From positions 1-64,000 of the forward strand of contig NZ_AZRK01000042.1 in the NCBI RefSeq assembly GCF_002895485.1: a stretch of 64,000 nucleotides of DNA. The letters are read 5' to 3'. The position numbers and the translations under genes were made by a program. Each line of letters opens with the position of its first letter. Within the stretch, counting starts at the first letter, position 1. Below, piece after piece: positions 1 through 64,000 of the stretch. Source of the stretch: Petrotoga sp. 9PWA.NaAc.5.4 (GTDB taxonomy: Bacteria; Thermotogota; Thermotogae; Petrotogales; Petrotogaceae). The notes beneath the pieces are model-generated. The model did not search any database. It was not told the DNA's origin and worked only from the letters and a program-made list of their open reading frames with translations.

Positions 1-1
1 A

Positions 2-109
<108 letters not shown>

Positions 110-113
110 TTCT

Positions 114-149
114 ATTTTTTGTACATTATTATTTTCCATTTTTTGTACA
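114..149 (+). repeat. Terminal direct repeats of the IS21-type element
   Basis: The 12-mer ATTTTTTGTACA occurs twice, at 114-125 and 138-149, just after the IstB stop. IS21-family ends are known to carry multiple short direct repeats, so this is probably the right end of the insertion sequence. The McrB reading frame begins immediately beyond it. Confidence 0.5.
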
Positions 150-156
150 CTATGGT

Positions 157-420
157 ATTGACTTTTACACTTCTGAAATAAATAAAATAACCTTCATTAG
201 AAATTTTGACAAGGTAAGCGCACAATATGGTATAAAATGGAACATAACTATTATACTATATTGGATCAGACCATATTCTTATTTAAGTCTTGACGAGCCA
301 AACAGAGAATATTTATTAAAAGAAGATTCGCTTTATCGTGAAAATATCTTAAACATTTCAAACTTAAAGAATCCCCCTAATGGAAATATTTACTTAGATA
401 TAATAGATGTATTCAAAGAA
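157..420 (+). pseudogene. In-frame upstream remnant of mcrB, cut by the IS21 insertion
   Basis: The McrB frame stays open from about 103 to 420 without an ATG. The translation contains a segment typical of regions preceding McrB AAA+ domains (for example PYSYLSLDEPNREYLL). The gene therefore once began further left and was truncated by the adjacent IS end. Whether translation now restarts at ATG 421, or at a non-canonical start, cannot be told from sequence. Confidence 0.55.
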
Positions 421-1446
421 ATGTTTAAAAATCCTGATAATCCTCATCACAGTTTTCCAGATTTGTCATATGAAGCATTGAAATTGCGGAAAAATAAAAA
501 TAAGGAAACAAACATAAATGAGGACGAAGAATTAACCTTGAAAAAAACTGTACAAGAACTTGACGAAAAATATAAAGAAAGTAAATATGAAAAATATACA
601 AAAGAAGACTTTCTTAAAGAAGTTTTTATGGATGAAAGAAAATACAACACTCTTGTAAATTTATTAAAAATGAAAAAAAATCTCATTTTACAAGGTCCAC
701 CAGGTGTTGGGAAAACTTTCGTTGCAAAAAGACTTGCTTATTCTATTATTGGAGAAAAGGATACTGAAAGAGTAACAATGATTCAATTTCATCAAAGCTA
801 CAGTTACGAAGATTTTATCTTAGGCTATCGCCCAAAAGAAGACGGTTTTGAACTTAAAACAGGACCTTTTTATGAGTTCTGTAAAAAAGCTAGTAATGAT
901 CCTAAAAGAGAATACTTTTTCATAATCGATGAAATAAATAGAGGTAATATAAGCAAGATTCTTGGAGAATTACTTATGCTCATAGAAAAAGATAAAAGAG
1001 GGGAAGAGATTAAATTACTTTATACGGATGAATTATTTACTGTTCCCGAAAATTTGTATATAATAGGAACGATGAATACAGCAGACAGAAGCATTGCAAT
1101 AATTGATTACGCATTAAGAAGAAGATTTTCATTCATTGATCTTAAACCTGCTTTTAAATCAGATACTTTTAAAACTAATATTATAGAAAAAAACAGCAAT
1201 CCTAAATTTAAATCCCTCATTGACAAAATCGAAGAATTGAACGAGGAAATTCGTAAAGAAGACTCTTTAGGCGAAGGATTTCAAATTGGTCATAGCTACT
1301 TTTGCTCTAATGGTGAACCTGTAACAAACGAGTGGTTAGAAAATATTGTTGAATATGAAATAATTCCACTTTTAAAAGAATATTGGTACGATAATTCAGA
1401 AAAATGTAAAAAGTGGGAAGAAGAACTAAAAGGTGTTATTAAATAA
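421..1446 (+). CDS. mcrB: McrB-like AAA+ GTPase of a McrBC restriction system (5'-truncated)
   Basis: McrB is the motor that binds modified DNA and drives the McrC nuclease. The Walker A motif GPPGVGKT is at residues 92-99, Walker B IIDEINRGN at about 168-176, and the family sensor GTMNTADRS at about 216-224, followed by ALRRRFSF. The N-terminal DNA-recognition part is missing because the frame runs upstream into an IS21 end. ATG 421 is only the first in-frame ATG and has no convincing ribosome-binding site. The stop overlaps the mcrC start by one base (TAATG). The AAA+ core looks intact. Inference: the complex may have lost or changed its substrate recognition. Confidence 0.85.
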   Translation: MFKNPDNPHHSFPDLSYEALKLRKNKNKETNINEDEELTLKKTVQELDEKYKESKYEKYTKEDFLKEVFMDERKYNTLVNLLKMKKNLILQGPPGVGKTFVAKRLAYSIIGEKDTERVTMIQFHQSYSYEDFILGYRPKEDGFELKTGPFYEFCKKASNDPKREYFFIIDEINRGNISKILGELLMLIEKDKRGEEIKLLYTDELFTVPENLYIIGTMNTADRSIAIIDYALRRRFSFIDLKPAFKSDTFKTNIIEKNSNPKFKSLIDKIEELNEEIRKEDSLGEGFQIGHSYFCSNGEPVTNEWLENIVEYEIIPLLKEYWYDNSEKCKKWEEELKGVIK

Positions 1447-2492
1447 TGATTAAGATTCAAAATATTTACTACATGTTGTGTTATGCTTTTGAAGTTTTGA
1501 AAAAAGATTCATACAAAAAACTTGAAACTGAGGATTTTGAAAATGCAGCAGATTTATTTGCTGAAATTTTAGCTTTAGGAATTGCTGAACAAATTAAAAA
1601 AGGCATTATCAAAGATTATGAAATTAGAATCGAAGAGACAAGTTATCTAAGAGGAAAAATTGATATCTCTTCTTCTATTAAGCAGCAATCAATGTTACGT
1701 TCAAAAATGGTTTGTGTCTATGACGAGTTTACTGAAAATACTTATCTGAATCAAATTTTAAAAACAACCATGAACTTGTTGATTCGAAATCCTGATGTTG
1801 AAGCAAAACAAAAGCAATCTTTAAAAAAACTGATTTGTTACTTTAACAAAATAGATGAAATAGATCCTTACAAAATACAGTGGTCACGTTTAACTTATCA
1901 CAGAAACAATGCAACGTATGAGATGTTGCTGAATATCTGTTATTTAATTATCAACGGATTACTGATGACAGAAGAAAAAGGAACCAAAAAGTTGGCAAAA
2001 TATTTAGACGATCAGCGCATGAGCAAACTTTTTGAGAAATTTGTTCTCAATTATTATCGTAAACATTATCGAGAACTTGATCCCAGTTCCACCATTATCA
2101 AGTGGGACACAGATAATGAAGACACAGAATTTTTACCGATGATGAAAACTGACGTCATGCTTAAAGGAAAAGAGAGAATTTTAATTATCGATACAAAATA
2201 TTATTCTAAAACCATGCAAAAAAATGTATTATACGACGCTCAAACGATTCGATCGAATAACTTGTATCAAATTTACGCTTACGTAAAAAATGCAGATAAA
2301 ACAAATTCAGGAAACGTAAGTGGTCTACTATTGTATGCCAAAACTGATGAAGATATTGATTTAAATAAAGATTACATCATTGGAGGTAATCGAATAAGCG
2401 TGAAAACTTTGGATTTAAATACAAATTTTAGAGAAATAGAAAAGCAATTAAATAAAATAGTAGAAGAATTAGAACTTTTAAAAAATAGGTAA
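1446..2492 (+). CDS. mcrC: McrC-like 5-methylcytosine restriction nuclease subunit
   Basis: This 348-residue protein matches the McrC family: an N-terminal McrB-binding region (the LRGKIDISSSIKQ stretch near residue 68) and a C-terminal PD-(D/E)xK nuclease. The candidate catalytic residues D236 and D249-T-K251 lie in TDVMLKGKERILIIDTKYY. It starts on the mcrB stop codon, so the pair is translationally coupled. No frameshift or stop is seen. It acts in the cytoplasm on foreign modified DNA together with McrB. Confidence 0.88.
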   Translation: MIKIQNIYYMLCYAFEVLKKDSYKKLETEDFENAADLFAEILALGIAEQIKKGIIKDYEIRIEETSYLRGKIDISSSIKQQSMLRSKMVCVYDEFTENTYLNQILKTTMNLLIRNPDVEAKQKQSLKKLICYFNKIDEIDPYKIQWSRLTYHRNNATYEMLLNICYLIINGLLMTEEKGTKKLAKYLDDQRMSKLFEKFVLNYYRKHYRELDPSSTIIKWDTDNEDTEFLPMMKTDVMLKGKERILIIDTKYYSKTMQKNVLYDAQTIRSNNLYQIYAYVKNADKTNSGNVSGLLLYAKTDEDIDLNKDYIIGGNRISVKTLDLNTNFREIEKQLNKIVEELELLKNR

Positions 2493-2495
2493 TTT

Positions 2496-2819
2496 CTAAA
2501 TTGTTGAAAAAGAGTGATGAAAGATACATTGAAAAAATTGGTTAGAACTGTCATTATCTATAGGCAAATATCCTATCTCATCTATTACAAGAACTTTGCA
2601 TTTTGCAAAATGTTTTAGTCTTGTTTGTAGTCTATTTTCCAATAATGGCTTTTTTAGTTGTGAGATTAAGTCATAGAAATTGATAAAATATGTTGAATAT
2701 ATGTGTTTTGCACATTCTATTACGATTGAAACTGCTAAATGTGTCTTACCTACACTAGGTGTTCCTACAAAAAGTATATTTTCATTGTTCTCCACAAATC
2801 TTAAACTTTTTAAATTCAA
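2496..2819 (-). pseudogene. IstB-like ATPase fragment (IS21 remnant)
   Basis: The fragment keeps an IstB Walker A (GTPSVGKTHLA) and Walker B (VLVIDEIGYLPID). The frame upstream is closed by a TAA only two codons before position 2819, although readable IstB-like sequence continues beyond it. The C-terminal third is replaced by an unrelated ending (FHHSFSTI). It is therefore broken at both ends. It lies convergent with mcrC. Confidence 0.8.
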
Positions 2820-2865
2820 TATCTCTTATAAGGCTGTTTTATCATTCCCTTATTTTTCTCCAAGT

Positions 2866-2893
2866 TTGTATATGGGTAATTGTTTGATATAAT
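2866..2893 (+). promoter_or_regulatory. Possible promoter ahead of the hsd region
   Basis: TTGTAT, a 16-base gap and a perfect TATAAT at 2888-2893 lie upstream of the hsd genes. A short inverted repeat (CCTCTT...AAGAGG, about 2909-2935) follows. The -35 match is moderate, so this is a candidate only. Confidence 0.35.
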
Positions 2894-3049
2894 ATTAAAG
2901 ATAAACACCTCTTGAAAGTATTAGAGTAAAAGAGGGGCGAATAAGCATTTTAGGTAGTTTATAGAAACTGAAATCTTTTCTTTCTAATTAGTTTTATAAA
3001 ATAAAAAATTGTTTGATGAGCAATTATTTAGAAGAGGGGAAATATATAG

Positions 3050-3343
3050 ATGGCAAAAAAAAGCAAGAATAATGTAAATCAAGAAAAGCCTCTTGAGAAG
3101 CAGCTTTGGAAGGCTGCCGACAAGCTGCGAAAGAACATTGATGCTGCGGAATACAAACACAAGGACACAAAAGAAAAAGAAAATCCATCGCTTAAAGGAG
3201 TCTTGCCCAAGTTATATGCCCGCGGCAACCTCGGCCCAACAAGCCTTGGCGGATTAAACGATGGTTCGTTTTTAAATGATGTCCATAAAGACCTAAAAGC
3301 AGTTATGCAGGGAAGGGGGAGGTTAAACTATGCAGGGAAATGA
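3050..3343 (+). pseudogene. Internally deleted HsdM remnant
   Basis: Residues 1-42 match the N-terminus of one HsdM subtype (EKPLEKQLWKAADKLRKNID). The frame then jumps directly to KENPSLKGVLPKLYARGNLG, which in intact proteins lies well over 100 residues further on. The methyltransferase motifs are absent. The remnant ends inside the start of the intact hsdM, which it overlaps by 14 bases. It keeps a ribosome-binding site (GAGGGGAAA) and may still be translated. Inference: the 5' scar of a replaced type I system. Confidence 0.75.
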
Positions 3344-4865
3344 ACTTGACGTAAAAACGTTGGAAAACTGGTTATGGGAAGCTGCCTGTAAAATTAGGGG
3401 TCCCATCGATGCTCCTAAGTATAAAGATTACATTCTGCCCCTTGTATTTTTAAAAAGGCTCTCGGATGTATTCGATGATGAAATAAATAGACTCTCCCAA
3501 AAGTACGGCTCAAGGGAGATTGTTGAACAGTTATTAGCCCAGGACCACAACCTCGTCCGTTTTTATCTCCCTAAAAAGACCAGGTGGGAGGAAATTGCCA
3601 AACAGACCACCAATGTTGGAGAATATCTAACCGATGCTGTTCGCACCATCGCCAGAGAAAATTCCAAACTTCAGGGCGTTGTGGATGCAGTAGATTTTAA
3701 TGCCACTGCTGCAGGACAGAGAATTATCAGCGATGATAGATTAAAAGAGCTCATAGATGTTTTAGGTAGATACCGACTGGGCTTAGATGATGTAGATGCT
3801 GACATTTTAGGGCGGGCTTATGAATATCTATTGCGGAAGTTCGCTGAGGGTTCTGGACAAAGCGCCGGAGAATTTTACACCCCCGGAGAAGTTGCTATAT
3901 TGATGTCTTACATACTGAACCCCGAGCCCGGGGATGAAATATATGATCCCTGCTGTGGCTCGGGAGGTTTACTGATAAAATCTCATTTGCGGTTTAAAGA
4001 GAAATATGGAGGGGATTCTTCTCTTGAACCTCTAAAATTTTATGGCCAAGAGATACTACATTCCACATTTGCCATAGCCAAGATGAATACTTTTATTCAC
4101 GATATGGAAGCTCATATTGCTCTCGGGGATACAATGAATAGGCCTGCATTTTTAACGCCAGAAGGGTCGCTCAGAAAATTCGACCTCGTTACTGCCAACC
4201 CGATGTGGAACCAGAATTTTCCTCCCTCTACTTATGAGAATGACCCATACAATCGCTTCATTTTTGGTTATCCTCCTTCCAGCAGTGCAGACTGGGGCTG
4301 GATTCAGCATATGTTTGCATCTTTGAATGAAAAAGGTAAAATGGCGGTAGTAATCGATACCGGTGCAGTTTCCCGGGGTAGCGGGAATGTGGGAAAGAAT
4401 AGGGAAAGGGATATAAGAAAGGAGTTTGTCGAAGGAGATTTTGTAGAAGCTGTTTTATTGCTGCCAGAAAATCTGTTTTATAACACAACCGCACCAGGAG
4501 TTATCATAGTAATTAACAAATCTAAGCGAGACGAGAGAAAAGGGCAGATATTGCTCATCAACGCTTCTAAACTGTTTAAAAAAGGTAGACCCAAAAATTA
4601 CTTCCCCGATGAGAACATAAAGCAAATTTCTGATATATATCTTAACTGGATAGAGGAAGAAGGTATAAGCAAAATCATCACCCGAGAAGAGGCAGCCAGA
4701 AATGATTATAACTTGAGTCCTTCTCGCTATGTTGCTCAAAATGGTGAAGATGATACCCTACCTTTAGAAGATGCCATTGTCCAGTTAAAAGAGGCAGAAG
4801 AAGAAAGAGCAAAAGCAGATGCCCAACTAAAGGAAATACTAAAAGGGTTGGGGGTGGAGCTTTAA
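3330..4865 (+). CDS. hsdM: Type I restriction-modification methyltransferase subunit HsdM
   Basis: This is the N6-adenine methyltransferase subunit of a type I system. An HsdM N-terminal helical domain (residues 1-150) is followed by the EFYTP motif (181-185), the SAM-binding motif DPCCGSGG (206-213) and motif IV NPMW (290-293), where NPPF/NPPY is commoner. The ATG at 3330 has a good AAGGGGGAGG site. The last codon overlaps the hsdS start (TAATG). The codons look more G+C-rich than in the surrounding genes, which suggests horizontal acquisition. It should work as HsdM2HsdS, protecting host DNA. Confidence 0.93.
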   Translation: MQGNELDVKTLENWLWEAACKIRGPIDAPKYKDYILPLVFLKRLSDVFDDEINRLSQKYGSREIVEQLLAQDHNLVRFYLPKKTRWEEIAKQTTNVGEYLTDAVRTIARENSKLQGVVDAVDFNATAAGQRIISDDRLKELIDVLGRYRLGLDDVDADILGRAYEYLLRKFAEGSGQSAGEFYTPGEVAILMSYILNPEPGDEIYDPCCGSGGLLIKSHLRFKEKYGGDSSLEPLKFYGQEILHSTFAIAKMNTFIHDMEAHIALGDTMNRPAFLTPEGSLRKFDLVTANPMWNQNFPPSTYENDPYNRFIFGYPPSSSADWGWIQHMFASLNEKGKMAVVIDTGAVSRGSGNVGKNRERDIRKEFVEGDFVEAVLLLPENLFYNTTAPGVIIVINKSKRDERKGQILLINASKLFKKGRPKNYFPDENIKQISDIYLNWIEEEGISKIITREEAARNDYNLSPSRYVAQNGEDDTLPLEDAIVQLKEAEEERAKADAQLKEILKGLGVEL

Positions 4866-6172
4866 TGTATGAGCTAAAGGGAGGCCTACCAGAAGACTTC
4901 AAAATGACAGAACTCGGACCACTACCAGAGGAGTGGGAAGTGGTGAAGCTGGGAGATGCCATAGAAGAATTAAAAGAAAAGAATAAAAGTAACGTGGATC
5001 TCAAAGTGTTTACTGTTTCAAATATGGAAGGTTTTGTTCTTTCTGATAGGTTTTTTGGAAAGCGAGTTTATAGCAAAGACACGGATAACTACAAAATAGT
5101 TCGGCAGGGTTATTTTGCCTATAATCCTTATAGGATCAATGTAGGCTCTATTGGACTGTTCAAGGAAATAATAGGGTTGGTTAGTCCTGCGTATGTGGTT
5201 TTTAAAGTCAAAAGAACAGATTGCTTGCATCCTGAATTTCTCTTTAGACTTTTGAAAAGTCCATTTTACATGTCTGAAATACAAAGAATTGCGATGTCTA
5301 GAGGAAGCGTGAGAAGAAGTTTATCCTATAGAGATTTATCGGACTTCAAAATTCCTCTTCCTCCTCTTTCTGAGCAGGAAAAAATTGCCGCTGTTCTCTC
5401 CGCTGTTCAAGAGGCAAAAGAGAAAACAGAGGCAGTGATAAGAGCCACCAAGGAATTCAAAAAATCGATGATGAGCTACCTCTTCACCTATGGTCCTGTG
5501 GCACTACCGGATGCAGAAAATGTACCACTCAAGGAGACAGAAGTAGGTATGATACCGGAGGAGTGGGAAGTGGTAAGGCTGGGAGATGTTGCTAATAAAT
5601 CATATAGTGGAGGTACTCCCTCTACATCAAAAGAAGAATATTGGAATGGCAGCATACCTTGGACTACATCAGCAATAATCGGAGAAGAGGACGTATTTCT
5701 TGATAAATTTCAAAAGACAATTACCAAAAGTGGATTAGAATCTTCTTCAACGAAGATTACACCTAGGAATACTCTTTTAGTTGGAACTCGTGTGGGCGTA
5801 GGAAAGGCTGTTATTACTAGATTAGATGTTGCCATAAATCAAGATCTTACGGCTATTGAACTTAACACACAACGCATGTTACCTGTGTTTATAGCATACT
5901 TTTTTAAAATAGAAGGTATTCAAAAATGGTTTGAAAACAATAAGCGGGGGGCGACTATCAAAGGAATACCGAGAAAAGATCTGCTGAACATTTTAATTCC
6001 TCTTCCTCCTCTCCCCGTTCAACAAAAGATTGCCTCGATTCTATCTGCTATCGACCGGAAGATTGAAGCAGAGGAGGATAAAAAGAAAGCCCTGGAGGAC
6101 TTGTTTAAGACTCTTTTGCATAACCTTATGACTGCTAAGATAAGAGTCAATAACCTGGAGGTGGGAGCATGA
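4865..6172 (+). CDS. hsdS: Type I restriction-modification specificity subunit HsdS
   Basis: Two target-recognition half-domains are arranged in tandem. Each opens with a near-identical block (PLPEEWEVVKLGD near residue 18 and MIPEEWEVVRLGD near residue 229). Each closes with a conserved helical spacer (PLPPLSEQEKIAAVLSA and PLPPLPVQQKIASILSA). This symmetry is diagnostic of HsdS, which sets the bipartite DNA target. The two recognition domains differ, so the target should be asymmetric. The gene overlaps hsdM by one base and hsdR by four (ATGA). Confidence 0.93.
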   Translation: MYELKGGLPEDFKMTELGPLPEEWEVVKLGDAIEELKEKNKSNVDLKVFTVSNMEGFVLSDRFFGKRVYSKDTDNYKIVRQGYFAYNPYRINVGSIGLFKEIIGLVSPAYVVFKVKRTDCLHPEFLFRLLKSPFYMSEIQRIAMSRGSVRRSLSYRDLSDFKIPLPPLSEQEKIAAVLSAVQEAKEKTEAVIRATKEFKKSMMSYLFTYGPVALPDAENVPLKETEVGMIPEEWEVVRLGDVANKSYSGGTPSTSKEEYWNGSIPWTTSAIIGEEDVFLDKFQKTITKSGLESSSTKITPRNTLLVGTRVGVGKAVITRLDVAINQDLTAIELNTQRMLPVFIAYFFKIEGIQKWFENNKRGATIKGIPRKDLLNILIPLPPLPVQQKIASILSAIDRKIEAEEDKKKALEDLFKTLLHNLMTAKIRVNNLEVGA

Positions 6173-9120
6173 GTTCATTGGGAGGGGAAAGATATGCCGT
6201 TCAGAACCCTATCATTAACTATGTAAAAGAGCAATCGGCAGAATATATTTCCGAGGATGGAAACAAAATATTCATAAAGCTGGGATGGGAATATGTCAGC
6301 CCTAATGAAGCATTAAGGTTGAGAGGTGGCAAGACGGGTCTCGTATTCAAGGAGATATTCATCAATCAGATGCAAAGACTCAACCCTAGTTTTATGGACC
6401 ATCTTCTTGCCGAAGAGGTAATTAAAAAGCTGGAAACTGTTCCACCCAACATTGAAGGTAATTTTACCGTCTGGAAATATCTCAAAGGCTTAGGAACGAT
6501 ATTCGTTCCTGGTGAAAAGCGGGAGAGAAACATAAAATTTCTGGATACCGAAGACATAGACCGGAACACTTTTCACGTAACCGATGAGTTCGAATTTACC
6601 AACGGGATTAAGACTATCAGGCCGGATATTGTTTTCCTCGTAAACGGTGTCCCTCTTTTGTTCATCGAAACAAAAGCCGCTTATAAGATAGGAGGGATAA
6701 GCGAAGCTTTAGAACAGGTGAAAAGATATCACAGAGAATGTCCTGAGCTTCTGGCTGTTCTCCAGGTTTATGCTCTGACTCACATCTTGAAGTATTACTA
6801 TAGCGGCACCTGGAACACCTCTGAGAAACTCCTCTTTAACTGGAAAGAAGAAGTTAGTGGCGACTTTGAAAGCCTGGTTAAAACATTTTTAGATAGAGAA
6901 AGAGTGGTTAAACTTCTTGTGGATTTCCTAATGTTTACCAAGCAGGATGATGAACGCAAAAAAGTTATTTTAAGGCCCCACCAGATGAGAGCAGTTAATA
7001 AAATAGTGGAAAGAGCAGAAGATTCAACCAAGAAAAGAGGCCTGATATGGCATACCCAGGGTTCAGGTAAGACATACACGATGATAGTGGCTGCCCAAAA
7101 GATAATAGAAAACCCTATTTTTGAGAATCCAACAGTTATTATGCTTGTAGATAGGAATGAGCTGGAAAGTCAGCTCTTTGGAAATCTTGCTGCTCTCGGC
7201 ATTGAAAATGTGGAGGTTGCAGAGAATAAAAAGCATCTGCAAAATCTGCTTTCTCGAGATAGAAGAGGCTTGATTGTTACAATGATTCATAAATTTGAGG
7301 ATATGCCTGAAAATATAAATCTTCGAAAGAATATTTTTGTCTTGGTAGACGAGGCACACAGGACTACGGGTGGGAAACTGGGTAATTTTTTGATGGGCGC
7401 GATTCCCAATGCCACGTATATTGGTTTCACAGGCACTCCTATTGATAAAACCAGTTATGGTAGAGGAACATTTATCACCTTTGGTAGAGACGACCCACCC
7501 AAAGGATACCTCGATAAATACAGTATTGCCGAGTCTATAGAAGATGGTACCACTGTTCCTCTATATTACACCCTTGCCCCTAATGAGCTTCAGGTTGATA
7601 AAGAATTGCTGGAAAAAGAATTCCTCGACCTGGCTGAGGCTGAAGGAATGAGCGATATTGAGGAACTAAACAAAGTGCTGGATAAGGCAGTAACCCTCAA
7701 AAATATGCTCAAAAATAGAGAAAGAGTTGAAAAAGTCACCAGGTATATCGTTGATCATTATCAGAACTATATTGAGCCTATGGGATATAAAGCCTTTTTG
7801 GTTGCTGTAGATAGAGAAGCCTGTGCTCTATACAAAGAAGAACTGGACAAATATTTACCACCCGATTATTCCAAAGTTGTTTACAGTCCCTCTTATAATG
7901 ACCCACCTGAACTTTCCAGATACCGTATTTCAGAAATTGAAGAGAAAAGGATAAGAAATGCTTTTAGAAAGCCTGATGAGCTACCGAAAATATTGATTGT
8001 GACAGAAAAACTGCTTACCGGTTTTGATGCGCCGATTCTCTATTGTATGTATTTGGATAAGCCAATGAGAGACCATGTCCTTTTACAGGCTATCGCAAGA
8101 GTAAACAGGCCTTATGAAGATGATGAAGGAAGAAAAAAGTCCTCCGGATTTGTCCTCGACTTTGTCGGTATTTTTGACAACCTTGAAAAAGCTCTGGCTT
8201 TTGACTCTCAAGATATCGAGGGAATTGTCCAGGATATTGAGGTTTTAAAGAAGAGATTTGAGGAGGAAATGAAAAAGGCCAGAGAGGAACACCTTACTCT
8301 TATCAAAGGAAAAACTCCCGATAAGGCATTTGAAGCAGTGTTGGAACACTTCAGAGATGAAGAGAAGAGAAAGGAATTTTATAAATTCTTCAAAGAGTTA
8401 TCTGCTATTTATGAGATTATTTCACCGGATGCTTTTTTAAGACCCTATGCAAACGACTATGAAACACTTTCCAGGATGTATAAAAGTCTTATAGAAAACT
8501 ATGAGCGGGGGATTCCTATAGACAGAGAATTTACTCGAAAGACTGCTATTCTCGTTCAGGAGCATACCGGAAGCGGCGTAATTGGACCTACGCTGGATAT
8601 CTGTGAAATAGACGAAGAAACTCTGAGAAGAATTGAAAAAAGTAAAGCCTCTGACACAGAAAAGATATTCAACCTGATAAAGAGCATTGCCCTCACGGTT
8701 GAAAAAAAAGGAGACCAATCCCCTTATTTGATTTCTATTGCTGAGAAAGCTGAGTTGATAACCAAGCTGTATGAGAGCAGGCAAAAAAATACCCAGGAAA
8801 CACTTGATGAGCTGAAGAAAATAATTGATGAAATCAACTCTGCTCAGAAGGAACAAGCGGAAAAAGGTATGTCTGTTGATATTTTCACCATTTACTGGAT
8901 GTTGAAAGAAAAAGGTTTCCGAGACGCTGAGACAATGGCCAATCAAATGAAAGAAGTACTTGAAAAGTATCCCCACTGGCAAAAAAGTGAAAAATACGAA
9001 AGAGAAGTCCGGTCTAAACTCTATGAAGTTATATTAAATTTATGCCCGACAGATATTCCCAAAGCCATAGAGGTGGTTCAGAACATAATGGATATACTTA
9101 AAGCAGGTGGTACAGAATGA
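6169..9120 (+). CDS. hsdR: Type I restriction endonuclease/translocase subunit HsdR
   Basis: This 983-residue motor-nuclease has an N-terminal PD-(D/E)xK nuclease domain (RPDIVFLVNG...LLFIETKAA near residue 155). SF2 translocase motifs follow: Walker A TQGSGKT near 297, DEAH near 394, GFTGTP, and a C-terminal helicase lobe with LLTGFDAP and QAIARVNRP. It should cut DNA after ATP-driven translocation when HsdM/HsdS meet unmodified sites. It overlaps its neighbours by four bases on both sides, so the operon is tightly coupled. No internal stop is visible. Confidence 0.94.
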   Translation: MSSLGGERYAVQNPIINYVKEQSAEYISEDGNKIFIKLGWEYVSPNEALRLRGGKTGLVFKEIFINQMQRLNPSFMDHLLAEEVIKKLETVPPNIEGNFTVWKYLKGLGTIFVPGEKRERNIKFLDTEDIDRNTFHVTDEFEFTNGIKTIRPDIVFLVNGVPLLFIETKAAYKIGGISEALEQVKRYHRECPELLAVLQVYALTHILKYYYSGTWNTSEKLLFNWKEEVSGDFESLVKTFLDRERVVKLLVDFLMFTKQDDERKKVILRPHQMRAVNKIVERAEDSTKKRGLIWHTQGSGKTYTMIVAAQKIIENPIFENPTVIMLVDRNELESQLFGNLAALGIENVEVAENKKHLQNLLSRDRRGLIVTMIHKFEDMPENINLRKNIFVLVDEAHRTTGGKLGNFLMGAIPNATYIGFTGTPIDKTSYGRGTFITFGRDDPPKGYLDKYSIAESIEDGTTVPLYYTLAPNELQVDKELLEKEFLDLAEAEGMSDIEELNKVLDKAVTLKNMLKNRERVEKVTRYIVDHYQNYIEPMGYKAFLVAVDREACALYKEELDKYLPPDYSKVVYSPSYNDPPELSRYRISEIEEKRIRNAFRKPDELPKILIVTEKLLTGFDAPILYCMYLDKPMRDHVLLQAIARVNRPYEDDEGRKKSSGFVLDFVGIFDNLEKALAFDSQDIEGIVQDIEVLKKRFEEEMKKAREEHLTLIKGKTPDKAFEAVLEHFRDEEKRKEFYKFFKELSAIYEIISPDAFLRPYANDYETLSRMYKSLIENYERGIPIDREFTRKTAILVQEHTGSGVIGPTLDICEIDEETLRRIEKSKASDTEKIFNLIKSIALTVEKKGDQSPYLISIAEKAELITKLYESRQKNTQETLDELKKIIDEINSAQKEQAEKGMSVDIFTIYWMLKEKGFRDAETMANQMKEVLEKYPHWQKSEKYEREVRSKLYEVILNLCPTDIPKAIEVVQNIMDILKAGGTE

Positions 9121-9425
9121 TAGCTCCCGAAGAATTTAAAAAAGATGTTTTAATGTTAGCTAAAGAGGTGAGAGTTAACCCCCGAGAAATCCATATTCAG
9201 ACGATGAAAAGAAAATGGGCTAGTTGCTCAAGTAGAGGTAGATTAACTTTCGATAAATCCTTATTGAATGAACCTAAACAAGTAAGATTCAAAGTGATTT
9301 TACATGAACTCCTTCATCTAAAATATCCCAATCACGGCAAAATGTTCAACTCTCTATTAGATACATATCTGCAAGCAAGCATCAACTCAAATAACGGAGG
9401 AGAAACTGAGCCTCCAGTTGCTTAG
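9117..9425 (+). CDS. YgjP/SprT-like zinc metallopeptidase domain protein
   Basis: A 102-residue protein with the zinc motif HELLH at about residues 63-67, followed by the downstream His of LKYPNHGKMF. It is preceded by the family stretch MKRKWASCSSRGRLTF. This is the YgjP-like (DUF45) metallopeptidase fold. Its start overlaps the hsdR stop by four bases, so it is the fourth cistron of the type I operon. Such small proteases are known neighbours of type I systems; a role in processing or removing HsdR is inference. Confidence 0.8.
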   Translation: MIAPEEFKKDVLMLAKEVRVNPREIHIQTMKRKWASCSSRGRLTFDKSLLNEPKQVRFKVILHELLHLKYPNHGKMFNSLLDTYLQASINSNNGGETEPPVA

Positions 9426-9464
9426 CAAAAATAAGTGCAAGAAATTTGGGAATTAAAATGTTGA

Positions 9465-9677
9465 GTCTTAAGAACTATTAAGAAAGAGTTGGTAGCAGGG
9501 GTCAGCAATTGCGCATCCATTGATTGGACCATAAAAGAGAGTGCCAGAGCCAAGTTAAGAGTAGCGGTAAAAAGGACTTTGAGGAGGTATGATTACCCGC
9601 TCGACATGCAAAAGTTAGCTACCGAAACCTTTATCAAGCAGGTAGAAATGATTGTAGATGAGTTAGTTCTGTCTTAG
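9465..9677 (+). pseudogene. C-terminal fragment of a second HsdR (DUF3387-type tail)
   Basis: The frame opens after a TGA at 9462 and reads a conserved HsdR C-terminus (SIDWTIKESARAKLRVAVKR, then ATETFIKQVEMI). This differs from the tail of the intact hsdR upstream. Only about 70 residues remain, and nothing else of that HsdR is present. Together with the hsdM scrap at 3050-3343 it brackets the intact operon. Confidence 0.7.
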
Positions 9678-9714
9678 CCAATGGAAAAAGAGTAATAATC
9701 ATAATCCTCTTTTA

Positions 9715-10136
9715 TTAAATATATATCCTGACTTTGACAGTTATATAAGGGAAAGGCAAAATCCTGTCACTTTCTTCTTCAGGGAGATCGAGTATTTCAA
9801 AGAACCGATGGGAGAGTATGGCTGCTCTTTGTAGTTGGACTAAATTCTCATTTATTATGCTAATTGGTTCATAAATCGATGGTACAAAAGAATAAAATGC
9901 AATTAAAGTGTCCAAGGAGATATTTCCTCTTATCGCAAATAATCCTCCAATTTCTAGCTTTCCCTAATACTTTTATAACAGACTTTCCATATATTTTCTA
10001 TTTTAAATTCTGTAAAAAAGAATGATTTTAGATCACTGGATTTTAATCCGTTTTTTATATGAAAGTTTGTGTATGTCACTTCTACTAATTGAGGTTGTTT
10101 AATTTGTTGTAGAGACTCTATATTTTGTTTTATCAT
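9715..10136 (-). pseudogene. Decayed ABC exporter transmembrane segment
   Basis: From about 9960 down to 9715 the minus strand encodes LEIGGLFAIRGNISLDTLIA and then FYSFVPSIYEP, a typical membrane-domain segment of ABC exporters. In-frame stops close both sides. The part at 9954-10136 in another frame (MIKQNIESLQQIKQ...) fits the cytoplasmic-loop region just upstream in such exporters, so a frameshift is likely. No ATPase domain is found. The membrane-domain identification is fairly sure; the upstream part is tentative. Confidence 0.5.
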
Positions 10137-10384
10137 TTCGAAAGAAGGGTATCCTCCTTAAGACATAAACACCAAAACAAAGACAAAAATGTTAGAAAGT
10201 CATGAAGACATTCAAAATAAGATAGATAACTTAGAAAAATATCAAGAAATAAAAATAACCATAGAAAATTATATGAAAGAATTAGAAAAAATAGAACAAG
10301 CTATAAAATTGTAAAAATTGAGTATTATTTTCGCTGGTTTTTAACAATTTAAGGATTTGTTTAAGGAATAGAGTTATAAAAGTT
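10137..10384. other. Gap between two pseudogenes, no confident gene
   Basis: The stretch holds a 41-codon open frame at 10189-10314 on the plus strand (MLESHEDIQNKIDNLEKYQE...), predicted to be a short coiled coil. It has no ribosome-binding site and no recognisable relative. It may be the tail of another decayed gene. Nothing else is supported. Confidence 0.3.
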
Positions 10385-10614
10385 TTACTGTAACTGTAAG
10401 ATGTAGGATTCCTGCACAATAAGAAATTGGGATGAAGTGAATATTTTGTTGGGGGAAAATTCTTTGATTTCGTCAAAAACGATGTATGTTTCTTCGTCAT
10501 CCCAATATTCTGCACAGTCTTTCTTACATTTTTCTAACAATGTTCTTGTTTTAAAAGCTATATCGCCTATGATTATTTATCCATCTTCACAGAGTAGTTC
10601 TTTCAGTTATAAAT
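10385..10614 (-). pseudogene. 3' remnant of a class I SAM-dependent methyltransferase
   Basis: The minus strand reads LKELLCEDG, a stop codon, then IIIGDIAFKTRTLLEKCKKD and EYWDDEETYIVFDEIK to a TAA at 10385-10387. This is the end of a small class I methyltransferase (strand 5 and the region after it). The in-frame stop and the missing SAM-binding half make it a pseudogene. Identification rests on pattern memory and should be checked by a translated search. Confidence 0.5.
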
Positions 10615-10641
10615 AAATCTTTTTTAATTTTGTTATAAATA

Positions 10642-10687
10642 GTATCATTAGAATAAATAAAAGGGTATCATTAGAATAAATAAAAGA
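10642..10687 (+). repeat. Tandem duplication, 23-bp unit
   Basis: GTATCATTAGAATAAATAAA occurs at 10642 and again at 10665, giving a 23-base period just upstream of the DUF4438 gene. It may duplicate a promoter -10-like segment, but no clear -35 is seen. Confidence 0.6.
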
Positions 10688-10720
10688 TTATTTAATTAAA
10701 TGCAAAAGGAGGATGTTTGA

Positions 10721-11605
10721 GTGAGAACAAATCGGGATAGATTGGTTATGATTTCTGTACAAGGTACTATTTCTAATCCAGAACATACGGGTAGACATTC
10801 TGTTTCTCATAGTGGAGAACCATTTTTGCTGCCTGGAACAGGTGGCATCACATACAACGTTAGAGTTGGGGACTGTGCTTTTGGTTGGGAAGTTGATCAT
10901 GTGGAGCCTGGAGTTTCTACGTTGTTAGATCAGAAAGATAGAAATTCCCCACAAAATAGAGGTTACCATTTTTATTCATGCGTTGGTAATGAAGCAAAGG
11001 TTGTTACAGGGGATGCTAAAGGAGCAAAAGGAATTGTTACTGGGCATCATGGTGGTGCAGAACATATTCTTATTGATTTTTCTGAAGAAGTTTTGGATAA
11101 ATTAACCCTTGATGATAAATTTTTAATTAAAGGTTTCGGACAAGGTTTGAAATTGTTAGATTATCCTGATGTACATGTGTACAATTTAGATCCGAATCTT
11201 TTGGAAAAGATGGGTATAATTGAGAAAAATGGTGAACTACATGTTCCTGTTGTTGCGGTAGTTCCTCCTTTTTTGATGGGATCGGGAATAGGTTCTACAA
11301 CTATGGGAACAGGGGATTATGATATTATGACAGCTGATTATAATGCTTTAAAAGAGTATGGCTTGACTGAGTTAAGATTTGGGGATTTGGTGTACATACA
11401 AGATCATGACAATTCTTATGGTAGATGTTACAGGAAAGGTGCCGCCTCAATCGGTGTGATTATACACAGCGATTGTAAACTAGCAGGACATGGGCCTGGA
11501 GTGACGATTTTGATGACATGTGCAAAGAGCATATTAAAGCCGATTATTTCACAAGATGCGAATATAGCAAAAATTCTTAAGATTGGTAGATTTGAAGAGA
11601 AGTAA
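10721..11605 (+). CDS. DUF4438 domain-containing protein
   Basis: This 294-residue protein is recognisable as DUF4438, a family common in Thermotogota and some Firmicutes and without an assigned function. It contains His-rich loops (TGRHSVSHSG near residue 24, TGHHGGAEH near 107) and a Gly-rich segment (GSGIGSTTMGTGDYD near 187). The GTG start at 10721 follows AAAGGAGG at a good distance. No signal peptide or membrane segment is seen, so it is probably cytoplasmic. It shares orientation with the YfcC and DUF2817 genes downstream. I do not assign an activity. Confidence 0.8.
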   Translation: MRTNRDRLVMISVQGTISNPEHTGRHSVSHSGEPFLLPGTGGITYNVRVGDCAFGWEVDHVEPGVSTLLDQKDRNSPQNRGYHFYSCVGNEAKVVTGDAKGAKGIVTGHHGGAEHILIDFSEEVLDKLTLDDKFLIKGFGQGLKLLDYPDVHVYNLDPNLLEKMGIIEKNGELHVPVVAVVPPFLMGSGIGSTTMGTGDYDIMTADYNALKEYGLTELRFGDLVYIQDHDNSYGRCYRKGAASIGVIIHSDCKLAGHGPGVTILMTCAKSILKPIISQDANIAKILKIGRFEEK

Positions 11606-11634
11606 AAAATTATTAATTTTAAATGGAGGTTAAT

Positions 11635-11751
11635 ATGTTTTAAATTTCTGACAAGCTTGAAATAGCTCATGATACTTTTAGTGTATGGGTTGAAGCACTT
11701 AAGATTGTCGAGAATGCGAAAGTAGGTCAGTTTGTTATTGTAATGGCTTAA
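11635..11751 (+). pseudogene. N-terminal remnant of a ferredoxin-NADP-reductase-like subunit
   Basis: A good ribosome-binding site (TGGAGG) leads to ATG 11635, but the third codon is TAA. Beyond it the frame reads ISDKLEIAHDTFSVWVEALK and ENAKVGQFVIVMA before another stop. This resembles the start of the electron-transfer subunits related to PyrK/SudB (the AKxGQFvIV motif). Only about 38 codons survive. A related, more decayed copy lies at 14408-14472. Confidence 0.45.
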
Positions 11752-11808
11752 AAGGTAGTGTATAATAGAAAATAAAAAATTTCATTTTTATTAAATGGGG
11801 GCAGATAT

Positions 11809-13203
11809 ATGGAAAAATCGGCACAAATAGGGAGAAAAACCTTCATAACATCTGCTTTAATAATTTTTTCAATTATGATGATTGCGGGGATTTTAACAAA
11901 AGTGTTACCTTCGGGAGAGTATCAAAGACAAATAATTGATGGAAGAACCATTATAATTGAAAATTCTTATCAAATTATTGATAAACCTGATTATCCAATT
12001 TGGAGATGGTTTAGCGCTCCTATTGAAGTGTTATGGAGTTCTGATGCCGCTCTTGTTATTACGATAATTGTTTTTATATTAGTGGTTTCTGGTTCAATAT
12101 ATGTTTTAAACAGAAATCATGTAATAGAGTATATTATTAAAAAAATTGTAGCAAAATATCACAATCAAAAAACGATTTTGTTATCTTTAATTATTTTGAT
12201 TTTTATGCTTTTAGGTGCACTAATGGGGATTTTTGAAGAGATTATTCCTTTGGTTCCAATAGTTATTATGTTCTCATATTTTTTAGGTTGGGATGATTTA
12301 ACAGGTTTGGGAATGAGTCTTTTAGCAACAGGGTTTGGTTTTTCGGCTGCAATAGCAAATCCTTTTAGCTTGGGAATAGCTCAGAGTATTGCAGAAGTTC
12401 CTTTGTTTTCAGGAATTGGGTTAAGAATAATTATTTTCCTTACTACGTATATTCTATTACTCCTTTTTATGATTCAATATACTAAAAAACATGAACATAA
12501 AGTAGTACCTCAGAAAGATGATATTTTAGATTATAACAAAGATGTATCAAAGGCTTCTAAAGTTTTGATTTTAATTATTTCTATACTTTTTTTGTTAATT
12601 CTGATTTCTGGATTTACTGGATTTATGAGTAGTATGATGCTTCCTATAGCTGGGGTATTATTTTTATTAGCTGGATTAATATCTGGTTATGTTATAGAGA
12701 AAAACATTATGAAAGTAATCAAAGACTTTTTTAAAGGAATTATTCCAATACTACCAGGTGTTGTTTTAATACTAATGGCAATGTCTGTTAAATTGATTAT
12801 AACAAATGGGAAGATCTTAGATACAATATTATACAATGTATCGTCTATCATCTCTAATTTTGATCCTGTTGGGGCGATATTTTCTTTATATTTGTTCTTT
12901 TTTATTATGAATTTGTTTATAGGATCAGCTTCGGCTAAAGCTTTTTTGACAATGCCAATTATTGCACCTTTGGCAGATTTGGTAGGAATAACTCGGCAAA
13001 CAGCGGTTCAAGCTTTTGTCTTTGGGGATGGTTTTAGTAATTTATTATACCCTACTAATGCGGTTTTATTGATTGCTTTAGGTATTGCGGGAGTTAGTTA
13101 TTTAAAATGGTTTAAATTTGTATGGAAAATCCAATTAGTAATGTTTTTAATTTCATTATTCTATTTGTTTATTGCAGTAAAAATAGGTTATGGACCAATT
13201 TGA
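11809..13203 (+). CDS. YfcC-family (DcuC-like) basic amino acid/C4-dicarboxylate carrier
   Basis: This 464-residue integral membrane protein has roughly a dozen hydrophobic segments. It carries family features of YfcC/ion-transporter-superfamily carriers: the extracytoplasmic PSGEY motif near residue 30, GIFEEIIPLVPI near 137, GFGFSAAIANPFSLGIAQ near 181, and a late FGDGFSN...YPTNAV motif near 404. Substrates in this family include dicarboxylates, amino acids and peptides; the substrate here is unknown. Its stop overlaps the start of the DUF2817 gene (TGATG), so transport and hydrolysis may be linked. Confidence 0.8.
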   Translation: MEKSAQIGRKTFITSALIIFSIMMIAGILTKVLPSGEYQRQIIDGRTIIIENSYQIIDKPDYPIWRWFSAPIEVLWSSDAALVITIIVFILVVSGSIYVLNRNHVIEYIIKKIVAKYHNQKTILLSLIILIFMLLGALMGIFEEIIPLVPIVIMFSYFLGWDDLTGLGMSLLATGFGFSAAIANPFSLGIAQSIAEVPLFSGIGLRIIIFLTTYILLLLFMIQYTKKHEHKVVPQKDDILDYNKDVSKASKVLILIISILFLLILISGFTGFMSSMMLPIAGVLFLLAGLISGYVIEKNIMKVIKDFFKGIIPILPGVVLILMAMSVKLIITNGKILDTILYNVSSIISNFDPVGAIFSLYLFFFIMNLFIGSASAKAFLTMPIIAPLADLVGITRQTAVQAFVFGDGFSNLLYPTNAVLLIALGIAGVSYLKWFKFVWKIQLVMFLISLFYLFIAVKIGYGPI

Positions 13204-14318
13204 TGGAAGGGAAAATCTTGTATAATTATCATTTTGATTATAATAATTGTAGAAAAGAATTTATGAGTTTTAAGGATGATTTATCAAAATACTACTCTTT
13301 AGTTTCTAAAGAGTGCTTTCTGGTTGAAGAGGATTGTTATATAGATAGTTTTCGATGTGAAAATCAAACCAATGACAAGATATTGTTGATAACGACTGGT
13401 TTACATGGAATAGAAGGATATGCTGGAAATGTGTTTTTGCAAATTTTTGTAAAGGAATTTTTGTCTTTGATAAAACATGATAAAGTTTCTTTATTTTTGA
13501 TACATTCAATAAATCCTTGGGGGATGAAAAATAAAAGAAGAGTTAATGAAAATAACGTCGATTTGAATAGAAATTTTTTATTTCAAAATAATGATTTGGA
13601 AAATGAATCTTATTTAAAAATGAGAAAGTATTTCAAGAAACAAAGACTTGTTAAAACTTCTGATCTGAATTTGGTATTCAGTTTTTTTCAATTATTGCCT
13701 TATTTAACTTCTTTGGGAATAAAAGGAATAACTGAAGCTTTAACAAAAGGACAATATATTGATGAAAATAGTGTTTATTATGGTGGTAGACTCGAGCAAA
13801 AAGAGACGAAGTACTTAAAAGAAGTTTACGAAAAAATATATAATAGTTATGGGTTTGTCTTACATTTTGATATTCACACGGGGGCAGGGCCAAAAAATAA
13901 AATGATAATTGTTAATTCATCTTTTTATAATGATAAAAAGGAGAAATTAGAAAAAGATTTTGAATATTCTCCAATTACAAAAGTAAGCAAAGATTCATTC
14001 TATGATATAAGTGGAGATATGATCGATTATATATATAAAAAATATCAAAATGTTTCGAACTTTTATTCAACATGTTTCGAATATGGTACCTTAGGTGAAG
14101 GGTTAATAGGTCAATTGAAAAGTTTAAAAACTCTAATTCTTGAGAACCAAGCATTTTATTATGGAACGAAAAATAGTAGGATTCAGTCAAGAATTGATAA
14201 ATTATTTAAAAAAATGTTTTTTCCAGAAGAGAAAATTTGGAAAGAAAATTTTGAGAATGATTCTAAAAGCGCATTGAGAGGGATTTTAAAGTATTTTGGG
14301 TTTATAGTTGAAAACTAA
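13203..14318 (+). CDS. DUF2817 zinc-carboxypeptidase-like protein
   Basis: This M14-like fold protein has a metal-binding motif TGLHGIEGYAGN (about residue 63), the DUF2817 signature HSINPWGMKNKRRVNENNVD with an LNRNF motif, and the second metal ligand in LHFDIHTGAGP. I prefer ATG 13203 (MEGKILYNYHFD) over the further upstream in-frame start inside the carrier gene, because it overlaps the carrier stop by one base. That gives 371 residues. No signal peptide, so cytoplasmic. Inference: it hydrolyses an amide or peptide imported by the carrier. Confidence 0.75.
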   Translation: MEGKILYNYHFDYNNCRKEFMSFKDDLSKYYSLVSKECFLVEEDCYIDSFRCENQTNDKILLITTGLHGIEGYAGNVFLQIFVKEFLSLIKHDKVSLFLIHSINPWGMKNKRRVNENNVDLNRNFLFQNNDLENESYLKMRKYFKKQRLVKTSDLNLVFSFFQLLPYLTSLGIKGITEALTKGQYIDENSVYYGGRLEQKETKYLKEVYEKIYNSYGFVLHFDIHTGAGPKNKMIIVNSSFYNDKKEKLEKDFEYSPITKVSKDSFYDISGDMIDYIYKKYQNVSNFYSTCFEYGTLGEGLIGQLKSLKTLILENQAFYYGTKNSRIQSRIDKLFKKMFFPEEKIWKENFENDSKSALRGILKYFGFIVEN

Positions 14319-14407
14319 TTTAATAAAATTGAGGATCTTAGTAGTGTTTTTATATAATTGAATACATTATTTTAAAGCAAAATACAAGTTTTAGATGAAG
14401 TCTAAAA

Positions 14408-14472
14408 ATGTTTAAAATTTCTGTTATGTTGAAATAGTTCGAATACTTTTATTTTATGAGAATACGTAATTG
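14408..14472 (+). pseudogene. Second decayed copy of the electron-transfer-subunit remnant
   Basis: The 55 bases from ATG 14408 can be aligned with those from 11635 (shared ATGTTT-AAATTTCTG, TTGAAATAG and ATACTTTTA blocks) with a few changes and one gap. Its frame is stopped after nine codons. It contributes nothing coding today. Confidence 0.3.
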
Positions 14473-14489
14473 AGAGTGCTTTTAAGCCT

Positions 14490-15575
14490 TTACATAGTAA
14501 TAACTCCTTCAAAAATTGTTTGTATTGTATCTAAGTCTTTATTTAAAACGACGAGATTTGCAAAATATCCTGTTTCTATTCTGCCTTTATTAGTTATTCC
14601 AAGGTCTATTAAGGCATTATAAGATGATACTTTAGATAATTCTTGAAATGAGCAATTTGTAAATTTTTTAAAATTTTTAACTCCTTCGTTGAATAGTAAA
14701 GTACTTCCAGCTATAGTTCCGTCTTTAAGTCTTGCTTCTTTGTTTTTTACTGTTACATCGAGTCCTCCTAAATTATAGTTTCCATCTTCCAAACCAGCAG
14801 CTTCCATTGAATCAGTAACTAAAATTATGTTGTTAGCTCCCTTTGTTTTATAAACTAAATTTACAAATTCAGGAGATAAATGAATGCCATCACATATAAT
14901 TTCTATTTTGAAATTTAAAAGAAAACCTGCTCCTGTGCCACCTATTTCTCTATGGTGTAAAGGAGTTATAGCATTTGGAAAATGGGTAATTCTATTTATT
15001 CCTTCTTGAAAAGCTCTTTTGAAAATATTGTATGTAGCAATTGAGTGTCCTAAAGAAATTTTTACATTCTTTTCTTTTAAATAATTAATTACTTCGAAAA
15101 AGCCTTCAGCTTCTGGAGCCATGGTAATTAATTTCACTTGTTCTTCAATGATCTCTTCTAACTCTTCAAGCGATGGATTCCTAATAAAGTCAGGGTTTTG
15201 AGCTCCTTTCTTTTCTAAATTGAGAAAAGGCCCTTCTAAATGAACTCCTTCTATTGATAAACCTACATTTTTAGTATTTTTTAACACGCTTAAAATTTCT
15301 TCTTTTGATGCAGAAACAGTGGTAGGGAAAAAAGATGTTACCCCATATGAGAAATTATTTTTAGCCCAATTTTTAAAATCTTCTGTAGATGCGCTCATTG
15401 TGTCTATTTTCTTTTGGGCATGAGTATGGGTATCTACAAAGCCTGGCATAACGATGTAATCATATTTATGATAATCTTTAACTATAACTCGTGAAATTTT
15501 TTTATCTTTTATTTCAATATCACCGGTAAATTCACCTTTTATTGGATCAACAATCAAAACTCTGTTTAAATTCAT
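14490..15575 (-). CDS. nagA: N-acetylglucosamine-6-phosphate deacetylase-like amidohydrolase
   Basis: NagA removes the acetyl group from GlcNAc-6-phosphate, feeding amino sugars into glycolysis or murein synthesis. Visible family features are GFVDTHTHA (metal loop), LEGPFLN, LGHSIATY, THFPNAITPLHHRE, ICDGIHLSPE, and VTDSMEAAG carrying the catalytic Asp. The ATG at 15575 has a GGAGG site eight bases away, better than the in-frame TTG at 15590, and gives 361 residues, normal for NagA. It lies downstream of an oligopeptide-type transporter and a repeat array, so cotranscription is uncertain. Confidence 0.85.
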   Translation of the reverse strand: MNLNRVLIVDPIKGEFTGDIEIKDKKISRVIVKDYHKYDYIVMPGFVDTHTHAQKKIDTMSASTEDFKNWAKNNFSYGVTSFFPTTVSASKEEILSVLKNTKNVGLSIEGVHLEGPFLNLEKKGAQNPDFIRNPSLEELEEIIEEQVKLITMAPEAEGFFEVINYLKEKNVKISLGHSIATYNIFKRAFQEGINRITHFPNAITPLHHREIGGTGAGFLLNFKIEIICDGIHLSPEFVNLVYKTKGANNIILVTDSMEAAGLEDGNYNLGGLDVTVKNKEARLKDGTIAGSTLLFNEGVKNFKKFTNCSFQELSKVSSYNALIDLGITNKGRIETGYFANLVVLNKDLDTIQTIFEGVITM

Positions 15576-15614
15576 GTTTTTATCCTCCAAGTGTAAAAAT
15601 TTTAATCAAAGGCT

Positions 15615-15895
15615 TTTTTCTTTTAAGGTACTCGGTACTTTATATTGAAAAAGGGAGGGGGGCTTCGCCCTGGACCCGTTTTAAATTCAAAAACTTTTTT
15701 CAAAATCTTTATTTCTAAAGTCAATGATATTTTTTAAGGTACTCGGTACTTTACACTGAAAAAGGGATGGGGCTTCGCCCTGGACCCTTTTAAAATTCAA
15801 AAGCTTTATTTCTAAAGTCAATAATATTTTTTGAGGTAGTCGGTACTTTATACTGAGAAGAAAAGGAGAGGACTTCGCCCTGGACCCTTTTAAAA
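15615..15895 (-). repeat. Tandem array of three half-copies of the intergenic repeat
   Basis: Three units with a period of about 100-110 bases each contain GGCTTCGCCCTGGACCC (GACTTCGCCC in the third), a TTTCTAAAGT end and a GGTACTCGGTAC-type segment. Hairpin starts are at about 15661, 15771 and 15871. Read on the minus strand they match the left half of the 200-bp element seen elsewhere. The array starts directly at the stop codon of the permease gene and fills the gap to nagA. Confidence 0.75.
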
Positions 15896-16726
15896 TTAGC
15901 GATTTAATTTAGGATCCAAGACGTCTCTTAACCCATCTCCAAGGATATTTACACTTAATACGATAACTGCAATCACCAAACCTGGAAATAATGTTACCCA
16001 AGGAGCTACCATAATGAAATTAGTACCTTGACCTACAAGATTTCCTAAGGTTGCTTCAGGTGGTGGAACTCCTAAACCAAGGAATCCTAAAGATGCCTCC
16101 GTCAATATGGCTGTGGAAAAGTTCATGGTGAAACTAACTATAAATATTGATAGTATATTGGGAAAAATAACAGAAATCATTATTCCTAAATCACTTTTTC
16201 CTAAAGCTCTTGAGGCTTTTACATAATTTGATTCTTTAATAGAAATGGTTGAGCTTCTTATTGTTCTAGCGAAGATTGGAATATATATTATACCTATTGC
16301 GATAATTAAATTAATCATATTAGTTCCAAATAATGCTACAATAAACAAAGCTAATACTAACGAAGGAAATGCGAAAAAAGCATCTATTATTCTTGAAATT
16401 ATTTGATCTATTATACCTCCATAATAACCAGCTAAGATTCCTAAAAAAGTACCTATTATTGAAGCTATAATTATTGAGTTTAAAGCTATTAGCAAGCTAT
16501 TTTGAATTCCGTAAATACATCTTGAAAAAATGTCTCTACCAAATTGATCTGTACCAAAAATATGTTCGCGAGTTGGAGGATTTAAAATATATTTAGAATT
16601 CATTTCGTTTGGAGGAAATGGGGCGAACAGTTTTGGGAAAAAAGATATAAATATAAACAAAAATATTATAAATGCGCTTATTAAATTTAGTTTGTTTTTG
16701 CTAAAATTTTTTAAAAATCTTTTCAT
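15896..16726 (-). CDS. Oligopeptide-type ABC transporter permease (DppC/OppC family)
   Basis: This 276-residue inner-membrane permease has an N-terminal OppC region, the characteristic HIFGTDQFGRDIFSRCIYG segment near residue 55, and about six membrane helices. The ATPase-contact EAA loop ASRALGKSDLGIM lies near residue 176. It starts 12 bases after the DppB-type gene, so the two form a heterodimeric channel. The ATPase subunits normally following are absent from the window; another locus must supply them. Confidence 0.88.
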   Translation of the reverse strand: MKRFLKNFSKNKLNLISAFIIFLFIFISFFPKLFAPFPPNEMNSKYILNPPTREHIFGTDQFGRDIFSRCIYGIQNSLLIALNSIIIASIIGTFLGILAGYYGGIIDQIISRIIDAFFAFPSLVLALFIVALFGTNMINLIIAIGIIYIPIFARTIRSSTISIKESNYVKASRALGKSDLGIMISVIFPNILSIFIVSFTMNFSTAILTEASLGFLGLGVPPPEATLGNLVGQGTNFIMVAPWVTLFPGLVIAVIVLSVNILGDGLRDVLDPKLNR

Positions 16727-16738
16727 CTAATTTCCCCT

Positions 16739-17695
16739 TTATTCCAGATTTACACGTGGATCAACTAACGTGTATATAAAGTCTATTAATAAATTTAAAA
16801 CAATAATTAAGACCACAATAAATAAGATTATTCCCTGTATTACTGGATAATCTCTTTGGTTAACTGCTTGAAGTAATAGTCTTCCTATCCCAGGTAATGC
16901 AAACATATTTTCTATAACAATGCTTCCACCAAATAAAAATCCTAATTGTATTCCTGTAAAAGTAATTACAGGAATTAAAGCATTTCTAAACGCATGCTTA
17001 AAAATTACTTCGTCTTTTTTCAAACCTTTTGACAAGGCAACTTTAACGTAATCTTGTGACAAAGTTTCTATCATGCTTGTTCGCGTAATTCTTAGTATTT
17101 GAGCTGCTATCATCAAACCAAGAGTAAAAGAAGGAAGTAAAAAAATTTGTATGTTTTTTAAAGGATTTTGTAAAAATGGAACATATCCAAAAATCGAAAA
17201 ATTTTTAGAATAAGTGGAAACAAGAACTATAAAAATTGTACCAATCCAAAAAGCAGGAGAAGATAGACCAATTAGTCCTAATACTTTTATTGTGCTATCT
17301 ACAGGAGTATTCTTTTTTGTAGCTGAAACTATACCAAGAGGAATGCCTAAGATTATGCTGAATATTATCGATAACAAAGCTAACTCTAAAGTAACGGGAA
17401 GACGCTGCAGTATCATGTCTGCAACATCTTCCCCACTTCTTAATGAAATACCAAGATTTCCACTTAGAACACTTTTGATCCAAATGAAATATTGAGTAAA
17501 TAAGGGTTTATCTAATCCAAAATCCTCATACATTTTTTGTATTTGTTCTTCAGATAGATAATTTTGTGTTCCAATAATAATATCAACTACATCACCAGGA
17601 ACAAGTCTAACTAATGTAAAAACAATAATAGTAACGATAAAAATAGTAGGAATAGAGAGTAACAATCTACGTAGAAAATAAGTAAAACTCACCAA
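16739..17695 (-). CDS. Oligopeptide-type ABC transporter permease (DppB/OppB family)
   Basis: This 318-residue inner-membrane permease has the DppB N-terminus (LRRLLLSIPTIFIVTIIVFT), six predicted helices, and the EAA loop VALSKGLKKDEVIFKHAFRNALIPVI near residue 215. The start is either TTG 17695 or GTG 17692, with AAGGGTGAT just upstream. It lies 14 bases after the substrate-binding protein gene. It imports the peptide or sugar captured by that protein. Confidence 0.88.
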   Translation of the reverse strand: MVSFTYFLRRLLLSIPTIFIVTIIVFTLVRLVPGDVVDIIIGTQNYLSEEQIQKMYEDFGLDKPLFTQYFIWIKSVLSGNLGISLRSGEDVADMILQRLPVTLELALLSIIFSIILGIPLGIVSATKKNTPVDSTIKVLGLIGLSSPAFWIGTIFIVLVSTYSKNFSIFGYVPFLQNPLKNIQIFLLPSFTLGLMIAAQILRITRTSMIETLSQDYVKVALSKGLKKDEVIFKHAFRNALIPVITFTGIQLGFLFGGSIVIENMFALPGIGRLLLQAVNQRDYPVIQGIILFIVVLIIVLNLLIDFIYTLVDPRVNLE

Positions 17696-17709
17696 ATCAC
17701 CCTTTATTT

Positions 17710-19218
17710 TTATTTATTTAACCAAGTTTCTCTCAAGAAAATTAAGCTTTCATTTGCCAAAGGTGTAAATCCTTCAACATAGTTTTGACCAGCATAAATT
17801 ATATTTGGAGAGTATAAAAAAAGAATAGGAGATTCTTTAACTAAAATTTTTTGTAATTGATTATATATTTGAATTCTCTTTGAAACATCTATCTCTGTTC
17901 TTCCATCCTGTAAAAGTTTGTCTACTATAGGATTTGAATATAAAAATACATTAGTTGATCCACCAGAATGAAAAGTTCTATAAAATTGGATATCAGGATC
18001 TATAGAACCAGAATTAAGGGAAACAAAAGCATCAAAGTCGCTATTTCTCCATTTGCTTATGAAAATTCCCCATTCTACCAAATCAATATTAACTTTAACA
18101 TTAATTTTTGCTAATTGTGATTGTATTACTTGAGCAATTTTATCAAGACTATATCTATTTGAGACTACTAAATCAAATTCAAAACCATTAGGATACCCAT
18201 TGTCAGATAGAATTTTTTTAGCTTTTTCTATATTATATTCATATTCTTCAAAACTGCTTGGAGGTAATGCCCAGGGTTTCAAAGTTGGATTTAAAGGTCC
18301 TGTTATTGAACCTTCACCAAAAGCTACCATATTAATTATTTCTTCTCTGTTTATAGCTAAGCTTAAAGCACTTCGAATTGATGGATTGGTAAAAGGTTCT
18401 CTTGTAGTATTATATCCTAACAAATAATAACTTAAAGATGGTTTTTTAAATGTTTTATAATTATTAGTTGGTAAGCTTCTTAGTGTTAAGGGTTCTTTTA
18501 CTTCGATTAAATCAACATCTTTATTTCTTAAAGCAGTGGCTCGCGATATTTCTTCAGGAATTATTCGAAAAACTATTTTGTCTAAATAAGGTTGTTCAGA
18601 AATAAAGTAATTATTATTTTTATTTAAGGTAATATGGTTTCCTGTCATATATTGATATAAATAAAAAGGACCTGTGCCGTTGGTTTCTAATTGTAGATTG
18701 TGTCCTGAGGTTACAAATTTTTTTGAAACAATTGCGCTGTTAACGCTTGCAAAGTTAGGTAGTAAAGAATTAACCATAGGAACTTTTAATTTAAATTGAA
18801 TTTTGTTTGGCCCTACAATACTTATGCTTTCAACTTCAACATAATAAGTAGCTGCTGGAGATCCTACATCTTTGTCTCTTATCCTTTCAAAAGAAAAGAT
18901 AATGTCATCTAATGTTAGTTTATCTCCGTTGTGAAAATAAACGTTGTCTCTTATAGTAAATATTATAGTATATGGATCAGGGATCTCATATTTTTCTGCG
19001 ATATTTGGTACTAAATTCATGTTTTCATCATATTTTAATAGTCCGTCATAAATATTTTCTAAAATTCTAAAAGATGAAAAAGCAGTTACTAAATGAGGAT
19101 CTAAACCTATAGGTTCCGTTTCAATTCCGATTTGTAAGGTACCACCTGACTTTTGTGAAAAACCAAAAGCTCCAAATAATAGTGTGATCATTAAGATCAC
19201 AAAAAATACTTTTTTCAT
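17710..19218 (-). CDS. Extracellular solute-binding protein, family 5 (oligopeptide type)
   Basis: This 502-residue protein has an N-terminal secretion signal (hydrophobic residues 4-20, ending FGFSQKSGG). Family-5 blocks follow: LDPHLVTAFSSFRILENIYD near residue 38, then DNVYFHNGDKLTLDDIIFSFERI and the ALSLAINREEII motif. It captures peptides or oligosaccharides outside the membrane and delivers them to the two permeases. ATG 19218 follows a clear AGGAGGT. Family-5 proteins in Thermotogota often bind sugars, so the ligand is open. There is no Cys for lipid anchoring after the signal. Confidence 0.9.
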   Translation of the reverse strand: MKKVFFVILMITLLFGAFGFSQKSGGTLQIGIETEPIGLDPHLVTAFSSFRILENIYDGLLKYDENMNLVPNIAEKYEIPDPYTIIFTIRDNVYFHNGDKLTLDDIIFSFERIRDKDVGSPAATYYVEVESISIVGPNKIQFKLKVPMVNSLLPNFASVNSAIVSKKFVTSGHNLQLETNGTGPFYLYQYMTGNHITLNKNNNYFISEQPYLDKIVFRIIPEEISRATALRNKDVDLIEVKEPLTLRSLPTNNYKTFKKPSLSYYLLGYNTTREPFTNPSIRSALSLAINREEIINMVAFGEGSITGPLNPTLKPWALPPSSFEEYEYNIEKAKKILSDNGYPNGFEFDLVVSNRYSLDKIAQVIQSQLAKINVKVNIDLVEWGIFISKWRNSDFDAFVSLNSGSIDPDIQFYRTFHSGGSTNVFLYSNPIVDKLLQDGRTEIDVSKRIQIYNQLQKILVKESPILFLYSPNIIYAGQNYVEGFTPLANESLIFLRETWLNK

Positions 19219-19248
19219 ACCAACTACCTCCTAATGTAATATTTTTTA

Positions 19249-20030
19249 CTCCTTTTAGAAATTCCAAAATCTTTATTATATGTATATTTTAGCGTTGATT
19301 CTTTTAAAAAATATCTCCCCCCTGGGCCCATTTTAAATTCAAAATCTTTTTTCAAGAACTTTATTTCTAAAGTCAATAATATTTTTAGGTACTCGGTACC
19401 TTATACTGAAAAAGGGTATGGCTATGCCCTGGACCCATTTTAAATTCAAAACCTCGTTTTTATAAAATCTCTGTTTCTAAAGTGTCTATCTAATCCTTAC
19501 AATATATGAATTTTTTAATTCTTTTGGTACATGTAGCAAAGAAAAGGGGTAGAGGGCTCCGCCCTGGACCCATTTTAAAATTCAAAACCTCGTTTTTATA
19601 AAATCTCTGTTTCTAAAAGTGTCTATCTAATCCTTACAATATATGAATTTTTTAATTCTTTTGGTACATGTAGCAAAGAAAAGGGGTAGAGGGCTCCGTC
19701 CTGGACCCATTTTAAAATTCAAAACCTCGTTTTTATAAAATCTCTGTTTCTAAAAGTGTCTATCTAATCCTTACAATATATGAATTTTTTAATTCTTTTG
19801 GTACATGTAGCAAAGAAAAGGGGTAGAGGGCTCCGCCCTGGACCCATTTTAAAATTCAAAACCTCGTTTTTATAAAATCTCTGTTTCTAAAGTGTCTATC
19901 TAATCCTTACAATATATGATTTTTTTAACTCTTTTGGTACTTGCAACCAAGGAAGCAGAAAGAGGGCTCCGCCCTGGACCCGTTTTAAAATTCAAAATGC
20001 TTACTTTCTGAAACGCTTCATTTTTAGAGT
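19249..20030 (-). repeat. Tandem array of the left half of the intergenic repeat, about six units
   Basis: Five hairpin cores (GGCTCCGCCCTGGACCC or close variants) begin at about 19420, 19555, 19692, 19829 and 19965, a period of 135-137 bases. The three middle units are nearly identical, including ATTCTTTTGGTACATGTAGC. A sixth, shorter unit (19249-19373) carries both inverted-repeat ends. All read on the minus strand, the direction of ilvN and the binding-protein gene. The array fills the 826-base gap between those genes. It is not a CRISPR array: there are no distinct spacers. Confidence 0.85.
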
Positions 20031-20044
20031 CACTATTTTTATTA

Positions 20045-20530
20045 TTAAGAGACGCTTAATTCTCTATCAAGAGCAATTATTCCTGTTCTTACAATTTCTT
20101 TTATTCCAAAATCTTTTAATATTTCTATAAAAGCAGTTATTTTGTTTTCATCTCCAGTAACCTCTACTGTAACAGTTTCTATAGAAAAATCTACAATTTT
20201 ACCTCTAAAGACGTCTACAACTTGAATTACTTGGCTTCTTTGATTTTTATTGCAATTTACTTTTATCAAAGCCATATCTCTTTCTACCATATTTGTTTGA
20301 TTCAGATCGGTGATTTTTATTACATCAATTAGTTTGTATAACTGTTTTTTTACCTGTTCAATAGTATCGTCATTACCTTCAACTACAATGGTCATTCTTG
20401 AAAATTCAGGTTTATCTGTTTCTCCAACATTTAAACTGAGAATATTGAAGTTTCTTCTACTAAATAATCCAGATATTCTTGCTAAAACTGCAGGCTGATT
20501 AGATACCGTTACTGATAAAATATGTCTCAT
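20045..20530 (-). CDS. ilvN: Acetolactate synthase small (regulatory) subunit
   Basis: The IlvN/IlvH subunit confers valine feedback control on acetolactate synthase. The N-terminal ACT domain (residues 1-75) shows MRHILSVTVSNQPAVLARIS and GLFSRRNFNI. The C-terminal ACT-like domain ends GIIALDRE, typical of the family. Its 161 residues are normal. It starts ten bases after ilvB with a GAGGAGGT site and is the last cistron of the pheA-gdhA-ilvD-ilvB-ilvN set. Confidence 0.93.
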   Translation of the reverse strand: MRHILSVTVSNQPAVLARISGLFSRRNFNILSLNVGETDKPEFSRMTIVVEGNDDTIEQVKKQLYKLIDVIKITDLNQTNMVERDMALIKVNCNKNQRSQVIQVVDVFRGKIVDFSIETVTVEVTGDENKITAFIEILKDFGIKEIVRTGIIALDRELSVS

Positions 20531-20540
20531 AGTTACCTCC

Positions 20541-22235
20541 TCAATACTCTACTTGTTTTATTAGCGTTTTAAGATCGAGCATTTTTTTCAAAGATCCACC
20601 CTCTGGAACCATTGGAAATACGTTTTCATCTTGAGGAATGATAACATCTAATAATACTGGCCCAGAATACTCAAAAATTTTTTTCAAGGAAATGTCTAAA
20701 TCTTTTGGATCTTTTACTCTCATAGATACAATACCGTATGCTTCAGCAAGTTTTACAAAGTCTGGATTTGTTAGTATTGTAGAAGAATATCTTTCGTTAA
20801 AAAATAATTCTTGCCACTGCCTTACCATTCCCAGAGTGCCGTTATTTAAAATAATTATTTTTATAGGGAGATTATTATTTTTAATAGTAGCTAATTCTTG
20901 AAGATTCATTTGAAAACTTCCATCACCAGAAATAGTTACGACTAACTTATCTGGATTACCTATTTGTACTCCCACACTTGCGGGTAAACCAAATCCCATA
21001 GTTCCAAGTCCACCAGAAGTTATAAAAGTTCTTGGTTTGGTATATTTAAAGTATTGTGCTGCCCACATTTGATGTTGTCCAACTTCCGTTACAATTATGG
21101 TATTTTCATTAGTTAGTTCTTTAATTTTTTCAATAAGATATTGCGGTTTTATATTAGACGTATCTTTTTCATAGTATAATGGGTATTTTTTCTTCCAATC
21201 TCTTATCGTTTCTAACCATTCATTTCTTTCAATTTGTTTAACTAATGGAATTAATTTTTTTAATACATTTTTTGCATTTCCTACTATAGGAACATTAACT
21301 TTTACATTTTTATTTATTTCTGCAGGGTCAATATCTATATGTATAATTTTAGCATTTGGAGCAAAAGTTTCTATTTTTCCTGTTACTCTATCATCAAAAC
21401 GAACGCCTATACCAATTATTAAATCTGCTTCAGAAATGGCATAATTTGCATATTTTGTACCATGCATACCAAGCATTCCCAAAGATAGTTCGTCATTCTC
21501 AGGGAAAGAACCAAGACCCATTAAAGATGTTGTCACAGGGATTTTAGCTTTCTTTGCTAAAGTTGTTAATTCTTCTGAAGCATCGGAATTAATAACTCCT
21601 CCACCAGCAAAAATAACAGGTTTGAGAGAATTATTTATTTCTTCAGCTGCTAATTTTATCTGTAAATAATTTCCTTCATAAGTAGGCTGATAACCAGGTA
21701 GATCTATTTTCTCAGGGTATATGAAATCTGCATTTGATTTAAGTACATCTACAGGTAAATCTATAAGTACAGGCCCAGGTCTTCCGCTTTTTGCTATGTA
21801 AAAAGCTTCTTTGATAACTCGTGCCAAGTCTTTAACATTGGTAACCATATAGTTATGTTTGGTAATAGGTATTGTTATACCTCTAATATCAACTTCTTGA
21901 AAAGAATCCGTACCTAAAAGACTTGTAGGAGCTTGACCAGTAAAAGCTACTATTGGGATTGAATCCATATAAGCTGTTGCAAGTCCTGTTACTAAGTTGG
22001 TTGCTCCGGGACCAGAGGTAGCAATGCACACTCCCACTTTTCCAGTGCTTCTTGCATAACCATCTGCAGCATGTGCAGCACCTTGTTCATGACGAACTAA
22101 CACATGACGAATAGGTGCATCAAATAATGCATCATACAAAGGAATAACCTTTCCTCCGGGATAACCAAAAACAACATCGACATTTTCTCTGAGTAAAGAT
22201 TCAACCAAAATCTTTGCTCCGGAATAAATAGGCAT
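20541..22235 (-). CDS. ilvB: Acetolactate synthase large (catalytic) subunit
   Basis: This thiamine-diphosphate enzyme joins pyruvate with pyruvate or 2-oxobutyrate, the first common step to valine, leucine and isoleucine. Visible are VFGYPGGKVIPLYDAL with the catalytic Glu in LVRHEQGAAHAADGYAR, and the ThDP motif GDGSFQMN ending in NNGTLGMVRQWQ. ATG 22235 is preferred over the adjacent TTG at 22238, with a GAGGTGG site. The length of 564 residues is normal. ilvC is not in the window. Confidence 0.95.
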   Translation of the reverse strand: MPIYSGAKILVESLLRENVDVVFGYPGGKVIPLYDALFDAPIRHVLVRHEQGAAHAADGYARSTGKVGVCIATSGPGATNLVTGLATAYMDSIPIVAFTGQAPTSLLGTDSFQEVDIRGITIPITKHNYMVTNVKDLARVIKEAFYIAKSGRPGPVLIDLPVDVLKSNADFIYPEKIDLPGYQPTYEGNYLQIKLAAEEINNSLKPVIFAGGGVINSDASEELTTLAKKAKIPVTTSLMGLGSFPENDELSLGMLGMHGTKYANYAISEADLIIGIGVRFDDRVTGKIETFAPNAKIIHIDIDPAEINKNVKVNVPIVGNAKNVLKKLIPLVKQIERNEWLETIRDWKKKYPLYYEKDTSNIKPQYLIEKIKELTNENTIIVTEVGQHQMWAAQYFKYTKPRTFITSGGLGTMGFGLPASVGVQIGNPDKLVVTISGDGSFQMNLQELATIKNNNLPIKIIILNNGTLGMVRQWQELFFNERYSSTILTNPDFVKLAEAYGIVSMRVKDPKDLDISLKKIFEYSGPVLLDVIIPQDENVFPMVPEGGSLKKMLDLKTLIKQVEY

Positions 22236-22267
22236 CAAACCACCTCACAAAATTTTTCAATTTTATA

Positions 22268-23923
22268 TTATTCTAAGTAAGCTCCTTTATCTGCAGTTTG
22301 AACATGATAACTATAACGTTTTAAATATCCTTCATAATTATTATTTATAGGTTTAAAACTCCTTAGACGATTATTTAATTCTTCTTGAGAAACTTCCAAG
22401 TTTAAGGTTTTTTGAGGAATGTTAATTGAGATAATATCTCCATTTTTAATTACTCCAATAGGTCCTCCCAAAGCAGCTTCGGGAGAAACATGACCGATAG
22501 ATGCTCCTCGAGTCGCACCTGAAAATCTTCCGTCAGTTATTAAAGCAACTTTTTTATCTAAACCCATTCCTGCTAATGCAGAAGTGGCTGCAAGCATTTC
22601 TCGCATTCCTGGTCCGCCTTTTGGACCTTCGTATAATATTACAACAACGTCTCCTTCTTTTATTTTTCCTTGGTATATAGCTTTTAGAGCCTCTTCTTCT
22701 TTAATAAAAACTTTTGCTGGTCCTTTATGAACCATCATTTCATTTGCTACCGCAACTTGTTTGACAACGGCTCCGTTAGGGGCAATATTTCCTCTTAATA
22801 CTGCTAATCCGCCATCGTTATGATAAGGTTTGTCTATTGGTCTGATAACTTCATAGTCTATAAACTTAACTAAATCGACAACCTCTCTTAGCGGTTTACC
22901 GGATACTGTTAAACATTCCAAATGTAGTAAATTTCTTTTTGAAAGTTCTTTCAATACGGCGGGTATTCCGCCTGCATAATATAAATCCTCAATATGATGT
23001 ATTCCCGCAGGAGATAAACTACATATATGTGGAGTTTTTGAACTTATTTTATTTATTAACTCCATGTCAAAATCTATGTGAGCCTCATGTGCTATAGCAG
23101 GTAAATGTAAAGCGGTGTTTGTAGAACAGCCTAAAGCCATATCCAATGTTAAAGCATTTTCTATAGATTTTTCATTTACTATATCCAAAGGTTTAATACC
23201 TTTTTTTACTAACTCTACAATTTTTTTGCCGCTTTCTGTAGCTAAGCGCATTCTGTTAGAAAAAACTGCCGGAATAGTACCATTTCCCGGCAGTGAAAGT
23301 CCCAAAGCTTCTGTTAAACAGTTCATTGAATTAGCAGTAAACATTCCAGCACAAGACCCATAGCCTGGGCAAGCCATCATCTCCATGTTATTTAATTCTT
23401 CTTGAGTCATCTTTCCAGAGCTTGCAGCTCCTACTGCTTCAAACATATCATGAAGGTCTATTTTTTTACCGTTGTATCTTCCAGCAAGCATTGGTCCACC
23501 ACTAATTACAATGGTTGGTATATTAACTCTCAAAGCTCCCATTATCATACCTGGAACTATTTTATCGCAATTTGGAATAATAACTAAACCATCAAATTTG
23601 TAAGCTTTAACAACGGATTCTATAGAATCAGCAATTAAGTCTCTACTTGGTAAAGAATAGTTCATACCGTTATGCCCCATAGAAATACCGTCACAAATTC
23701 CAATAGTTGAAAAAGCTAAAGGAGTTCCTCCTGCAGCGTATACTCCGTTTTTCACATGGTTACAGATTTCATTTAAATGCTTATGACCGGGAATTATATC
23801 ACTTGCAGAGTTAGCAATTCCAATTATAGGTTTTTCGATTTCATCTTTTGTTAAACCCAAAGCGTAAAATAAAGATCTGTGAGGAGCCTTATCTATTCCT
23901 TTTTTTACTTCGTCACTGTTCAT
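22268..23923 (-). CDS. ilvD: Dihydroxy-acid dehydratase
   Basis: This Fe-S dehydratase forms the 2-oxo acids preceding valine and isoleucine. The three cluster cysteines are recognisable: [12 protein letters not shown] near residue 117, [20 protein letters not shown] near 190, and the [14 protein letters not shown] block near 261. The C-terminal motif is [12 protein letters not shown], and [20 protein letters not shown] follows. The length of 551 residues is usual. It sits 12 bases downstream of gdhA and 32 upstream of the ilvB ATG. Confidence 0.95.
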
Positions 23924-23935
23924 TAAAACCCTCCT

Positions 23936-25300
23936 TCAAACTATTCCTTGAATTAACATAGCATTCGCTACTTTCTCAAAAGAAGCTATATTTGCTCCTT
24001 TTAATAAATTACCAGGTTCATTAAATGCTTCTGCGGTTTCAGATGCAATTTTATATATTTCGTACATAATTTTCTTTAATCGTTGGTCTACTTCTTCGTA
24101 ACTCCAATACGTTTTACCTGCGTTTTGGATCATTTCTAAACCAGATACAGCAACTCCACCCGCATTGCTTGCTTTTGCTGGAGCAAACAGAACTTTGTTT
24201 TTAATAAATAGGTCTATTCCTTCTTTTGTTGTCGGCATGTTTGCACCTTCTCCAACAGCTTTTACCCCATTTTTTATTAGAATTTTAGCAATTTCTTCAT
24301 CTATTTCATTTTGAGTGGCACATGGTAAAGCTATGTCACAAGGTATTTTCCAAATATTTTTACTATTTTCATTATATTCTGCGTTTGGTCTAAATTTTAT
24401 ATATTCTGTTAAACTTTTTCTTTGTTTTTCTTTTATAGCTTTAAGAATTTCCACATCTATTCCATCGTAATCATATACAAATCCGGAAGAATCACTGCAA
24501 GCAAGAACTTTAGCGCCTAATTGTTGAGCTTTTTCTATAGCATATATAGCGACATTCCCTGAACCTGAGACTATAACTTTTTTATTTTCCAAAGTCAAAC
24601 CATTGTCTTCTAACATGCGGGATACAAAATAAATTAATCCATAACCAGTTGCTTCTTTCCTGACTAAACTTCCTCCTATACGGATGTTTTTGCCTGTCAA
24701 AGCGCCGACTTCATAAGCTCCTTTTAATCTTTTAAATTGTCCAAATAAGTATCCTATTTCCCTATCTCCTACTCCAATATCTCCCGCTGGTACATCTATA
24801 TCGTCGCCAATATATCTACTTAATTCTGTCATGAAGCTTTGACAAAATTTCATTATTTCCATATCTGACTTTCCCTTAGGATTAAAATCTGAGCCTCCTT
24901 TTCCTCCGCCCATTGGCAAACCTGTTAAAGCATTTTTAAATATTTGCTCAAATCCTAAAAATTTTACGATGCTAGTGTTTACTGTTGGATGAAATCTTAA
25001 TCCCCCTTTATAAGGCCCTAAAGCACTGTTGAACTGAACTCTAAATCCTCTGTTAACTCTTGTTCTTCCTTTGTCATCTATCCAAGGCACTCGAAAATAT
25101 ACGACCCTTTCAGGTTCAACAATTCTTTCAAGAATTCCTGCTTCCAAGTATTCTTTTCGTTCTTCAAGTAAGGGTGTAATAGATGTTAAAACTTCTTCAA
25201 CTGCTTGGTGAAACTCTTTTTCCCCCGGATTTCTTAGTTTAACGGTCTCCAAAACCTTAAAAACATAATCATTAACATTAACTCTTTCTTCAATTTCCAT
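23936..25300 (-). CDS. gdhA: Glutamate dehydrogenase (hexameric, 450-residue class)
   Basis: It interconverts 2-oxoglutarate plus ammonia and glutamate. The substrate-binding blocks are FRVPWIDDKGRTRVNRGFRV and the catalytic segment GLPMGGGKGGSDFNPKGKSD, followed by PAGDIGVGDREIGYLFGQ. The Rossmann motif GSGNVAIYAIEKAQQLGAKV lies near residue 247. The length of 454 fits the class often biosynthetic and NADP-linked; cofactor is not assigned. Its place in an amino-acid operon suggests it supplies glutamate for the transaminations and the divergent arg/pro genes. Confidence 0.94.
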   Translation of the reverse strand: MEIEERVNVNDYVFKVLETVKLRNPGEKEFHQAVEEVLTSITPLLEERKEYLEAGILERIVEPERVVYFRVPWIDDKGRTRVNRGFRVQFNSALGPYKGGLRFHPTVNTSIVKFLGFEQIFKNALTGLPMGGGKGGSDFNPKGKSDMEIMKFCQSFMTELSRYIGDDIDVPAGDIGVGDREIGYLFGQFKRLKGAYEVGALTGKNIRIGGSLVRKEATGYGLIYFVSRMLEDNGLTLENKKVIVSGSGNVAIYAIEKAQQLGAKVLACSDSSGFVYDYDGIDVEILKAIKEKQRKSLTEYIKFRPNAEYNENSKNIWKIPCDIALPCATQNEIDEEIAKILIKNGVKAVGEGANMPTTKEGIDLFIKNKVLFAPAKASNAGGVAVSGLEMIQNAGKTYWSYEEVDQRLKKIMYEIYKIASETAEAFNEPGNLLKGANIASFEKVANAMLIQGIV

Positions 25301-25330
25301 AAAAACCCCTCCCTTAAAAATTTAAAAAAT

Positions 25331-26224
25331 TTAATTTTTTATAACTTCCTCGGTAGAATTCATTTCCCTTTTTAATGGATAACTTCCAAGAAATTTAAAA
25401 AAAGAACATATATTTTTAATGTCTTTCAAAGCACATTCTATTTTTGGATTATGAATGTATCCTTCTAAATCAATATAAAAGAGATATTCACCTAACTGCT
25501 TTTTGGTTGGCCTAGATTCTATCCTGGTTAAATTAATGTTTTCTCTTTTAAAAATTTCTAATATATCGCATAAGACTCCGGCTTTGTTATATTTGGGAGC
25601 ACATATTATAGATGTTTTATACCTGTTTACTTCATTTTCTAAATCTTTTACAAAAGTCACTTCATTATTTTTATTTTTTATAACTAAAAACCTTGTATAA
25701 TTGTTATTAGAATCCTGAATGTCTGAAGCTAAAACCTTTAAATTGTACAATTGGATAGCTCTTTTAGAAGCAATTGCGGCAGAATTTGGAATATTTGAGA
25801 TTATTTCACAAGCATTTGTAGTACTTGCTGTAAATATTATTTCGACGCTTTTTAAGTTCTTTTTTATAAACTTATTACATTGATTTATAGCTTGTTGATG
25901 AGAGTAGAGCACTTTAACTTTTTCTAAAGATAAAGTTTCATTCGATAATAAAAAATGCCTTATTGGGACGATACATTCACCAACGATAACTACATCGGAA
26001 ATTTCAAATAATAAATCCATAACTGTGCTTACCGAACCTTCAATAGAATTCTCTATGGGTACAATACCATAAAAATTTTTATTGTTTTCAACTACTTCAA
26101 AAACTTCTGTTATAGTTTTTTGAGGATAAAAATTATTATCATTACCAAAATATGATATTGCTGCGATTTCGCTAAAAGTCCCTTTGGGGCCTAAAAAAGC
26201 ACAGTTTAGATGATTCAGCAACAT
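25331..26224 (-). CDS. pheA: Prephenate dehydratase with C-terminal ACT domain
   Basis: It converts prephenate to phenylpyruvate. Features are FLGPKGTFSEIAA near the N-terminus, GIVPIENSIEGSV, a Thr-containing active site in STTNACEI, and NNYTRFLVI near residue 200. The ACT domain carries NLTRIESRPTKKQLGEYLFY, the phenylalanine-feedback site. No chorismate mutase domain is fused. I prefer ATG 26224 with AAAGGAG 12 bases upstream, because the longer TTG start at 26236 abuts that site. It is the first gene of the minus-strand operon. Confidence 0.9.
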   Translation of the reverse strand: MLLNHLNCAFLGPKGTFSEIAAISYFGNDNNFYPQKTITEVFEVVENNKNFYGIVPIENSIEGSVSTVMDLLFEISDVVIVGECIVPIRHFLLSNETLSLEKVKVLYSHQQAINQCNKFIKKNLKSVEIIFTASTTNACEIISNIPNSAAIASKRAIQLYNLKVLASDIQDSNNNYTRFLVIKNKNNEVTFVKDLENEVNRYKTSIICAPKYNKAGVLCDILEIFKRENINLTRIESRPTKKQLGEYLFYIDLEGYIHNPKIECALKDIKNICSFFKFLGSYPLKREMNSTEEVIKN

Positions 26225-26364
26225 AAAAGCATGCAACTCCTTTAAAATTAATAACTTTTAATCCAACTATTACGAAATTTTTTTCATAGATGTATACGAA
26301 TTGAAAAAAGTTTCATTTTAGCTAATTATTGGTAACTATTTAAGATTATCTTAAATTATTAGTG

Positions 26365-26393
26365 ATTATACATCAAAATCTTCTTTTTTTCAA
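26365..26393 (-). promoter_or_regulatory. Promoter of the pheA-gdhA-ilv operon
   Basis: Read on the minus strand: TTGAAA (26393-26388), exactly 17 bases, then TATAAT (26370-26365). The leader before pheA would be about 130 bases. No terminator hairpin or convincing leader peptide was found in it. Confidence 0.6.
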
Positions 26394-26597
26394 AATTTTA
26401 TATAAAATAGCGAAAAGGTTTTATATAAAGCATTTAATCGCTTATTAATAAATTAGATAATTTTAGTCGTTTTTATGATTTACTTAATATTAACTTTTAT
26501 GAAACATAATTATAACATTATTTTGCCTTGATTTTTAATAAAAAATCCTTGGAAAATCCTTTATTTAACTATTTTTATATTAGTTATTTAATTAAAA

Positions 26598-26626
26598 TTG
26601 ACAAAATTAATTTTTTCTGATACAAT
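26598..26626 (+). promoter_or_regulatory. Promoter of the arginine operon
   Basis: TTGACA at 26598-26603, a 17-base spacer, and TACAAT at 26621-26626: close to the sigma-70 consensus. The start of transcription would be near 26633, giving a leader of almost 400 bases before argJ that contains the attenuator. Confidence 0.75.
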
Positions 26627-26661
26627 TTAAAAAATTATTGAAAAGGGAGTTTTTTAAGTAT

Positions 26662-26784
26662 ATGAATTTGAAGGATAATTGTTTTTTTATAAATACTAAT
26701 GTTATTTCTAATGAAAATAATAATAGGAGGCGCCAATGTAGCCGGTGGTTCATAAGCACCGGTACGTTGGTGCTTATGAGATAG
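26662..26784 (+). CDS. Arginine-rich leader peptide of the arg operon
   Basis: This 40-codon open frame starts at ATG 26662 behind GGGAG (26645-26649) and ends at TAG 26782. The peptide begins MNLKDNCFFINTNVISNENN. Codons 22-24 are AGG AGG CGC, three consecutive arginines, followed by QCS, a CGG arginine, and a final arginine at codon 40. Such G+C-rich arginine codons stand out in this A+T-rich genome. The arginine run ends two bases before the 5' arm of the antiterminator helix. Position, composition and the operon downstream all fit a classical attenuation leader. The spacing of the ribosome-binding site (12 bases) is a little long. Confidence 0.75.
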   Translation: MNLKDNCFFINTNVISNENNNRRRQCSRWFISTGTLVLMR

Positions 26785-26852
26785 GAATTAAAGAAATTCC
26801 TATCGATTTAAAATCACACGGCTACATCTAAATTAGATGTAGCCGTTTTTTT
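26736..26852 (+). promoter_or_regulatory. Transcription attenuator (three-way-junction antiterminator versus terminator)
   Basis: Helix P1 pairs ATGTAGCCG (26736-26744) with CGGCTACAT (26819-26827); GTG/CAC extends it past one bulged A. It encloses P2 (CATAAGCACC 26751-26760 with GGTGCTTATG 26769-26778) and P3 (GATAGGAATT 26780-26789 with AATTCCTATC 26795-26804). The 3' arm of P1 is also the 5' arm of the terminator, so the two states exclude each other. P2 and the start of P3 are overlapped by the last codons and stop of the leader peptide. Confidence 0.8.
26819..26852 (+). terminator. Intrinsic terminator of the arg leader
   Basis: CGGCTACATCT (26819-26829), loop AAATT, and AGATGTAGCCG (26835-26845) form an 11-bp perfect stem followed by seven T residues. 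It lies about 175 bases upstream of argJ and would stop leader transcripts unless P1 forms. Confidence 0.9.
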
Positions 26853-26871
26853 ATTACTTATGAACTTAGTA

Positions 26872-26996
26872 ACTTTAGAAAGAGAGATTTTCTGAAAAAT
26901 GAGTTTTTAGATTTAAAACAGGTTCGTGGCGGAGCTCCATTCTCTTTTTCTTAGCTACAGATAGCATAGAATATAAGTTTAATAAATTTCTAAAGT
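26872..26996 (+). repeat. Intergenic TIR element, shortened copy, before argJ
   Basis: The copy starts ACTTTAGAAA at 26872 and ends ATTTCTAAAGT at 26986-26996. It contains GGCGGAGCTCC and TTAGCTACAGATAGC, variants of the two core hairpins. It is about 125 bp against 200 bp for full copies. It lies between the arg attenuator and argJ. Confidence 0.75.
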
Positions 26997-27027
26997 AAGT
27001 ATAAAAAATCTTAATAGGAGGAGAACT

Positions 27028-28260
27028 ATGTTTGAATTAATATCTCAAAAAACAATAAACTTACCGATAGGTTACAAAATGGCAGGGATTCATTGTGGAA
27101 TAAAAAAATCAAAAAAAGACCTTGGAGTTATTTATTCAGTAGAAAAGGCTAATGCAGCTGCGGTTTTTACAACTAATAAGGTTAAAGCTGCCCCAGTTCT
27201 TTTAAGCATGAAAAATATTGAAAACAACGAAATTCAAGCAATAATTGTTAATAGTGGAAATGCCAATGCATGTACAGGCGAAAAGGGATATTCTGACTCT
27301 TTAGAAATGGCTTCTAAGACAGCTTTGGCTTTAGACATATTACCTGAAGATGTGTTTGTATGTTCAACAGGTGTAATCGGTATGCCTTTAGATATGGAAA
27401 AAATTGTTTCAGGTATTACCAAAATTTCACAAATTTTATCTACAGGATCAGAAAAAAACGATGATTTATTGAATTTTGCAAATGCAATTATGACAACGGA
27501 TACTTTTCCAAAAGTTTATTCTAAGGAAGTTTTAATTCATGGAAAGAAGATTACGATTGTTGGTATAGCAAAGGGTTCTGGAATGATACATCCTAATATG
27601 GCAACTATGTTATCTTTTATATTAACAGACGCTAATATTGAAAAGTCGGCTTTAAATAAAGCTTTAAAAAATTCAGTTAACGATTCCTACAATATGATAA
27701 GTGTAGATGGAGATACAAGCACTAACGATACTGTAGTAATTTTAGCTAACAAAAAGGCAGCAAATAAAGAAATTTTTGAAGATACAGAAGAATTTTATAT
27801 TTTTTGTGAGGCTTTAAATGAAGTTAATACAGCTTTGGCCAAAATGATCGTAAAAGATGGTGAAGGAGCAACTAAGTTTTTGGAAGTAGAAGTTACAGGA
27901 GCTAAAACTGTAGAAGATGCCAAATTGATATCTAGGACTGTTATTAAATCAAATTTAGTTAAAACAGCTTTTTTTGGAGAAGATGCTAATTGGGGAAGAA
28001 TAATTGCAGCAGCAGGTTATTCGGGTGCAAATTTTGACCCAGGCAATGTATATATTTATCTTGAAAATAAAGTTGGAAAAATAAATGTTTGCCAAAATGG
28101 ACATTTCATTAATTTTAGTGAAGAAAAAGCAAAAGAAATATTGAAAGAAAAGGAAATAAAGATATTGATTAATTTAAGGGAAGGGAAAGAAAAAGCAGTA
28201 AGTTGGGGTTGTGATATGAGCTATGATTACATAAAAATAAACGGAGGATACAGATCATGA
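27028..28260 (+). CDS. argJ: Bifunctional glutamate N-acetyltransferase/amino-acid acetyltransferase
   Basis: ArgJ transfers acetyl from N-acetylornithine to glutamate; bifunctional forms also use acetyl-CoA. The autoproteolysis motif is ATML in GMIHPNMATMLSF, where the precursor splits before Thr. NSGNANACTGEKG near residue 75 and the C-terminal GGYRS are typical. The length of 410 is normal. It starts after GGAGGAG and overlaps argB by four bases. Because it recycles acetyl groups, no argA or argE is needed for the cluster. It is the first structural gene behind the attenuator. Confidence 0.95.
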   Translation: MFELISQKTINLPIGYKMAGIHCGIKKSKKDLGVIYSVEKANAAAVFTTNKVKAAPVLLSMKNIENNEIQAIIVNSGNANACTGEKGYSDSLEMASKTALALDILPEDVFVCSTGVIGMPLDMEKIVSGITKISQILSTGSEKNDDLLNFANAIMTTDTFPKVYSKEVLIHGKKITIVGIAKGSGMIHPNMATMLSFILTDANIEKSALNKALKNSVNDSYNMISVDGDTSTNDTVVILANKKAANKEIFEDTEEFYIFCEALNEVNTALAKMIVKDGEGATKFLEVEVTGAKTVEDAKLISRTVIKSNLVKTAFFGEDANWGRIIAAAGYSGANFDPGNVYIYLENKVGKINVCQNGHFINFSEEKAKEILKEKEIKILINLREGKEKAVSWGCDMSYDYIKINGGYRS

Positions 28261-29156
28261 TAAAAGAAGAAAAGTATCTAAATGAAATCGAAAAAGCAGA
28301 AGTTTTAGTTGAAGCATTGCCATATATTAAAAAGTTTTCTGGCAAGATTGCTGTAATCAAGTACGGTGGTAATGCTATGACAGATGAAGAAAGTAAAAGA
28401 ATGGTTATGCAAGATATTGTTTTAATGAAGTATGTTGGGTTAAATCCTGTAATTGTGCATGGTGGAGGTCCTGAAATAAATAATATGTTGAAACAATTAA
28501 ACATCGAAACAAAATTTGTAAATGGATTGAGAGTTACAGATGAAAAAGTTATGGAAATAGTGGAAATGGTGCTTGTAGGAAAAATAAACAAAGAAATAAT
28601 TTCTACTATAAATGCTTTAGGAGGTAAAGCCGTAGGAATAAGTGGAAAAGATGCAAATTTAATATTGGCAAAAAAAGACGAAACTTATGGTGACTTAGGT
28701 TATGTTGGAGATATTGTTGAAATAAATAAAGAAATAGTTTTGACATTAATTGAAAAAGGTTATATTCCTGTAATTGCTCCATGTGCTATAGGAATAGACG
28801 GAAAAACATACAATGTAAATGCAGATGTTGCTGCTGGTGGAATAGCTTCAGCGTTAAAAGCTGAAAAATTCATACTTTTAACTGATGTAGAAGGTGTTTT
28901 AAAAGATACACACGATAAAAATAGCGTTATTCCAAGAATGAGCTATGAACAAGCCAAAGAATTTTTAAATTCAGGATATGTAAGCAAAGGTATGATCCCA
29001 AAGTTAAAATGCTGTATCAAGTCAATAGAAAACGGAGTTAAAAGAGCTCATATAATTGATGGAAGAATATCGCATGCGTTGCTTTTGGAGATTTTTACTG
29101 ATAAAGGTATAGGAACTATGATTGCAAAGGAGTGTTATGATGATGATAACTTATAA
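28257..29156 (+). CDS. argB: N-acetylglutamate kinase
   Basis: It phosphorylates N-acetylglutamate, the second step of ornithine synthesis and usually the arginine-controlled one. Motifs of the amino-acid kinase fold are KIAVIKYGGNAM near residue 29, VIVHGGGPEINNML, and NADVAAGGIASALKAEKFILLTD near 185. An N-terminal helix of about 20 residues precedes the fold, the element used by arginine-sensitive hexameric forms; sensitivity is inference. The start overlaps the argJ stop (ATGA) and the end overlaps argD. Confidence 0.95.
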   Translation: MIKEEKYLNEIEKAEVLVEALPYIKKFSGKIAVIKYGGNAMTDEESKRMVMQDIVLMKYVGLNPVIVHGGGPEINNMLKQLNIETKFVNGLRVTDEKVMEIVEMVLVGKINKEIISTINALGGKAVGISGKDANLILAKKDETYGDLGYVGDIVEINKEIVLTLIEKGYIPVIAPCAIGIDGKTYNVNADVAAGGIASALKAEKFILLTDVEGVLKDTHDKNSVIPRMSYEQAKEFLNSGYVSKGMIPKLKCCIKSIENGVKRAHIIDGRISHALLLEIFTDKGIGTMIAKECYDDDNL

Positions 29157-30324
29157 AGAAGATAAAAATCACGTAATGAATACATATTCAAGATATCCTA
29201 TCAAGTTGGTAAAAGGTAATGGGTGTAAAGTTTGGGATAGTGAAGGTAATGAATATCTCGATTTTGTAGCAGGAATTGCTGTTAATTCCTTAGGGCATTC
29301 TCACCCTGAAGTAGTAAATGCGATAAAAGAACAATCAGAAAAACTTATACATTGTTCGAATTTATATTGGAATGAAAATCAGATAGAACTGGCAAATATT
29401 ATCTGTGAAAATTCTTTTGGAGAAAAAGTATTTTTTGCTAATAGCGGTGCTGAAGCAAATGAAGCAGCGATAAAATTGGCAAGAAAATACGGAACTTTAA
29501 AATATGGTGGGAAAAAGTACAAAATAATAGCAGCAACAAATTCTTTTCATGGAAGAACTTACGGGGCTTTAACTGCTACAGGCCAGTTTAAATATCAAAA
29601 GGGGTTTGAACCTTTAGTACCAGGGTTTAAGTATGTTAAATATAACGATATTGATGATTTAGAATCTGCCATTGATGATGAAACTTGTGCGGTCATGTTA
29701 GAGCCAATACAAGGTGAAGGTGGAATAAATGAAGGAGATAAAAATTATTTACAAGAAGTTAGAAAGTTATGCGACGAAAAGGACATATTATTGATTTTTG
29801 ATGAGGTTCAAACGGGAATTGGAAGAACAGGAAAACTTTTTGCTTATGAACATTTTGGTATAGTTCCAAATGTAATGACATTAGCTAAAGGTTTAGGAAG
29901 TGGTTTTCCAATTGGTGCAATGATTGTTGATGAAAAAGCAGATGTTTTTGTACCTGGAGATCACGCATCTACTTTTGGAGGAAATCCTCTTGCATGTGCC
30001 ATAGGAATAAAAGTTATGAAAATAATTAGTGATAAATCTTTTTTAGATCAAATAAAAGATAAGGGGGATTATCTTAAGAAACATCTTTTTTATATTAAAG
30101 AAAAATATTCTATTATGGAAGAAGTTAGAGGGAAAGGTTTGATGATCGGATGTAAATTAAATATGCAAGAAGGTGGAGAAATAGTCAAACAAGCAATGAA
30201 AAAAGGATTGTTAATAAATATAGTAAACCACAATGTTTTAAGATTTGTTCCACCATTAATAGTTACAAAATCAGAAATTGACCAAGCTTTGGAAATATTA
30301 GAAGATGTCTTTAAAAATTTTTAA
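29137..30324 (+). CDS. argD: Acetylornithine aminotransferase
   Basis: This PLP-dependent enzyme makes N-acetylornithine from the semialdehyde with glutamate as donor. Features are GIAVNSLGHSHPEVV, FFANSGAEANEAAIKLARKY, IFDEVQTGIGRTG, and the PLP lysine in TLAKGLGSGFPIGA. Three ATG codons follow one another; I choose 29137 behind AAAGGAG, but 29140 is equally possible. The first 20 bases overlap the end of argB. The length of 395 is normal. Confidence 0.94.
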   Translation: MMMITYKEDKNHVMNTYSRYPIKLVKGNGCKVWDSEGNEYLDFVAGIAVNSLGHSHPEVVNAIKEQSEKLIHCSNLYWNENQIELANIICENSFGEKVFFANSGAEANEAAIKLARKYGTLKYGGKKYKIIAATNSFHGRTYGALTATGQFKYQKGFEPLVPGFKYVKYNDIDDLESAIDDETCAVMLEPIQGEGGINEGDKNYLQEVRKLCDEKDILLIFDEVQTGIGRTGKLFAYEHFGIVPNVMTLAKGLGSGFPIGAMIVDEKADVFVPGDHASTFGGNPLACAIGIKVMKIISDKSFLDQIKDKGDYLKKHLFYIKEKYSIMEEVRGKGLMIGCKLNMQEGGEIVKQAMKKGLLINIVNHNVLRFVPPLIVTKSEIDQALEILEDVFKNF

Positions 30325-30368
30325 AAAGAAAAATTTTCCGGAAGGTTTATGAAAACAGGAGGGGAAAA

Positions 30369-33300
30369 ATGCCAAAAAATAATGATATAAAAAGGGTGTT
30401 AGTAATTGGTTCGGGACCTATCACCATAGGTCAAGCTGCAGAATTTGATTACTCAGGTACACAAGCATGTAAATCATTGAAAGAAGAAGGATGTAAAGTT
30501 ATTCTTGTAAACAATAATCCCGCTACAATTATGACTGATATTGAAATAGCTGATAAAGTATATGTAGAGAATCCAGAATTAGATGTTATTGAAAAAATCA
30601 TTTCGAAAGAAAGACCTGATGGAATTCTTGGGACATTGGGAGGACAAACAGGACTAAATCTTACTATAAAGCTTAAAGAAAGCGGAATTCTTGATAGATA
30701 CAACGTTAAAGTGTTAGGAACTTCTGTAGAGTCTATAAAGACAGCAGAAAGTAGAGAATTATTTAAAAAGAAGATGTTGGAAATAAAAGAACCTGTAGCT
30801 GAAAGTATTACAGTAAATAACGTGAAAGAAGCTTTGAATTTTGTAAACAATGTAGGATTCCCTTTAATTATTCGTCCGGCTTTTACTTTAGGAGGTACTG
30901 GTGGAGGCTTTGCGTATAACGAAAAAGAATTGGTTGATTTTGTGGAATCAGGGTTAAGTAAAAGTATGACAAAAGAAGTACTGATAGAAAAATCTTTATA
31001 TGGTTGGAAAGAAATTGAATTTGAGGTTATAAGAGATAAATCGGATAACTGTATAATTGTGTGTGATATGGAAAATATCGATCCTGTAGGTATTCATACT
31101 GGTGATAGTATTGTAGTTGCACCTTGTCAAACATTGAAAAAGTCGGAAATCCAACTGTTAAAAAATTCTGCTATTAAAATTGTAAAAGCCTTAAAAATTG
31201 AAGGAGGCAGTAATATACAATTTGCCTTACATCCTTATAGCGGTGAATACTATGTGATTGAGGTAAATCCAAGACTTAGCAGATCAAGCGCACTTGCTTC
31301 TAAAGCAAGCGGGTATCCGATAGCAAGAATTGTCTCGAAAATTGCTTTAGGATACAATTTAAATGAAATAAAAAATCCAGTAAACGAAGAAACAACAGCG
31401 TTTTATGAACCTTCACTTAATTATACAGTAACTAAAATACCAAGATGGCCGTTTGATAAATTCATAAATGCGGATAAAGAAATAGGGACACAAATGAAAT
31501 CTACTGGAGAAGTAATGGCAATAGCTTCGAGCTTTGAAGAATCTTTACTAAAAGCGGTAAGATCTTTAGAAATCAAAAAATACGGATTAAGAGACGAGAA
31601 AGTTCATCAAGAAGATGATAATAAATTAATTGAAAATCTGAAAAAGCCAACAGATAAAAGATTGTTTTATATAGCTGAAGCTTTAAGAAGAGAAATGAGC
31701 ATAGAAAAAATTTATGAATGGACTTTTATTGATCCATGGTTTTTAAAAAAGATAAAATCGATAGTTGAAATGGAAAAAAAGATAAAAGGCTCTATCTTAG
31801 ATGAAGATGTATTGATTAAAGCAAAAAAAATGGGTTTTACCGACAAAGAAATTGCAGAATTGAAAGGTTTAAATGAACAAGAAGTATTGTCTCTTCGAAA
31901 AACATACAAAATATTTCCATCTTATAAGTTTGTTAATACTCACCCACAACATCCCAAGACTTCTGCGGAATATTTGTATTCTACCTATTATGATAAAGAT
32001 GACGAAGTAAATGTTCATAATATGAAAAAAGTTGTAGTAATAGGATCTGGACCCATACGAATTGGACAAGGAGTAGAATTCGATTATTGTACAGTTAAAG
32101 CTTTATGGGCGTTGAAAGAAAGTGGAATAAAATCAATCATTATCAACAATAATCCGGAAACTGTGAGTACTGACTTTGATACGGGAGATAGACTTTACTT
32201 TGAACCTTTAACTTTAGAAGACGTTTTAAACATTCTCGAAAAAGAAAATCCTATAGGGGTTATGGTTATGTTTGGTGGTCAAACAGCTCTTAACTTAACT
32301 GAAGCTCTTGAGAAAAACGGAATAAAAATTTTAGGAACTCAATATGAAAATATAGATTTAAGTGAAGATAGAAAAAAATTTTCTATGTTATTAAAACAAT
32401 TGGGAATCAAGCAGCCTCAGTGTGGCTATGCTACTTCTTATGAAGAAGCTATCGAAATAGCTAAAGACATAGGATTTCCACTTTTAGTAAGACCTTCTTA
32501 TGTTATTGGGGGGCAGTCTATTGAAAAAGTAAGAAATTTTGAAGAACTATTTAGCTATGTAAATCAGGCTTTAAAGCTATCTTCAAATAGACCTATTTTG
32601 ATAGATCAATACATAGATGGGAAAGAAGTAGAAATAGATGCTGTTTCTGATGGTGAAAATATACTAATTCCAGGAATTATGGAACATGTAGAAAAGGCTG
32701 GTATTCATTCTGGAGATAGTTTCGCCATATTTCCTGCAAGAAACTTGACAAAAGAAGAAAAAGACAAAATAGTTGAATATTCAACAAAGATTTCAAAAGC
32801 TTTGCATGTCAAAGGTCTTATAAATATCCAATTTATTGTTAAAGATGGAGAAGTTTATGTTTTAGAAGTTAATCCCAGAGCTTCAAGAACCGTTCCTATA
32901 ATAAGTAAAGTTACAAGAATTCCTTTGGTTAAAATAGCTGTTGATATAGCTTTGAATAAAACCTTAGATGAAATGGGCTATAATGAAGTTATTTTAGAAG
33001 ATATCACTTATACTGTAGTCAAAGCACCGATCTTTTCTTTGGAAAAGTTATCTAATGTAGAAGTAGCTTTGGAGGCTGAAATGAAATCAACAGGTGAAAC
33101 TATTGGTATTGATTTAAACTATTATAATGCTGCTTACAAAGCATTGAAAAGTGCTGGATTAAATCTTCCAACAAAAGGAAAGATACTGATTTCTTTATCA
33201 AAAGAAAGTTTTAAAGAATCATATTCGGTAATAAAATATTATGAAACCAATGGATATGAATTGTATGGAACGATAGGTACGGTTGAGTATTTTAAAATGC

Positions 33301-33608
33301 TCGGTATAGAAATTGAACCTTTGAATTTTGAAAAAGCTATAGACTTGATAAAAGAAAAGTTCTTTGATGTTGTTATAAATATTCCTACTAAAGGTAAAGA
33401 AATCAAAAACTATGGATTCAAATTGAGAAGTACGTGTGTTAAATATGGTGTTACTTTATTTACTTCTTTAGAAACTTCAAAATTTGCTCTTGAAGCATCA
33501 AAAAATTTAAATATAGAAGATAGTAGTATCCTATCATTAAATGAATACCTCAAAATACTTGAGAACAGAAAGAAAAATTCTATTAAAGTAACTAAAGCAA
33601 CTAATTAA
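30369..33608 (+). CDS. carB: Carbamoyl-phosphate synthase large subunit
   Basis: This 1079-residue synthetase has two homologous ATP-grasp halves, each opened by a GSGPIxIGQ motif (GSGPITIGQAAEFDYSGTQA near residue 14 and GSGPIRIGQGVEFDYCTVKA near 560). An oligomerisation domain lies between them, and a C-terminal MGS-type allosteric domain starts near 930. It makes carbamoyl phosphate for citrulline and pyrimidines. The glutaminase subunit carA is not in the window, nor is argF, so both must be elsewhere. It starts after AGGAGGGG. Confidence 0.95.
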   Translation: MPKNNDIKRVLVIGSGPITIGQAAEFDYSGTQACKSLKEEGCKVILVNNNPATIMTDIEIADKVYVENPELDVIEKIISKERPDGILGTLGGQTGLNLTIKLKESGILDRYNVKVLGTSVESIKTAESRELFKKKMLEIKEPVAESITVNNVKEALNFVNNVGFPLIIRPAFTLGGTGGGFAYNEKELVDFVESGLSKSMTKEVLIEKSLYGWKEIEFEVIRDKSDNCIIVCDMENIDPVGIHTGDSIVVAPCQTLKKSEIQLLKNSAIKIVKALKIEGGSNIQFALHPYSGEYYVIEVNPRLSRSSALASKASGYPIARIVSKIALGYNLNEIKNPVNEETTAFYEPSLNYTVTKIPRWPFDKFINADKEIGTQMKSTGEVMAIASSFEESLLKAVRSLEIKKYGLRDEKVHQEDDNKLIENLKKPTDKRLFYIAEALRREMSIEKIYEWTFIDPWFLKKIKSIVEMEKKIKGSILDEDVLIKAKKMGFTDKEIAELKGLNEQEVLSLRKTYKIFPSYKFVNTHPQHPKTSAEYLYSTYYDKDDEVNVHNMKKVVVIGSGPIRIGQGVEFDYCTVKALWALKESGIKSIIINNNPETVSTDFDTGDRLYFEPLTLEDVLNILEKENPIGVMVMFGGQTALNLTEALEKNGIKILGTQYENIDLSEDRKKFSMLLKQLGIKQPQCGYATSYEEAIEIAKDIGFPLLVRPSYVIGGQSIEKVRNFEELFSYVNQALKLSSNRPILIDQYIDGKEVEIDAVSDGENILIPGIMEHVEKAGIHSGDSFAIFPARNLTKEEKDKIVEYSTKISKALHVKGLINIQFIVKDGEVYVLEVNPRASRTVPIISKVTRIPLVKIAVDIALNKTLDEMGYNEVILEDITYTVVKAPIFSLEKLSNVEVALEAEMKSTGETIGIDLNYYNAAYKALKSAGLNLPTKGKILISLSKESFKESYSVIKYYETNGYELYGTIGTVEYFKMLGIEIEPLNFEKAIDLIKEKFFDVVINIPTKGKEIKNYGFKLRSTCVKYGVTLFTSLETSKFALEASKNLNIEDSSILSLNEYLKILENRKKNSIKVTKATN

Positions 33609-33663
33609 AAAAATTTTATAATTATAACTTTAAAAATAAAAAAGTTGAAGAGGTGAGTGATTT

Positions 33664-34905
33664 ATGGAAAAAGAAAAAGTTGTGTTGGCATATTCGGGAG
33701 GTTTAGATACGTCTGTTATTATTCCTTGGTTAAAAGAAAACTATAATTTTGAAATTATTGCTGCTTGCATTGATGTTGGTCAAGGTAAAGAAATTGAAAG
33801 TATTAAGGAAAAAGCACTTTTAAGTGGTGCGAGCAAGGCCTATGTAGAAAATGTTAAAGAGGAATTTGTTAAAGACTATATTTTCCCTACTTTAAAAGCA
33901 GGAGCCGTATATGAAGGGAAGTATCTTTTAGGTACCTCTTTTGCACGTCCACTTATAGCAAAGAAATTGGTTGAAATAGCTCATAAAGAGGATGCAAAAT
34001 TTATTGCACATGGGTGTACAGGAAAAGGCAACGATCAAGTAAGATTTGAAGTTTCCATAAAAGCGCTTGATCCAACTATACAAATAATTGCTCCATGGAG
34101 AATTTGGAACATAAAATCACGAGAAGAAGAAATAAAATATGCTATTGAAAAAGGAATACCGGTTAATGTCACTAAAGAGAAAATATATAGTGTTGACAGA
34201 AACTTATGGCATGTGAGTCATGAGGGTGGAGATCTTGAAAATCCTTTGAATGAGCCAAAAATAGATTTGTTCGATATTATAACTCCTCCCGAAAAAGCTC
34301 CTGATGTCCCTGAATATATAACTATTGAATTTAAATCCGGAATTCCTGTTAAAATAAATGGTGAATTTTTAAATCCTGTTGAATTGATAGAAAAAGCAAA
34401 TGAAATAGCGGCAAAAAATGGAATAGGAATAATTGATATGATAGAAAATAGATTAGTAGGAATGAAATCAAGAGGTGTATACGAAACTCCAGGAGGAACA
34501 ATATTGTATTATGCTCATAAGGAGTTAGAAACATTAGTATTGGATAAAGATACCATGAGATTTAAAGAACTTATTTCTCAGAAATATGCGGATCTTGTAT
34601 ATAATGGCCTTTGGTTTTCTCAGTTGAAAGAAGCGTTAGATGCTTTTGTAGATGAAACACAGAAAGTAGTTACGGGTATTGTTAAGTTAAAACTTTACAA
34701 AGGAAATATAATAACAGCAGGTTTGCAATCACCTTATTCTTTGTATAATGAGGATTTAGCAACTTTTGGAGAAGATAAAATATATGATCAAAAAGATGCG
34801 GAAGGATTCATAAATTTATTTGGATTACCTCTAAAAGTTAGAGCTCATCAAGTAAATAAATTAAAAATGGAAGCTAACCAATGTGAAGTTAAAATAGAAC
34901 TTTAA
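33664..34905 (+). CDS. argG: Argininosuccinate synthase
   Basis: It joins citrulline and aspartate with ATP. The ATP-pyrophosphatase loop is [16 protein letters not shown] near residue 8. Further family blocks are [32 protein letters not shown], and [16 protein letters not shown] near 180. Its 413 residues are normal. It follows carB by 55 bases with a GAGGTGA site. The 3' side carries a partial and then a full copy of the TIR element before argH. Confidence 0.96.
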
Positions 34906-34972
34906 AAATGAGAATTTTCTAAAAAAAGGTTTTGAATTTTAAAAGGTTTTAGGAGTACAAGTTAAAATAGGT

Positions 34973-35174
34973 ACTTTAGAAATGAGAATTTTCTAAAAAT
35001 AAGCTTTTGAATTTAAAGTGGGTTCAGGGCGGAGCCCTCCTCTCTCTCCTTACCTACACGTAGCGAAAAAGTTAAAGAAATATATAATTAGTGAGGATTA
35101 GAGTTGAGGAGGTATTTTTGAAAAAACTAAGATTCAAAACATTTATAAAATCTTAGTTTTATAATTTATAAAGT
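34973..35174 (+). repeat. Intergenic TIR element, full copy, between argG and argH
   Basis: About 202 bp from ACTTTAGAAAT (34973) to a slightly changed right end ATTTATAAAGT (35164-35174). It includes GGGTTCAGGGCGGAGCCCTCC, CTACACGTAGCG and GAGTTGAGGAGGTATTTTTG. It is nearly identical to the copy at 40462-40663. A partial left end without the core sits at about 34906-34950, so two insertions may have occurred here. Confidence 0.85.
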
Positions 35175-35204
35175 GAGTAAAGTTAAAAGTTGAGGAGGAA
35201 TTAT

Positions 35205-36536
35205 ATGAAACTTTGGGGAGGAAGATTCAAAGATGGTTTAGATGAAACAATGGAAAAATTTAATTCTTCTATTTATTTTGACATAAGACTTTTACCTTAT
35301 GATATACAAGCTTCAATCGCTCATGCTGCAGGTTTAAAAAAGGCTGGCGTTTTGACCGAGAAAGAATTTAATATCATAAAAACAGGTTTGGAAGAAATCA
35401 ATAATCAAGGAAACATTGAAAATATTGATTATACTGTAGAAGATGTGCATACTCTTGTAGAGAAGTTATTAATCGAAAAAATAGGAGAAATTGCAAAAAA
35501 ATTACATACAGGAAGAAGTAGAAACGATCAAGTTGCTACAGATGAGAGACTTTATTTACGTGAGCAAATTTTATCTATCATAAAGTTAATTGATGAATTG
35601 ATAAATGTTCTTGAAGAATGTGCAAATAAATCAAAAAACATAATAATGCCTGGTTACACGCATCTTCAAAGGGCTCAACCAATTACTTTTTCACATCATA
35701 TTTTAGCATATGTTGAAATGTTAAAAAGAGATAAATCTCGATTAAATGATCTAAAAAAGAGAGTTAACATTATGCCTTTAGGATCTGGAGCTATGGCAGG
35801 TACTACATTTGATATAGATAGAAAATATGTTGCATCCTTGCTAAACTTTGATGATATTTCTTATAACAGTATAGATGCTGTTAGCGATAGAGATTTTATA
35901 GTTGAGTTTCTAAGTGTTTCTTCGATTATAATGATGCATCTAAGTAGATTTTGTGAAGAAATAGTTCTATGGTCTACAAAAGAATTTAATTTTGTAGAAA
36001 TTGATGAGAAATATTCTACAGGTAGCAGTATTATGCCTCAAAAGAAAAATCCTGATTCTGCAGAACTAATAAGAGGAAAAACAGGAAGGGTTTATGGGAG
36101 TTTGATTTCTCTTCTTACAGTTATGAAAGGATTGCCTCTTGCTTATAATAAAGATATGCAAGAAGATAAGGAACCACTTTTTGATACAATAGACACTCTA
36201 AAAAATTCTCTAAAGGTTTTTAAAGGAATGATTGAAACTTTGCATATAAAAGGTGAAAACATTCAGCAAGCTGCTAAATATGGTTATATGAATGCTACTG
36301 ATTTAGCTGACTATTTAGTAAGAAAAGGTTTAACATTTCGAGATGCTCATGAAGTAGTAGGAAAAATTGTTTCTTATGCTATTGAAAAAAATGTTCCTAT
36401 TGAGCAATTAAGTATCCAAGAATTTAAAAGTTTCTCAAATTTGATCGATGACGACATATATGAAGCTATAGATTTAAAGAACATACTAAAAAGTAGAAAA
36501 ACGATAGGTTCTGCAAAATGGGAGGGAGAAGTATGA
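35205..36536 (+). CDS. argH: Argininosuccinate lyase
   Basis: It releases arginine and fumarate, the last step of the pathway. The superfamily signature [20 protein letters not shown] lies near residue 279, the [19 protein letters not shown] block near 103, and [16 protein letters not shown] near 151. ATG 35205 behind GAGGAGG fits the family N-terminus [14 protein letters not shown], better than the in-frame TTG at 35190. It has 443 residues. Its stop overlaps the argC start. Confidence 0.95.
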
Positions 36537-37567
36537 AAATTGGAATATTGGGGGCTACAGGTTATACAGGTATGGAAATCATTAGAATTCTTGCCAAACA
36601 TCCTAACGCAGAAGTTGTATACTTGACATCCAAAAATTTTGATTCTCAAATAATTTCTGATATAAATCCGCATTTGTATGGTTATTCGGAAGTTATTTTA
36701 GAGAATTTAGATATAAAAAAAGCAGTTTCTATGTGTGACGTTATTTTTTCTACCTTACCTTCTGGATATAGTTTTGAAATTGCTAATTTAATTCAAGGTA
36801 CTCAAAAAAAGTTAATTGATTTGGGAAGTGATTTTCGGTTTGACGATTTTGAAGTATACAAAAAATGGTATAAAGTTGATAATGAAATTAATTATGAACT
36901 ATATAATAGAGTATATGGTTTAACAGAATTATATAGAGAAGAAGTACAAAAAGCTCAAATTATTGGAAATCCAGGTTGTTATCCTACAAGTATAATTTTA
37001 GGGTTAATTCCTGTTTTAAAGAATAAACTAATCGATACAAAAAATATCATTATCGATTCCAAGTCAGGAATATCTGGTGCAGGTCACGAACCAAAATTTG
37101 CTAACCTGTTTTCTGAATGTAATGAAAATGTAAAACCTTATAATGTTAACAAACATAGACATATTCCAGAAATTGAACAAGAACTTTCAAAGTATGGTTC
37201 AGAAACTCATGTAATATTTACACCACAGATGGTTCCAATGACAAGGGGTATTTTAAGTACTATGTATTGTCAGTTAACAAATGAGATAGATATAAAAGAT
37301 ATATATGATTTATATTCAGAATATTATAATAATGATTATTTTATAAGAATTTTAAAGCCGGGTTTATATCCTACAACTAAAAGTGTTTATGGCTCAAATT
37401 TTTGCCATATAGGTTTTGAATTGGATAAGAAGTCTAATATGTTAATAATTATGTCTGTTATAGATAATTTAGTGAAAGGAGCAAGTGGTCAAGCTGTTCA
37501 AAACATGAATGTAATGTTGGGGTTATCGGAAAACAAAGGATTGGATTTAGTTCCTGTTTTCCCTTAA
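36533..37567 (+). CDS. argC: N-acetyl-gamma-glutamyl-phosphate reductase
   Basis: It reduces acetylglutamyl phosphate to the semialdehyde. The NADP motif [17 protein letters not shown] is at the N-terminus, the catalytic cysteine in [16 protein letters not shown] near residue 149, and [13 protein letters not shown] near 235. ATG 36533 overlaps the argH stop (ATGA) and has GGGAGG upstream; the in-frame ATG at 36518 lies inside argH. It is the last arginine gene of the transcript before the dehydratase/dehydrogenase set. Confidence 0.95.
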
Positions 37568-37674
37568 TGTTTATAAATAAGAATTTATGTATTTTAAATT
37601 AGATATGTTGAAAAAAATTGTTAATTAATGTATAATTATAAAAATTTTATTGTTAAAGTAACAATTTTATTAGG

Positions 37675-37762
37675 TACTTTAGAAATGATAATTTTCTAAA
37701 AATAAACTTTTGAATTTAAAACTAAAAGATTGGTAAAACTTAGGTTTTGGAATTTCTAAAAA
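37675..37762 (+). repeat. Intergenic TIR element, internally deleted copy
   Basis: The left end ACTTTAGAAATGATAATTTT (37675) and right end ATTTCTAAA (from 37752) enclose only about 65 bases. The hairpin core and the internal ribosome site are lost. It is a short derivative of the 200-bp element. Confidence 0.65.
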
Positions 37763-37780
37763 CAGTAAATTTTATAAAAA

Positions 37781-37830
37781 GGAGGGAGGGTACACTTCTT
37801 ATCGTTTAGTAATAGAAGTGTACAAAAAAT
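37781..37830 (+). promoter_or_regulatory. Perfect hairpin between ribosome-binding site and start codon
   Basis: GGAGGGAGG (37781-37789) is followed by GTACACTTCT (37790-37799), a 14-base loop, and AGAAGTGTAC (37814-37823), then seven bases and ATG 37831. The linear distance from the ribosome site to the ATG is about 40 bases, far too long, but formation of the 10-bp stem brings them within about seven single-stranded bases. No alternative in-frame start exists because a TAG lies at 37813. Confidence 0.75.
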
Positions 37831-38967
37831 ATGCAAAACATATATATTGTAGATACAACTTTAAGAGATGGCGAACAAACAGCAGGTGTAGTTTTCGCTA
37901 ATGAAGAGAAAGTTCAAATTGCAAAGATGCTTGCTGAACTGGGAGTATACCAAATTGAAGCTGGTATACCAACTATGGGTGGAGATGAAAAGGAAGCAAT
38001 AAAAAAGATAGTTAAGCTCGATTTAGGAGTTAGTGTTATGGGTTGGAACAGAGCTGTTATAAGCGATATAGAGGATTCTTTAGATTGTGGAGTAGATGCA
38101 GTTGCTATTTCTATTTCAACATCTGATATTCATATAAAACATAAACTTAAAAAGGATAGAGATTGGGTTCTTAACAGTATGGTTTCAGCTACAAAGTTTG
38201 CAAAAAAACACGGACTTTACGTTTCTGTTAATGCAGAAGATGCTTCCAGAAGTGATATGAAATTTTTGATTAAATTTGCCAAAGAAGCAAAAGAAGCAGG
38301 TGCCGATAGATTGAGATATTGTGATACTGTAGGTATGATGGAGCCTTTTATGATATACGAACAAGTCAAAACTATAATAGAAGAAGTTGGCATAAATGTG
38401 GAAATGCATACACATAATGATTTTGGATTAGCAACTGCTAACGCATTAGCAGGTATAAAAGCAGGAGCAAAATATGTTGGTGTAACTGTGAATGGATTGG
38501 GAGAAAGGGCTGGAAATGCTGCATTAGAAGAGGTTGTTATGGCATTAAAATATATATATAAATTTGATTTAGGTATAAAAACCAATCTATTAAAGGAAAT
38601 TTGTGAATACGTTGCAGCAGCTTCAGGAAGACCCTTACCTGTTTCTAAAACTATTGTGGGACATAATGTTTTTACACATGAATCTGGGATTCATACAGAT
38701 GGTGTTCTTAAAAATTCTCAAACATACGAATCTTTTAGTCCTGAAGAAGTAGGTTTGGAAAGGCAAATATTAATAGGAAAGCATTCTGGGAAAAATGCTA
38801 TTATTGCTAAATTTGAAGAATACGACATTAACTTAACTCAAGAAGAAGCCGAGGAAATTTTAAAGCGTGTGAGAGCACTTTCAGTCCAGCTGAAAAGGAC
38901 ACTTTTTGACAAAGAGTTAATTTATTTATACAATGAATTGAAGGGGGAAAGAGTAAAAGATGCATGA
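37831..38967 (+). CDS. Homocitrate synthase-type (NifV-like) acyltransferase
   Basis: This member of the LeuA/homocitrate synthase/NifV family condenses acetyl-CoA with a 2-oxo acid. The N-terminal motif VDTTLRDGEQTAGVVF, the metal ligands HTHNDFGLATANALAG near residue 190 and GLGERAGNAALEE near 221 are intact. The IEAGIPTMGGDE sequence is of the NifV/homocitrate type, not the LeuA type. It lacks the LeuA C-terminal regulatory domain (378 residues). With the following genes it could build 2-oxoadipate (lysine route) or, if it accepts oxaloacetate, citrate. Translation appears to depend on the hairpin just upstream. Confidence 0.8.
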   Translation: MQNIYIVDTTLRDGEQTAGVVFANEEKVQIAKMLAELGVYQIEAGIPTMGGDEKEAIKKIVKLDLGVSVMGWNRAVISDIEDSLDCGVDAVAISISTSDIHIKHKLKKDRDWVLNSMVSATKFAKKHGLYVSVNAEDASRSDMKFLIKFAKEAKEAGADRLRYCDTVGMMEPFMIYEQVKTIIEEVGINVEMHTHNDFGLATANALAGIKAGAKYVGVTVNGLGERAGNAALEEVVMALKYIYKFDLGIKTNLLKEICEYVAAASGRPLPVSKTIVGHNVFTHESGIHTDGVLKNSQTYESFSPEEVGLERQILIGKHSGKNAIIAKFEEYDINLTQEEAEEILKRVRALSVQLKRTLFDKELIYLYNELKGERVKDA

Positions 38968-40219
38968 ATCTAAAACTATAACAGAAAAAATATTTGCAGA
39001 TCATTTGGGAAGAAGTGTAGAATCAGGAGAAATAGTAATAGTTAATGTTGATTTTATGATGGGCCAGGATGGAACTAGCCCATTAACTATAAAAACTTTT
39101 GAAGAAGTTGGAGCTAAAGAAGTTTTTGATCCGACTAAAATAGCGATGGTTATTGATCATAATGCGCCGAGCCCATCTGAAAAGGTTTCGGCTTTACACC
39201 ATTTGATGAGAACTTTTCAAAAACAACAAAACATAAATTTTTATGATATTGGTGAAGGTATTTGTCACCAATTAATGCCCGAAAAAGGTCACGTTCTTCC
39301 CGGACAAATAGTAATAGGAGCCGATTCACACACTTGTACATATGGAGCTATTAACTGTTTTTCTACAGGTGTTGGTTCGACTGATTTGGCAATTGCTATG
39401 GCAAGTGGTAAATTATGGTTTAAGGTACCCGAAACCATTAAAATTGTTTTAAATGGAAAACTTCCTTTTGGCGTATTTTCTAAAGATATAGCTTTGTATA
39501 TAATTAAAAATTTAACATCAAATGGAGCAACGTATAAAGCTGTCGAGTTTGAGGGACAAGTTGTAGATGATTTATCCGTTGAAGCAAGATTTACCATTTC
39601 TAATATGGCTGTGGAAATGGGTGCAAAAGTCGGTTTAATGAAAGCAGATGAAAAAACTATTGAATGGGTGAAAAAGAGAGCAGATAAAGAGTTTAAAACT
39701 TATGTTTCGGATCCAGATGCAGCATATGAAAAGATTTATGAGTTTGATATTAATAATTTAGAACCTCAGATAGCAAAACCACATTCGGTAGACAACGTTA
39801 GTCCTATATCAGAAGTTGAAGGAGTTCCTATACAGCAAGGATTGTTGGGAACTTGTACAAATGGGAGATTGGAAGATCTTAAAATAGCTGCTAATATACT
39901 GAAAAACAAGAAAATTCATCCTAATGTACGATTAGTTGTTGCACCTGCCTCAAGAAGCACTTTACTTGAGGCAATGAAAGAGGGAGTTATTCAAACATTA
40001 ATTGAATCAGGAGCCACAGTCGTAGCTCCAGGGTGTGGGCCTTGCGTTGGAACACATAATGGGGTTCCTTCAGATGGAGAAAATGTTATTTCAACTGCTA
40101 ATAGAAATTTCAAAGGAAGGATGGGAAATAACAAAGCATTTATATATTTAGCATCTCCAGCTACAGTGGCTGCATCATGTTTAGAAGGAAAAATTACAGA
40201 TCCAAGAAAGTATCTGTAA
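38960..40219 (+). CDS. Aconitase-family dehydratase, large subunit (LeuC/homoaconitase type)
   Basis: The large subunit of a two-subunit 3-isopropylmalate/homoaconitate/citrate dehydratase. The Fe-S cysteines sit in SHTCTYGAINCFSTGVGSTD near residue 118, LLGTCTNGRLEDL near 295, and GCGPCVGTHNGVPSDGE near 355. It starts inside the end of the homocitrate-synthase gene (eight-base overlap), so the two are coupled. The small subunit is separated by a 480-base gap holding two TIR elements. The substrate is not determined by the family signature alone. Confidence 0.85.
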   Translation: MHESKTITEKIFADHLGRSVESGEIVIVNVDFMMGQDGTSPLTIKTFEEVGAKEVFDPTKIAMVIDHNAPSPSEKVSALHHLMRTFQKQQNINFYDIGEGICHQLMPEKGHVLPGQIVIGADSHTCTYGAINCFSTGVGSTDLAIAMASGKLWFKVPETIKIVLNGKLPFGVFSKDIALYIIKNLTSNGATYKAVEFEGQVVDDLSVEARFTISNMAVEMGAKVGLMKADEKTIEWVKKRADKEFKTYVSDPDAAYEKIYEFDINNLEPQIAKPHSVDNVSPISEVEGVPIQQGLLGTCTNGRLEDLKIAANILKNKKIHPNVRLVVAPASRSTLLEAMKEGVIQTLIESGATVVAPGCGPCVGTHNGVPSDGENVISTANRNFKGRMGNNKAFIYLASPATVAASCLEGKITDPRKYL

Positions 40220-40239
40220 AACATATTTTAATTTAAATA

Positions 40240-40441
40240 TCATAGAAAAAGAGAGGTTTTTGAAAAAATAATGTTTTGAATTTATATCGGGTTCAGTGTG
40301 GAGCCCTTCTTTTTCTTTAGTTATAAGTAGCGAAAAAGTTAAAGAAATTCATATTCTGTGAAGATTAGAGTTGAAAAGGTATTTTTGAAAAAACTAAGAT
40401 TTAAAACATTTATAGAATCGGAGTTTCATAATTTCTAAAGT
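40240..40441 (+). repeat. Intergenic TIR element, copy with worn left end
   Basis: The right end ATTTCTAAAGT is at 40431-40441; the left end is degenerate. The core is GGGTTCAGTGTGGAGCCC, weakened against the consensus, and the mini-ORF region TTGAAAAAACTAAG is kept. It lies 21 bases before another full copy in the same orientation. Confidence 0.75.
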
Positions 40442-40461
40442 GAGTAAAACTTAATTTAGGG

Positions 40462-40663
40462 ACTTTAGAAATGAGGATTTTTTAAAAATAAGCTTTTGAA
40501 TTTATAATGGGTTCAGAGCGGAGCCCTCCCCTCTCTCCTTAGCTACACGTAGCGAAAAAGTTAAAGAAATTCATATTCTGTGAAGATTAGAGTTGAGGAG
40601 GTATTTTTGAAAAAACTAAGATTCAAAACATTTATAGAATATGAGATTCATAATTTCTAAAGT
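40462..40663 (+). repeat. Intergenic TIR element, full 202-bp copy
   Basis: Perfect 11-bp ends: ACTTTAGAAAT at 40462 and ATTTCTAAAGT at 40653-40663. It contains GGGTTCAGAGCGGAGCCC, TTAGCTACACGTAGCGAA and the internal site GAGGAGGTATTTTTG with a 17-codon frame. It can serve as reference copy for the family. It ends 36 bases upstream of the dehydratase small-subunit gene. Confidence 0.9.
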
Positions 40664-40699
40664 GAGTAAAACTTAATTTTTGAGGAGGAAACAGATAAT

Positions 40700-41206
40700 A
40701 TGATATTAAAAGGTATTTCTCATAAGTTTGGAGATGATATAAATACTGATTATATTATTTCAGGAAAATATAAATTTAGTACTATCAACATGGATGAATT
40801 ATGTGTACATTTAATGGAGGATTTACGACCAAATTTTTATAAAGAAATAAAAAAAGGTGATTTCATCGTTGCAGGAAAAAACTTTGGCTGTGGTTCTTCC
40901 AGAGAGCAAGCACCACTTGTTATTAAACATGCTGGAATAAGTGCAGTAGTTGCTTCCTCATTTGCTCGTATATTTTACAGAAACGCTATAAATATAGGTT
41001 TACCCTTAATAGAAGTACCAACTGATAATATTGATGAAGGGAATGAATTAGAAGTTGATTTAGAAAAAGGTATTGTAAAGAATATAACAAAGAGCGAATT
41101 TTTAAAAATACAACCTCTTCCCGATGTGATGTTAAAGATATTACAGAGTGGTGGATTAGTGAATTATTACAAAGAATATGGATCCTTAGATTCTATAAAT
41201 AAGTAG
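40700..41206 (+). CDS. Aconitase-family dehydratase, small subunit (LeuD/homoaconitase type)
   Basis: The swivel domain that completes the active site of the two-subunit dehydratase. Family features are [18 protein letters not shown] at residues 11-28, [21 protein letters not shown] near 57, and [20 protein letters not shown] near 83. The loop after SGKY is the known substrate-discriminating region between isopropylmalate and homoaconitate enzymes; KFST does not decide it for me. It starts behind GAGGAGG and precedes the dehydrogenase by eight bases. Confidence 0.85.
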
Positions 41207-41214
41207 GTGATGAA

Positions 41215-42210
41215 ATGCAAAAAGTTACACTAATTCCTGGTGATGGAATAGGACCAGAAATAACTCAAGTAGTTAAAGACATATTTGAATATATGAAAGT
41301 TCCTATACAATGGGAAGAAGTAGAAGCTGGTGAGCATGTTATAAAAGACTATGGAACACCGTTACCCGAGTATGTAATAGCATCAATAAAGAGGAATAAA
41401 ATAGCGTTAAAAGGTCCTATAACTACTCCCGTTGCTAAAGGGTTTAGAAGTGTCAATGTAACTTTGAGAGAACAATTGAATTTATTTGCCAATTTAAGAC
41501 CAATCAAGAGTTTAAAAGCCATAAATTCAAAATTTGAAAATGTTGATTTAATTATTGTAAGAGAAAATACTGAAGACTTGTACAAAGGTATTGAATATAA
41601 GATTGAAGATATAGCAACTTCTATTCGTATTATAACAAGAAAAGCAAGTGAAAAGATAGGATGGTTTACTTTTAATTATGCTAAAAAAAATAATAGAAAA
41701 AAGGTTACCGCTGTTCATAAAGCAAATATTTTAAAATTGGGTGACGGATTATTTTTGGATGCTATTAGAAATATATCAAAAGAATTTTCAGATATAGAAT
41801 ATGAAGAAAAAATTGTTGATAATATGAGCATGCAGTTAGTTATGAACCCAGAAAAATATGATGTAATTGTTGCACCAAATCTATTTGGAGATATTCTGTC
41901 TGATCTTGCTGCCGGATTGATAGGTGGTTTAGGTCTTGCACCAGGAGCTAACATTGGAGATGATGTAGCTGTATTTGAAGCTGTTCATGGAAGTGCACCG
42001 GATATTGCAAATCAAGGTATTGCAAATCCAATAGCAATACTAAGGTCGTCTATAATGTTGTTAGATTATTTAAATTTAAGTGATTATGCAAAACAATTAG
42101 AATCAGCAATTGAAAAATCGTTATTTGATAAAAATGTTCTTACACCAGATTTAAACGGGAATGGTAACACTCTAACATTAAAAAACAAAATAATTTCTTT
42201 TTTAAGTTAA
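41215..42210 (+). CDS. Isocitrate/homoisocitrate dehydrogenase
   Basis: A decarboxylating beta-hydroxyacid dehydrogenase of 331 residues. Visible motifs are IPGDGIGPEITQVV, the substrate loop RSVNVTLREQLNLFANLRPI near residue 80, IIVRENTEDLYKGIE, TAVHKANILK and the metal-binding APNLFGDILSDLAAGL. The Ser-x-Asn in the substrate loop is typical of isocitrate dehydrogenases rather than LeuB. Thermophilic homologues can use both isocitrate and homoisocitrate. Product would be 2-oxoglutarate or 2-oxoadipate. It abuts proB directly. Confidence 0.82.
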   Translation: MQKVTLIPGDGIGPEITQVVKDIFEYMKVPIQWEEVEAGEHVIKDYGTPLPEYVIASIKRNKIALKGPITTPVAKGFRSVNVTLREQLNLFANLRPIKSLKAINSKFENVDLIIVRENTEDLYKGIEYKIEDIATSIRIITRKASEKIGWFTFNYAKKNNRKKVTAVHKANILKLGDGLFLDAIRNISKEFSDIEYEEKIVDNMSMQLVMNPEKYDVIVAPNLFGDILSDLAAGLIGGLGLAPGANIGDDVAVFEAVHGSAPDIANQGIANPIAILRSSIMLLDYLNLSDYAKQLESAIEKSLFDKNVLTPDLNGNGNTLTLKNKIISFLS

Positions 42211-42225
42211 TTGGTTGTGATTAAA

Positions 42226-43338
42226 TTGAAGAAAACATACGATAGAATTGTTGTAAAGATAGGGAGTAGTTCTCTCAGTTCAACTAAGGGTATAGATGAA
42301 AATAAAATTAGAAAAGTTGTAGAACAAATTTCGTTAATTAAGAGTATGGGTAAAGAAATAGTTTTAGTTTCATCCGGCGCAATTGTTACAGGAATGGCAG
42401 AACTTAACTATAAGAGCAAACCTTACTCACTTGCTGAAAAACAGGCATGTGCTGCAGTTGGACAAGGTATTCTAATATCTATTTATAATAACATTTTTAG
42501 GGAAAATAATTTAAAAACAGCTCAAGTTTTACTAACTGCAGAAGATTTTTCAAATAGACAAAGATATATGAATGCTTATAATACAATAAAAACTCTTTTA
42601 GATTTAGATGTAATTCCTATAGTTAACGAAAACGATACTGTTGCTACAGCTGAAATAAAATTTGGAGATAACGATATGCTTTCAGCTCAAGTAGCTGGTC
42701 TTATAGAAGCCGACTTGCTTATAATTCTTTCTGATGTTGAAGGACTTTTAAAAGATGTGAATAAAAGTTCTTCAGTTATAAACAAAGTGGAAGAAATTAC
42801 TCCAGAAGTAGAGTTTATAGCTAATGGTAAAAGCGGGAAATTAGGTACAGGAGGAATGAGTTCAAAAATCAGAGCAGCAAAAATTTCTATTTATTCCGGT
42901 ATTCCTGCTGTAATAGCGCCAAGTTATAAGGAAAGCGTTATATTAAAAGCTCTGGAAAGCATTGAAAAAGAAAAGTATGATGTAGGAACAACATTTTTAG
43001 CAAAAGAGAACAATTTAAGCAAAAGAAAAAGATGGATTTATTATAGTTTAAAGTCAAAGGGAGAAATAAAAATAGATCCAGGAGCAGAAAAAGCTTTAAT
43101 TAGCGGAAAAAGTCTGCTTGCTGTTGGAATCAAAGAAATACTTGGGAAATTTAACATTGGAGACTTAGTAAAGATTGTAAATGAGAATGGAGAAGTTATA
43201 GCTAAAGGACTCGTAAATTATTCTTCTCAAGAACTTAGATTAATGATTAGAAATAAGATGCTTATAAATGAAAGTTTAGGCCCAGAAGAAGTTATACACC
43301 GAAACAATATGGTATTAGAAGAAAAAATGTATCCTTAA
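42226..43338 (+). CDS. proB: Glutamate 5-kinase with PUA domain
   Basis: It phosphorylates glutamate in the first step of proline synthesis. The kinase domain shows YDRIVVKIGSSSL, VLVSSGAIVTGM, NENDTVATAEIKFGDNDMLSA and GTGGMSSKIRAAKI. A C-terminal PUA domain begins near residue 275 (KGEIKIDPGAEKALISGKSL). I place the start at TTG 42226 (MKKTYDRIVVKIG) because it fits the family N-terminus and has GTGAT close upstream; TTG 42211 and GTG 42217 are alternatives. proA is not in the window. A strong hairpin follows. Confidence 0.9.
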   Translation: MKKTYDRIVVKIGSSSLSSTKGIDENKIRKVVEQISLIKSMGKEIVLVSSGAIVTGMAELNYKSKPYSLAEKQACAAVGQGILISIYNNIFRENNLKTAQVLLTAEDFSNRQRYMNAYNTIKTLLDLDVIPIVNENDTVATAEIKFGDNDMLSAQVAGLIEADLLIILSDVEGLLKDVNKSSSVINKVEEITPEVEFIANGKSGKLGTGGMSSKIRAAKISIYSGIPAVIAPSYKESVILKALESIEKEKYDVGTTFLAKENNLSKRKRWIYYSLKSKGEIKIDPGAEKALISGKSLLAVGIKEILGKFNIGDLVKIVNENGEVIAKGLVNYSSQELRLMIRNKMLINESLGPEEVIHRNNMVLEEKMYP

Positions 43339-43351
43339 TTTAATAAAAACA

Positions 43352-43394
43352 AATCAAAAGCTGCTTACATATGACATGTAAGCAGCTTTTGATT
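43352..43394. terminator. Bidirectional hairpin terminator between proB and the tRNA genes
   Basis: AATCAAAAGCTGCTTACAT (43352-43370), loop ATGAC, and the exact complement (43376-43394) make a 19-bp perfect stem. T-rich bases flank or form the outer stem on both strands, so it can stop both the arg/pro transcript and the minus-strand tRNA transcript. Confidence 0.85.
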
Positions 43395-43470
43395 GGAGGC
43401 AACGGAGGGATTTGAACCCTCGAATAGCGATTTTGCAGACCGCCGCCTTAGGCCCCTTGGCTACGTTGCC
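43394..43470 (-). tRNA. tRNA-Cys (GCA)
   Basis: On the minus strand the acceptor stem GGCAACG/CGTTGCC, discriminator U and an encoded CCA end are all present. The anticodon GCA is at 43434-43436, and the T-arm reads GAGGGTTCAAATCCCTC. U at the discriminator position is the known cysteine identity base. Confidence 0.95.
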
Positions 43471-43488
43471 TTGTGTTAAGAGGTAATT

Positions 43489-43565
43489 TGGCGGGGACGA
43501 CGGGACTCGAACCCGCGGCCACCGGTGTGACAGACCGGCATGATAACCAGCTTCACCACGTCCCC
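43489..43565 (-). tRNA. tRNA-Asp (GTC)
   Basis: On the minus strand the acceptor stem GGGGACG/CGTCCCC, discriminator G and encoded CCA are visible. The anticodon GTC is at 43529-43531 inside CCGGTCTGTCACACCGG. The T-arm reads GCGGGTTCGAGTCCCGT. It lies 18 bases upstream of tRNA-Cys and 50 downstream of the trigger-factor gene, so the three may share a transcript. Confidence 0.95.
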
Positions 43566-43615
43566 TTTTCAATCATAGATATTTTATCAAAAAAAGATTA
43601 TTTTGTCCAGTCAGA

Positions 43616-44956
43616 TTATTCTTTTTGTACTTTGTTTTCGTCGTTAGCTTCTGGTTCTGGTTGTGCGCTTTCCGGAACATCATTTTCTGATTCTGCAATC
43701 TCTTCATCTTCTTTTGTAAACTCTTCAATTTTAATTTTGTCTTTTATAAATTTTGCTACTTTTTTTCTTAATTCTTCCCAAGCAATTTCTTCCAATATTT
43801 GAGGATTAGAAGAGATTATTTCTCGAGTATTTGCATAAGATAAACCATAAACGTTTCCAAAATTCTTAATAGCTTGAGAAAGTTCTTCTTCAGTTACTGA
43901 AATATTGTTTTCCTTTGCAATTTTTTCTATGGTAACTATATCTTTTATCCAATTCAAAGCTGATTTTTTAACTTCTTCTCTCAATTTATTTTCATCGTTT
44001 CCAAGCTTTTCTAACTGTTCTTCGTATTTTCCTTTATTTTTAAGATCAGTTATATAGGAATCAAGGTAGTAATTTAAACTATCTTCAGATATATCTATTT
44101 CTACATATTGTGGGAGTTCTCCTAAAATGTAGTTTATGATAAAATCTTCTTGCCAAGATTTAACTGCTTCTTCTCCTTCTTTTTTTAGTTTTTCTTTCAA
44201 AGCACTTAAAGTTTCAACCTCAATATTTAATTCTTTTACAAAATTATCGTTTAATTCAGGAAGTTTTCGTGTATATATTTGCTCAACCCTTACTTTTTGA
44301 GTCAATTTTCTTCCTTCGTCTTCTTTTGTTATTTCAAACTCTTCTTTGTTGTTTTTTCCAATTATTGCTTTTACTAAAGGTCTTTCGTCATTTTCTCTTA
44401 TGGTAAGTTCTGTTTCTTCATCTTTTGAAAGTATTTCACCATTTTCATCTATTAAATCATAAACAATTCTTACATAATCACCGTCTTTTGCAGGAGAATC
44501 TTTGGGCTCTAATATTGCATTACTGTTTAAAAGCTCATCCAATCTATTTTGAATGTAATCTTCTACTATTTCTTTTGAAGAGGGTACTCTAACTACCATG
44601 TTTTCGTAATTTATATTTTTTATTTCTGGATATGTGTGTATTAAAATTTCAAACTCTATATGGTCATCTTCTTGAGCTTTAGATTCAATTATTATAGGGA
44701 ACAATAGTTTTTCTTCTTCACTTATTTTATGTCTTAATTCATGTTCCGCTTCCTCCATCAGCAATTCATTAAAACTCTCTCCAAATCGTAATTTAATAAT
44801 TTCCTTCGGCACTTTCCCTTTTCGAAAACCTTCGAAAGTATAACTGTTATTTATCTCTCTTACCAATTTGTCTTCAATTTTAGTAATTTCATCTTTAAAA
44901 AATTTAACTAAATATTTTTTTACGTTTTTATCTTGATAAAGTAAAGTTTTCTCCAT
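43616..44956 (-). CDS. tig: Trigger factor (ribosome-associated chaperone/prolyl isomerase)
   Basis: The N-terminal ribosome-binding domain carries the signature FEGFRKGKVPKEIIKLRFGE at about residues 42-61. The FKBP-type isomerase domain spans about 155-240 (DGDYVRIVYDLID). A long helical C-terminal chaperone domain follows, then a strongly acidic tail (EEIAESENDVPESAQPEPEA). The length of 446 is normal. It starts behind GAGGAGG. It binds nascent chains at the ribosome exit. Confidence 0.93.
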   Translation of the reverse strand: MEKTLLYQDKNVKKYLVKFFKDEITKIEDKLVREINNSYTFEGFRKGKVPKEIIKLRFGESFNELLMEEAEHELRHKISEEEKLLFPIIIESKAQEDDHIEFEILIHTYPEIKNINYENMVVRVPSSKEIVEDYIQNRLDELLNSNAILEPKDSPAKDGDYVRIVYDLIDENGEILSKDEETELTIRENDERPLVKAIIGKNNKEEFEITKEDEGRKLTQKVRVEQIYTRKLPELNDNFVKELNIEVETLSALKEKLKKEGEEAVKSWQEDFIINYILGELPQYVEIDISEDSLNYYLDSYITDLKNKGKYEEQLEKLGNDENKLREEVKKSALNWIKDIVTIEKIAKENNISVTEEELSQAIKNFGNVYGLSYANTREIISSNPQILEEIAWEELRKKVAKFIKDKIKIEEFTKEDEEIAESENDVPESAQPEPEANDENKVQKE

Positions 44957-45208
44957 TGCCTGTCCTCCTCACATAATGTTCAATTCACCTTATATTTAAA
45001 ATCCTTAAGTATTATACAATTTATGAGAGAGTATTTTGTTAATTTTAGGTCAATTTTTATTTTTTATCTGTAAAATATTTTTTGTAACTGAATTTTTATT
45101 AATAGCAAAAAAAATAGAACAATAGTATAATAGAATATAAATAAAATAGAAGCTATTGTATTGGAGTCTTTTGATTGAATTAGTAAAAATTTTTATGAGG
45201 TGAATATT
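44957..45208. other. Divergent intergenic region, tig / glycosyltransferase
   Basis: An A+T-rich gap of about 250 bases. A TATAAT at 45126-45131 points toward the glycosyltransferase gene but has no good -35 partner. No repeat element or hairpin was seen. Confidence 0.35.
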
Positions 45209-45931
45209 TTGATAGGAAACATTATTATCAAGGATCTAAAAATTCTTTATGGGAAACAAGAAGATATTTATTCTTATATAGAAGAAAGATTAGATAATGA
45301 AAAATTGTGGATAGTTACTTTGAATGCTTTAATGTATATGGAGTATTTAAAAGAAAATAATTATACAAAAGCTTTGAAAAAAGCAAGTTTTTCTATTCCA
45401 GATGGGGTCGGAATAGTGAAAATGCTAAAAAAGAAAAATATAGAGACTGAAAGATGCCCAGGAATAGATACAATGAAATTTTTATTTAAGTTGTCTCAAG
45501 AAAAAAATTATAATATTTTTTTATTAGGTTCTAAAGATGATATCGTTCAAAAGGCTTCAGATAATATTAAGAAAAATTTTTATGTTCAAATTGTTGGTAC
45601 TAATGATGGTTATTTCAATTTTGGAAAAGAAGAAGAAGAAATTGTAAAAAAAATAAACGATGCTAAAACCGACTTACTTTTTGTTGGTATGGGAATACCT
45701 AAACAAGAAATATTCATTTATAGAAATTATGACAAATTAAACGTCAAACTTTTAATGGGAGTGGGGGGGAGTTTTGATGTTTTATCAGGTGAAATAAAAA
45801 GAGCTCCTTCTTTTTTTCAAAAGTTTGGATTAGAGTGGTTTTATAGAATGATCGAAGAACCCCATAGATTTAAAAAATTGCCACAACTATTAAAGTTTTA
45901 TTATAAAATTTTTCTAAATAAATTTGAATAA
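45209..45931 (+). CDS. WecG/TagA/CpsF-family glycosyltransferase
   Basis: GT26-type enzymes transfer N-acetylmannosamine or related sugars to lipid-linked intermediates of wall or surface polymers. Family blocks are VTLNALMYMEYLKE near residue 35, SIPDGVGIVKMLKK near 60, RCPGIDTM near 79, LLGSKDDIV near 100, VGMGIPKQEIFI near 165, and GVGGSFDVLSGEIKRAP near 188. TTG 45209 behind GAGGTGA is preferred over GTG 45200, which sits within that site. About 240 residues. It stands alone, without a polymer cluster nearby. Confidence 0.85.
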   Translation: MIGNIIIKDLKILYGKQEDIYSYIEERLDNEKLWIVTLNALMYMEYLKENNYTKALKKASFSIPDGVGIVKMLKKKNIETERCPGIDTMKFLFKLSQEKNYNIFLLGSKDDIVQKASDNIKKNFYVQIVGTNDGYFNFGKEEEEIVKKINDAKTDLLFVGMGIPKQEIFIYRNYDKLNVKLLMGVGGSFDVLSGEIKRAPSFFQKFGLEWFYRMIEEPHRFKKLPQLLKFYYKIFLNKFE

Positions 45932-45939
45932 AATATTTA

Positions 45940-46881
45940 TCAAATAATCTCAATATTTAATCGTGACATATCAGATAATACATTTATATAACAAGTAGAA
46001 ATAGCTTCTGAAAAGTTATTAGAAACATATGTTCCATCGTCTCTTTTTATCATGTTTTCAAAGTTTTTAAAATTTATGTCTCCAATATGGTTTAATACCA
46101 AGCCTACCTTTTTTGGCAAAGTAATATTGATAGATGAAATTTCAGAATTAATTTCTACATTAGAGTTTTCTTTTTCTGAAGGTATCAAGGTGATTTTTGA
46201 AGCAGTTACTTTTAAGTTAACTTCTTTTATTTTAATTTCTCTGAAATCTAAAAAAGCATCAGAAACATTTAAATTAGCTTTATAAGAAAAATTAACTTCT
46301 TCATTTAAATAGAAAGTAATTTTTGCACGTTGAGGAACTTTCACATTTGAAACTTTTAATTTATTAGAAATTTTCAATGAGTGCAAATCTAATTGTTTTT
46401 TAAAAGAAAATATGTTTTTATCGACAATTGCTTTCATTTTTAAAGAGGAATTTATGTTGGATGAATCCAAGGTAAGATTAGTCCAATCTGCTTGAGTTAT
46501 TATTTCTATCTCCTCAGGGGAAGAACTATGAGGTAACTCAAATTCTATTATTTCGTTTTTAGACTTTTGATGAGACTTTTTTTTAACAAAAAACATATCC
46601 AAACCCAAAGCGATAAGATAAGAAGCTATCAATAATAAAAACAACTGCCAGAAGTTTAGGTTTGTCGGGAAAAGATTAAAAAGATCTAAAAGTAGTATTA
46701 TACCAAATATTAAACTACCTAAATATTCTGTACTTCTTTCTCTAAAAAAATTTAATCCAAAGGTTAAAAACAACACAGAGAAAAAGAGTTGGAATAGATT
46801 AAATCCTGTAAAGATATCTGTAAATATTACAGAAACAAAAATTAACAATCCAATTGTTAATAACATTATTCTTCCTGTCAT
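45940..46881 (-). CDS. LiaF-like membrane protein with C-terminal toastrack-type domain
   Basis: The first 100 residues form about four hydrophobic helices in two hairpins, as in LiaF/PspC-like sensors. A basic linker (FFVKKKSHQKSKNE) follows, then a Thr/Ser/Asn-rich beta domain of about 190 residues resembling the DUF4097/LiaF C-terminal fold. It starts three bases after the preceding DUF4097 gene. In Firmicutes, LiaF-type proteins modulate envelope-stress signalling; such a role here is inferred from domain type and operon. Confidence 0.7.
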   Translation of the reverse strand: MTGRIMLLTIGLLIFVSVIFTDIFTGFNLFQLFFSVLFLTFGLNFFRERSTEYLGSLIFGIILLLDLFNLFPTNLNFWQLFLLLIASYLIALGLDMFFVKKKSHQKSKNEIIEFELPHSSSPEEIEIITQADWTNLTLDSSNINSSLKMKAIVDKNIFSFKKQLDLHSLKISNKLKVSNVKVPQRAKITFYLNEEVNFSYKANLNVSDAFLDFREIKIKEVNLKVTASKITLIPSEKENSNVEINSEISSINITLPKKVGLVLNHIGDINFKNFENMIKRDDGTYVSNNFSEAISTCYINVLSDMSRLNIEII

Positions 46882-46884
46882 ATC

Positions 46885-47997
46885 TCATAATCCCCTTTCT
46901 TTTAAAAATTTTTCCCCTTCTTCATTCGAATATCCTAATTCTTTCAAAAGTTCTAAAGCAAAAATTCTTGAAATTTTTCCTTCTTTCAAAAGTTCTAAAA
47001 TCTTTTTTTCTTCTAAGGTTAATAGATCATCTCCATAAAAACTTTGTTGTAAATTGCTTTCTTTATTAAGAATATGTTCCTCTTTTTCATTTAATTCTTT
47101 GGCTTTAATAGTTAAATCTCCACTGACTAAATCTATTTTTAATAATCGTTGTGAAGATTCTTCTGTAGAATTTTTAATAGTTACTATGTCTAAATTTGAT
47201 TTTAGTGAAGATGCGAACCGATTAGTATTTCCGTATAAAAATATTTTTTCTTTTCCAAGAATGTTCAAATAAATATCGCTTGATATACCCTTAATTTCGC
47301 AATTAAAATCTTTTAATAAATAGTCAATGTCGATATCTCCGCTGATAGCATGTATCTTTACATTTTTTACCTTAGAATCCTTTATTGAAATATCACCTGA
47401 AGTAAAGTTTGCCTCTAAATTTTCTATAATTGAATTAAGTATTAATACATCACCACTTGCTAAATCAAATTTTATATTATAAAGTTTTGCATTATTAACT
47501 TTGAAATCTCCAGAAGCACTTTTAAAGGTAGTTTCTTCTACTTGTGAACTTTGTAAGTTTAGATCAACATCTCCGGCTTTTGTATTTATGTAAAGTTCTT
47601 TCAAATTTTTACTTTTGGTTTTACCATCAATATTAATATCCCCGGCAATTGTTTTTATCGACAAATTTTGAATATTTGTATCATCAAAATTAATGTCTAT
47701 ATCGGCTGAATTTATGTCTAAGGAAATATCCGTTACCTCTTCATTAACGAATAAGTCAATTTTGGCTGTATGGGAAGATTGGGAAAATAAAAAAAATTTT
47801 GAAAAAAAAACACCTTTCTCATATTTAATATCGATGTATGTTTTTTCATTTATTTGATCTTTTGAAGTTTTAATTTCGATATCTTCATTTTGATACATTA
47901 GATAAGAAGACGGTGCGTACTTAATAACGACATTTCCATGAAAATCTTTGGCGCATAAAATAATGGACTTTGTATTTTTTAAATCAATCATAGGCAT
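46885..47997 (-). CDS. DUF4097 beta-repeat protein with C-terminal helical hairpin
   Basis: This 370-residue protein has no membrane segment. Most of it is a repetitive beta solenoid-like DUF4097 region with recurring short motifs: SADIDINF, AGDINI, AGDVDL, SGDFKV, SGDVLIL, SGDISI, SGDIDIDY, SGDLTI, spaced about 20 residues apart. The last 45 residues form a short helical domain (LEEKKILELLKEGKISRIFA) similar to the tail of the DUF2089 regulator upstream. Middle gene of a three-gene operon. Molecular function unknown. Confidence 0.78.
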   Translation of the reverse strand: MPMIDLKNTKSIILCAKDFHGNVVIKYAPSSYLMYQNEDIEIKTSKDQINEKTYIDIKYEKGVFFSKFFLFSQSSHTAKIDLFVNEEVTDISLDINSADIDINFDDTNIQNLSIKTIAGDINIDGKTKSKNLKELYINTKAGDVDLNLQSSQVEETTFKSASGDFKVNNAKLYNIKFDLASGDVLILNSIIENLEANFTSGDISIKDSKVKNVKIHAISGDIDIDYLLKDFNCEIKGISSDIYLNILGKEKIFLYGNTNRFASSLKSNLDIVTIKNSTEESSQRLLKIDLVSGDLTIKAKELNEKEEHILNKESNLQQSFYGDDLLTLEEKKILELLKEGKISRIFALELLKELGYSNEEGEKFLKERGL

Positions 47998-48012
47998 TTT
48001 TAACTCTCCCTC

Positions 48013-48387
48013 CTACTTTTTATATTTTTTTAGGATTTCTTTAGCTTCTTCAGGTGTTATATCCCCTTTTTCAATTTTTTCTAATATTTCAAGTGTTTTT
48101 TCTCTATTATCAACTTCTTCGGATTCGTATCCTAAAGCAATTGCAACTTCTTCCAATCTTGCTTTTGCAGTCGGATATGAAATTCCTAATTCTTTTTGAA
48201 GTTCTGACAAGTTACCACGAGTCTTTATAAAAGTTTTTAAAAAAATTAATTGTTGATCTGTTAAACGTGCGAAATCCTCTAATTCGAAATTCCCAGTTAT
48301 TTCTGTACCACATTCTTCACATTGATATTTTATAACTTTTAAATTGCCACCACAAACAGGGCATTTTGCTAAACGATACTTAGGCAT
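48013..48387 (-). CDS. DUF2089-family zinc-ribbon/HTH regulator
   Basis: A 124-residue protein. The N-terminal zinc ribbon has CPVCGGN and CEECGTE (residues 8-29). A helix-turn-helix-like region follows (RGNLSELQKELGISYPTAKA near residue 57), then a C-terminal helical hairpin (LEILEKIEKGDITPEEAKEI). DUF2089 proteins commonly head operons with DUF4097 genes, as here, 15 bases upstream. A transcriptional autoregulator of the operon is the likeliest role, by inference. Confidence 0.8.
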   Translation of the reverse strand: MPKYRLAKCPVCGGNLKVIKYQCEECGTEITGNFELEDFARLTDQQLIFLKTFIKTRGNLSELQKELGISYPTAKARLEEVAIALGYESEEVDNREKTLEILEKIEKGDITPEEAKEILKKYKK

Positions 48388-48622
48388 AAATTTTCCCCCT
48401 CAGAAAGTTCTAAGATATAAAAATTATATAATAAAAAATTAAAAAAGTCAATATATAAATTAAAATTTTCAAAAAAATAAAGTATAAAGATTTAAAAAAA
48501 TTAAAACTATCCATATTTTTTTTACATCTAAATCAAATAAATTTTTTTTCTAATAATTGTTTAAAATTGATATAATCAATGATATAATATGAAAAGTCTT
48601 GATTAATTTAGTAGGGGCAGTG
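48388..48622. other. A+T-rich divergent gap
   Basis: Between the DUF2089 gene and the repeat before the amylase gene. It holds A/T runs and TATAAT-like words on both strands but no promoter pair I would defend. Confidence 0.3.
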
Positions 48623-48824
48623 ACTTTAGGAATAAGGAATTTTATAGAAATAAGGTTTTAATTTTAGTTGGGTTTAGGGCAGAGTTCTTTTTCTTCTTAT
48701 TCGATAAAAATACCGAAGAAGTTAAAAAAAATAGTCGCTTGGTTAAAATTAGAATAGTAGAGATATTTTTGAAAAAGCTAAAATTTTAAACATTGATAAA
48801 ATTAAGTTTCAGAGTTTCTAAAGT
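48623..48824 (+). repeat. Intergenic TIR element, diverged full-length copy
   Basis: About 202 bp from ACTTTAGGAAT (48623) to GTTTCTAAAGT (48814-48824). The core has decayed to GGGTTTAGGGCAGAGTTC, so the hairpin is lost, and the mini-ORF is stopped after six codons. It precedes the amylase gene by 30 bases. Confidence 0.7.
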
Positions 48825-48854
48825 GATTAAATTAAAATTGTAAGGGGGTTTGCT

Positions 48855-50135
48855 ATGGCAATAGATACACCATCTTGGTTGAAAAACGCAATGATTTACG
48901 AAATTTTTGTAAGAAATTATTCTAATGCGGGAACTTTTAATGATGTTTATAACGATATTGAAAGAATAAAAACATTAGGTACGGATATTTTATGGTTTAT
49001 GCCTTTCTATCCCACTGGTAAAGTTGGGCGCAAAGGTACGCATGGAAGTCCATACTCGATAAGAGATTATGAAGAAATTTCTAATGAAGTAGGAAATAAA
49101 GAACAATTTAAAAGATTAATAGACAAGGCACATCAGAACGATTTAAAAATTATGATTGATATTGTATTTAATCATACATCTATGGATTCTAAATTAATTA
49201 ACACTCATCCTGAATGGTTTTTTAGAGATAGCAACGGTAATTTTATAAGAAAAGTTAATGATTGGACTGATGTATACGATTTAGATTATACCAATATGGA
49301 TTTATGGGATTATTTATTTGAAGTATTGGAAAATTGGGTAAGTTTAGGTGTTGATGGTTTTAGATGTGATGTTGCTTCGTTGGTTCCTCTTGAATTTTGG
49401 AAGTTAGCCCGAGAAAAGATAAATCAAAAAAAGGAAGTAATTTGGCTTGCAGAAACTTTAGACCTTCATTTTTTAAAGTCCCTTAGAGATATGGGATACT
49501 ATATATATTGTGATTCGGAAATTTATCAAGCGTTTGATTTGACTTATGATTATGATGGATACGATTATTTAAGAGCGTATTTTCGAGGAGAAAAGTCTTT
49601 GGAATATTATTTAAATCAGATTTATTTACAAGAAACTATGCTTCCAAATGGTTCTTTAAAAATGAGGTTTTTAGAAAATCATGATAATCCTCGTATAGCA
49701 AGTGTTTTAAATGGAAAAGATAAGATTAAAAATTGGACAGCGTTTTACATGTTATTACCAGGGTCAAATCTTATATATGCAGGTCAAGAATTAATGATTG
49801 AAAAACTTCCCAATCTTTTTGAGAAAGATCCTATAAAATGGGACAAGGGAGACTATGAATTTTTAAGTTTTTTTAAAAAAATTATTAGTTTATCTAAGGA
49901 TATTAAATCAAAATGCAGTATTTTTAATATTGAAGAGATTTCAAAAGGAATTGTAAAAATTGAATGGAGTGGCTATGATTCTGAATATATTGCAATTTTG
50001 AATTTGGAAGATAGGTATGGAGAAATTCCGGTTGATTTTAATTTGTATGCCACAGATCTTTTAACAAACGAGATTTTTTCAATAGATAAGATTTTCAAAA
50101 TTAGGAAGTTACCTTTAATTTTTAAAATAAAGTAA
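48855..50135 (+). CDS. Alpha-amylase family (GH13) glycoside hydrolase, cytoplasmic
   Basis: A 426-residue enzyme with the GH13 conserved regions: DIVFNHTS, GVDGFRCDVAS with the nucleophile Asp near residue 171, the acid/base Glu in WLAETLD near 203, and FLENHDNPR near 277. The C-terminal beta domain is short. There is no signal peptide, so it acts inside the cell on maltodextrin or glycogen-derived chains. Exact bond specificity is open. A debranching enzyme of the same fold lies at 61222. Confidence 0.88.
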   Translation: MAIDTPSWLKNAMIYEIFVRNYSNAGTFNDVYNDIERIKTLGTDILWFMPFYPTGKVGRKGTHGSPYSIRDYEEISNEVGNKEQFKRLIDKAHQNDLKIMIDIVFNHTSMDSKLINTHPEWFFRDSNGNFIRKVNDWTDVYDLDYTNMDLWDYLFEVLENWVSLGVDGFRCDVASLVPLEFWKLAREKINQKKEVIWLAETLDLHFLKSLRDMGYYIYCDSEIYQAFDLTYDYDGYDYLRAYFRGEKSLEYYLNQIYLQETMLPNGSLKMRFLENHDNPRIASVLNGKDKIKNWTAFYMLLPGSNLIYAGQELMIEKLPNLFEKDPIKWDKGDYEFLSFFKKIISLSKDIKSKCSIFNIEEISKGIVKIEWSGYDSEYIAILNLEDRYGEIPVDFNLYATDLLTNEIFSIDKIFKIRKLPLIFKIK

Positions 50136-50205
50136 AAGAGCTCGATTGAATTGAGACGTAGAACTTTTGAAGTGCAAATATACTTAGAAATATGGAGGCA
50201 TTGTA

Positions 50206-51117
50206 ATGGGAATTTTTGAAAAGTTTAAAAATGGTTTAAGTAAAACTCGAGAAACGATTTTTAAAAACATAAAAACAATCTTTTCAGGAAAAAGTTTAAC
50301 AGAAGAGGATCTTGAAGAATTAGAAGAAATATTGATTATGTCTGATATGGGAGTGGAAGTTGCAAATTCGATATTACAGGAGTTAAAAGAACGATATCAT
50401 CAACATAATTCGACGTCAGATGATCCTCTTCTATTATTGAGAGATATTTTGGTGGAGAATTTAGATAAAGGTAATGTAGAAATGAATTTTGATAAAAAAC
50501 CATATGTTATATTATTAGTAGGAGTTAACGGGAGTGGTAAAACTACAACAGCTGCCAAATTAGCAAAAATGTATATTGATCACGGTAAAGAGGTTGTTTT
50601 AGTGGCTGCAGACACTTTCAGAGCCGCGGCCATAGAACAAATAAAAGAATGGGGAAAAAGATTAAACGCTACGGTTATTGCTCATCAAAAGGGATCTGAT
50701 GCAGCGTCAGTTGTTTATGATGCTATTAATCATGCAAAATCAAAAAATAAAGATGTAATAATAGTAGATACTGCTGGCAGATTACATACTAAAAGTAATT
50801 TAATGGAAGAATTGAAAAAAATAAAAAGAATAATTCAAAAGGAAATTGAAGGCGCTCCCAATGAGACTTTGCTTGTTTTAGACGGTACAACGGGTCAAAA
50901 CGGGATATCTCAAGCCAAATCATTTATGCAAGCAATAGATATCACAGGGATTATTATTACAAAGTTAGATGGAACTGCTAAAGGAGGGATAGCATTTGCA
51001 ATAAATCATGAATTAAAAATTCCTATAAAGTTAGTTGGATTGGGTGAAAAAGAAGATGATTTACAAATTTTTGATCCTTTATCATATTGTAACGCTTTAT
51101 TAGGGATAGGAGAATAA
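50206..51117 (+). CDS. ftsY: Signal recognition particle receptor FtsY
   Basis: The SRP receptor GTPase that docks translating ribosomes at the membrane. The N domain covers residues 1-90. The G domain has GVNGSGKTTTAAKLA near residue 104, AADTFRAAAIEQ near 130, DTAGRLHTKSNLMEEL near 188, and TKLDGTAKGG near 247. It lacks the long acidic A domain of E. coli FtsY (303 residues), as is normal for Thermotogota. It starts after TGGAGG and is followed within five bases by the DUF2225 gene. Confidence 0.95.
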   Translation: MGIFEKFKNGLSKTRETIFKNIKTIFSGKSLTEEDLEELEEILIMSDMGVEVANSILQELKERYHQHNSTSDDPLLLLRDILVENLDKGNVEMNFDKKPYVILLVGVNGSGKTTTAAKLAKMYIDHGKEVVLVAADTFRAAAIEQIKEWGKRLNATVIAHQKGSDAASVVYDAINHAKSKNKDVIIVDTAGRLHTKSNLMEELKKIKRIIQKEIEGAPNETLLVLDGTTGQNGISQAKSFMQAIDITGIIITKLDGTAKGGIAFAINHELKIPIKLVGLGEKEDDLQIFDPLSYCNALLGIGE

Positions 51118-51121
51118 AAAA

Positions 51122-51787
51122 ATGAAAGAGTTTATAAGAGATTTTGTTACATGCCCTATTTGTAAGAAAGAATTTTCTTATGATTCAGTTGTTTCAACGG
51201 CGATAAAAGTAAGCGCTTATGATTTGGACTTAAAACCTGAATATCGCGGAATAAATGTTTCTTTATATAACATTATAACGTGTCCAGAATGTTGTTTTAC
51301 CTTTCAGGAAAAAGATAGAGATATAATTATTGATTATTTGGATGAAGAAAAAATTTTAAAAATCAAGAAATTTTTAGATTATATCAAAAAGATGGATATA
51401 GGAGAAATTGATAATACTTCAAAAAAATCTTTGCAATTTTATAAAAATCAACTTTTAATAGCTGCAGAAATATATTCGATTTTAAACCTCCCTATTGAAG
51501 TATCTAAAATTTTGATAAAATTGTCTTGGTATTATAGAGAAAATGACGAAACTGAAAAAGAATTAGGAATATTATATTATTGTGGAAAGATTTTAGAGAA
51601 AGAATTTCAAAACGCAGAAAAAGAGGATGATTATATTTTTTGTTTGTTTTACTTGGGATATATAAATTATAGATTCAAAAGAAAAAATGAAGCAGCAAAA
51701 TTTCTCGATACATTATTGCAAAAGTATAAAGATTCAACTAATCCTTATATAAAGGCTGCAAAATTTTTAAGGGGTGAGATAGTTTGA
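51122..51787 (+). CDS. DUF2225 protein with zinc-binding cysteines
   Basis: A 221-residue protein. CPICKKEF (residues 11-18) and CPECCFTFQEKD (about 58-69) form a probable zinc-binding pair. The C-terminal half is helical and may be a tetratricopeptide-like stack (repeated YYCGKILEKEFQNAEKE-type helices). DUF2225 has no assigned function. It lies between ftsY and a secreted lipoprotein with four-base overlap into the latter. Confidence 0.75.
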   Translation: MKEFIRDFVTCPICKKEFSYDSVVSTAIKVSAYDLDLKPEYRGINVSLYNIITCPECCFTFQEKDRDIIIDYLDEEKILKIKKFLDYIKKMDIGEIDNTSKKSLQFYKNQLLIAAEIYSILNLPIEVSKILIKLSWYYRENDETEKELGILYYCGKILEKEFQNAEKEDDYIFCLFYLGYINYRFKRKNEAAKFLDTLLQKYKDSTNPYIKAAKFLRGEIV

Positions 51788-53589
51788 AAAAAATTAGTTT
51801 TTTCTTAATTATTTTAACTTTGATTTTTTTATTTTCAAGTTGTACTATTTTTCAACCCGCTCAGGGTAACAACAATTTACCAAGTCAAAACGCTGAGATA
51901 GAAGCTTTAAAAAGGCAATTATCGAATATCGAAACACGATTAATTCAAATGGAAACAGAAATTAACACATTATCGGATAAAATTTATCAAAATTCAATAA
52001 ATTATAGTTATGATTATATTATGGTGAAATCTTTAAAAGAACAATATGATTATCTTCAACAAAGAGTAGTTACTTTAGAAGATTATTTATATGAAGGCAG
52101 AAGTTATGAAGATATAGATAAGTTACTTGATTTAGATAAAAGAGTATCTATCTTAGAAAGTTCTAAAAAAAATGATTCGTCTATAAACAATCTTAATGTT
52201 TCAACGATAGAATCAGATCAATTAGAAGTAAGAATAATGAGTTTAGAAAATGAAATAAAAGAAATTCAAAACTTTATAAATAATGGTTCAAAAAGCGATC
52301 AAAAAGTTTTATTAGACAATATCAATTCATTAAATGAAAGAGTGAACGTTCTTGAACAAAGTTATAAAAATTCTGAGTTTTATTTTTTGCAAAACGGTAA
52401 TTTAAAAGAACTGATTCAAAAAGAGGTTGAAGATTTTGATATAGAAAAATACGTTGAAAGCATTGTAGAATATAAAGCAGAAGAGACTATTTCAAAATTT
52501 TATTATAAAACTCAAAGTGAAGATATAAAGAATGTAAAAAGTTTGGAAACAAAAATAGATGTTATAGAAAAGCAGTTGAATCAATTAAATTATGAGGTTC
52601 AAAAAATTTCTACTCAGCCACCAAATTCACTGAATGAAAGGTATTTGGGACAGATTCAAGATTTAGAATTAAAGATTAATTCTCTTTATTCCTCAATTGG
52701 AGAAGCAGAAATAAATTCGATACTTGGTAATAATGGAGAAATAAGATATATCGTTAAATCCGGTGACACTTTAATAAGTATATCAAATGCCTTCAATTTG
52801 GGAAACAAGGGTGTTCAAATTATTATGCAGGCTAATAATTTGACAAGCACTAATATAAGAGTTGGTCAGGAATTAGTTATACCGGTAAGTAATCTGGAAA
52901 ATTATATTAAGTGGCCATTTGAGAAAACATTGCCAAACCAATACGATAAAATTGTTATAAGATTTGGTGAAAGAAATGGAAGCGGTATATCAAGTGGAAT
53001 AGGTGTAATGACTCAAAGCGAACAAATATTTTCTATATTGCCGGGAAGGGTTATAGAAACAGGGAAATTAAATAATGGTAATTTTTATATTAAAATAGAT
53101 CATGGTAATTCTATCATTTCGGTTATGAGTAATATTAGCACATTAAGTGTTTCAAGTAATAAGTGGATTGATTCGACAACAGTTATAGGTTCTGCGAAAA
53201 ATGGTGATGTTGTTACTTTAGAAATATGGAAAAATGGGGAACCAAAAGATCCTTTAAAACTCTTTTATAAAGAAGTAGGGGAATTCAGAGCTACATATTA
53301 TACGGAATGGGACGATAAAATTGTTTACTCTCCAACTTTTAGATTGACAAAATCCGGAGATAAGCCTATTTCGTATAAAACTATAGCAGCTGACCCAAGT
53401 GTGTTGCCTTTGGGTTCTATTGTTTATATTCCAGAATTGGCACATTTGCCTAATGATGGTTTTTTTGTAGTTAATGATACGGGAGGTCAAATAAAGGGAA
53501 ATAAAATTGACATTTATGTAAATGATGTAAGATTAGCTAACCAAACCGAAGAAAAATTGACTGTATATTTAGTTGGACAGAATTCATGA
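51784..53589 (+). CDS. Lipoprotein with coiled coil, LysM, degenerate M23-like and 3D domains
   Basis: A lipoprotein signal ends in the lipobox LFSSC (Cys near residue 20). A long coiled coil covers about 40-310. LysM (YIVKSGDTLISISNAF) spans about 320-366. A LytM/M23-like beta domain spans about 380-490 without the usual zinc motifs, so it is probably inactive. A C-terminal 3D domain (499-600) carries RATYYTEWD, PLGSIVYIPE, VNDTGGQIKGNKIDIYV with the aspartates typical of lytic-transglycosylase-like folds. TTG start. Inference: cell-wall remodelling or division at the outer face. Confidence 0.8.
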   Translation: MKKISFFLIILTLIFLFSSCTIFQPAQGNNNLPSQNAEIEALKRQLSNIETRLIQMETEINTLSDKIYQNSINYSYDYIMVKSLKEQYDYLQQRVVTLEDYLYEGRSYEDIDKLLDLDKRVSILESSKKNDSSINNLNVSTIESDQLEVRIMSLENEIKEIQNFINNGSKSDQKVLLDNINSLNERVNVLEQSYKNSEFYFLQNGNLKELIQKEVEDFDIEKYVESIVEYKAEETISKFYYKTQSEDIKNVKSLETKIDVIEKQLNQLNYEVQKISTQPPNSLNERYLGQIQDLELKINSLYSSIGEAEINSILGNNGEIRYIVKSGDTLISISNAFNLGNKGVQIIMQANNLTSTNIRVGQELVIPVSNLENYIKWPFEKTLPNQYDKIVIRFGERNGSGISSGIGVMTQSEQIFSILPGRVIETGKLNNGNFYIKIDHGNSIISVMSNISTLSVSSNKWIDSTTVIGSAKNGDVVTLEIWKNGEPKDPLKLFYKEVGEFRATYYTEWDDKIVYSPTFRLTKSGDKPISYKTIAADPSVLPLGSIVYIPELAHLPNDGFFVVNDTGGQIKGNKIDIYVNDVRLANQTEEKLTVYLVGQNS

Positions 53590-53642
53590 ATCTTTTCAGC
53601 TTTAAAGAAATGGATGGATTGTCATAAAAAGGAGGAATTAAT

Positions 53643-54119
53643 ATGGCTCTTACTGTAAAAAGTAGTTACGCATTAAGAGCATTATTTGAATTAGCAATAA
53701 TGACAAAAGAAGAGGGAAGAGACAAAGTAACGATATCTGAACTATCAGAAAGACAAAATATACCTAAAGATTTTCTTGAAAAAATTTTTAGTGAATTGCG
53801 AGATGCCGGTATATTGAAGTCAATACGCGGAAAATTTGGAGGATATGTATTGCTAAAAGAACCGGATAAGTTAAGATTAAGCGAAATAGTTGGCATATTG
53901 GATAAACCCTTGCAATCTTATGATTGTGTTAACGGTGAGTGTAGGTTAGAAATTGATTGTGCTGTAGAATTTGTATGGAAGAGGGTCCATAATTCGATGA
54001 TGTTAGAATTGGATAAAATGACTTTACAAGATATTATTGAATATGGTACAAAATTGGCAAATGTAAAGAAAGCAAAAATGTCTGAAGATCTTTTAGAGGC
54101 GGAAATTGATGGGAAGTAA
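53643..54119 (+). CDS. Rrf2-family (IscR-like) transcriptional regulator
   Basis: A 158-residue regulator with an N-terminal winged HTH (SSYALRALFELAIMTKEEGR; IPKDFLEKIFSELRDAGILK) and the SIRGKFGGYVL wing. Three cysteines in CVNGECRLEIDC (about residues 98-109) are spaced as in Fe-S-binding Rrf2 proteins. It overlaps mnmA by 11 bases, so it probably regulates sulfur transfer or Fe-S supply. Usual partners iscS and iscU are not in the window. Confidence 0.88.
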   Translation: MALTVKSSYALRALFELAIMTKEEGRDKVTISELSERQNIPKDFLEKIFSELRDAGILKSIRGKFGGYVLLKEPDKLRLSEIVGILDKPLQSYDCVNGECRLEIDCAVEFVWKRVHNSMMLELDKMTLQDIIEYGTKLANVKKAKMSEDLLEAEIDGK

Positions 54120-55197
54120 AAAAGTAGTAATGTTGATGAGTGGAGGAGTAGATAGTTCAGTTACAGCATATTTATTGAAAAAAGAAGGATTTGAGGTATA
54201 TGGTGTACATTTTAAAACAGTTTCCGATGTTATTTTTTCTCTAATACCAGAGAAAAAAAAGATTTGTTGTAGTCCTTCTGATACTTTAGATGCCAAAAAA
54301 GTAGCTGAAAAACTTAAATTAGATGATTTTCAAGTTATTGATATTAAAGATGAATTTAAAGAAAAAATTATTGAATATTTTATTAATACTTATAAGTCTG
54401 GTGAAACACCTAATCCTTGTGTTTTATGTAATAGATTTTTTAAGTTTGGTGAAGCAATGAAAATAGTTAAAAAAATGAATGCGGACTTTTTGGCAAGTGG
54501 GCATTATGTTGTTAAAGAATATTCAAAAAAATATAATTCGTATGTTTTGAAAAAAGGCGTAGATGAATATAAAGATCAATCTTATTTTTTATCTTATATT
54601 GATAAAGATATTTTACCTTATTTGTATTTTCCATTGGGTATTATGTACAAAACTGAAATTAGAGCACTCGCTAAAGAACTTGAATTAAGCGTGGCTGAAA
54701 AGGAAGATAGTCAAGAGTTATGTTTTATTCCAGATAACGATTATCGAAGATTTTTGAAAGATAACGGTTTAGAAATTTCTAAAGGGAAAGTGTTAGATTT
54801 GCAAGGGAACGAAATAGGTGAACATAGTGGGTATGTTAATTATACAATAGGTCAGAGGTCGGGAATTACTTATTATAAAAATCAAAGTGAAAAACTTCAT
54901 GTTTACAGGATTGTTCCAGAAAAAAATATATTGATAGTAGCTCCAACTAAAATGTTGTATTCGGATAGATTAATTGCTAAAAAAGTAAATTTTTTTGTAG
55001 ACGTTAAAGAAACGGAATGCTTTTGTAGAGTGAGAAAGAAAAATGAAGAAAAACCTGCATTTGTTAAAAAAAGTGGGCAAGATATATTAGAATTAACATT
55101 TAGAGAGCCGATTTTTAGCGTAACTCCAGGGCAATTCGCAACAATATACGATGACGAGGGAATTATTTTGGCATCGGGAATAATTTCTGAGAGTTAA
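54109..55197 (+). CDS. mnmA: tRNA-specific 2-thiouridylase
   Basis: MnmA thiolates U34 of tRNA-Lys, -Glu and -Gln. The ATP-PPase loop MLMSGGVDSSVTAYLLK is at the N-terminus. The catalytic cysteine pair is in TPNPCVLCNRFFKFG near residue 105 and ELCFIPDNDYRRFL near 202. GQRSGI near 249 belongs to the C-terminal domains. ATG 54109 is preferred over TTG 54106. The length of 362 is normal. It lies in the Rrf2 operon, linking the regulator to thiolation. Confidence 0.93.
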   Translation: MGSKKVVMLMSGGVDSSVTAYLLKKEGFEVYGVHFKTVSDVIFSLIPEKKKICCSPSDTLDAKKVAEKLKLDDFQVIDIKDEFKEKIIEYFINTYKSGETPNPCVLCNRFFKFGEAMKIVKKMNADFLASGHYVVKEYSKKYNSYVLKKGVDEYKDQSYFLSYIDKDILPYLYFPLGIMYKTEIRALAKELELSVAEKEDSQELCFIPDNDYRRFLKDNGLEISKGKVLDLQGNEIGEHSGYVNYTIGQRSGITYYKNQSEKLHVYRIVPEKNILIVAPTKMLYSDRLIAKKVNFFVDVKETECFCRVRKKNEEKPAFVKKSGQDILELTFREPIFSVTPGQFATIYDDEGIILASGIISES

Positions 55198-55215
55198 TTC
55201 TGGAGGCTAATAATT

Positions 55216-55701
55216 ATGGGAAAAAAGATAGCAGCATATCCCGGAAGTTTTGATCCTATAACTTATGGACATGTAAATATTGTAAAAAGAACAGCAGAAA
55301 GGTTTAATAAGCTTTATGTAATAGTTATGAATAATCCAAATAAGGAATATTTGTTTAGCCTTTCGGAAAGGTTAGAAATGGTTAAAACCGATTTGAAAGG
55401 CATAAAAAATGTTGTTGTAGATACTTTTGATGGGTTATTAGTAGACTATTTAAAGAGACATCGTATATTTAATTTAATTAGAGGATTAAGGGCGGTAAGC
55501 GATTTTGAATATGAATTACAAATGGCAAATGCAAATAGATCACTTTTTCCTGAATTGGAAATATTTTTTTTGATGGCTGATACAGACTTTTCATTTATAT
55601 CTTCTTCAATGATTAAAGAGATAGCTAACTATGAAGGAGATATTAGTAAGTGGGTTTCAAAGAACGTTGAAATTAAATTAAAAGAAAAGTTGTCAAAATA
55701 G
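55216..55701 (+). CDS. coaD: Phosphopantetheine adenylyltransferase
   Basis: The penultimate step of coenzyme A synthesis. The nucleotidyltransferase motif YPGSFDPITYGHVNIVKR is at the N-terminus, with NLIRGLRAVSDFEYELQMA near residue 88 and the late FISSSMIKEIANYEGD. The length of 161 is normal. It follows mnmA by 18 bases. Confidence 0.95.
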   Translation: MGKKIAAYPGSFDPITYGHVNIVKRTAERFNKLYVIVMNNPNKEYLFSLSERLEMVKTDLKGIKNVVVDTFDGLLVDYLKRHRIFNLIRGLRAVSDFEYELQMANANRSLFPELEIFFLMADTDFSFISSSMIKEIANYEGDISKWVSKNVEIKLKEKLSK

Positions 55702-55725
55702 TTTTATAAAATTAAACTTTTTTTA

Positions 55726-55754
55726 TTGTAAAAAATAGGTGGATATGTTAAAAT
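55726..55754 (+). promoter_or_regulatory. Promoter of tsf
   Basis: TTGTAA (55726-55731), 17 bases, TAAAAT (55749-55754). The transcript would begin near 55761, about 70 bases before tsf. There is no terminator between coaD and this site, so read-through is also possible. Confidence 0.5.
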
Positions 55755-55829
55755 AGTTTGGCTATCATTTGTGGACAAATTTTTAATCGTTAATTTAATA
55801 AAAATAAACAACTTTAGGAGGTATGTTTG

Positions 55830-56423
55830 ATGGATGTATCAATAGAAAAGATAAAAGATCTTAGAGCCTCAACAGGAGCAGGAATGCTTGATTGTAAAAA
55901 TGCTTTACAAGAGGCTGATGGGGATATAGACAAAGCTATAGAAATTTTAAGAAAAAAGGGTGCAATTAAAGCTGCTAAAAAAGCAGGAAGAGTAACAACA
56001 GAAGGTATAGTATATTCATATATTCATCATAATGAAAAGGTCGGTGTTCTGTTATTATTAGGATGTGAAACGGATTTTGTTGCAAGGACTGAAGAATTTC
56101 ATGATCTTGCAAAAAAGATTACTCTTCAGATCGCTTCTATGAATCCCAAATGGATTTCTAAAGAAGATGTACCAGAAGAAGTTATAAATAAGGAAAAAGA
56201 GATTTATTTTGAAGAAATGAAGAACTCTAATAAGCCACAAAATGTAATAGATAAAATTGTTGAAAATAAATTAGAGAAATTTTATTCTGAAAATTGTTTG
56301 CTTGAGCAAGAATATGTCTTTGGGAATGGAGAAAAGATTAAAGATTTGATAAGTGCTATGATTGCTAAAGTTGGTGAAAATATTACAGTTGACAAATTTA
56401 CAAGATACGCAATTGGAGAATAA
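55830..56423 (+). CDS. tsf: Translation elongation factor Ts
   Basis: EF-Ts exchanges nucleotides on EF-Tu. The N-terminal UBA-like domain reads KIKDLRASTGAGMLDCKNAL. GCETDFVARTEEFHDL near residue 75 is the EF-Tu-contacting signature. At 197 residues it is the short form known from Thermotoga, lacking the coiled-coil insert of E. coli. ATG 55830 behind TAGGAGG is used. rpsB, its usual neighbour, is not adjacent. Confidence 0.95.
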   Translation: MDVSIEKIKDLRASTGAGMLDCKNALQEADGDIDKAIEILRKKGAIKAAKKAGRVTTEGIVYSYIHHNEKVGVLLLLGCETDFVARTEEFHDLAKKITLQIASMNPKWISKEDVPEEVINKEKEIYFEEMKNSNKPQNVIDKIVENKLEKFYSENCLLEQEYVFGNGEKIKDLISAMIAKVGENITVDKFTRYAIGE

Positions 56424-56430
56424 TTTATAG

Positions 56431-56457
56431 AAAGGGTGGATATTTCCGCCCTTTTTT
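56431..56457 (+). terminator. Intrinsic terminator after tsf
   Basis: AAAGGGTGG and CCGCCCTTT with one G-T pair form a stem around ATATTT, followed by a run of T. It starts eight bases after the tsf stop. Confidence 0.85.
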
Positions 56458-56484
56458 AACGCATGTTATAAATATAGGTGATAT

Positions 56485-56580
56485 TGCAGAGTCATCTCTT
56501 TCTGTTTGAATAAAAGTACCGAATATGTTAAAGAATTTCATATTTATTCCGGTAAAAATTGTGTGTTTGAGGAGGACAAT
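56485..56580 (+). repeat. Decayed TIR-element core forming the pyrH leader
   Basis: GAGTCATCTCTTTC, AAAAGTACCGAATATGTTAA and AGAATTTCATATT line up in order with the element core (GAGCCCTCCTCTCTC, AAGTAGCGAAAAAGTTAA, AGAAATTCATATT). The stretch ends at GAGGAGG directly before the pyrH ATG, where the element has its own GAGGAGG and mini-ORF start. No intact terminal repeats remain. Confidence 0.45.
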
Positions 56581-57282
56581 ATGTACAAAAGAGTATTGTT
56601 AAAATTAAGCGGGGAAATTCTCTCAGGTGAAGGGAAAAAAGGTTTTGATGAAAAAAATTCACAATATTTTACTCAAGAAATAAAAAAAATTAGAGATATT
56701 GATATAAATGTAGGAATTGTGATAGGTGCAGGTAACTTTTTTCGAGGTAAAGAATTGAAAGATTTCAAAATTCAAATAGCAGATCAATTGGGTATGCTGG
56801 GAACCGTTATAAATTCGATTTTTCTTAAAAATGTTTTAGAAAAAAACGGTTTAAAAAGTGTAGTTTTTTCAAAGATTGTTGATTTGCCGTCGGTTATGCC
56901 TTTACGTTACGATCTTGTCGAAGATTACATTTCTTCAGGACATATCGTAATATTTGCTGGTGGCACATCTAATCCTCTTTTTACTACCGATACTGCTGCT
57001 GCTTTAAGAGCAATAGAGATGGATGCGGAAGTTTTGATTAAAGCCACAAAAGTTGATGGAATATACAATAAAGATCCAAAAATTTTTTCAGATGTTGTGA
57101 AGTACGATAGAATTACTTATGAACAAGCTATTTCTGAACAGCTAAAAGTTATGGATACTGAATCTTTCTCAATATGTGAAAGAAATAATTTGCCTATAAT
57201 AATTCTCAATTTTTTTGAAGAAGATAGCTTATTAAAAGCAGTAAAAGGAGAAAAGGTTGGAACATTGGTTTGCGATAAATAA
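56581..57282 (+). CDS. pyrH: Uridylate kinase
   Basis: It phosphorylates UMP. Motifs: YKRVLLKLSGEILSGEGKKG at the N-terminus, IGAGNFFRGKEL near residue 48, GGTSNPLFTTDTAAALRAIE near 128, and ATKVDGIYNKDPK near 155. ATG 56581 behind GAGGAGG matches the family N-terminus; longer in-frame starts would add 25 unrelated residues. The length of 233 is normal. frr does not follow; a short TIR element and eno do. Confidence 0.93.
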   Translation: MYKRVLLKLSGEILSGEGKKGFDEKNSQYFTQEIKKIRDIDINVGIVIGAGNFFRGKELKDFKIQIADQLGMLGTVINSIFLKNVLEKNGLKSVVFSKIVDLPSVMPLRYDLVEDYISSGHIVIFAGGTSNPLFTTDTAAALRAIEMDAEVLIKATKVDGIYNKDPKIFSDVVKYDRITYEQAISEQLKVMDTESFSICERNNLPIIILNFFEEDSLLKAVKGEKVGTLVCDK

Positions 57283-57296
57283 TAAAAATTATATGT

Positions 57297-57363
57297 GCTT
57301 CAGAAATGAAGATTTTCCGAAAATAAGTTTTTGGATTTATAAGGTTTTTATAATTTCTAAAGT
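57297..57363 (+). repeat. Intergenic TIR element, 67-bp minimal copy
   Basis: CTTCAGAAATGAAGATTTTC at the left and ATTTCTAAAGT (57353-57363) at the right, with the whole middle deleted. It sits 35 bases before eno. Confidence 0.65.
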
Positions 57364-57371
57364 GAGTATAA

Positions 57372-58697
<1,326 letters not shown>

Positions 58698-58717
58698 AAA
58701 ATACTTTTTTTATTATA

Positions 58718-58748
58718 AGAAGGCTACTCAGTTGATGAGTAGCCTTCT
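58718..58748. terminator. Hairpin after eno
   Basis: AGAAGGCTACTCA (58718-58730), loop GTTGA, TGAGTAGCCTTCT (58736-58748): a 13-bp perfect stem between convergent genes. The T-run downstream is short (ACTTTATTATATTT), so termination strength is uncertain. Confidence 0.7.
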
Positions 58749-58766
58749 ACTTTATTATATTTACTC

Positions 58767-58830
58767 ACTTTAGAAACTTTAAAATTCAATTTTTAGGAAA
58801 AGATAAGCCGTGCCTTGAACCCTATGTATC
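58767..58830 (-). repeat. Intergenic TIR element, truncated copy
   Basis: ACTTTAGAAAC at 58767 is preceded by TTACTC, the complement of the flank seen outside right ends elsewhere. Remnants AAAATTCAATTTTTAGGAAA and GCCTTGAACCC follow. The other inverted-repeat end is not clear. Confidence 0.45.
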
Positions 58831-58877
58831 AATAACAATATAATACTTGAACGAAATAGATTTTATCATATCACTTT

Positions 58878-59936
58878 CTAAAACAAACTAATTCTTTTTA
58901 CTTTATACTCTTTAAACTCTAAAGATTCAATTAATTGCTTTACATTTAAACTAAAAAACTCTCGATTGTTTTCAGCATCAAAATCTATATAGATTTCATT
59001 TCTATAAGAAAATATAACAAATTCAACGACACCAAAATTTTTAGTTAACATTAAAAGATCTATTTTATGACTAACGTCTGATTGAAATTTAGAAAAATCT
59101 TTTTCATATTGTCTTTCAATCATTGAAAAAATAGGAATTCCAAACAATAAAGTAAGAATCATAGGAGTTTTTTGTTCCATGGACAAATTTTGTAATTCTA
59201 AATAGGAATTTAAAAGCTTATTAGTAATCTTTTCATTTTCATAAGATTTCGTCTTTTCAAAAGTTAAATCTGTAAGTTCTTTGAACAACTCGTTAGATTC
59301 TTTATTTTTTTTATACAGATTAGAGGATTCGTCTATAACTTTTTGATCATTAAAGACTTTTTCGATTATTCTACTAAGTTTATCTGAAATTTCGATAGGC
59401 GAAGGAACAGATACGGACGAATTTTTAAAAGATCTTAGAAAAATTTCAAGTAATTTTTTAATAAAAGTATTTAAAGAAATTACCTCTTTATTATTATTAA
59501 AAGGCACAGAGCTATTTTCTAAATTTTTATTTAGAGCATGTACAAACTCTGCAATCCAAGTTGAAACTTTAATTTTTAGATTTTCGCTACCTTGCTTAGA
59601 GTTTATTTCGATGAAGTTTGATGTTATGTTAGAAGAAAATTTAATATTAATTTTCAAACTTTCTTGTGAAAATTCTCCTAAATATTTAGTTTGAATTATT
59701 TTTTTTGAATCTGGAACAACGTCCATGAATTTAATCACAATAGGAGTTCCAGTTTGAAATTTCTTTTGACTCATATTTTCTAAAAATACAAATGAATCAT
59801 TTATTTTTACTATAAGTACATTGCCTTTTGAAAAAATCACTTCTCCCATCGATTCTACAATATTATTCAATTTTATGGATGAAGCAAATTGAGTATTATT
59901 TTTATTGACAACTAAGTTTAAAATATTGTTTATCAT
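58878..59936 (-). CDS. Uncharacterised protein, possible FliK-like C-terminus
   Basis: A 352-residue, Ser/Asn/Lys-rich protein without signal peptide, membrane helix or recognisable motif. The N-terminal 110 residues are predicted beta-rich (KGNVLIVKINDSFVFLENMS); the middle is helical and low-complexity. The last 55 residues (NFGVVEFVIFSYRNEIYIDF... then a helix) remind me of the FliK/Flg_hook C-terminal domain, but I cannot confirm it. It starts nine bases after the preceding gene in a three-gene minus-strand set. Confidence 0.6.
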   Translation of the reverse strand: MINNILNLVVNKNNTQFASSIKLNNIVESMGEVIFSKGNVLIVKINDSFVFLENMSQKKFQTGTPIVIKFMDVVPDSKKIIQTKYLGEFSQESLKINIKFSSNITSNFIEINSKQGSENLKIKVSTWIAEFVHALNKNLENSSVPFNNNKEVISLNTFIKKLLEIFLRSFKNSSVSVPSPIEISDKLSRIIEKVFNDQKVIDESSNLYKKNKESNELFKELTDLTFEKTKSYENEKITNKLLNSYLELQNLSMEQKTPMILTLLFGIPIFSMIERQYEKDFSKFQSDVSHKIDLLMLTKNFGVVEFVIFSYRNEIYIDFDAENNREFFSLNVKQLIESLEFKEYKVKRISLF

Positions 59937-59944
59937 ATAAAGAC

Positions 59945-60457
59945 CTACTTTTCATCGTTATTATTGTCTTCATTGAATAAACCCAAATCTACTGATTTCT
60001 TAATACTTTTGTACCTCTTTATCTTAGAGATTACTAATTTTTCTGATGTAACTGTTTTTTCCTTCATCATAATATATCTAACGTTAACAGGAGAAGTAAA
60101 ATACCAACTACTCGAACTTGAAGAATATTCTGGTAAATTCACTTTGAATTTTGTACCAATAACTGCGTGAGATTCAATTTTTTCAATTGCATTAATTTTT
60201 TTAAAATAAGTAATAGCATTTTGGGATCTTCCTATACTAATATTTAAGTTTGAAGCAATTTCACGAACACTCGTATAAGTTATCGTATGATCGTAACCTA
60301 CACCGTAACTTAAGTTATATAAATATAAATATACTTTTGCAAATGATGACGGGGTTAATTGTAGAATATACATTAAAACTTTTTCAGGAATTTGCAAAAA
60401 AGGTCTTACAGGCCTATATTCATAAAGTGGAATATTGGTATCTTTTCGATTACTCAT
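59945..60457 (-). CDS. Putative winged-helix/replication-initiator-like DNA-binding protein
   Basis: A 170-residue protein starting at ATG 60457 (MSNRKDTNIPLYEYRPVRPF), which overlaps the stop of the upstream gene; the longer frame from 60499 lies inside that gene. The middle contains a helix-turn-helix of the type seen in replication initiators or GntR-like proteins (TYTSVREIASNLNISIGRSQ then NAITYFKKINAIEKI). The C-terminus is basic, then acidic. No enzyme motif. DNA binding is inference. Confidence 0.65.
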   Translation of the reverse strand: MSNRKDTNIPLYEYRPVRPFLQIPEKVLMYILQLTPSSFAKVYLYLYNLSYGVGYDHTITYTSVREIASNLNISIGRSQNAITYFKKINAIEKIESHAVIGTKFKVNLPEYSSSSSSWYFTSPVNVRYIMMKEKTVTSEKLVISKIKRYKSIKKSVDLGLFNEDNNNDEK

Positions 60458-60779
60458 TATTAACGTACTCCCATTCATCTTTAGATATTGTTTCGCCATT
60501 TTCTAATTTGTAATCTATTAATCTGTAATTTTGGTCAAAAGTTGCGAATAAATGTATCTTGTTAAAACATTTTGATCCAATATATTCTTTATCTATAATA
60601 TACCCACCATTATCGTAATCGGTAATAAAATCGTATCCTTTTCTAAGATAACTTCTGAATTTTTCTCCACACTTTGAACACTTAAAGTATATAATCAAAG
60701 TGTTTTTATCTTCATAAAAAATTTTTTTTCGATTATTTTTATTTTCTGATTTCTTTTTCTTTCCAAATAAATTAAACAT
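60450..60779 (-). CDS. Small uncharacterised protein with a CxxC zinc-knuckle-like motif
   Basis: A 109-residue protein with a strongly basic N-terminus (FGKKKKSENKNNRKK) and one CSKCGEKF pair near residue 34. One further Cys occurs in GSKCFNKIHLF near 70. The acidic C-terminus overlaps the next gene by eight bases. First gene of the set, with a TAGGAGG site and a full TIR element just upstream. I do not recognise a family. Confidence 0.65.
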   Translation of the reverse strand: MFNLFGKKKKSENKNNRKKIFYEDKNTLIIYFKCSKCGEKFRSYLRKGYDFITDYDNGGYIIDKEYIGSKCFNKIHLFATFDQNYRLIDYKLENGETISKDEWEYVNNE

Positions 60780-60811
60780 ATTTTTTCCTCCTATATTTTT
60801 AATTTATACTC

Positions 60812-61011
60812 ACTTTAGAAATTCCAAAACTTAAGTTTTGTCAATATTTTAGTTTTAAATTTTTTCAAAAATACCTCCATAGCTTTAATCTTTACTAATT
60901 CTTAATTCTTTTAACTTTTTCGGTACTTGTACCGAGAGAGGGAAGGGGGCTCCGCCCTGGACCCATTTTAAATTCAAAAGCTTATTTTAAAAAAAAATTC
61001 ATTTCTAAAGT
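60812..61011 (-). repeat. Intergenic TIR element, full 200-bp copy, minus orientation
   Basis: Perfect ends ACTTTAGAAAT (60812) and ATTTCTAAAGT (61001-61011). The core GGGCTCCGCCCTGGACCC and the internal site ATGGAGGTATTTTTG (minus strand) with a 17-codon frame are preserved. It lies upstream of the minus-strand three-gene set and points the same way as those genes. Confidence 0.85.
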
Positions 61012-61221
61012 TCCTATTTTAATTTTTTGTTCGATTTATGAATCCTGAAACTTCCTTTTACACTTATGATTATTATACCACAATTTAATTCTAAGCCATA
61101 TATCTTCTTTAATACTTGAACGAATTTGTTTTATCATAACAAAAAAAACACTACACAAAAACAAAGTATGATAAAATAATATAAAGTAATCAAATAATAG
61201 CAAACTATAAGAAGGTGCATT
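61012..61221. other. Leader region of the debranching-enzyme gene
   Basis: It contains an exact 10-bp inverted repeat TTTTATCATA (61129-61138) and TATGATAAAA (61167-61176), separated by 28 bases, a possible operator. It also contains the motif AATACTTGAACGAA (61111), shared with 58842. No convincing -10/-35 pair was picked. Confidence 0.35.
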
Positions 61222-63381
61222 ATGAAAGAAATTTATTTATCTAAAAAAGAAACAAAGTTTAAAACACATAAAGGATATCCTATGTTGGGGATAAAATTAG
61301 AGGAAAACGGTGCGAATTTTGGTTTATTTACAAGAAACGGTCTATCTGTTTCTATTGAAATATATGAAAATTATTATGACGATAAACCAATTTTTAGTTA
61401 TGTTCTTGATAAAAAAAATAATAAAACAGGAGATATATGGCATGTTTTTATAGAAGATATTCACCAAGGAATGTGCTACGGTTGGCGTGTTGATGGTCCG
61501 TATAAACCAGAAGAAGGATACAGATTCAATAAACATAAACTATTGTTAGATCCTTACGCTAAAATTTTTTCTGGGAAATTAAATTTTTCAGATGAATGTA
61601 TATATGGATATAATAAAACAAGTCCTGAAAAAGATTTAAGTTTTAATGCATTAGATTCGGCAAAATCAGGTTTTAAATCTACAATTTGGGATACTTTTAA
61701 TTATAATTGGGAAGAAGATGAACACCCAAGATATCCTTTGAATGATTTAATAATTTATGAAATGCACATTAGACTATTTACTATGAGTACAAATTCCCAA
61801 GTAGAACATAGAGGAACTTATAAAGGTTTAATAGAAAAAATTGATTATCTAAAAGAATTAGGTATCAATGCAGTAGAGCTTATGCCGATTTTTGCATTTG
61901 ATATGGAGGATAATCCAAATATTAATCCAATAACTGGAGAAAAATTGAAAAATGTGTGGGGATACAATCCTATAAGTTTTTTTGCCACAACAAGCAATTA
62001 CAGATATGGCTTAAAAGTTGGAGATGAAGTCATTCAATTTCAAGATCTTGTAAAAAATCTTCATAAAAATAAAATTGAAGTAATTTTAGACGTTGTATAC
62101 AATCACACAGCCGAAGGAAATGAATTAGGTCCAACATTGAATTTCAGAGGACTGGAAAACTCTGTTTATTATTTACTTAAAAACGATAACAAAAGATATT
62201 ATGAAAATTTTTCAGGAACTGGAAATACAATAAACTCTGGACACTACGTTGTAAAACAAATGATTTTAGATAGTCTAAGATTTTGGGTTTCAGAAATGCA
62301 TGTTGACGGTTTTAGGTTTGATTTAGCTTCAATATTAGGAAGAGATTTTAAAGGTAATTGGGTAGGTGATCTATCTTTATTAAAAGATATTGCAGATGAT
62401 CCTCTTTTAGCTGGAACCCATCTTATTGCGGAAGGTTGGGATGCTGCTGGAGGATACTACGTTGGAGATTTTCCTACGGGATGGGCCGAATGGAATGGTA
62501 AATTTAGAGATACTGTAAGAAAATTTGTAAGAGGAGATGAAGGAACTGTTGCAGACCTGGCTACAAGAATTGCGGGAAGTCCCGATCTTTTTGAAAAAAG
62601 AGGAAGAAAACCATATCATAGTGTAAATTTTATAACTTCCCATGATGGATTTACGATGTGGGATTTAGTTTCATACAATAATAAGCACAACGAAGCTAAC
62701 GGTGAAAACAACCAAGACGGAACAAACGCTAACTATAGTTATAATTACGGAATTGAAGGAGAAACTGATGATGAAAAAATAATAAGGCTGAGAAAAAAAC
62801 AGATTAAGAATTTTATCACGATTTTGATGGTTTCTCAAGGGCTCCCTATGATCCTTATGGGTGATGAATTTTGTAGAACTCAGTTTGGTAACAATAACGC
62901 ATATTGTCAGGACAATTACATTTCATGGGTTGATTGGTCAAGGAAAGAAAAATTTAAAGATGTTTTTGAATTTACTAAAAATATGATCGAATTTAGAAAA
63001 AAACATTGTGCTTTTAGACGAGATAGATTTTTTACTGGTAAAGACATTAATGGAAATGGAATACCAGACATTACTTGGCATGGAGTAAAACCTTTTAAAC
63101 CTGATTTTGGATATTATTCAAAAAGTCTTGCTTTTATGATTAGTGGAGAAGATATAATAACTGGTTGTGATGAAAAAGATAATGATATTTATGTCGCCTT
63201 AAATGCTTTTGTAGGAGAGTTAACTTTTGAAATTCCAAAATTGCCTAATAGAAAAAGATGGTATAGAGTTGTTGACACTTCAAAAGATTTCCCTGATGAC
63301 TTTTTAAGCGAGCCAATAATTTTAGAAAATAATCACTACCAAGTTTCTTCAAGGAGTTCTATAATTTTAATCAGCAAATAG
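61222..63381 (+). CDS. glgX: Glycogen debranching enzyme (GlgX/isoamylase type, GH13)
   Basis: A 719-residue enzyme that hydrolyses alpha-1,6 branches. An N-terminal CBM48-like domain covers about 15-150 (GANFGLFTRNG; YGWRVDGPYKPEEGYRFN). The catalytic barrel has ELMPIFAFD, DVVYNHTAEGNELGPTLNFR near residue 292, DGFRFDLASILGRD near 363 (nucleophile Asp), LIAEGWDAAG near 400 (acid/base Glu), and NFITSHDGFTMWDLVSYN near 470. There is no signal peptide. With the GH13 enzyme at 48855 and the phosphoglucomutase downstream, it suggests an internal glycogen or maltodextrin cycle. Confidence 0.93.
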   Translation: MKEIYLSKKETKFKTHKGYPMLGIKLEENGANFGLFTRNGLSVSIEIYENYYDDKPIFSYVLDKKNNKTGDIWHVFIEDIHQGMCYGWRVDGPYKPEEGYRFNKHKLLLDPYAKIFSGKLNFSDECIYGYNKTSPEKDLSFNALDSAKSGFKSTIWDTFNYNWEEDEHPRYPLNDLIIYEMHIRLFTMSTNSQVEHRGTYKGLIEKIDYLKELGINAVELMPIFAFDMEDNPNINPITGEKLKNVWGYNPISFFATTSNYRYGLKVGDEVIQFQDLVKNLHKNKIEVILDVVYNHTAEGNELGPTLNFRGLENSVYYLLKNDNKRYYENFSGTGNTINSGHYVVKQMILDSLRFWVSEMHVDGFRFDLASILGRDFKGNWVGDLSLLKDIADDPLLAGTHLIAEGWDAAGGYYVGDFPTGWAEWNGKFRDTVRKFVRGDEGTVADLATRIAGSPDLFEKRGRKPYHSVNFITSHDGFTMWDLVSYNNKHNEANGENNQDGTNANYSYNYGIEGETDDEKIIRLRKKQIKNFITILMVSQGLPMILMGDEFCRTQFGNNNAYCQDNYISWVDWSRKEKFKDVFEFTKNMIEFRKKHCAFRRDRFFTGKDINGNGIPDITWHGVKPFKPDFGYYSKSLAFMISGEDIITGCDEKDNDIYVALNAFVGELTFEIPKLPNRKRWYRVVDTSKDFPDDFLSEPIILENNHYQVSSRSSIILISK

Positions 63382-63438
63382 CTCGTAATTGGTCGTGAAA
63401 ACCAAGAGATGCCTATATAGGAGTCCTACATGTACGAG
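63382..63438 (+). ncRNA. Possible structured 3' RNA after glgX
   Basis: CTCGTA (63382) pairs with TACGAG (63433-63438) and encloses TTGGT/ACCAA and a self-complementary CCTATATAGG segment: a small branched fold directly after the stop codon. Pairings are short, so this could be chance. Confidence 0.25.
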
Positions 63439-63461
63439 ATTGAATCGACTTTGAATTAGGA

Positions 63462-63661
63462 ACTTTAGAAATGAAGATTTTCTAAAAATAAGCATTTGAA
63501 TTTAAAACGGGTCCAGGGCGGAGCCCTCCCCTCTCTTTCACTACACGTAGCGAAAAAGTTAAAAAAATTCAGAATTAGTAAGGATTAGAACTGAGGAGGT
63601 ATTTTGTAAAAAAATTAATTCTAAAACATATATATAATAAGGATTTTGAAATTTCTAAAGT
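63462..63661 (+). repeat. Intergenic TIR element, full 200-bp copy
   Basis: Ends ACTTTAGAAAT (63462) and ATTTCTAAAGT (63651-63661). The core is GGGTCCAGGGCGGAGCCC and CTACACGTAGCG; the internal GAGGAGG is present but the mini-ORF is stopped at its second codon. It precedes the phosphoglucomutase gene by 33 bases. Confidence 0.88.
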
Positions 63662-63694
63662 AATTAATAATTTATACAAAGGAGGATTCCTAAA

Positions 63695-64000
63695 ATGCGT
63701 GATTATCTAAAAATATATAAAAGTTGGCTTGAAAATCCTTATATAGATGAAGTAGCAAAAGCTGAACTTAAAATGATTTCAAACAATGAAGAAGAAATTA
63801 AAGATAGATTTTATAAAGATCTTGAATTTGGAACGGCAGGTCTAAGAGGAAAGTTAGGAATAGGCACTAATAGAATGAATATTTATACTGTAGGAAGAAC
63901 TACTCAAGCTTTAGCTGATTATATAAAAGGTTTTGGGAAAGAAAGGATGAAAATGGGAGTAACAATAGCCTACGACGTAAGACATTTTTCGAGAGATTTT
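63695..64000 (+). CDS. Phosphoglucomutase/phosphomannomutase, N-terminal part
   Basis: The window ends after 102 codons. The N-terminus (MRDYLKIYKSWLENPYID) and the block FYKDLEFGTAGLRGKLGIGT with MNIYTVGRTTQALADYI are characteristic of the PgcA-type alpha-phosphoglucomutase branch. The phosphoserine loop lies beyond the window end. ATG 63695 follows AAAGGAGG. It interconverts glucose 1- and 6-phosphate, fitting the glgX neighbour. Confidence 0.88.
   Translation, partial: MRDYLKIYKSWLENPYIDEVAKAELKMISNNEEEIKDRFYKDLEFGTAGLRGKLGIGTNRMNIYTVGRTTQALADYIKGFGKERMKMGVTIAYDVRHFSRDF

Follow-up and report, generated by a model that had tools for sequence, protein, structure and literature searches.

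Between an ilvN-like gene (20045-20530) and an ABC-transporter substrate-binding gene (start at 19218), both on the minus strand and named from sequence reading, the analyzed stretch of 64 kb (hereafter, the window) contains a tandem repeat. All three lie on the minus strand, and the repeat would be transcribed, if at all, together with the two genes. TRF detected a tandem repeat at 19426-19997 with a period of 137, 4.2 copies, and 95% matches. A repeat profile of 230 model positions, derived from five window copies, resolved the region into five hairpin units and a sixth, core-deleted copy providing the right end (minus strand). The original prediction of five hairpin-bearing units with a 135-137-base period is upheld, with units of about 136 bp. 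A G+C-rich hairpin is present in five units, and three of these five are 99-100% identical, in agreement with the three near-identical units that had been claimed. The 11-mer GCCCTGGACCC, with up to two mismatches, has 21 matches against 1.96 expected.

The array belongs to a small parasitic DNA element, of which it is an expanded copy; the other copies in the window are listed in Table 1. A three-unit array with a different period, also part of the prediction, was recovered at 15607-15897 with a start-to-start spacing of about 100-110. At the tandem pair at 40250-40668, the duplication AACTTAATTT is found between the copies and again before GGAGG, as if one Shine-Dalgarno site had been hit twice. 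The argH genes of genomes G000 and G003 both have the element in front.

Table 1. Positions of the element, its parts, and its neighboring signals in the 64-kb window.
Feature	Position	Strand	Basis
Whole tandem element, 789 bp, leader between ilvN and transporter substrate-binding gene	19247..20035	-	
Left terminal inverted repeat of unit 1, TAGTGACTCTAAAAAT (family consensus TAGGNACTTTAGAAAT)	20020..20035	-	
Unit 1, model 2-134	19899..20035	-	profile
Unit 2, model 2-134	19763..19898	-	profile
Unit 3, model 3-134	19626..19761	-	profile
Unit 4, model 3-134	19489..19624	-	profile
Unit 5, model 2-110, hairpin flanks differ	19382..19488	-	profile
Last copy, core-deleted (model 4-68 joined to 139 onward), array's only right end	19247..19376	-	profile
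Right terminal inverted repeat, AATTTCTAAAAGGAGTA	19247..19263	-	
GGAGG (Shine-Dalgarno) of transporter gene, 15 nt past right end; start codon 19218	19227..19231	-	
Second array, three units, without recognizable right end	15607..15897	-	profile
Internally deleted copy, 3' of arg leader terminator	26867..27001	+	
Partial copy directly upstream of the argH-like-gene copy	34897..34953	+	
Complete copy 5' of argH-like gene, target duplication AAGTTAAAA	34968..35179	+	profile and comparison with relatives
Core-deleted copy, only both ends remain	37671..37767	+	profile
Two tandem copies (second, complete: 40457-40668)	40250..40668	+	profile
Complete copy between promoter-like stretch (conserved in four relatives) and Shine-Dalgarno sequence	48618..48829	+	profile
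Core remnant	56486..56547	+	profile
Core-deleted copy, only both ends remain, 5' of enolase-like gene	57292..57368	+	
Complete single copy, 210 bp, GGAGG at +15	60807..61016	-	profile
Complete single copy, 210 bp, GGAGG at +14	63457..63666	+	profile

Three features of the window outside the element were also observed. A conserved leader at 26690-26850 (+), 5' of an argJ-like gene (start 27028), contains hairpins, along with a T-run terminator. It is also present in G003, G008, G009, and G012, has only chance-level Rfam matches, and is a candidate for an unlisted attenuator or riboswitch. At 37777-37833 (+), a hairpin lies between GGAGG and the ATG of a citramalate/isopropylmalate-synthase-like gene, and its pairing is kept despite sequence changes in five of five genomes; by reading, the order of GGAGG, hairpin, and ATG is similar at loci L171 and L186. 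Repeats of about 55-60 bp with 76-78% identity, spaced 630-645 bp apart, occur at 4899-6049, as might come from a gene whose halves resemble each other or from a pair of paralogous domains.

The element family and its probable partner IS

Complete copies are noncoding, about 210 bp long, and bounded by TAGGNACTTTAGAAAT and AATTTCTAAAGTGAGTA, with terminal inverted repeats of 16 bp. The flanks of 92 elements (72 from this genome and 20 from fetched stretches of relatives) had a mean similarity of 5.90, against 3.16 after permutation (sd 0.16, maximum 3.57 of 200). The direct repeats outside the ends, together with a flank score above all permutations, identify these flanks as target-site duplications. 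They are 7-13 bp long with a mode of 10 in 30 clear cases, and mostly 8-12 bp. Judged by these sequence features, the repeat is a non-autonomous transposable element (MITE). A clean empty site with a single copy of the target was not found among the relatives compared, all of which belong to other genera (the host has a genus to itself, in the same family as G003 and G012).

The profile was scanned over the window and 68 loci (313 kb including overlaps, duplicates removed), which gave 103 distinct element places in this genome, a lower bound set by the stretches examined. One full copy used as query gave 92 matches genome-wide. At least two hits were present at 70 of the 103 places and at least three at 45, the maximum being ten. 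At eight loci of three to five hits the duplications enclose the entire array, which indicates a single insertion that either grew from within or was moved as a whole.

An autonomous IS with the same ends, as expected of the partner of a MITE, is present in the same genome (L175:1159-2782, 1624 bp). It has the MITE-type ends TACCCACTTTAGAAAT and ATTTCTAAAGTGACTA, a transposase gene of 418 residues, and a perfect 10-bp duplication, and the GGAGG of an adenine phosphoribosyltransferase-like gene stands at +15 from its right end. A search with two transposase families found one DDE_Tnp_1 transposase gene in this genome; broken IS copies are also present. The transposase passes the Pfam gathering thresholds of DDE_Tnp_1 (PF01609; 34.3 vs. 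23 bits) and DUF772 (PF05598; 37.5 vs. 23.1 bits). Its nearest NCBIfam family is IS1182 (NF033551), at 55.9 bits against a cut-off of 270 and therefore outside the family proper; IS5_4 scored 40.8 bits against a cut-off of 140. We describe the enzyme as IS1182/IS5-like, with DUF772 and DDE_Tnp_1. A sequence search of the PDB with the transposase returned no match, and a structure prediction made from three sequences only had a mean pLDDT of 41.

Among 103 Thermotogota genomes searched, 13 have relatives of the transposase, the majority of them broken, and G008 carries one 78% identical copy that is open throughout. None were found in 18 genomes sampled through loci or in the plasmids and viral contigs searched; in another phylum, relatives of 31-34% identity were found in 5 of 398 genomes. 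An IS256-type partner was rejected, as PF00872 is absent from this genome (G000) and its single copy in G003 lacks the MITE ends. The shared ends suggest that the MITE is probably mobilized in trans by the co-resident DDE-transposase IS.

IS1272 belongs to the IS1182 family. In the available part of its description, it resembles the Petrotoga IS in having a distantly similar transposase family and non-random targets; it differs in replacing inverted repeats with no target duplication, while the Petrotoga IS makes a duplication beside GGAGG (PMC5678879). Replacement of the IS1272 type is not what we found in six IS copies from four genomes, namely those with two recognizable ends and a duplication: each has a duplication of 8-12 bp. 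A parallel in composition is MITEAba12, with 16-bp terminal inverted repeats, 9-bp target duplications, and mobilization by the co-resident ISAba12; however, as far as its account was available, it is described with no orientation preference, no trend in the sequence of the target duplication, and no tandem arrays (PMC6382973).

Position relative to the Shine-Dalgarno sequence

A recognizable right end with enough flank was available at 86 of the 103 places (17 were dropped). GGAGG is located 12-17 nt past the right end at 70 of these 86, compared with 0.5% of other positions up to 400 nt away, and the exact motif is missing there at the other 16. CCTCC was found on the outer side of none of 57 left ends, which indicates that the orientation of insertion is fixed. 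A start codon follows 24-34 nt past the right end in 77 of 84 copies with a called same-strand gene nearby; of the remaining ten of the 94 in this count, most appear on reading to be gene-calling misses, but no gene begins past the insertion at L013 (minus strand). In G003, which is of a different genus, GGAGG is at +12 to +17 in 22 of 29.

Among the 30 clear MITE duplications, GGAGG follows after exactly 5 nt in 24 and after 4-6 nt in 29, and it follows after exactly 5 nt in six of six IS duplications. This fixed spacing, common to the MITE and the IS, suggests that both insert directly 5' of Shine-Dalgarno sequences. The element would then sit between the promoter or upstream gene and the ribosome-binding site and become part of the 5' leader. 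At the 48.6-kb copy, a promoter-like upstream stretch is common to four relatives without the element, which places this insertion between promoter and Shine-Dalgarno sequence. In the proposed mechanism, AT-rich DNA immediately ahead of a Shine-Dalgarno sequence would be the target of MITE and IS alike; the duplication would stop 5 nt short of GGAGG, which would always be faced by one and the same end of the element. We infer that GGAGG is recognized by the transposase itself.

Two further observations concern the same kind of site. An IS of another family in G044, with a transposase 37% identical and a different end sequence, also stops just before AGGAGG. The same Shine-Dalgarno region, ATTATAATTCAGGAGGTACAAGAGATG, is occupied by a broken IS in G012 (L179) and by a three-hit MITE array in G000 (L103).

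Could insertion be random, with selection retaining only the copies just upstream of a Shine-Dalgarno sequence, where they are least harmful? Leaders do tolerate insertions, and of the 81 copies for which the upstream gene was scored, 38 are at most 100 nt downstream of a same-strand gene. Nevertheless, selection could hardly fix an exact 5-nt spacing (24 of 30 and 6 of 6) or explain an orientation with 0 of 57 reversed, and the same spacing recurs at a GGAGG within the MITE that starts no known gene. We regard this explanation as highly improbable.

Very unlikely as well, though a little less so, is a reading of the repeat as regulatory RNA acting in cis in the 5' leader, an attenuator or stability element kept for its function, with arrays that tune expression. 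Its leader location, uniform orientation, and constant Shine-Dalgarno distance would fit such a role, as would one clearly covarying pair in the second hairpin (86-95; GC in 52, CG in 44, and CC in 25 of 150 units). However, a regulatory RNA would not account for target duplications or for an IS with the same ends, and the RNA evidence is otherwise against it. The original prediction that each unit carries a stem able to terminate or stabilize transcripts was not borne out: a terminator scan of the array region (hairpin plus T tract) found one site where 0.4 was expected (sd 0.7), so that the array does not qualify as an intrinsic terminator, and folding of the array gave a z-score of -0.54. 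In a sample of 150 dereplicated units and 68 complete copies, pairing in the main hairpin was at the level expected without coupling, with no covariation (RNAalifold, pair counts). An Rfam scan of the window returned two tRNAs alone, with no RNA-family match for the repeat at the gathering score. Orthologous genes compared in related genera are mostly without the element. Most simply, the element is read as a parasite whose landing place does fairly little harm, its presence presumably being neutral for the host gene.

Mycobacterial MIRU are mobile repeats located at gene starts inside operons, in the sense of the gene and with tandem copy-number variation. Their target is the overlapping stop/start codon, not the Shine-Dalgarno sequence, and we know of no IS partner for them. 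Insertions of the ISAjo2 group (IS1202 family) resemble those of the Petrotoga element in having a single orientation, a constant distance of 5 bp to a recognized site, and a target duplication; in what was accessible of its description, the site is the XerC side of dif/pdif, the duplication is 5 bp, and the transposase is of another group (PMC10132070). A search of mostly open-access literature returned no Shine-Dalgarno-targeting IS and no account of this repeat.

Origin and growth of the arrays

Only the part from the left end through the core is indeed repeated, as had been claimed, and its extent can be given more exactly: model 2-134 of 230 in the usual unit. The downstream unit starts within the first nine model positions in 160 of 170 adjacent pairs. 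For 155 of these pairs (15 with the acceptor beyond 9 or the donor before 90 were left out), the upstream-side end is at 128-134 in 105 junctions from 47 arrays (fetched copies, this genome), at 110-118 in 27 junctions from 13 arrays, at 142-155 in eight, and at 181 in one; in 14 it is at 211-218, i.e., whole copies are joined.

The commonest boundary coincides with a feature of the element. The MITE has an internal GGAGG at model 140-144, which is intact in 32 of 75 complete copies and then always 5 nt past position 134; it is degenerate in 26 of the remaining 43, and nothing similar is present in 17. Position 134 is therefore the cut site that the target rule predicts. A leader peptide translated from the internal GGAGG, which is followed by TTG in some copies, was considered as a separate possibility and rejected on sequence reading, as the start codon is not conserved. 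At L030, a copy with both ends is nested in another, with AGGATTAGA on each side and then GCTAA and GGAGG. At L002, a nested copy has the duplicate AAGGATTAAA with a 2-nt offset on the right. These two are the only nested intermediates that keep the tail.

The unit end 5 nt before the internal GGAGG and the nested copies with duplications suggest that the most likely beginning of an array is the insertion of a copy into this decoy, with recombination responsible for its later expansion. A new copy would insert 5 nt before the GGAGG of the resident, whose left part (2-134) would stay upstream. One of the two adjacent right halves would then be lost, leaving a unit and a complete copy; this collapse is the step for which we saw no direct example. 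Recombination between units would subsequently lengthen the array.

Unequal crossing-over or replication slippage between end repeats had been suggested as the source of the array, and for expansion this stands. Neighboring units of the array at 19247-20035 are 99% identical, and mean unit identity is 0.86 within arrays vs. 0.79 between arrays; later growth is local. The nearest relative lies in the same array for 92 of 176 units of multi-unit arrays and elsewhere for the other 84, which means that many units are old. Some G003 arrays also have quite different breakpoints, with direct repeats at the flanks. As the founding event of the common unit, slippage is not supported, since the boundary is the predicted transposase cut and two nested loci carry duplications.

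A history of slippage or unequal exchange between short direct repeats throughout, with no nested insertion, is accordingly unlikely. It would draw on the near-identity of adjacent units, on the slippage-type arrays of G003, and on ATTAGAACT near model 130, which on reading is shortly similar to the left end. It would leave unexplained why the downstream start is so constant while the upstream end varies, why the commonest boundary is the cut position of the target, and why nested copies with duplications exist. Decoy self-insertion followed by recombination would account for the main class only: the 27 junctions at 110-118 and the nine at 142-181 fall outside the decoy rule, and for those at 110-118, as for the G003 arrays, ordinary slippage or a different founding event is required. 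In one G003 array (L167:2465-2942), the direct repeat AATAAATATTTTCTAAA delimits a unit of 97 bp, and the same core has been amplified there in the manner of slippage.

Elements with comparable modularity are known. BOX of Streptococcus pneumoniae comprises short intergenic MITE-like repeats in more than 100 copies, with terminal inverted repeats and target duplications (PMC3049150). Its central module likewise varies in tandem number and would form hairpins if transcribed (PMC3049150). In the portion of the account at hand, BOX is over-represented between convergent genes and no Shine-Dalgarno targeting is described (PMC3049150); the Petrotoga MITE is set apart by its mostly fixed distance before the Shine-Dalgarno sequence and by a repeated unit consisting of left end plus core. 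Kinds already known thus include MITEs partnered by an IS, modular repeats in tandem (BOX), and fixed-distance IS targets (ISAjo2).

From the sequence comparisons, we put at roughly 0.83 the probability that the explanation as a whole applies, i.e., an IS-mobilized MITE, Shine-Dalgarno targeting, decoy self-insertion, and array growth by recombination. It is also quite probable that a clade of Thermotogota IS and its MITEs insert with near single-nucleotide precision 5 nt upstream of GGAGG, in one orientation and nearly always in a 5' leader, and that the decoy within the MITE leads to arrays by self-insertion. This would account for a class of leader arrays that look regulatory at first sight. 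The target rule is simple and testable (AT-rich duplication, N5, GGAGG); it raises the question of whether the transposase recognizes the DNA itself or is guided by RNA or ribosomes, and it may offer a tool for placing sequences in 5' leaders. If true, a transposon that finds its target by the ribosome-binding site could insert at almost any gene with no damage to it, leaving promoter, Shine-Dalgarno sequence, and coding region all intact. Bacterial transposons would in this way have a safe-haven strategy of general use, with a logic akin to the targeting of tRNA genes or dif sites.

What the first reader, a model, noticed from the sequence alone, without database searches (positions are those of the whole stretch)
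26598..27028. Arginine leader-peptide attenuator ahead of the arg operon
Seen: a near-consensus promoter, a 40-codon ORF with codons AGG AGG CGC (26725-26733) and CGG (26743), then mutually exclusive helices. P1 (26736-26744 with 26819-26827) closes a three-way junction with P2 and P3; the terminator uses the same 26819-26829 strand and has a T run. Known: classical attenuation couples ribosome position to such choices. Inferred: with scarce Arg-tRNA the ribosome stalls at the first AGG, leaving most of the P1 arm free, P2/P3 fold, P1 forms and the terminator is blocked. With ample arginine the ribosome reaches TAG 26782, covers P2/P3 and the terminator wins. I do not recall an arginine leader-peptide attenuator described in Thermotogota; most bacteria use ArgR here. 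An alternative is a ligand-binding riboswitch built on the same junction.
Basis: partly seen in the sequence, partly recalled or inferred. Interest (0 to 1): 0.92.

Follow-up and report, generated by a model that had tools for sequence, protein, structure and literature searches.

The report
Arginine leader-peptide attenuator of Thermotogota
Upstream of the arginine-making genes of a Petrotogaceae-like bacterium lies a tiny gene whose arginine codons appear to act as a gauge: if arginine runs short, a ribosome stalls on them and the RNA refolds so that the operon is transcribed; the same device stands before the arginine genes of at least four Thermotogota families, all lacking the usual repressor ArgR.

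Summary
The leader (promoter 26598-26626, ORF 26662-26784, terminator 26818-26852) precedes argJ-B-D-carB-G-H. All nine genomes of its family that carry argJ have it. A covariance model finds the same element directly before argG in nine more genomes of other families, and a second model built only from those nine finds the first nine back (E 4e-9 to 2e-11). All 18 encode an SD-led short ORF with Arg codons at fixed distances (17, 14, 11 nt) from the antiterminator arm. The Arg residues persist through codon changes (AGG, CGT, CGG, AGA, CGA, CGC). The antiterminator shows compensatory changes. Modelled ribosome stalling favours it most when the A site lies 20-14 nt upstream of the arm, where the Arg codons are. 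ArgR occurs in eight of the 33 argG genomes, none with this leader. Rfam has no match. Related leaders retuned to Lys and probably other amino acids sit before other genes. No expression data exist.

The parts
26598..26626 (+). promoter TTGACA-17 nt-TACAAT
   Evidence: conserved in 9 family members
26645..26649 (+). Shine-Dalgarno GGGAG of the leader ORF (GGAG in most relatives)
26662..26784 (+). leader peptide ORF, 40 aa: MNLKDNCFFINTNVISNENNNRRRQCSRWFISTGTLVLMR*
   Evidence: same ORF in 18 genomes
26725..26733 (+). stall codons AGG AGG CGC, 17, 14 and 11 nt before the antiterminator arm
   Evidence: same distances in 18 genomes; AGG, CGC and CGG are minor Arg codons here
26728..26736 (+). 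protector arm A, pairs with 26767-26775; overlaps the stall codons
   Evidence: A-T to C-G compensatory change
26767..26775 (+). protector arm D, partner of 26728-26736
26742..26747 (+). B:C hairpin, 5' arm CCGGTG (pairs with 26757-26762); sequesters the antiterminator arm
26757..26762 (+). B:C hairpin, 3' arm CACCGG
26749..26780 (+). P2 hairpin (26749-26760 with 26769-26780), alternative to the protector
   Evidence: A-T to G-C compensatory change in G003/G009
26781..26803 (+). P3 hairpin (26781-26789 with 26795-26803); not conserved outside the family
26738..26750 (+). P1 antiterminator, 5' arm GTAGCCG-GTGGTT
26812..26825 (+). P1 antiterminator, 3' arm AATCAC-(bulged A26818)-CGGCTAC, shared with the terminator
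26818..26852 (+). intrinsic terminator: 26818-26830 with 26834-26846, T-run 26846-26852
27028..28260 (+). argJ, first gene of the controlled operon
   Evidence: PF01960
28257..29156 (+). argB-like amino acid kinase
   Evidence: PF00696
29122..30324 (+). argD-like aminotransferase
   Evidence: PF00202
30369..33608 (+). carB-like carbamoyl-phosphate synthase large chain
   Evidence: PF02786/PF02787
33664..34905 (+). argG
   Evidence: PF00764
35190..36536 (+). argH
   Evidence: PF00206/PF14698

Best explanation
A ribosome-mediated transcription attenuator that senses charged tRNA-Arg. The ribosome translates the leader while RNA polymerase makes the rest. If Arg-tRNA is scarce it stalls at AGG 26725 or AGG 26728. 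It then covers arm A, the protector cannot form, P2 folds, and the freed arm 26738-26750 pairs with 26812-26825 as soon as that is made (P1). This takes the 5' arm of the terminator, and the operon is read. If arginine is ample the ribosome runs to TAG 26782 or leaves; 26742-26747 pairs with 26757-26762 (and A with D), P1 is not favoured, and the terminator stops transcription before argJ. Shown by sequence: ORF, codons, geometry, alternative helices, conservation. Inferred: translation, stalling, and the arginine response.
For: All nine argJ-bearing family genomes have the leader. Model R1, built from those nine, hits leaders directly before argG in nine genomes of other families; R2, built only from the latter, returns the first nine as best hits. 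SD-led ORFs with Arg codons occur in 18/18, with varied Arg codons (the SD of G058 was not scored by the script but GTGGGGG precedes its start region). Arg codons are 17/14/11 nt from the antiterminator arm in one constant frame. P1 shows 10 double-change cells against 4.1 shuffled and 0-1 slid. Modelled P1 preference for this leader is 14.7 kcal/mol with the ribosome at the first Arg codon, 3.1 naked and 3.0 at the stop; means over 18 are 12.7, 3.8 and 4.8. The preference peaks for A-site distances 20-14 nt. ArgR is absent from all leader-bearing genomes and present in eight argG genomes that lack the leader. The operon is arginine biosynthesis.
Against: No expression, ribosome-profiling or termination data. 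At equilibrium the terminator outcompetes P1 in nearly every modelled state (P about 0.98), so the switch must be kinetic, as in trp. One relative (G041) shows no clear difference between stall and stop states. Leader-bearing genomes are related, so the ArgR correlation rests on few independent events. Six ArgR-less argG genomes have no leader directly before argG.
Confidence: 0.92

Rival explanations
1. A ligand-binding riboswitch (for example for arginine) built on the P1/P2/P3 junction, the ORF being incidental.
For: In the family the sequence 26722-26760 is highly conserved, and P1/P2/P3 do form a three-way junction in the modelled stalled RNA.
Against: P2/P3 are not kept in other families while ORF, Arg residues and spacing are. 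Arg codons change synonymously. No Rfam match.
Confidence: 0.04
2. A nascent-peptide arrest leader in which arginine or ornithine binds the ribosome and stalls it (as in speFL).
For: Residues around the Arg run are partly conserved (N-x-R-R-R-x-x-x-R-W).
Against: The N-terminal half that would fill the tunnel is not conserved between families. Ligand-induced stalling would switch a biosynthetic operon on in plenty, the wrong sign. Sibling leaders use runs of Lys or other codons at similar distances.
Confidence: 0.03
3. A constitutive terminator, or terminator of a small RNA, with no arginine sensing.
For: The terminator hairpin is strong by itself (-18.3 kcal/mol).
Against: The competing antiterminator covaries, and Arg codons keep a fixed spacing to it in all 18 leaders.
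Confidence: 0.01

Closest known systems
Classical ribosome-mediated attenuators (trp, his, leu, thr, ilv, phe leaders of enterobacteria)
   Same: Leader peptide rich in the regulated amino acid, alternative antiterminator/terminator helices, kinetic choice set by ribosome position (mechanism from general knowledge).
   Different: Arginine is sensed; different phylum; long-range antiterminator with a 1-nt bulge; no match to any Rfam leader family.
Salmonella orf34-speF leader (PMC6386406)
   Same: Two consecutive Arg codons in a leader ORF; pausing at low arginine changes mRNA folding.
   Different: Controls ornithine decarboxylase through Rho, RNase G and translation; not an intrinsic-terminator switch on arginine biosynthesis.
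Pseudomonas aeruginosa carA leader peptide (cited in PMC4997734)
   Same: Leader peptide before an arginine/pyrimidine gene, with attenuation proposed in the genus.
   Different: Different gene and phylum; ArgR present there; sequence relation not tested here.
Staphylococcus aureus rbfL uORF (PMC13009471)
   Same: Rare Arg codons in a leader sense arginine by ribosome pausing.
   Different: Acts by blocking the next ribosome binding site; controls a biofilm regulator and lowers expression at low arginine.
ArgR/AhrC repressor control of arg operons
   Same: Same regulated pathway; Thermotoga maritima has ArgR (control genome).
   Different: Protein repressor on DNA; absent from all leader-bearing genomes found.

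Membership tests
Ribosome-mediated transcription attenuator | Short translated ORF upstream of the operon | tested here: met
   ORF with start codon in 18/18 leaders, SD in nearly all; translation itself not shown
Ribosome-mediated transcription attenuator | Codons for the end product of the controlled pathway, conserved through synonymous change | tested here: met
   Arg at fixed positions with AGG, CGT, CGG, AGA, CGA, CGC; operon is arginine biosynthesis
Ribosome-mediated transcription attenuator | Mutually exclusive antiterminator and intrinsic terminator, supported by covariation | tested here: met
Ribosome-mediated transcription attenuator | Stalling at the control codons leaves the antiterminator arm free | tested here: met
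   modelled footprints only
Ribosome-mediated transcription attenuator | Read-through responds to aminoacyl-tRNA level | not testable with these tools
   needs experiment
Known Rfam leader or riboswitch family | Match at the curated score | tested here: not met
   only two tRNAs in the whole window; none in ten sibling loci
Riboswitch | Conserved aptamer junction independent of an ORF | tested here: not met
   P2/P3 not conserved across families; ORF and Arg codons are
T-box | Specifier stem-loop and T-box sequence (Rfam model) | tested here: not met
   no Rfam match, also with permissive threshold
ArgR regulon | ArgR encoded in the genome | tested here: not met
   PF02863 absent in G000 and all leader genomes; present in 8 others and in control genomes

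The most novel reading that the evidence does not exclude
Thermotogota possess a homologous, codon-retunable family of ribosome attenuators: one RNA core (CCGGTGG arm, antiterminator with a bulge, GGCYAYATC terminator) kept while the stall codons were exchanged between Arg, Lys and probably His or branched-chain amino acids, before biosynthesis and transport genes, taking the role that ArgR and riboswitches play elsewhere.
Probability: 0.6. Interest if true: 0.78.

Novelty: new member of a known kind. Interest (0 to 1): 0.62.

Why it matters
I know of no classical attenuator for arginine biosynthesis, which is usually under ArgR. Here one stands before the arg operon in families of Thermotogota without ArgR, and is missing in the genera that have it, so it offers a case of swapped regulatory logic for one pathway. 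The siblings with Lys and other codons on a similar RNA core suggest that ribosome attenuators can be retuned by exchanging codons, as T-boxes are by exchanging specifiers, and this can be tested directly.

Tried and rejected
Rfam at gathering and permissive thresholds: nothing relevant. Pattern scan of public genomes with the core motif: 44 matches, none resembling the leader and none from this family, so no organism names were gained. Viral contigs: none. The spacer 26853-27027 was suspected to hold a second element: no excess structure (z -0.16). AGGAGG..ATGTAG (26725-26741) as SD plus start-stop codon pair: ATG lost in G008, G003 and G009, so not a conserved feature. AGGAGG as a pausing SD-like signal: absent in other families, which use CGT AGA CGT and the like. 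Equilibrium probability of the terminator as a read-out: uninformative, about 0.98 in nearly every state. One pair-count call failed for a wrong string length.

Full report
The leader. The window carries argJ-argB-argD-carB-argG-argH (Pfam) behind a promoter TTGACA-17-TACAAT at 26598-26626, an SD-led ORF of 40 codons (26662-26784) and a strong intrinsic terminator ending at 26852. The region folds ten standard deviations better than shuffled sequence. Of 75 SD-led short ORFs in the window it alone has three consecutive Arg codons, and AGG, CGC and CGG are minor Arg codons in this genome.

Relatives in the family. A DNA search found the leader in eight further genomes of two sister genera. With the window's genome they are exactly the family genomes in which argJ was found. 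All keep promoter, SD, ATG, reading frame and RRR, although the first half of the peptide varies in length and sequence.

Relatives beyond the family. A covariance model of these nine (R1) hit leaders directly upstream of argG in genomes of other families. There the peptides read, for instance...NIRRRPKRRWVISSA*...NIRRRTRCRWVMNGA*...NIRRRLKGRWVPIGT*. The Arg run is kept but written with other codons (CGT AGA CGT; CGG AGA CGG). A second model, R2, built only from these nine, returned the nine family leaders as best hits in their genomes with E 4e-9 to 2e-11. That is an independent reciprocal test of homology.

Geometry. In all 18 leaders the Arg codons stand 17, 14 and 11 nt before the CCG of the antiterminator arm, in a constant frame; four leaders outside the family (G066, G058, G044, G038) have Arg at only two of the three places. 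With a ribosome edge about 12 nt past the first base of the A-site codon, stalling at the first two leaves the arm free.

Structures. Several pairings compete: A (26728-26736) with D (26767-26775); B (26742-26747) with C (26757-26762); P2 (26749-26760 with 26769-26780); and P1 (26738-26750 with 26812-26825, A26818 bulged). P1 shares its 3' arm with the terminator. Its core, with a bulge or mismatch beside it, recurs across families. In 11 leaders that align without shifts, P1 shows ten double-change cells against 4.1 in shuffles and 0-1 when slid; these sequences are related, so the shuffle control is not a probability. I masked the ribosome footprint and truncated the RNA before the 3' arm of the terminator. 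P1 is then favoured by 14.7 kcal/mol with the ribosome at the first Arg codon, against 3.1 naked and 3.0 at the stop; the means over 18 leaders are 12.7, 3.8 and 4.8 (37 C). Sliding the ribosome along 14 leaders, the mean preference peaks at A-site distances 20-14 nt. At equilibrium the terminator wins in nearly every state, so the choice must be kinetic, as in the trp attenuator.

ArgR. Of 33 genomes of the class with a real argG, 18 have the leader, eight have ArgR, none has both, six have neither directly before argG, and one could not be judged because its contig starts inside argG. The eight ArgR genomes fall in two genera of one family, so this is a correlation with few independent events.

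Siblings. Weaker hits of both models are other leader ORFs on a similar core: Lys-rich (NKKHHVKYSPGGGAKA*, NKKQVKYSPGGRANA*, NKKYVKCPPGGAVL*) before a family-3 solute binding protein, an aspartokinase-like kinase and a DAP epimerase; and Ile/Val/Leu-, His- and Arg-type leaders before other genes. In the Lys leaders and one Arg-type leader (G057) the modelled optimum for stalling falls beside the repeated codons; for the His and opp leaders the profile is flat. Homology of these siblings to the arg leader is likely but not proven, since terminators of similar sequence are common in the phylum.

Known systems. It works like a classical attenuator. Arginine-sensing leader ORFs are known for speF in Salmonella (PMC6386406) and rbf in S. 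aureus (PMC13009471), with different outputs, and a leader peptide is reported before carA in P. aeruginosa (via PMC4997734). Searches of the open literature held here found no arginine attenuator in Thermotogota. Subscription papers, including a 2010 comparative survey of attenuation (Lopatovskaya et al., cited in PMC4833913), could not be read.

Noticed in passing
L092, L095, L099, L100, L101, L105, L157, L158, L164: Lys-rich leader ORFs (KKHHVKYSPGG, KKQVKYSPGG, KKYVKCPPGG) with antiterminator/terminator before aspartokinase-like, DAP epimerase and amino acid binding protein genes in one Thermotogota family: candidate lysine attenuators.
   Followed up: partly
L151, L152, L153, L155, L104: Leader ORFs rich in Ile/Val/Leu (e.g. 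KIIYVVLILPAGG) with a similar core before an amidohydrolase-like gene.
   Followed up: partly
L149: Leader ORF with HHH (IHHHNRFCPAGIF) and terminator before a gene that by eye resembles a histidyl-tRNA synthetase-like protein (no Pfam match on its first 90 aa).
   Followed up: partly
L097, L107: Leaders of the type ILRHHSRCGLRLTP* before a family-3 amino acid binding protein gene in a sister genus without argJ.
   Followed up: no
L159: Short ORF (NNQPEPKVWPLRHLKLGV*) plus terminator before a citrate synthase gene.
   Followed up: no
L135, L136, L137, L138, L141, L142: Six argG-bearing genomes with neither ArgR nor a leader directly before argG: arginine control there is unexplained.
   Followed up: partly
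window 26725-26741: AGGAGG followed by ATG TAG looks like an SD with a start-stop codon pair inside the leader; not conserved in three relatives.
   Followed up: yes
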